This document shows positions 1 through 11,655 of a DNA stretch of 11,655 bases, piece after piece. The DNA comes from Acidobacteriota bacterium (lineage in GTDB: Bacteria > Acidobacteriota > Vicinamibacteria > Vicinamibacterales > Vicinamibacteraceae). How positions within the stretch are numbered: position 1 is the first letter of the stretch; every line of letters starts with the position of its first letter. Under the pieces are notes generated by a model. That model made no database searches. It worked only from the letters and a program-made list of their open reading frames with translations, and had not been told where the DNA came from. The translations under genes and the position numbers were made by a program. The stretch is taken from assembly GCA_013695405.1 (NCBI GenBank), contig JACDAO010000152.1, forward strand, positions 1-11,655, written 5' to 3'.

Positions 1-2224
1 CGATCTGCTCGACCCCGACCGTCACCGTGGTGAGGCCCTTGACCAGGAAGCCGACGTCGATGCCGCCGATGTCGTTGCCTTCCTGCAGGTACGCCGTGTA
101 CAGCGGATCCGCATTGCCGGCTGCGACCGTGTCGGTGTTCAGCCGCTCGGCCAGCTGCTGCAGGACGGCCAGATTCTCGAACTCGACGACCGCCAGGATG
201 TCGGGCGACTGCAGTACGTCGCGCACCGTGAGCGACGCCTTCTGCAGCCGCGTCGCCAAGGCCGCCGGCGTCAAGGCCACGTCGCTCACACCGGCGTCGT
301 TGACCGTGTCGAAGAACCGCTCGAAGTTCTGCGCCCCGACCGTCACTTCGCCGGCCGATGGCACGGGCACGCCGCTGACCGTCATGCCGCCGCTCACCAG
401 CGGCGCCGGGGACGGCGACGGCAAGGGCAGCAGCGTGTAGCTGGTGAAGGCGTTCTCCAGCGGGCCGACCAGGTTGCTGACGACCGCTCCGGTCGCGACG
501 TCGATCCGCGCCCCGCCGACGCCGTCGCTGTCGACCCGGAGGCGTTCCGGGTTGGTGTCGAACCTGGGCAGTTGCGCGGGCGGAGCCGGCACCGGCGCCC
601 ACGCTTCGACCCCCGGCTCGCGGAACGGGCGCGGCGTCCCGGGCAGCACGCCGAAGAAGGCGCCGTTGCTCGTGGACGAGGCGTTGGCCTCGCTGAGGGT
701 ACCGCCGGTCGGCGCGACCACTACCAGTGACGGCACGCGCACGAGCATGCCCTCGTACTTCTCGAGCCCCGACACCACCGCCAGATCGGCCGCCACCAGC
801 GTCACGGCCGCAGGCCTCGGCTGAGCTGTCGCGATTGCGGAGACCGTGGCATTCGTCAGCTGGGTCAGCGTGTACGACCCCGGCGACGCCGTGGCACTGC
901 GGAACTCGGTGACGATGCCGGTCACCGTGACCAGGTGCGAGACGGCGGCGGCTGCAGGCAGCGCGGTGCCGGTGAACACGAACAACCCTTCGGACGATGA
1001 GGGGTCGGCGTCCTGATCGGCGGCCTGGCTCTGGACGAAGAAGCCGTTGCTCTTGTGCGCGGTCACGATGCCTCTGGTAGTGACCGACTGTCCCGCCAAT
1101 GGCGAGGCCGCGCCGGTCCCCTGAATCTGGCTGATCGGGGTCAGGGCGATGTCGTTGTCGGTGATGCTGATCGACAGCGTCGGCACCGGCGTGCCGTTGT
1201 ACACGGCGTCGCTGCTGGTCACGACGTGGGCGACCGATCCCTGATGTGGCGACGGCTCGACGGCCGTGTCGTCGACCGCCTGCACCACCACGGTCTGCGC
1301 GACGTTCCAGTTGACGGACGTGAATGTCACCGACGACACGTCGGCCGAGACCTGCGCGTCCGGCGTGATGGCGACCACCACATCGGCGGTCGGCTGGCTG
1401 GTGAGCACCAGGGTGTAGCTGTCGGTCTGCGACCCTTCGGCTACGACGGTCGACCCGCCGGACTGCGTCAGCGTGACGCGGCTGGGCGGCCCGGTCGGTT
1501 CGCCCAGTGGCGTCAGCGAGAAGTCGTCGACGGCCAGGCCGTCGTCGGCGCCGGCCGCATCCAGATCGGTCCACCGGATCCAGATGGTGGCGCCGTCCGG
1601 GATGGCCAGGTTGTCAATCGTCGCCGACAGGGTGACGCGGCTGGCCGCGGCATTGCCGTCCTTGGCGCCGACGGTGACGGTGATCGGCGCGACGAAATCG
1701 AGCGCATCGACATCGATCCAGCCAGCGCCGGTCAGCGACGTCGCCGAGAGGCTGTACTGGAAGTCGAGCCGGTCGGTCCGGGCGATCGTCCCGAGCCGCC
1801 ACTGCTCACCGGTGTAGGCGATCGACAGCCCGGTCAGGGTGGTGCCGGTGGCGTTGGTGAAGCTCGCGCCGAAGATCGGCACCAGCGATCCGCTGCGCAA
1901 CGACCCGAACGCCCGGTCACTGCTGCCGCTGGCTCCGTAACTGTACACATCGCCGCTGTTGCCGACGCCGTCGTCAGCCGCGTACAGCTCGTTGTCGCGG
2001 GCACCGCCGCCGCTCTCGGTCAGCGCCCAGCCGGCCGGCAGTGTGGCGTTGGCGGTGCCGCTATTGGCCAGGCTGTCGAAGTCCTGCGTGTACGGCACAC
2101 CGACTGCGGTGAGCGGCGCCTGCGCCCGCACCGAACTGGCGCAGAGCAGGACGAGCACGAGGTACCAGGCGCGACGCCACATGCGCTGACTGAGGAACGA
2201 ACTCGAGGTGGCGACACGCGTCAT
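1..2224 (-). CDS. Secreted ExeM/NucH-like endonuclease with Calx-beta-like domain (3' end outside window)
   Basis: The reading frame is open from 2224 to the window edge, giving 741 codons with no stop. An ATG at 2224 follows an AGGGAG-like ribosome site 9-10 bases upstream. Residues 1-36 form a signal peptide: arginines, then YLVLVLLCASS, and an Ala-Gln-Ala cleavage site at 34-36. A second ATG at codon 15 would also give a signal peptide. Residues ~40-240 are a beta-rich, Asp/Gly/Ser-rich domain. Residues ~248-358 resemble Calx-beta-like repeats (WNVAQTVVVQAVDD, then SISITDND). Residues ~363-500 match the OB-fold-like module of ExeM/NucH nucleases (SQIQGTGAASPLAGQSV, NGFFVQ, DQDADPSSSEGLFV). 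From ~629 an endonuclease/exonuclease/phosphatase domain begins (QNFERFF; DILAVVEFEN, with E681 the likely metal-binding Glu). The remaining catalytic His/Asp residues lie outside the window. Family members degrade extracellular DNA. I infer nutrient (phosphate) scavenging or biofilm DNA turnover. The family call is firm; substrate is not proven. Confidence 0.85.
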   Translation of the reverse strand, partial: MTRVATSSSFLSQRMWRRAWYLVLVLLCASSVRAQAPLTAVGVPYTQDFDSLANSGTANATLPAGWALTESGGGARDNELYAADDGVGNSGDVYSYGASGSSDRAFGSLRSGSLVPIFGASFTNATGTTLTGLSIAYTGEQWRLGTIARTDRLDFQYSLSATSLTGAGWIDVDALDFVAPITVTVGAKDGNAAASRVTLSATIDNLAIPDGATIWIRWTDLDAAGADDGLAVDDFSLTPLGEPTGPPSRVTLTQSGGSTVVAEGSQTDSYTLVLTSQPTADVVVAITPDAQVSADVSSVTFTSVNWNVAQTVVVQAVDDTAVEPSPHQGSVAHVVTSSDAVYNGTPVPTLSISITDNDIALTPISQIQGTGAASPLAGQSVTTRGIVTAHKSNGFFVQSQAADQDADPSSSEGLFVFTGTALPAAAAVSHLVTVTGIVTEFRSATASPGSYTLTQLTNATVSAIATAQPRPAAVTLVAADLAVVSGLEKYEGMLVRVPSLVVVAPTGGTLSEANASSTSNGAFFGVLPGTPRPFREPGVEAWAPVPAPPAQLPRFDTNPERLRVDSDGVGGARIDVATGAVVSNLVGPLENAFTSYTLLPLPSPSPAPLVSGGMTVSGVPVPSAGEVTVGAQNFERFFDTVNDAGVSDVALTPAALATRLQKASLTVRDVLQSPDILAVVEFENLAVLQQLAERLNTDTVAAGNADPLYTAYLQEGNDIGGIDVGFLVKGLTTVTVGVEQI

Positions 2225-2310
2225 CGGGCGGCTCCCTGTGTGCTGTGGCCTACGTTACACGAGTAGCCGTGTGATACGAGACCGGACCTGCGGCGCCATC
2301 CTGAAGCGGT

Positions 2311-2328
2311 GATGTGACGACGATGTGA
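2311..2328 (-). promoter_or_regulatory. Direct repeat of TCACATC at 11-base period upstream of the nuclease gene
   Basis: Read on the minus strand, TCACATC occurs twice, separated by GTCG, giving an exact 11-base period about 87 bases upstream of the nuclease ATG. An 11-base periodic direct repeat is the geometry of PhoB/PhoP-type Pho boxes, and secreted nucleases are common phosphate-starvation targets, so a response-regulator site is possible. I see no convincing third repeat. The same 132-base gap also holds an imperfect dyad at 2255-2274 (TTACACG, 6-base loop, CGTGTGA) and a weak TATCAC element at 2271-2276. I see no strong terminator after the DUF1989 gene that ends at 2357. Confidence 0.25.
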
Positions 2329-2356
2329 GGGGGCGTCGAGGCGGCCGATGGCAATC

Positions 2357-2965
2357 TCACCGTGTCGGCGGAGGCACTGGACCTGGCCAGACTTCGACGT
2401 CGATCGGCTTGAAGCGGTGGTTGTTCGACAGCTCGGCCGAGCAGGCCGTCACGCCAACGATCAGGTCGACCTCGGCGCGCAGATCGACGTAGTCACCGGC
2501 TCGTGACAGCGGCGGCAGCACCTGCAACGCGCCCGACGGTGCGATCTCGACGTTCATGAAGATGTTGAAGGTGGTCGGGATCTGATCTGGTTCGATGCCG
2601 AAGTGCGCCAGCGAGGTGGCCAGGTTCTCGAAGCAGCTGGGGTGGTGTCCGGACGTCTTGTAGAGCAACACGAACATCTCGGCGCTGCACGGAGTGTAGA
2701 GCAGGTCGTGGCGGCCGACCGTGTCGCCGGTGATCGTCAGCAGTGGCTGGCTCCGATTCGAATACAGCACGGCGCCCGTGGTCACGCGAATCGTGCTGTT
2801 GTAGTCGAGGGTCCGACCGGTCGACAGCCACTCCTTCGGATCGTCGCGCGAGAAGGCGATCAGGTCGGCGACCTGTTCCCCGAGCGGATCGGTCACGCGC
2901 AACGACGCCCCCCGATCGAGTCCGAAGGCGATGCCGGTCTGGGGGGCAATCCGCTGCCGGCTCAC
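2357..2965 (-). CDS. DUF1989 / urea carboxylase-associated family protein
   Basis: This 202-residue protein matches the DUF1989 family over almost its whole length. The features seen are RQRIAPQTGIAF and SLRVTDPLGEQVADLIAF (21-38), RTLDYNSTIRVTTG (51-64), LYSNRS (67-72), GRHDLLYTPCSAEMF (84-98), HHPSCFENL (107-115), TTFNIFMNV (131-139), GDYVDLRAEVDLIVG (157-171) and TACSAE (173-178). The conserved H107, H108, C93, C111 and C175 could bind a metal; this is inference. Characterised family members (CgdA/CgdB) act on carboxyguanidine in guanidine breakdown; most of the family is uncharacterised. I chose GTG at 2965 because it overlaps the stop of the upstream gene as GTGA and has GGGAG 7 bases before it. 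A GTG at 3010 would add 15 residues but lacks a ribosome site. It is the last gene of an overlapping three-gene unit, away from any urea carboxylase or guanidine transporter, so its substrate here is probably made by the two upstream enzymes. Confidence 0.85.
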   Translation of the reverse strand: MSRQRIAPQTGIAFGLDRGASLRVTDPLGEQVADLIAFSRDDPKEWLSTGRTLDYNSTIRVTTGAVLYSNRSQPLLTITGDTVGRHDLLYTPCSAEMFVLLYKTSGHHPSCFENLATSLAHFGIEPDQIPTTFNIFMNVEIAPSGALQVLPPLSRAGDYVDLRAEVDLIVGVTACSAELSNNHRFKPIDVEVWPGPVPPPTR

Positions 2966-3759
2966 TCCTTGGCTCCCGGCGGCTGATCGCGCCGTACGTG
3001 GAAAGGACACTGCCAGTCACTGCCGACCTGGCGACCTGAGTACTGGGAGGCTTCCGAACGCTCACCGAACTCGGTCAGCATCGGGTTGACGCTGCCCTGA
3101 AGTGTACGCTCCGCCTCGCGGATGACCTGCTGCATGCGCGGATAGCGTCCCGACGATCGGAGTCGGTCGAACTGATCGTGCGGGTTGAAGATCAATGTCG
3201 GCCAGGCGAACCGCCGCGTCACCCGCGAACTGGCGGCGTGCAGGCCGACCACAAAGAACGCGGTCTGCGCGAAGCTGAACGAGAAGTGCGGATCGGCGGT
3301 GTCGGCGGCAACACCCTCGGTCCAGTCGTACTGGGCCGCGTCGAGCTCGTGCAGGTGTTGCAGTGTGGCCCAGAGCAGGCGCTCGAACGCCAGCTCGTCG
3401 GCAGGCAGCGGGCCGGCAAAACTCGCGACGAAGGTCTGGAAGTCGGTGTGCAGCGTCTCCCGATCCTGGATGAAGCTGAACAGATCCTTCGCCAGCCCGG
3501 CGCACGAGGCGGGCGATCCGAGCGCCTCGAACAACCCGAATCGGTAACCGCCCTGTCGGATCGCGGCCTTGGCACCGACGCAGCTGAAGTGTTCGTTGAG
3601 GGTCAGCGAGCGGAATCCATCATGGACGAACGCGGTCAGCGGCGACGGCGGCGTCCCGTCGGCGCCGACCAGGCGCTTGCCGTCGTACGAGCAGTAGTTG
3701 CTGTGCTCGCTCGCGACGGCGCTATCGAATGGATTGGAGATCAGCGTCACAGCGTGCAC
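2962..3759 (-). CDS. YqcI/YcgG family protein, GntA-type haem-dependent N-hydroxylase-like
   Basis: This 265-residue protein shows the hallmark blocks of the YqcI/YcgG family: HFSFSFAQTAFFVVGLHAAS (158-177) with RRFAWPTLIFNPHDQFDRLR following (182-201), RSEASQYSGR (234-243) and the terminal WQCPFH (249-254). The N-terminal part carries YCSYDGK (22-28) and the conserved segment around CVGAKAAIRQGGYRFG (60-75). The best-studied member, GntA of guanitoxin biosynthesis, is haem-dependent and N-hydroxylates a guanidino group; related haem proteins N-hydroxylate arginine. Candidate haem or active-site residues are H158, H174, H194, C251 and H254, but I cannot assign the ligand from sequence alone. 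The GTG start at 3759 has AGGAG 11 bases upstream, lying inside the end of the PLP enzyme gene (38-base overlap). The downstream DUF1989 gene overlaps its stop by 4 bases. Both overlaps indicate one co-translated unit. The family call is firm. The substrate is not known; arginine, agmatine or another guanidino compound is an inference. Confidence 0.85.
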   Translation of the reverse strand: MHAVTLISNPFDSAVASEHSNYCSYDGKRLVGADGTPPSPLTAFVHDGFRSLTLNEHFSCVGAKAAIRQGGYRFGLFEALGSPASCAGLAKDLFSFIQDRETLHTDFQTFVASFAGPLPADELAFERLLWATLQHLHELDAAQYDWTEGVAADTADPHFSFSFAQTAFFVVGLHAASSRVTRRFAWPTLIFNPHDQFDRLRSSGRYPRMQQVIREAERTLQGSVNPMLTEFGERSEASQYSGRQVGSDWQCPFHVRRDQPPGAKE

Positions 3760-4978
3760 GTCTCACCCACTCCTCGGGTTGCTCGCGCTCGCGCGCCAGC
3801 GACAGGTCTTCGTCGTGGTCGCACCACGCGACCGCACACAGTCCCTGCGAGAAGCGCGTCTCCCAGGGCAGGTGGTAGGCTCCGGCATGGAGCCAGACCA
3901 GCACGTCGCCGATGGCCACGTCTGACGGCAACGGCACGCGCGCCAGGACGTCGTCGGTCATGCATGTCGGGCCGCAGACAGTGGTCAGGCGCGCCGGCCC
4001 GGTCCGCGCCGGCAGCACCAGCAGCGGGTGAGGGCCAGCATCGGCGGCGAGCGCGTGGTTGGTGCGACCGCCGTCGCAGATCAGGTAACGGCTGTCGGGC
4101 CGGACCTTGGCGTCGATCACCCGAACCGCCAGGGCCGACGCCTGCTCGGTGACGAAGCGCCCGTTCTCGAGCCAGAGCTCTTCGAGCTGTGGCGCAAACA
4201 GCGACCGTGCCGCGCCGATCGCATCAATCAGCTCGGCGAGTGCTGGTGCGGCCTCGGCCGGCCCCGGCAATCCCCCGCCACAGTCGAGGAAGCGGGGTCG
4301 GAAGGCCGCGGCGTCGCTGACCCGCGCCGCATGTTCGACCGCCCTGCGGTAGGCGCCCGCGGCGTGGTGGTGCTGGCCGAGGTGGAAGTGCAGGCTCAGC
4401 ACGTCGGCGCCGGCGGCCAGCAGACGGTGCAGCGCGTGCACCGCCTCATCGGTGGTCATCCCGAACTGGCCACCGAACCGGTCGTCCCGGCGATCCCGCT
4501 CGTCGGGGGCGTGCACACGCACGCCGACGCGCCATCGACAGCGCAATGCCAGCGGCATCAACGCGTCGACCTCGGTGGCCGAGTCGAAGTGTACGCGTAG
4601 CCCTTCGATTGGATGACGTCCGAGCCAGCTGTGCTTGGCGACGCCGTTGACCAACAGCTGATCGACGTCACAGCCGAGCGCGCGGGCTGTCGCGAATTCC
4701 GATTCGCTGACTACTTCCACACCACGACCGGACCGGGTCCACCACTCCAGCAGACGCGGCAGCGGATGGGTCTTGAAGGAGAGCCACGAGCGGACCCCCG
4801 GGCCAACGCGCCGCTCGAGCTCGGCGAGCGCGGTTTCGACCGGGCGCACGCGCGTGACGTAACACGGCGTGCCGTACAGCGCCGCGGCGCGGTGCACGGC
4901 CTGCCGCCAGCAGTCCGCCTCGGGCAGGAGTGCTGAGGTCGCGACAGAGATGACGGCTGGGCGCTGGCGAAACACCAC
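3722..4978 (-). CDS. Fold-type III PLP-dependent decarboxylase-like enzyme (Orn/DAP/Arg decarboxylase family 2)
   Basis: From GTG 4978 this is a 418-residue protein, a normal length for family 2 decarboxylases. The N-terminal alanine-racemase-like barrel has the PLP lysine in LSFKTHP (K69), EVVSESEFATARALG, HFHLGQ (in place of the usual HFHIGS), LDCGGGLPG, and LENGRF in place of the usual EPGRF. The C-terminal beta domain carries ICDGG, CGPTCMTDDVL with the catalytic C339, and the GDVLVWLHAGAY block. Family members decarboxylate basic amino acids or conjugates of them in the cytoplasm. In ornithine decarboxylase the residue after the catalytic Cys is Asp and contacts the distal amine; here it is Met (M340), arguing against plain ornithine. 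The start is uncertain: the frame stays open upstream, with an ATG at 5038 only 15 bases from the divergent glycosyltransferase start, and no good ribosome site precedes either candidate. Homology begins near SALLPEADCW (15-24), which fits the GTG. It is first in the three-gene unit and overlaps the N-hydroxylase gene by 38 bases. Confidence 0.8.
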   Translation of the reverse strand: MVFRQRPAVISVATSALLPEADCWRQAVHRAAALYGTPCYVTRVRPVETALAELERRVGPGVRSWLSFKTHPLPRLLEWWTRSGRGVEVVSESEFATARALGCDVDQLLVNGVAKHSWLGRHPIEGLRVHFDSATEVDALMPLALRCRWRVGVRVHAPDERDRRDDRFGGQFGMTTDEAVHALHRLLAAGADVLSLHFHLGQHHHAAGAYRRAVEHAARVSDAAAFRPRFLDCGGGLPGPAEAAPALAELIDAIGAARSLFAPQLEELWLENGRFVTEQASALAVRVIDAKVRPDSRYLICDGGRTNHALAADAGPHPLLVLPARTGPARLTTVCGPTCMTDDVLARVPLPSDVAIGDVLVWLHAGAYHLPWETRFSQGLCAVAWCDHDEDLSLAREREQPEEWVRRARCDADLQSIR

Positions 4979-4982
4979 GGCA

Positions 4983-5018
4983 GCAACGTCAGAGCAACAT
5001 CGTTGCCAGCACTCGTTG
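4983..5018. promoter_or_regulatory. Nested GCAAC/GTTGC inverted repeats in the divergent intergenic region (candidate operator)
   Basis: GCAACATCGTTGC at 4994-5006 is a perfect 5-base inverted repeat around a 3-base centre. A further GCAAC lies at 4983, exactly 11 bases before the inner left half-site, and CGTTG at 5014-5018 lies 13 bases after the CGTTG at 5001. The inner and outer pairs are centred within about one base of each other. This is the layout expected for a regulator binding as two dimers on one DNA face between divergent genes. No regulator gene is in the window. If the PLP gene started at 5038, these repeats would be coding, so their role depends on that start. Confidence 0.35.
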
Positions 5019-5032
5019 ATGCGCACTATGCT
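5003..5032 (+). promoter_or_regulatory. Possible sigma70-type promoter for the glycosyltransferase operon
   Basis: TTGCCA at 5003-5008 is followed after an 18-base spacer by TATGCT at 5027-5032. These match four or five of six positions of the -35 consensus and four of six of the -10 consensus. Transcription would begin near 5039, leaving a very short leader before ATG 5054 and no clear ribosome site. On the opposite strand CATAGT (5025-5030) could be a -10 for the PLP gene, so the two promoters would overlap. The support is consensus matching only. Confidence 0.25.
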
Positions 5033-5053
5033 CCGCATGCTGTGACTCACGCG

Positions 5054-6037
5054 ATGACCTACCTGGTGCCGATTCGATCGCGGCGGCCGGTTTCCGAGGA
5101 GTTCCTCGCCTATCTCGCGTACCTGATGAATACCGCTGTGCTGGCCGATGTGATCGTGATCGACGGCTCCGATGACGGCGTGTTCGCAGACTTCGCGTGG
5201 CGTCATCCGTCCGGGGTCCGCCATGTCCCCGTGGCACCCGACCTCGCGACGCTCGCCAACGGCAAGGTCGCCGGCGTGCTGACCGGGATTCGCCATGCCT
5301 CGACGGCGTACGTGGTGGTAGCCGACGACGACGTGCGGTACGACGCGGCTGGCCTGGTCGCGCTGCAGCACGCGCTGCAGGACGCAGAACTCGTCAGGCC
5401 GCAGAACTACTTCGACCCACTGCCGTGGCACGCCTGCCTCGACACGGCGCGCACCTTGATCAATCGGGTCACCGGTGGCGACTGGCCGGGTACGTTCGGC
5501 GTCCGTCGCGCGGTGCTCGAGCGGACGGGTGGCTACGACGGCAACGTGCTGTTCGAGAATCTGGAGCTCGTCCGGACGGTACGCGCTGCTGGTGGGCGGG
5601 AGAGCCGTCCGCTGCAGTTATTCGTGCGGCGGCTGCCACCCAGAACAGATCACTTCTGGTCGCAGCGCGTGCGCCAGGCGTACGACGAGTTCGCGCGTCC
5701 GGCCCGCCTGCTGACCTGGTTGTCCGTGATCCCCGTGCTGGCGCTGGCCGCGCGCCTCCATTGGCTGCTGTTCGGTGGCGTGTTGCTCGCTCCGCTGGCG
5801 GTCGCCGAAGCAGGGCGCCGGGTCGGCAACGGCGTGCGCGTCTTTCCTCTGCGCGCGACGCTGGCTGCGCCGCTGTGGGTGCTCGAGCGGGGTGTGTGTG
5901 CGTGGCTGGCGGTGGCCGCGCGGGTCGCTCTGGGTGGTGTGCCGTACCGCGGCCGGGTGCTCTCACGGGCGGCCACGCCGTATCGGACCCTGGTGTCGAG
6001 GCATGCGTCCGCAGCGGGACCAGGGCCGCTGACATGA
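5054..6037 (+). CDS. Membrane-associated GT2 family glycosyltransferase
   Basis: This 327-residue protein begins with a GT-A Rossmann-like half (TYLVPIRSRRPVSEEFLAYL; ADVIVIDGSDDG at 31-42), then the metal/nucleotide-sugar-binding DDD at 91-93 within AYVVVADDDVRY, and an acceptor-side segment GTFGVRRAVLERTGGYD with FENLE at 167-171. SQRVRQAYDEF (203-213) resembles the QxxRW-type block that precedes the membrane part of processive or ceramide-type GT2 enzymes. Hydrophobic stretches at about 219-253 and 263-293 should anchor the C-terminus in the inner membrane, with the catalytic domain in the cytoplasm. I chose ATG 5054 over an in-frame TTG at 5003 or GTG at 5042 because the GT2 fold starts right after it; none has a good ribosome site. 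Its stop overlaps the next start as ATGA. Donor and acceptor cannot be read from the sequence. It is the first gene of a four-gene overlapping operon, divergent from the N-hydroxylase unit. Confidence 0.8.
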   Translation: MTYLVPIRSRRPVSEEFLAYLAYLMNTAVLADVIVIDGSDDGVFADFAWRHPSGVRHVPVAPDLATLANGKVAGVLTGIRHASTAYVVVADDDVRYDAAGLVALQHALQDAELVRPQNYFDPLPWHACLDTARTLINRVTGGDWPGTFGVRRAVLERTGGYDGNVLFENLELVRTVRAAGGRESRPLQLFVRRLPPRTDHFWSQRVRQAYDEFARPARLLTWLSVIPVLALAARLHWLLFGGVLLAPLAVAEAGRRVGNGVRVFPLRATLAAPLWVLERGVCAWLAVAARVALGGVPYRGRVLSRAATPYRTLVSRHASAAGPGPLT

Positions 6038-7026
6038 CCAACGACCGCAGCCACGTCGCTGTGCCGTACCCGGCGATCGAGCCGGTCTCTCCCGGCACGG
6101 TGCGGCCGTTCTGGTCGGTGATGATTCCAACCTATCACTGCGCCGAGTACCTCGGGCACACCCTGCGCAGCGTGCTCGAGCAGGCGTTGCCAGCCGACGA
6201 CATGCAGATCGAGGTCGTCGACGACGGCTCGGTGCGCGACGATCCGGCGTCCGTGGTCGCGGAGGTCGGGCAGGGGCGGGTCGCGTTCTTCCAGCAACCG
6301 CGCAACGTCGGTCCGCAAGCGACCTTCACCACCTGTGTGCGCCGCGCGCGCGGTCACTGGGTGCACGTCCTGCACGGCGACGATATGGTGCGGCACGGCT
6401 TCTACCAGGCGATGCGCCGCGGCAGCGATGGCAACCCGTCGATCGGCGCCGCGTGCTGCCGTGTCATCACCATCGACGAACGCAACCAATGGCTCGAGAT
6501 GTCGGCGCCCCAGCAGCCGGATGCCGGCGTGCTTTCTGACCCGCTCACGCGGCTGGCGGTGTTCAACCACATCATGTTCCCGAGCGTGGTGGTCAGGCGC
6601 AGCGCGTACGAGCAGGTTGGCGGGTTCCACCCGTCGCTCTTTCACTCGGCCGACTGGGACATGTGGAAGCGGCTGGCGGCGCGCGTTCCGGTATGGTACG
6701 AGCCGGAGCCGCTGGCGCTCTACCGGATCCACACCCGCTCGGATACCTCCAGGCTGATGCAGACCGGCGCCAACATCGCTGATGCGCGTCACGCGATCGA
6801 TATTGCCGAGGCGTATCTGCCAGCAGCGGACGCCGGCGCGTTGAGCCGCCGCGCCCGGCGCTATCACGGACTCTACGCCATCGAACTGGCGCGTGAACGG
6901 ATACGTCGTGGCGACTGGGCGTCGGCCCGGGCCCAGATCCGCGCCGGCCTGCGGTGCGACCCGTCGCCGCGGGTGCTGGCCGCGGTGCTCGGCGCGCTGC
7001 TGTTCAGGGATGACCATGTCGGCTGA
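6034..7026 (+). CDS. Soluble GT2 family glycosyltransferase
   Basis: This 330-residue protein is a typical inverting GT-A glycosyltransferase. WSVMIPTYHCAEYLGHTLRS (27-46) opens the nucleotide-binding fold. VVDDGS (61-66) is the classical GT2 motif. PRNVGPQATFTTCVRRARG (89-107) follows, and HGDD (114-117) is the DXD-like metal site. FPSVVVRRSAYEQVGGF (182-198) and SADWDMW (205-211) form the acceptor and catalytic-base region; D207 or D209 replaces the common ED pair. YRIHTRSDTSR (230-240) ends the domain, and an Arg/Ala-rich helical tail follows. No membrane segment is visible. The ATG at 6034 overlaps the preceding stop by 4 bases, with AGGG about 8 bases upstream. A much longer open frame extends upstream from 5197 but is antisense or out of phase with the first glycosyltransferase. 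It probably adds a sugar to the same glycan or glycoside as its neighbours; the substrate is unknown. Confidence 0.87.
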   Translation: MTNDRSHVAVPYPAIEPVSPGTVRPFWSVMIPTYHCAEYLGHTLRSVLEQALPADDMQIEVVDDGSVRDDPASVVAEVGQGRVAFFQQPRNVGPQATFTTCVRRARGHWVHVLHGDDMVRHGFYQAMRRGSDGNPSIGAACCRVITIDERNQWLEMSAPQQPDAGVLSDPLTRLAVFNHIMFPSVVVRRSAYEQVGGFHPSLFHSADWDMWKRLAARVPVWYEPEPLALYRIHTRSDTSRLMQTGANIADARHAIDIAEAYLPAADAGALSRRARRYHGLYAIELARERIRRGDWASARAQIRAGLRCDPSPRVLAAVLGALLFRDDHVG

Positions 7027-7495
7027 ACACGTCACGTACAGCTACAAGGCGCTCTCAGGTGCCGATGTGCACCTGCTCCGTCAGTTGCTCGACGTGTTCG
7101 CGCTGGCCTTCGACGACCACGAAGCCTACCAGGGTGCCGTGCCCGGCGACGCCTACCTGCAGGCCCTGCTCGCCAAGCCGCACTTCATCGCGCTCGTGGC
7201 GCTCGCCGGCGACCAGGTCGTCGGCGGCCTGGCGGCTTACGAACTCGAGAAGTTCGAACAGGACCGGCGCGAAATTTACATCTACGATCTGGCCGTCGAT
7301 CAGGCGCACCGCCGCCGTGGCATTGCCAGGGCGCTGATCGCCGAACTGCAGCGCCTCGCGAGCGTTCGGCGCGCCTACGTCATCTACGTCCAGGCCGATC
7401 GCGGCGACCACCCGGCGATTGCGTTGTACGAATCGCTGGGCGTCAGGGAAGACGTGCACCACTTCGACATCCCCGTCGACGCCGCCAGGCAGTGA
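7016..7495 (+). CDS. AAC(3)-I-like GNAT N-acetyltransferase
   Basis: This 159-residue protein resembles AAC(3)-I aminoglycoside 3-N-acetyltransferases along its full length. LLDVFALAFDDHEAY (24-38), HFIALVALAGDQVVGGLAAY (56-75), KFEQDRREIYIYDLAV (79-94), HRRRGIARALI (98-108, the acetyl-CoA pyrophosphate loop), AYVIYVQADRGDHPAIALY (120-138) and LGVREDVHHFDI (141-152) all have counterparts in AAC(3)-Ia as I recall that sequence. The enzyme would transfer acetyl from acetyl-CoA to an amine. I chose ATG 7016 because AGGGA sits 5 bases before it; an ATG at 7010 lacks such a site. The gene overlaps the upstream glycosyltransferase by 11 bases and the downstream one by 4. Family homology alone does not prove drug resistance. 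Locked between glycosyltransferase genes, it more likely acetylates an amino group on the cluster's own product or intermediate, or gives self-protection. No integron or transposon is nearby. Confidence 0.87.
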   Translation: MSAEHVTYSYKALSGADVHLLRQLLDVFALAFDDHEAYQGAVPGDAYLQALLAKPHFIALVALAGDQVVGGLAAYELEKFEQDRREIYIYDLAVDQAHRRRGIARALIAELQRLASVRRAYVIYVQADRGDHPAIALYESLGVREDVHHFDIPVDAARQ

Positions 7496-9333
7496 ACTTC
7501 GCGCGCCCGGTCCGTTTCGGCACCGTGCTGATGCTGGACTCGACCGACCAGTACGGTCATGCCGACGACGGCGCGGCAATCGACGCCGAGGAACTGGCCC
7601 GCCTCATCACTGGCATTCGCGAGACCTGGCCGGACCAGCCGCTGCTGGTCAGCCGGTGGTCGCACGCGCTGGATCAGCCGCCCGTGACCGACAGTGCGCC
7701 GCCTGGCGCCGACGCACTGACGGTGACGCGCGACTTCACAGACGTGAAGCGGCTCGTCGGCATCTCGTCGGTCCTGCCAGAGCGATGGCTGGTCGTTCGG
7801 CCGAGCGTGCTGCTGCTGCCCGCGCAGGCGCTGCGTACAGCCGTCGAGTGGACCATTCGCCACACGCCCGACCTGGTGACCCTGGACGGCGTCGCGGCTG
7901 ACGTCTTCTACGTCGCGAGTGCGCGCGCGGTGGCGATGGTCGCCGCCCTGGGCGGTGTGCCCGGGTGCGTGACGCTGCCGCAGGCACTCGAGCGGCTGAC
8001 CGGCGCGGGTGGCGCGGATGACGAGGGTGCGCTTCGCGTCACGCGACTGACGCCGCGCGACATCGCCTGGCCCGATCAGGCGCTGGTCAGCGCGTTGGAT
8101 CCGCGGGGCTGGCGATCGCAGCGACTCGGCCCGCTGCTCGCGCTGCCGTCGTCCGCGCGACTTGCCGAGGCCCTTCGCCGACAGCAGCACGCACTGGGCG
8201 ACGCGCGATCGGCGCTTCGAGCGCAGCGCGACATGACCGGTGCGGCAACGCCAACCGACCGCAGGGAGGTGCTGGTGGTGGTGCCGTCGATGTATCAGTC
8301 CGGCGCCCAGGCGGCGTGGGCCGAGGTCGCCGGCTACCTGTCGCCCGCGCAGGCCGCCTTCGTGGTCGGACGATCGACGGTGCTGCAAGGCATCCTCCAG
8401 GCCACGGGATTTCGCGTGTTCGAGGTTGGCGAGGGGCTCGCCGCGACCAGTGCCGCGGATGCCGCAACCTTCTTCGCTGCCCTGGACGCCGTGCGACCCG
8501 CCGTCGTCCACTTCGACGGCGCCGAGGGAAACACCTGGGCGCCGGCGGTGTTCTCGCGCGGCGTGCGCATCGTGCAGCACGTCAGGCTCAACGCCGTCGA
8601 CAGGTTCCGCCCGGTATTCGCCTACGCCGACGCTGTGGTCGGCGTGTCTCCCCATGTGGTCAGCGAGATTGCAGCCCGGGTGGGCACGGCGGTGCGAGTC
8701 GAGCACATCCCGGACGGCGTCGATGCTGCGGCGCGCGCGCCCGCTGCCGCCATGATGGAGAGGGCCGTGCTGACCGACGAGCGCACGGTGCAGTGCCTGT
8801 GCGTCGGTCGGGTGGAACCGGCGAAGGGGCAGCTGCGCGTCCTCGAGATCGTGCAGCACCTTGGCGCGCACCGCCGCTGCCGGCTGGTCATCGTCGGTCC
8901 ATGCGGCAGCGACCCGGCCTACTGCGATGCGGTGAGCGATCGAATCCGCGCCGCGCCGCCGGACACCACCATCAGCTGGCGCCCGTTCACGTATCCGATC
9001 GCCGACCTGTATCAGCAGGCACACGTCGTGCTCGTCGGATCGCGCAACGAGGCCCTTGGGATGGTCGGCCTCGAGACCCTGGCGGCTGGCGGCCTGCTCG
9101 TCGCACAGCGGTCGACCGGGTACGAGTGCATCATTGACGCGTCGACGCCGGACGGCCTGTTGTACGACAGCGACGAACCGGCGTCGCGCGTGGCTGAGCG
9201 GATCGCGGCTGCGCTGCAGGACTTCGGTCGGTACTCGGTCAACGCCCGCAGGAAGGCCGCGGCATGCTTCGGTGCCAGCGAGTCGGCCGCGCGGCTGTCG
9301 CGCCTGTGGCGCGAGGTCGGCGGGCGCGGCTGA
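7492..9333 (+). CDS. Two-part protein: unrecognised N-terminal domain fused to GT4 glycosyltransferase
   Basis: This is a 613-residue protein. The C-terminal half (~257-610) is a GT-B, GT4-type enzyme. It shows VLVVVPSMYQSGAQAAW (260-276), VVHFDGAEGNTWAP (338-351), VRIVQHVRLNAVDRF (358-372), ADAVVGVSPHVV (379-390), IPDGVD (406-411), VGRVEPAKGQLRVLEI (438-453), LVIVGPCGSDPAY (465-477) and the EX7E motif E520-E528 in SRNEALGMVGLETLAAGG. The N-terminal ~220 residues are not recognised. FGTVLMLDSTDQYG, TRDFTDVKRL (79-88) and PERWLVVRPSVLLLPAQAL (96-114) faintly recall nucleotidyltransferase or GT-A folds, but this is only an impression. Residues ~222-247 look like a helical linker. GTG 7492 overlaps the acetyltransferase stop as GTGA, indicating coupled translation. 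The enzyme probably adds the last sugar or extends the product in the cytoplasm. The GT4 part is firm; the N-terminal role is open. Confidence 0.85.
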   Translation: MNFARPVRFGTVLMLDSTDQYGHADDGAAIDAEELARLITGIRETWPDQPLLVSRWSHALDQPPVTDSAPPGADALTVTRDFTDVKRLVGISSVLPERWLVVRPSVLLLPAQALRTAVEWTIRHTPDLVTLDGVAADVFYVASARAVAMVAALGGVPGCVTLPQALERLTGAGGADDEGALRVTRLTPRDIAWPDQALVSALDPRGWRSQRLGPLLALPSSARLAEALRRQQHALGDARSALRAQRDMTGAATPTDRREVLVVVPSMYQSGAQAAWAEVAGYLSPAQAAFVVGRSTVLQGILQATGFRVFEVGEGLAATSAADAATFFAALDAVRPAVVHFDGAEGNTWAPAVFSRGVRIVQHVRLNAVDRFRPVFAYADAVVGVSPHVVSEIAARVGTAVRVEHIPDGVDAAARAPAAAMMERAVLTDERTVQCLCVGRVEPAKGQLRVLEIVQHLGAHRRCRLVIVGPCGSDPAYCDAVSDRIRAAPPDTTISWRPFTYPIADLYQQAHVVLVGSRNEALGMVGLETLAAGGLLVAQRSTGYECIIDASTPDGLLYDSDEPASRVAERIAAALQDFGRYSVNARRKAAACFGASESAARLSRLWREVGGRG

Positions 9334-9359
9334 ACCCCGCGCCTCAGATGCCGGCATCT
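9322..9359 (+). terminator. Tandem dyads at the end of the glycosyltransferase operon
   Basis: GGCGCGG (9323-9329) can pair with CCGCGCC (9337-9343) around a loop that contains the TGA stop codon. Directly after it lies the perfect palindrome AGATGCCGGCATCT (9346-9359), which can fold as a 5-base stem with a CCGG loop. Neither is followed by a T-run, so this is not a classical intrinsic terminator. It may still slow polymerase, bind a regulator or stabilise the 3' end. The position, between two operons, supports some boundary role. Confidence 0.35.
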
Positions 9360-9428
9360 CGCTCGCGTGCGTGCAAGCGGGTGATTCACTGACGCGCGCT
9401 CGCCCGTGTGCCGGTCGACGCGGCCGCG

Positions 9429-9464
9429 TATACTCACGCGCGAACCGTTCCATTTCTCCGAGGG
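9429..9464 (+). promoter_or_regulatory. Likely -10 element and ribosome site for the enolase-superfamily gene
   Basis: TATACT at 9429-9434 matches five of six bases of the -10 consensus. Transcription would begin near 9441. No good -35 is visible at the right distance. GAGGG at 9460-9464 lies 9 bases before ATG 9474 and is a good ribosome site. The 140-base gap before this gene suggests it has its own promoter, separate from the glycosyltransferase operon. Confidence 0.4.
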
Positions 9465-9473
9465 CCACCCGCG

Positions 9474-10715
9474 ATGAATCGACGCGCCTTCTTCGCCGCC
9501 CTGGCCGCCGCACCGGTCGCGGTCGCCCTTCGTCCACGATCGGCGGCCGCGGCGCTGCCGAAGGCGAAGATCACGCGCGTGCGCATTCATCGACCGCCCG
9601 AACTGAACCAACTGTTCAACCAGAGCAACATGGTGGTGACCGTCGAGACCGACATCGGCATCACCGGCATTGGCGAAGGCGGCGCCAAGGACACCCTCGA
9701 GCAGTGCGCGGGCACGCTGATCGGCAAGAACCCTTTCCAGATCGAGGCGATCTGGCAGGAAGCCTACATCGCATGGTTCTATCCGCCGGGCCGCGAGAAG
9801 ACACACGCGCTCGGGGCGCTCGACCTCGCGCTGTGGGACATCAAGGGCAAGGCGCTCGGGCTCCCGGTGCACGAACTGCTCGGCGGCGCCACCCGGGACT
9901 ACTGCGAGTGCTACGCCACTGGCGGCGCACGGCCTGCGGGCACGCCTCCGGACGCGCCACTCAGCCTGACCGAGCGCGCACGCGCGACGATGGAGGCTGG
10001 CTACCGGGCGTTTCGCATGGGTGCGGCGGACGTGCCGATCGGGGGCGTCTTCGACTCGCGCGCGGCCGTCAGGCGGATCGAGCAGGACTGCCGGGACGTT
10101 CGCGACGGGGTCGGTCCCGACGGCAACTGGTGTATCGATCTGCACCAGCGTTTCGACCTCAGCGACGCGGTGCGGGTGTGCAAGGTGATGGAGCCCTTCG
10201 ATCCGTTCTTCGTCGAGGATCCGGTGCGCGACGAGCACGCGCTGATGGACCTGCCCAAGCTGCGGCAGATGACGACGGTGCCGCTGGCCCATGGCGAGGA
10301 ATGGGGACTGCGCTGGGACTTCAACCGTCTGGTCGAGCAGCACGACATCGACTTCGTTCGTGCCACGCTGCCCAACGTCGGCGGCATCACCGAGATGATG
10401 AAGGTGGCGGCGATCTGCGAGACGCACGCCGTCGGCATCATCCCGCATTTCACCGGACCGATCGCCACCGCCGCGCTGGTGAACTGCATGTCGACCTTTG
10501 CCGGGCCCGTGATGCTGGAGTACAACTACGGCGGGCGACCAATCGACTACCTGCCTGAGTGCCTCGACTTCAGGAACGGCAAGGCATACAGCAACCAGCG
10601 CCCTGGCCTGGGTGTGACCGCCGACCTGTCGCGGCTGCCGGTCATCGGCGAGGTCACCGCGCCGGGACGCCGCAACGTCTACCGCCGGCCCGACGGCTCG
10701 CTGACGCACTGGTGA
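9474..10715 (+). CDS. Tat-type exported mandelate racemase/muconate lactonizing enzyme (enolase superfamily, acid-sugar dehydratase-like)
   Basis: The 413-residue protein starts with a Tat-like signal (RRAFFAALAAAPVAVAL, 3-19, then an Ala-rich cleavage zone near 24-27). The capping domain (ITRVRIHR; VTVETDIGITGIGEGGAKD) and the barrel follow. HALGALDLALWDIKGKALGL (111-130) and PVHELLGG are hallmark family blocks. Metal ligands can be placed at D222 in IDLHQRF, E248 in FFVEDPV and E275 in HGEEW. H224 beside the first ligand and H325 in IIPHFTGPI fit the catalytic histidines of the galactonate/mannonate dehydratase-like subgroup, which abstract a proton alpha to a carboxylate. The exact sugar acid cannot be read. 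Length is normal. It is followed after 15 bases by the M20 amidohydrolase gene, so the two form a probable operon. Export is unusual for this superfamily, though the signal could be a leftover lipid- or Tat-type leader without full export. Confidence 0.85.
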   Translation: MNRRAFFAALAAAPVAVALRPRSAAAALPKAKITRVRIHRPPELNQLFNQSNMVVTVETDIGITGIGEGGAKDTLEQCAGTLIGKNPFQIEAIWQEAYIAWFYPPGREKTHALGALDLALWDIKGKALGLPVHELLGGATRDYCECYATGGARPAGTPPDAPLSLTERARATMEAGYRAFRMGAADVPIGGVFDSRAAVRRIEQDCRDVRDGVGPDGNWCIDLHQRFDLSDAVRVCKVMEPFDPFFVEDPVRDEHALMDLPKLRQMTTVPLAHGEEWGLRWDFNRLVEQHDIDFVRATLPNVGGITEMMKVAAICETHAVGIIPHFTGPIATAALVNCMSTFAGPVMLEYNYGGRPIDYLPECLDFRNGKAYSNQRPGLGVTADLSRLPVIGEVTAPGRRNVYRRPDGSLTHW

Positions 10716-10730
10716 ATGAGGCCCATTGCC

Positions 10731-11655
10731 ATGGCCCGACATCTCACCGTGACACGACGCGAGTTCGCCACTTCTCTGTTGCTCGGCGCCGGCACGATCC
10801 TCCCGCCGCGGCTCGCCCGCGGCCACTCGCGACATCAGGGCGGCGCAGCCCGCGTGAATGGTGAGCGACTCAATGCGCGCCTCAGCGACCTGCGGCAGTT
10901 CGGCGGCACGCCGCAGGGCGGCACGCATCGCCTCGGGTACAGCGACGAGGACAAGCAGGCGCGGGTGCTCGTTGGGGAGTGGATGCTGGACGCCGGACTG
11001 ACGCCCGAGACAGACCTGGCCGGCAATCTCATCGGACGTTCCGCCGGAAGCCGCGCGGACGTGCCGCCGCTCGTGTTCGGCTCGCACATCGACTCGGTGC
11101 CCGACGGCGGCAACTACGACGGCAACGTCGGCGTCGTGGCCGCGATCGAGGTCGCGCGGACGCTGCAGGAGCGGGGCGCCCGGCTGCGCCATCCCCTCGA
11201 GGTCGCGGTCTGGGCCAACGAGGAGGGCGGCCTGTTCGGCAGTCGTGCGGTCAGCGGTCAGTTCACCGCAGCGGAGCTGTCGCACACGACGACGAGCGGC
11301 AAGACGGTGGGCGAGGGGATCGCGTTCCTCGGCGGCGACTCCGCGCGCCTGGGCGAGGTGGTGCGGCGGCGCGGCGAGATCGCGGCGTACCTCGAACTGC
11401 ACATCGAGCAGGGCGGCAACCTCGAAGCCGAACGCACCGCGATCGGCATCGTCGAGGGGATCGTCGGCATCCGGCAGTGGGACGTGACCGTGACCGGCGT
11501 GGCGAACCACGCCGGTACCACGCCGATGGACAAGCGCCAGGACGCGCTGCTGGCGGCCGCGCGCTTCATCGAGCTGGTCAACCGCGCGGTCACGTCGACA
11601 CCCGGACGGCAGGTCGGCACCGTCGGGCGCCTCCAGGCTCGGCCCGGGGCGACCA
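10731..11655 (+). CDS. Tat-type exported M20 amidohydrolase: allantoate amidohydrolase / N-carbamoyl-L-amino-acid hydrolase family (3' end outside window)
   Basis: The frame is open to the window end, giving 308 codons. The N-terminus carries a twin-arginine signal (TRREFATSLLLGAGTILPP, 8-26). The mature part shows INGERL-like VNGERLNARLSDL (42-54), FGGTPQGGTHRLGYSDEDK (57-75), the metal ligands H119 in GSHIDSV and D130 in YDGNVGV, NEEGGLFGSRAV (163-174) with E164/E165 as catalytic base and bridging ligand, and ELHIEQG (222-228) with H224. The dimerisation-domain motif VANHAGTTPMDKRQDAL (257-273) follows. The last ligand His lies beyond the window. Family members hydrolyse ureido groups of allantoate or N-carbamoyl amino acids, releasing ammonia and CO2. 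I chose ATG 10731 because GAGG lies 9 bases before it; ATG 10716, in frame and abutting the previous stop, has no ribosome site. The gene lies 15 bases after the enolase-superfamily gene, probably in the same operon, with both products predicted to be exported. Confidence 0.85.
   Translation, partial: MARHLTVTRREFATSLLLGAGTILPPRLARGHSRHQGGAARVNGERLNARLSDLRQFGGTPQGGTHRLGYSDEDKQARVLVGEWMLDAGLTPETDLAGNLIGRSAGSRADVPPLVFGSHIDSVPDGGNYDGNVGVVAAIEVARTLQERGARLRHPLEVAVWANEEGGLFGSRAVSGQFTAAELSHTTTSGKTVGEGIAFLGGDSARLGEVVRRRGEIAAYLELHIEQGGNLEAERTAIGIVEGIVGIRQWDVTVTGVANHAGTTPMDKRQDALLAAARFIELVNRAVTSTPGRQVGTVGRLQARPGAT

Follow-up and report, generated by a model that had tools for sequence, protein, structure and literature searches.

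Gene content of the locus

The window, meaning the whole 11,655-nucleotide stretch of soil-bacterium DNA that was analysed, holds two divergent gene sets. An earlier note on this DNA had named a PLP decarboxylase, a YqcI/YcgG protein and a DUF1989 protein on the minus strand at 2357-4978, and all three family names were correct, with matches to PF02784 and PF00278, PF08892, and PF09347. The features are as follows:

2357..2965 (possible longer start at 3010), minus strand: DUF1989 metalloenzyme, YqcI-linked subfamily (PF09347, 193.2 bits)
2962..3759, minus strand: YqcI/YcgG haem N-oxygenase family protein, GTG start (PF08892, 183.8 bits, cut-off 27)
3722..4978, minus strand: PLP decarboxylase, fold III, own clade with a Cys-Met motif (PF02784, 62.8 bits; PF00278, 42.1 bits; domain search run on 3722-4984)
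4979..5053, no strand: 75-base gap that separates the two gene sets (from the gene coordinates)
5054..6037, plus strand: GT2a, GT-A fold glycosyltransferase (PF13641, 27.5 bits, cut-off 27)
6034..7026, plus strand: GT2b glycosyltransferase, 4-base overlap with GT2a (PF00535, 72.3 bits)
7016..7495, plus strand: AAC(3)-I family N-acetyltransferase, 11-base overlap with GT2b (NF033083, 213.5 bits, cut-off 200)
7492..9333, plus strand: family 4 glycosyltransferase, 4-base overlap with the N-acetyltransferase gene (PF00534, 60.2 bits)

Reading the sequence directly confirmed the minus-strand genes and both of their previously described overlaps, 38 bases between the PLP and YqcI genes (3722-3759) and 4 bases between the YqcI and DUF1989 genes (2962-2965), and joint production of the three is very likely. 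The corresponding overlaps in a related locus, L086, are 25 and 4 bases. GT2a, which formed no part of the three-gene finding, is divergent from the triad, with its start on the opposite strand at a distance of 75 bases; the gap presumably holds the promoters of both gene sets. It is uncertain whether the N-acetyltransferase and the family 4 glycosyltransferase are members of the same cassette.

The YqcI-DUF1989 pair and its partners across genomes

Loci were counted among the nearest 80 of at least 581 YqcI/YcgG loci. DUF1989 lies directly downstream of YqcI in 64 of these 80, across 12 phyla, and in 62 of the 64 paired loci the matched segments are at most 207 bases apart; a Deinococcus plasmid carries the pair as well, as does Pontibacter. 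In three loci (L012, L032 and L062) the pair is fused into a single protein with the domain order unchanged, and the model of the fused L062 protein (pLDDT 89.0) matches both DUF1989 crystal structures (TM by target 0.79) and the YqcI-family enzyme AglA (TM by target 0.74). Nannocystis and Nitrospira carry natural fusions of this kind. The pair was also present in 5 of 5 further YqcI-bearing genomes, drawn without ranking by similarity, and 11 of 12 pair-bearing genomes have a single DUF1989 copy. The linkage of YqcI and DUF1989 is well shown. YqcI occurs without DUF1989 in 16 of the nearest 80 loci; four of these end less than 900 bases downstream and the other 12 do not, and among the DUF1989-less loci are some from Nitrospira and Verrucomicrobiota that are near to paired loci, as well as Streptomyces/Amycolatopsis.

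YqcI and DUF1989 distances co-vary across 60 loci (r 0.63, permutation maximum 0.114), a correlation that could also stem from shared descent. Six loci were left out of this set: L043 with two DUF1989 copies, L064, which is cut, and the near copies L007, L008, L069 and L075. Among the control genomes, Bacillus subtilis has both families, under gene names that we take to be ycgG and ycgI; a literature search on these two genes returned nothing on pairing, and no description of a YqcI-DUF1989 pair was found in the literature searched. No guanidine riboswitch was found near the pair in the 12 sources scanned, where the sole RNA match was one tRNA.

The next most constant partner is GT2a, linked in 22 of the nearest 80 loci (of at least 581), every time with the pair and across 7 phyla. 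The counts for GT2a, the decarboxylase and the methyltransferase discussed below are homologues of chosen queries that scored above fixed thresholds within 3-3.5 kb. Among public protein matches, 20 of 57 contig sizes are shared between YqcI and GT2a (shifted controls: mean 0.53, maximum 3), where equal size implies, and does not prove, the same contig. A random neighbour is unlikely given these figures, and GT2a belongs to the cassette. Its model (pLDDT 95.0) has GT2 enzymes as Foldseek PDB matches, and Asp93 of the Asp motif is invariant in 39 rows. The aligned GT2a locus proteins form two groups, 49-57% and 35-38% identical to that of the window, both counted as one partner. Mapped onto the YqcI tree, the GT2a label must change 11 times or more, so the GT2 link has been gained or lost repeatedly. 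A GT2b match beside GT2a is also found in L086, and in L017 and L020 a cyanophycin-synthetase-like gene adjoins GT2a.

A PLP decarboxylase, of one of two unrelated folds, is present in 8 of the nearest 80 loci (of at least 581), and a methyltransferase in another 8; both occur only beside GT2a and never together. The order PLP-YqcI-DUF1989 recurs in L086 and in L087 (on the contig of L005), and the triad was seen in DNA only in the window and these two. By the same equal-size comparison, 17 of 57 distinct YqcI contig sizes above 2.5 kb recur in the PLP list (120 shifted controls: mean 0.65, maximum 5), which together with the shared gene order in L086 and L087 means that the linkage of PLP and YqcI exceeds chance. 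A 731-aa match (P0281) considered as a PLP-YqcI fusion was rejected, as it has no YqcI part and its long N-terminal stretch looks, by eye, like an over-extended start. The decarboxylase is a replaceable, lineage-specific part of the cassette. The refuting result named in the earlier note, a lack of co-conservation of the three families in related genomes, did not come out for YqcI-DUF1989, which is co-conserved. The triad is not the conserved unit: its decarboxylase can be replaced, and a GT2 gene from outside it is linked more often. The stable unit is smaller, and the cassette larger, than the triad that the note had in view.

The three enzymes and their closest known relatives

Judged from alignment, the YqcI protein looks competent as the haem N-oxygenase family member it had been taken for. 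Its Cys60 corresponds to the haem Cys44 of AglA (argolaphos), Arg182 to the propionate-binding Arg166 and Phe197 to Phe182, each kept in 83 of 83 rows, while residue 169, at the position of Phe152, is Phe in 58 and Tyr in 24 of the 83. Phe182 and Phe152 are the two substrate-holding aromatics of AglA. Asn192, at the position of AglA Gln177, is Asn in all 83 rows. The likeness to AglA thus lies in the fold, the haem Cys, the propionate Arg and the substrate aromatics; the two differ in that identity in the fold alignment is about 19-21%, the sequence match is weak (E 0.0017), and the published cluster context of AglA, as far as we have seen it, has no DUF1989 pair. The reported substrate of AglA is AMPn-Arg. 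GntA (guanitoxin) and ChmN (chalkophomycin) belong to the same family, for which the reported chemistry is guanidine N-oxygenation; here, however, YqcI is paired with DUF1989 and GT2, and no guanitoxin neighbours were found among the window proteins scanned.

The PLP enzyme shares motifs and domains with LysA, ornithine/lysine decarboxylase and BtrK. Lys69, His199, Gly201, Gly234/235 and Cys339, which we take to be the PLP lysine, the HxG and GGG motifs and the catalytic Cys, are kept in 97% or more of the filled rows when 125 rows are aligned. It differs in having a Cys-Met motif as opposed to the Cys-Asp or Cys-Glu of Lys/Orn decarboxylase and LysA chains, and since that motif is absent, an ordinary basic amino-acid substrate, as suggested earlier, is not indicated. 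A housekeeping LysA identity was also rejected, as the enzyme reaches 106.4 of 297.9 bits on TIGR01048 and a better candidate (268.1 bits, truncated at a contig end) is found elsewhere in the genome. A route from arginine or agmatine is not readable from these sequences.

In the linked DUF1989 proteins Asp34, Cys93 and Cys111 are present in 73 of 73 distinct sequences and Cys175 in 72, with one gap, a pattern that points to a conserved Cys3 metal site with Asp. The CgdA/CgdB (UAAP1/UAAP2) proteins, which the earlier note had used as a guide, share the DUF1989 fold, but the window protein is not CgdA/CgdB-like. It falls below both models (TIGR03424, 117.7 of 284.7 bits; TIGR03425, 105.6 of 205.95 bits), the linked L006, L078 and L041 proteins likewise fail them, and tandem controls from L113 pass. 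Residue 54 is Asp in linked proteins as opposed to Lys or Arg in 30 of 41 distinct unlinked ones (49 rows; one class-level draw plus L100), and the genome of the window has one DUF1989 gene, as opposed to the two tandem genes of CgdA/CgdB. On the TMAO demethylase model NF053776 the window protein scores 88.9 of 1100 bits, and control L131 1205.1. The window protein belongs to a distinct, YqcI-linked subfamily; it keeps the metal ligands and passes neither the carboxyguanidine deiminase nor the TMAO demethylase models. Two unlinked proteins, L130 and L134, likewise pass none of the three models, which means that there are other subfamilies of DUF1989 as well.

A possible pathway and its meaning

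Our main reading, to which we give a probability of about 0.5, takes the locus as a compact metabolic cassette with a conserved module of two enzymes at its base: YqcI would N-hydroxylate a small compound of guanidino or amino type and DUF1989 would act on the product, with the decarboxylase and GT2 as lineage-specific additions. YqcI would bind haem via Cys60, as taken from the chemistry of its family, and would N-hydroxylate a small cationic compound, a guanidino compound being likelier than a plain amine. With its Cys3/Asp metal site, DUF1989 would act directly on the N-hydroxylated product, most likely by hydrolysis or removal of a C-N bonded group in an N-hydroxyguanidine. That YqcI passes the intermediate on to DUF1989 is suggested by how tightly the two are paired and by their natural fusions. 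The linked fold-III PLP decarboxylase would make or trim the amine part, and the linked GT2 would glycosylate either the product or a lipid carrier. In D-cycloserine biosynthesis, DcsA-DcsB hydroxylate arginine and then use a hydrolase, the arginase-like DcsB; the logic here would be similar, with DUF1989 as the second enzyme. A bolder and quite speculative extension is that YqcI-DUF1989 is a widespread undescribed two-step route in which a common guanidino metabolite (e.g., arginine or agmatine) is first N-hydroxylated, after which a reactive nitrogen product (e.g., hydroxylamine, N-hydroxyurea or an NO precursor) is set free. This would amount to a NOS-like function carried out by unrelated enzymes, to which some lineages would add the decarboxylase and glycosyltransferase to give a glycosylated product.

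Of the alternatives, a route like that of TMAO demethylase is rather unlikely. Here YqcI would oxidise an amine nitrogen and DUF1989 would rearrange the hydroxylamine or N-oxide, cutting a C-N bond so that an aldehyde or imine forms along with a smaller amine, with the decarboxylase supplying the original amine. TMAO demethylase is reported to have a DUF1989 domain that acts on an N-oxygenated substrate; its zinc site is of the Cys3 type, one Asp is important, and a His has been put forward as a ligand of iron. Linked proteins keep Asp34, the three Cys and, in 68 of 73, His108; decarboxylases of two folds within the cassette would also fit. However, His108 is not invariant, the GcvT half of TMAO demethylase is absent from the window protein with its low model score, and the substrates reported for known YqcI members are guanidines. 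It is less probable still that DUF1989 serves YqcI without catalysis of its own, as a partner or a subunit for specificity, the pair doing one N-oxygenation. Fusion and tight coupling would suit such a subunit, and inactive cognate subunits are reported, among them the carboxyguanidine deiminase of the DUF1989 family, but the metal ligands are invariant in linked proteins, activity is reported for recombinant AglA and ChmN each on its own, and the 16 loci noted above do without DUF1989. Chance placement of the PLP gene and GT2a beside an otherwise independent pair seems very unlikely: the pair does stand alone in most loci (58 of the nearest 80, of at least 581, have no GT2a match, and several plasmids are likewise), yet GT2a adjoins it in 7 phyla, shared contig sizes far exceed the controls for both genes, and Rubrobacter, R. 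marinus included, has packed methyltransferase-GT2-YqcI-DUF1989 operons. A literal reading of the NCBI name, a guanitoxin-type GntA in a guanitoxin-like pathway, is highly improbable, for although the window YqcI passes NF041366, NCBI's GntA model (263 bits, cut-off 145), none of the other proteins among the 8 of the window scanned against NCBIfam matched a guanitoxin model, the genes alongside are GT2, decarboxylase, methyltransferase or none that is constant, and 14 of 17 plasmid matches from very different bacteria bear the same name.

The name 'guanitoxin GntA' looks over-propagated, and our results suggest that many genes carry the automatic label 'guanitoxin biosynthesis GntA' misleadingly, with possible confusion in surveys of toxins. 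A paper on Nitrospirales reports two CgdB-like matches that its authors discounted as probable false positives with a resemblance to urea carboxylase-associated proteins; these may belong to the YqcI-DUF1989 module. Returning to our main reading, the gene set points to an undescribed short pathway in which YqcI is a probable N-oxidising haem enzyme, and it gives a partner and a context to two poorly understood families: YqcI/YcgG proteins found outside the antibiotic and toxin clusters already known, and those DUF1989 proteins that belong with neither the carboxyguanidine deiminases nor the TMAO demethylases.

Gene order in the window

The earlier note had described three overlapping genes, and the overlaps it gave, of 38 and 4 bases, are seen on the minus strand over 4978..2357. 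A second gene run opens 75 bases from this set, and the genes of the region are as follows.

Gene layout of the window
2-2224, minus strand: 741-aa protein that begins with a signal-like segment and matches no Pfam family
2965..2357, minus strand: DUF1989 protein
3759..2962, minus strand: YqcI/YcgG protein (haem N-oxygenase family)
4978..3722, minus strand: fold-III PLP decarboxylase
5054-6037, plus strand: GT2a, a glycosyltransferase, first gene of the second run
6034-7026, plus strand: GT2b, overlapping GT2a by 4 bases
7016-7495, plus strand: AAC(3)-I family acetyltransferase, overlapping GT2b by 11 bases
7492-9333, plus strand: family 4 glycosyltransferase, overlapping the acetyltransferase gene by 4 bases

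The acetyltransferase (7016-7495) scores 213.5 bits on the AAC(3)-I aminoglycoside acetyltransferase family model (cut-off 200) and has relatives in the PDB. Its gene sits amid glycosyltransferase genes in an environmental bacterium, and its native target may be an amino sugar. PF08892 is uncommon in the window's class, being found in 4 of 193 genomes with its own genome counted (assembly completeness 94.72%).

The YqcI-DUF1989 pair across genomes

A YqcI alignment was used to scan public genomes, and at least 581 stretches were confirmed; the best 80 were kept, so this sample is tilted to close relatives. DUF1989 lies directly 3′ of YqcI on the same strand at 64 of these best 80 of at least 581 loci, including two (L037 and L064) where it is a piece cut at the contig end. 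By record titles the paired loci among the best 80 span 12 phyla, and a paired Deinococcus plasmid adds one further phylum. Three of the 64 are fusions, all with YqcI N-terminal (L012 and L032 from Nannocystis, L062 from Nitrospira). Among the 16 unpaired loci of the best 80, the contig ends within 200 bases past YqcI in L027 and L049 and within 900 in L021 and L024, and no DUF1989 partner was detectable downstream of YqcI in the 12 with at least 1.9 kb of sequence there.

In draws unranked by similarity, DUF1989 adjoins YqcI in 5/5 further YqcI-bearing genomes: three of the window's class, one from the 185 genomes around genome G193 and one from the 198 around G194, with both centre genomes left out of the count as they were picked for having the pair. 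DUF1989 is present in 26/185 genomes of the G193 draw (a tandem pair in 16 of these 26) and is confined to the two YqcI-bearing genomes in the G194 draw. It is single-copy in 11 of 12 pair-bearing genomes, as well as in the window's genome. Seventeen plasmid records have a YqcI match; of the 10 examined, eight have DUF1989 next to YqcI (for L105 this is just a short frame missing from the record's gene table) and two do not. On a Rahnella plasmid (L107, 5923-11208) YqcI is followed by SDR, 2Fe-2S, LysE, tRNA-ligase-beta-related and MOSC genes without DUF1989, which is a different type of YqcI cluster. Two Cesiribacter loci (L039, 9591-10196; L043, 9720-10409) have a second, distant YqcI copy (~42 bits) just 3′ of the pair, and L043 an additional DUF1989 upstream. 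Five loci share an ORF family of ~310-510 residues that lies beside the pair (L028, 9255-10544; L034, 6380-7648; L038, 9371-10741; L052, 9261-10577; L078, 9055-10596); Pfam gave no match for the proteins of L028 and L078.

The NCBI GntA model covers the YqcI proteins of this cassette, and 14 of the 17 plasmid matches (L101, L104 and L106 among them) are named "guanitoxin biosynthesis GntA". No guanitoxin-like neighbours were found in the window or the plasmid stretches examined, and on the plasmid proteins the label looks like an over-propagated name. Our literature search, which covered mostly open papers, found none that describes the YqcI-DUF1989 pair; a prior description may exist.

Glycosyltransferase, decarboxylase and methyltransferase layers

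A GT2a homologue is present no more than 3 kb away at 22 of the best 80 of at least 581 loci; these 22 are all paired and come from 7 phyla. Within the same best 80, eight loci have a decarboxylase nearby, of two unrelated types, fold III (L005, L015, L047) and PF00282 (L014, L029, L036, L040, L072), typed by Pfam for L015, L040 and L047 and by homology for the rest; for L014, L040 and L072 the top model is diaminobutyrate decarboxylase, at a score far under cut-off. The window and L086, both outside the 80, are two more fold-III cases. Eight other loci of the 80 have a methyltransferase nearby, and the Rubrobacter locus L006 has methyltransferase, GT2a, YqcI and DUF1989 genes that abut or overlap. 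At the thresholds used, none of the best 80 has decarboxylase and methyltransferase together, or either without GT2a, and six of the 22 GT2a loci have neither. At L017 (4939-6879, minus strand) and L020 (3608-6250, minus strand) a cyanophycin-synthetase/Mur-ligase-like gene adjoins GT2a in place of a decarboxylase.

On a YqcI tree built by a quick method and rooted at its midpoint, one 40-row branch (support 94) contains all 24 GT2a rows, and none stand among the other 43 rows. The GT2a label nevertheless takes 11 changes or more on this tree, against a mean of 20.9 for shuffled labels, so the link was gained or lost repeatedly. In the fourth YqcI bearer of the 193 class genomes, a 5.4-kb contig (L085) carries the pair with neither PLP nor GT2a, and its YqcI is placed in the branch without GT2a. 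Among public protein matches, 20 of 57 distinct YqcI contig sizes above 2.5 kb are shared with GT2a (shifted controls mean 0.53, maximum 3) and 17 of 57 with the PLP enzyme (mean 0.65, maximum 5).

The GT2a structure model (pLDDT 95.0) has a GT-A fold, with a mannosyltransferase, ArnC, RmlT and cellulose synthase as top PDB matches; it also has helices at the C-terminus and a single weak segment by hydropathy, so a lipid-type acceptor is possible. Fold-III motifs are complete in the PLP enzyme. Its catalytic Cys is followed by Met, a feature shared by 97% or more of the filled rows in a 125-row alignment (Leu in L015 and L047), whereas Asp follows in the Lys/Orn decarboxylase chain and Glu in a LysA chain.

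Conserved residues and possible chemistry

PMC12866846 describes, in the argolaphos N-hydroxylase AglA, Cys44 as haem ligand, Arg166 as propionate partner, Phe182 and Phe152 as aromatics sandwiching the substrate chain, and Gln177 as positioning the guanidine via water. Taking equivalences from printed alignments, Cys60 (AglA Cys44), Arg182 (Arg166) and Phe197 (Phe182) of YqcI are kept in 83/83 rows, and residue 169 (Phe152) is Phe or Tyr in 82/83; AglA Gln177 is replaced by Asn192, Asn in all 83. These residues favour an alkyl guanidine or amine as substrate.

In 73 distinct DUF1989 proteins linked to YqcI, Asp34, Cys93 and Cys111 are invariant, Cys175 is present in 72 (the remaining one being a gap) and His108 in 68. 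Asp54 is found in 73/73, whereas this position is Lys or Arg in 30 of 41 distinct unlinked proteins, and Asn181 is found in 72/73 linked versus 0/41 unlinked proteins. The Lys/Arg may hold carboxyguanidine by its carboxylate group, and Asp54 may bind a cation; UAAP proteins are carboxyguanidine deiminases according to the title of a paper cited in PMC11271267. All four linked proteins tested failed the UAAP1 and UAAP2 (CgdA/CgdB type) and Tdm (TMAO demethylase; PMC12560246) models, which the controls pass.

YqcI and DUF1989 lie close together on one strand, are sometimes fused, occur jointly and co-vary, which supports their acting consecutively on one substrate. YqcI would apply the N-oxygenation chemistry of its family, as reported for AglA, GntA (guanitoxin) and ChmN (chalkophomycin) in PMC12866846 and PMC10849742, and DUF1989 would then act either as a deiminase/hydrolase on an N-hydroxyguanidine or through a Tdm-like rearrangement. 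Two unrelated decarboxylase folds suggest that decarboxylation is required in some lineages, and methyltransferase could be an alternative tailoring step. The earlier note had read the PLP enzyme, YqcI and DUF1989 as a short guanidino or amino-acid pathway; its genes and overlaps hold, its interpretation only in part, and the YqcI-DUF1989 module with its GT2 extension is of more interest than the triad.
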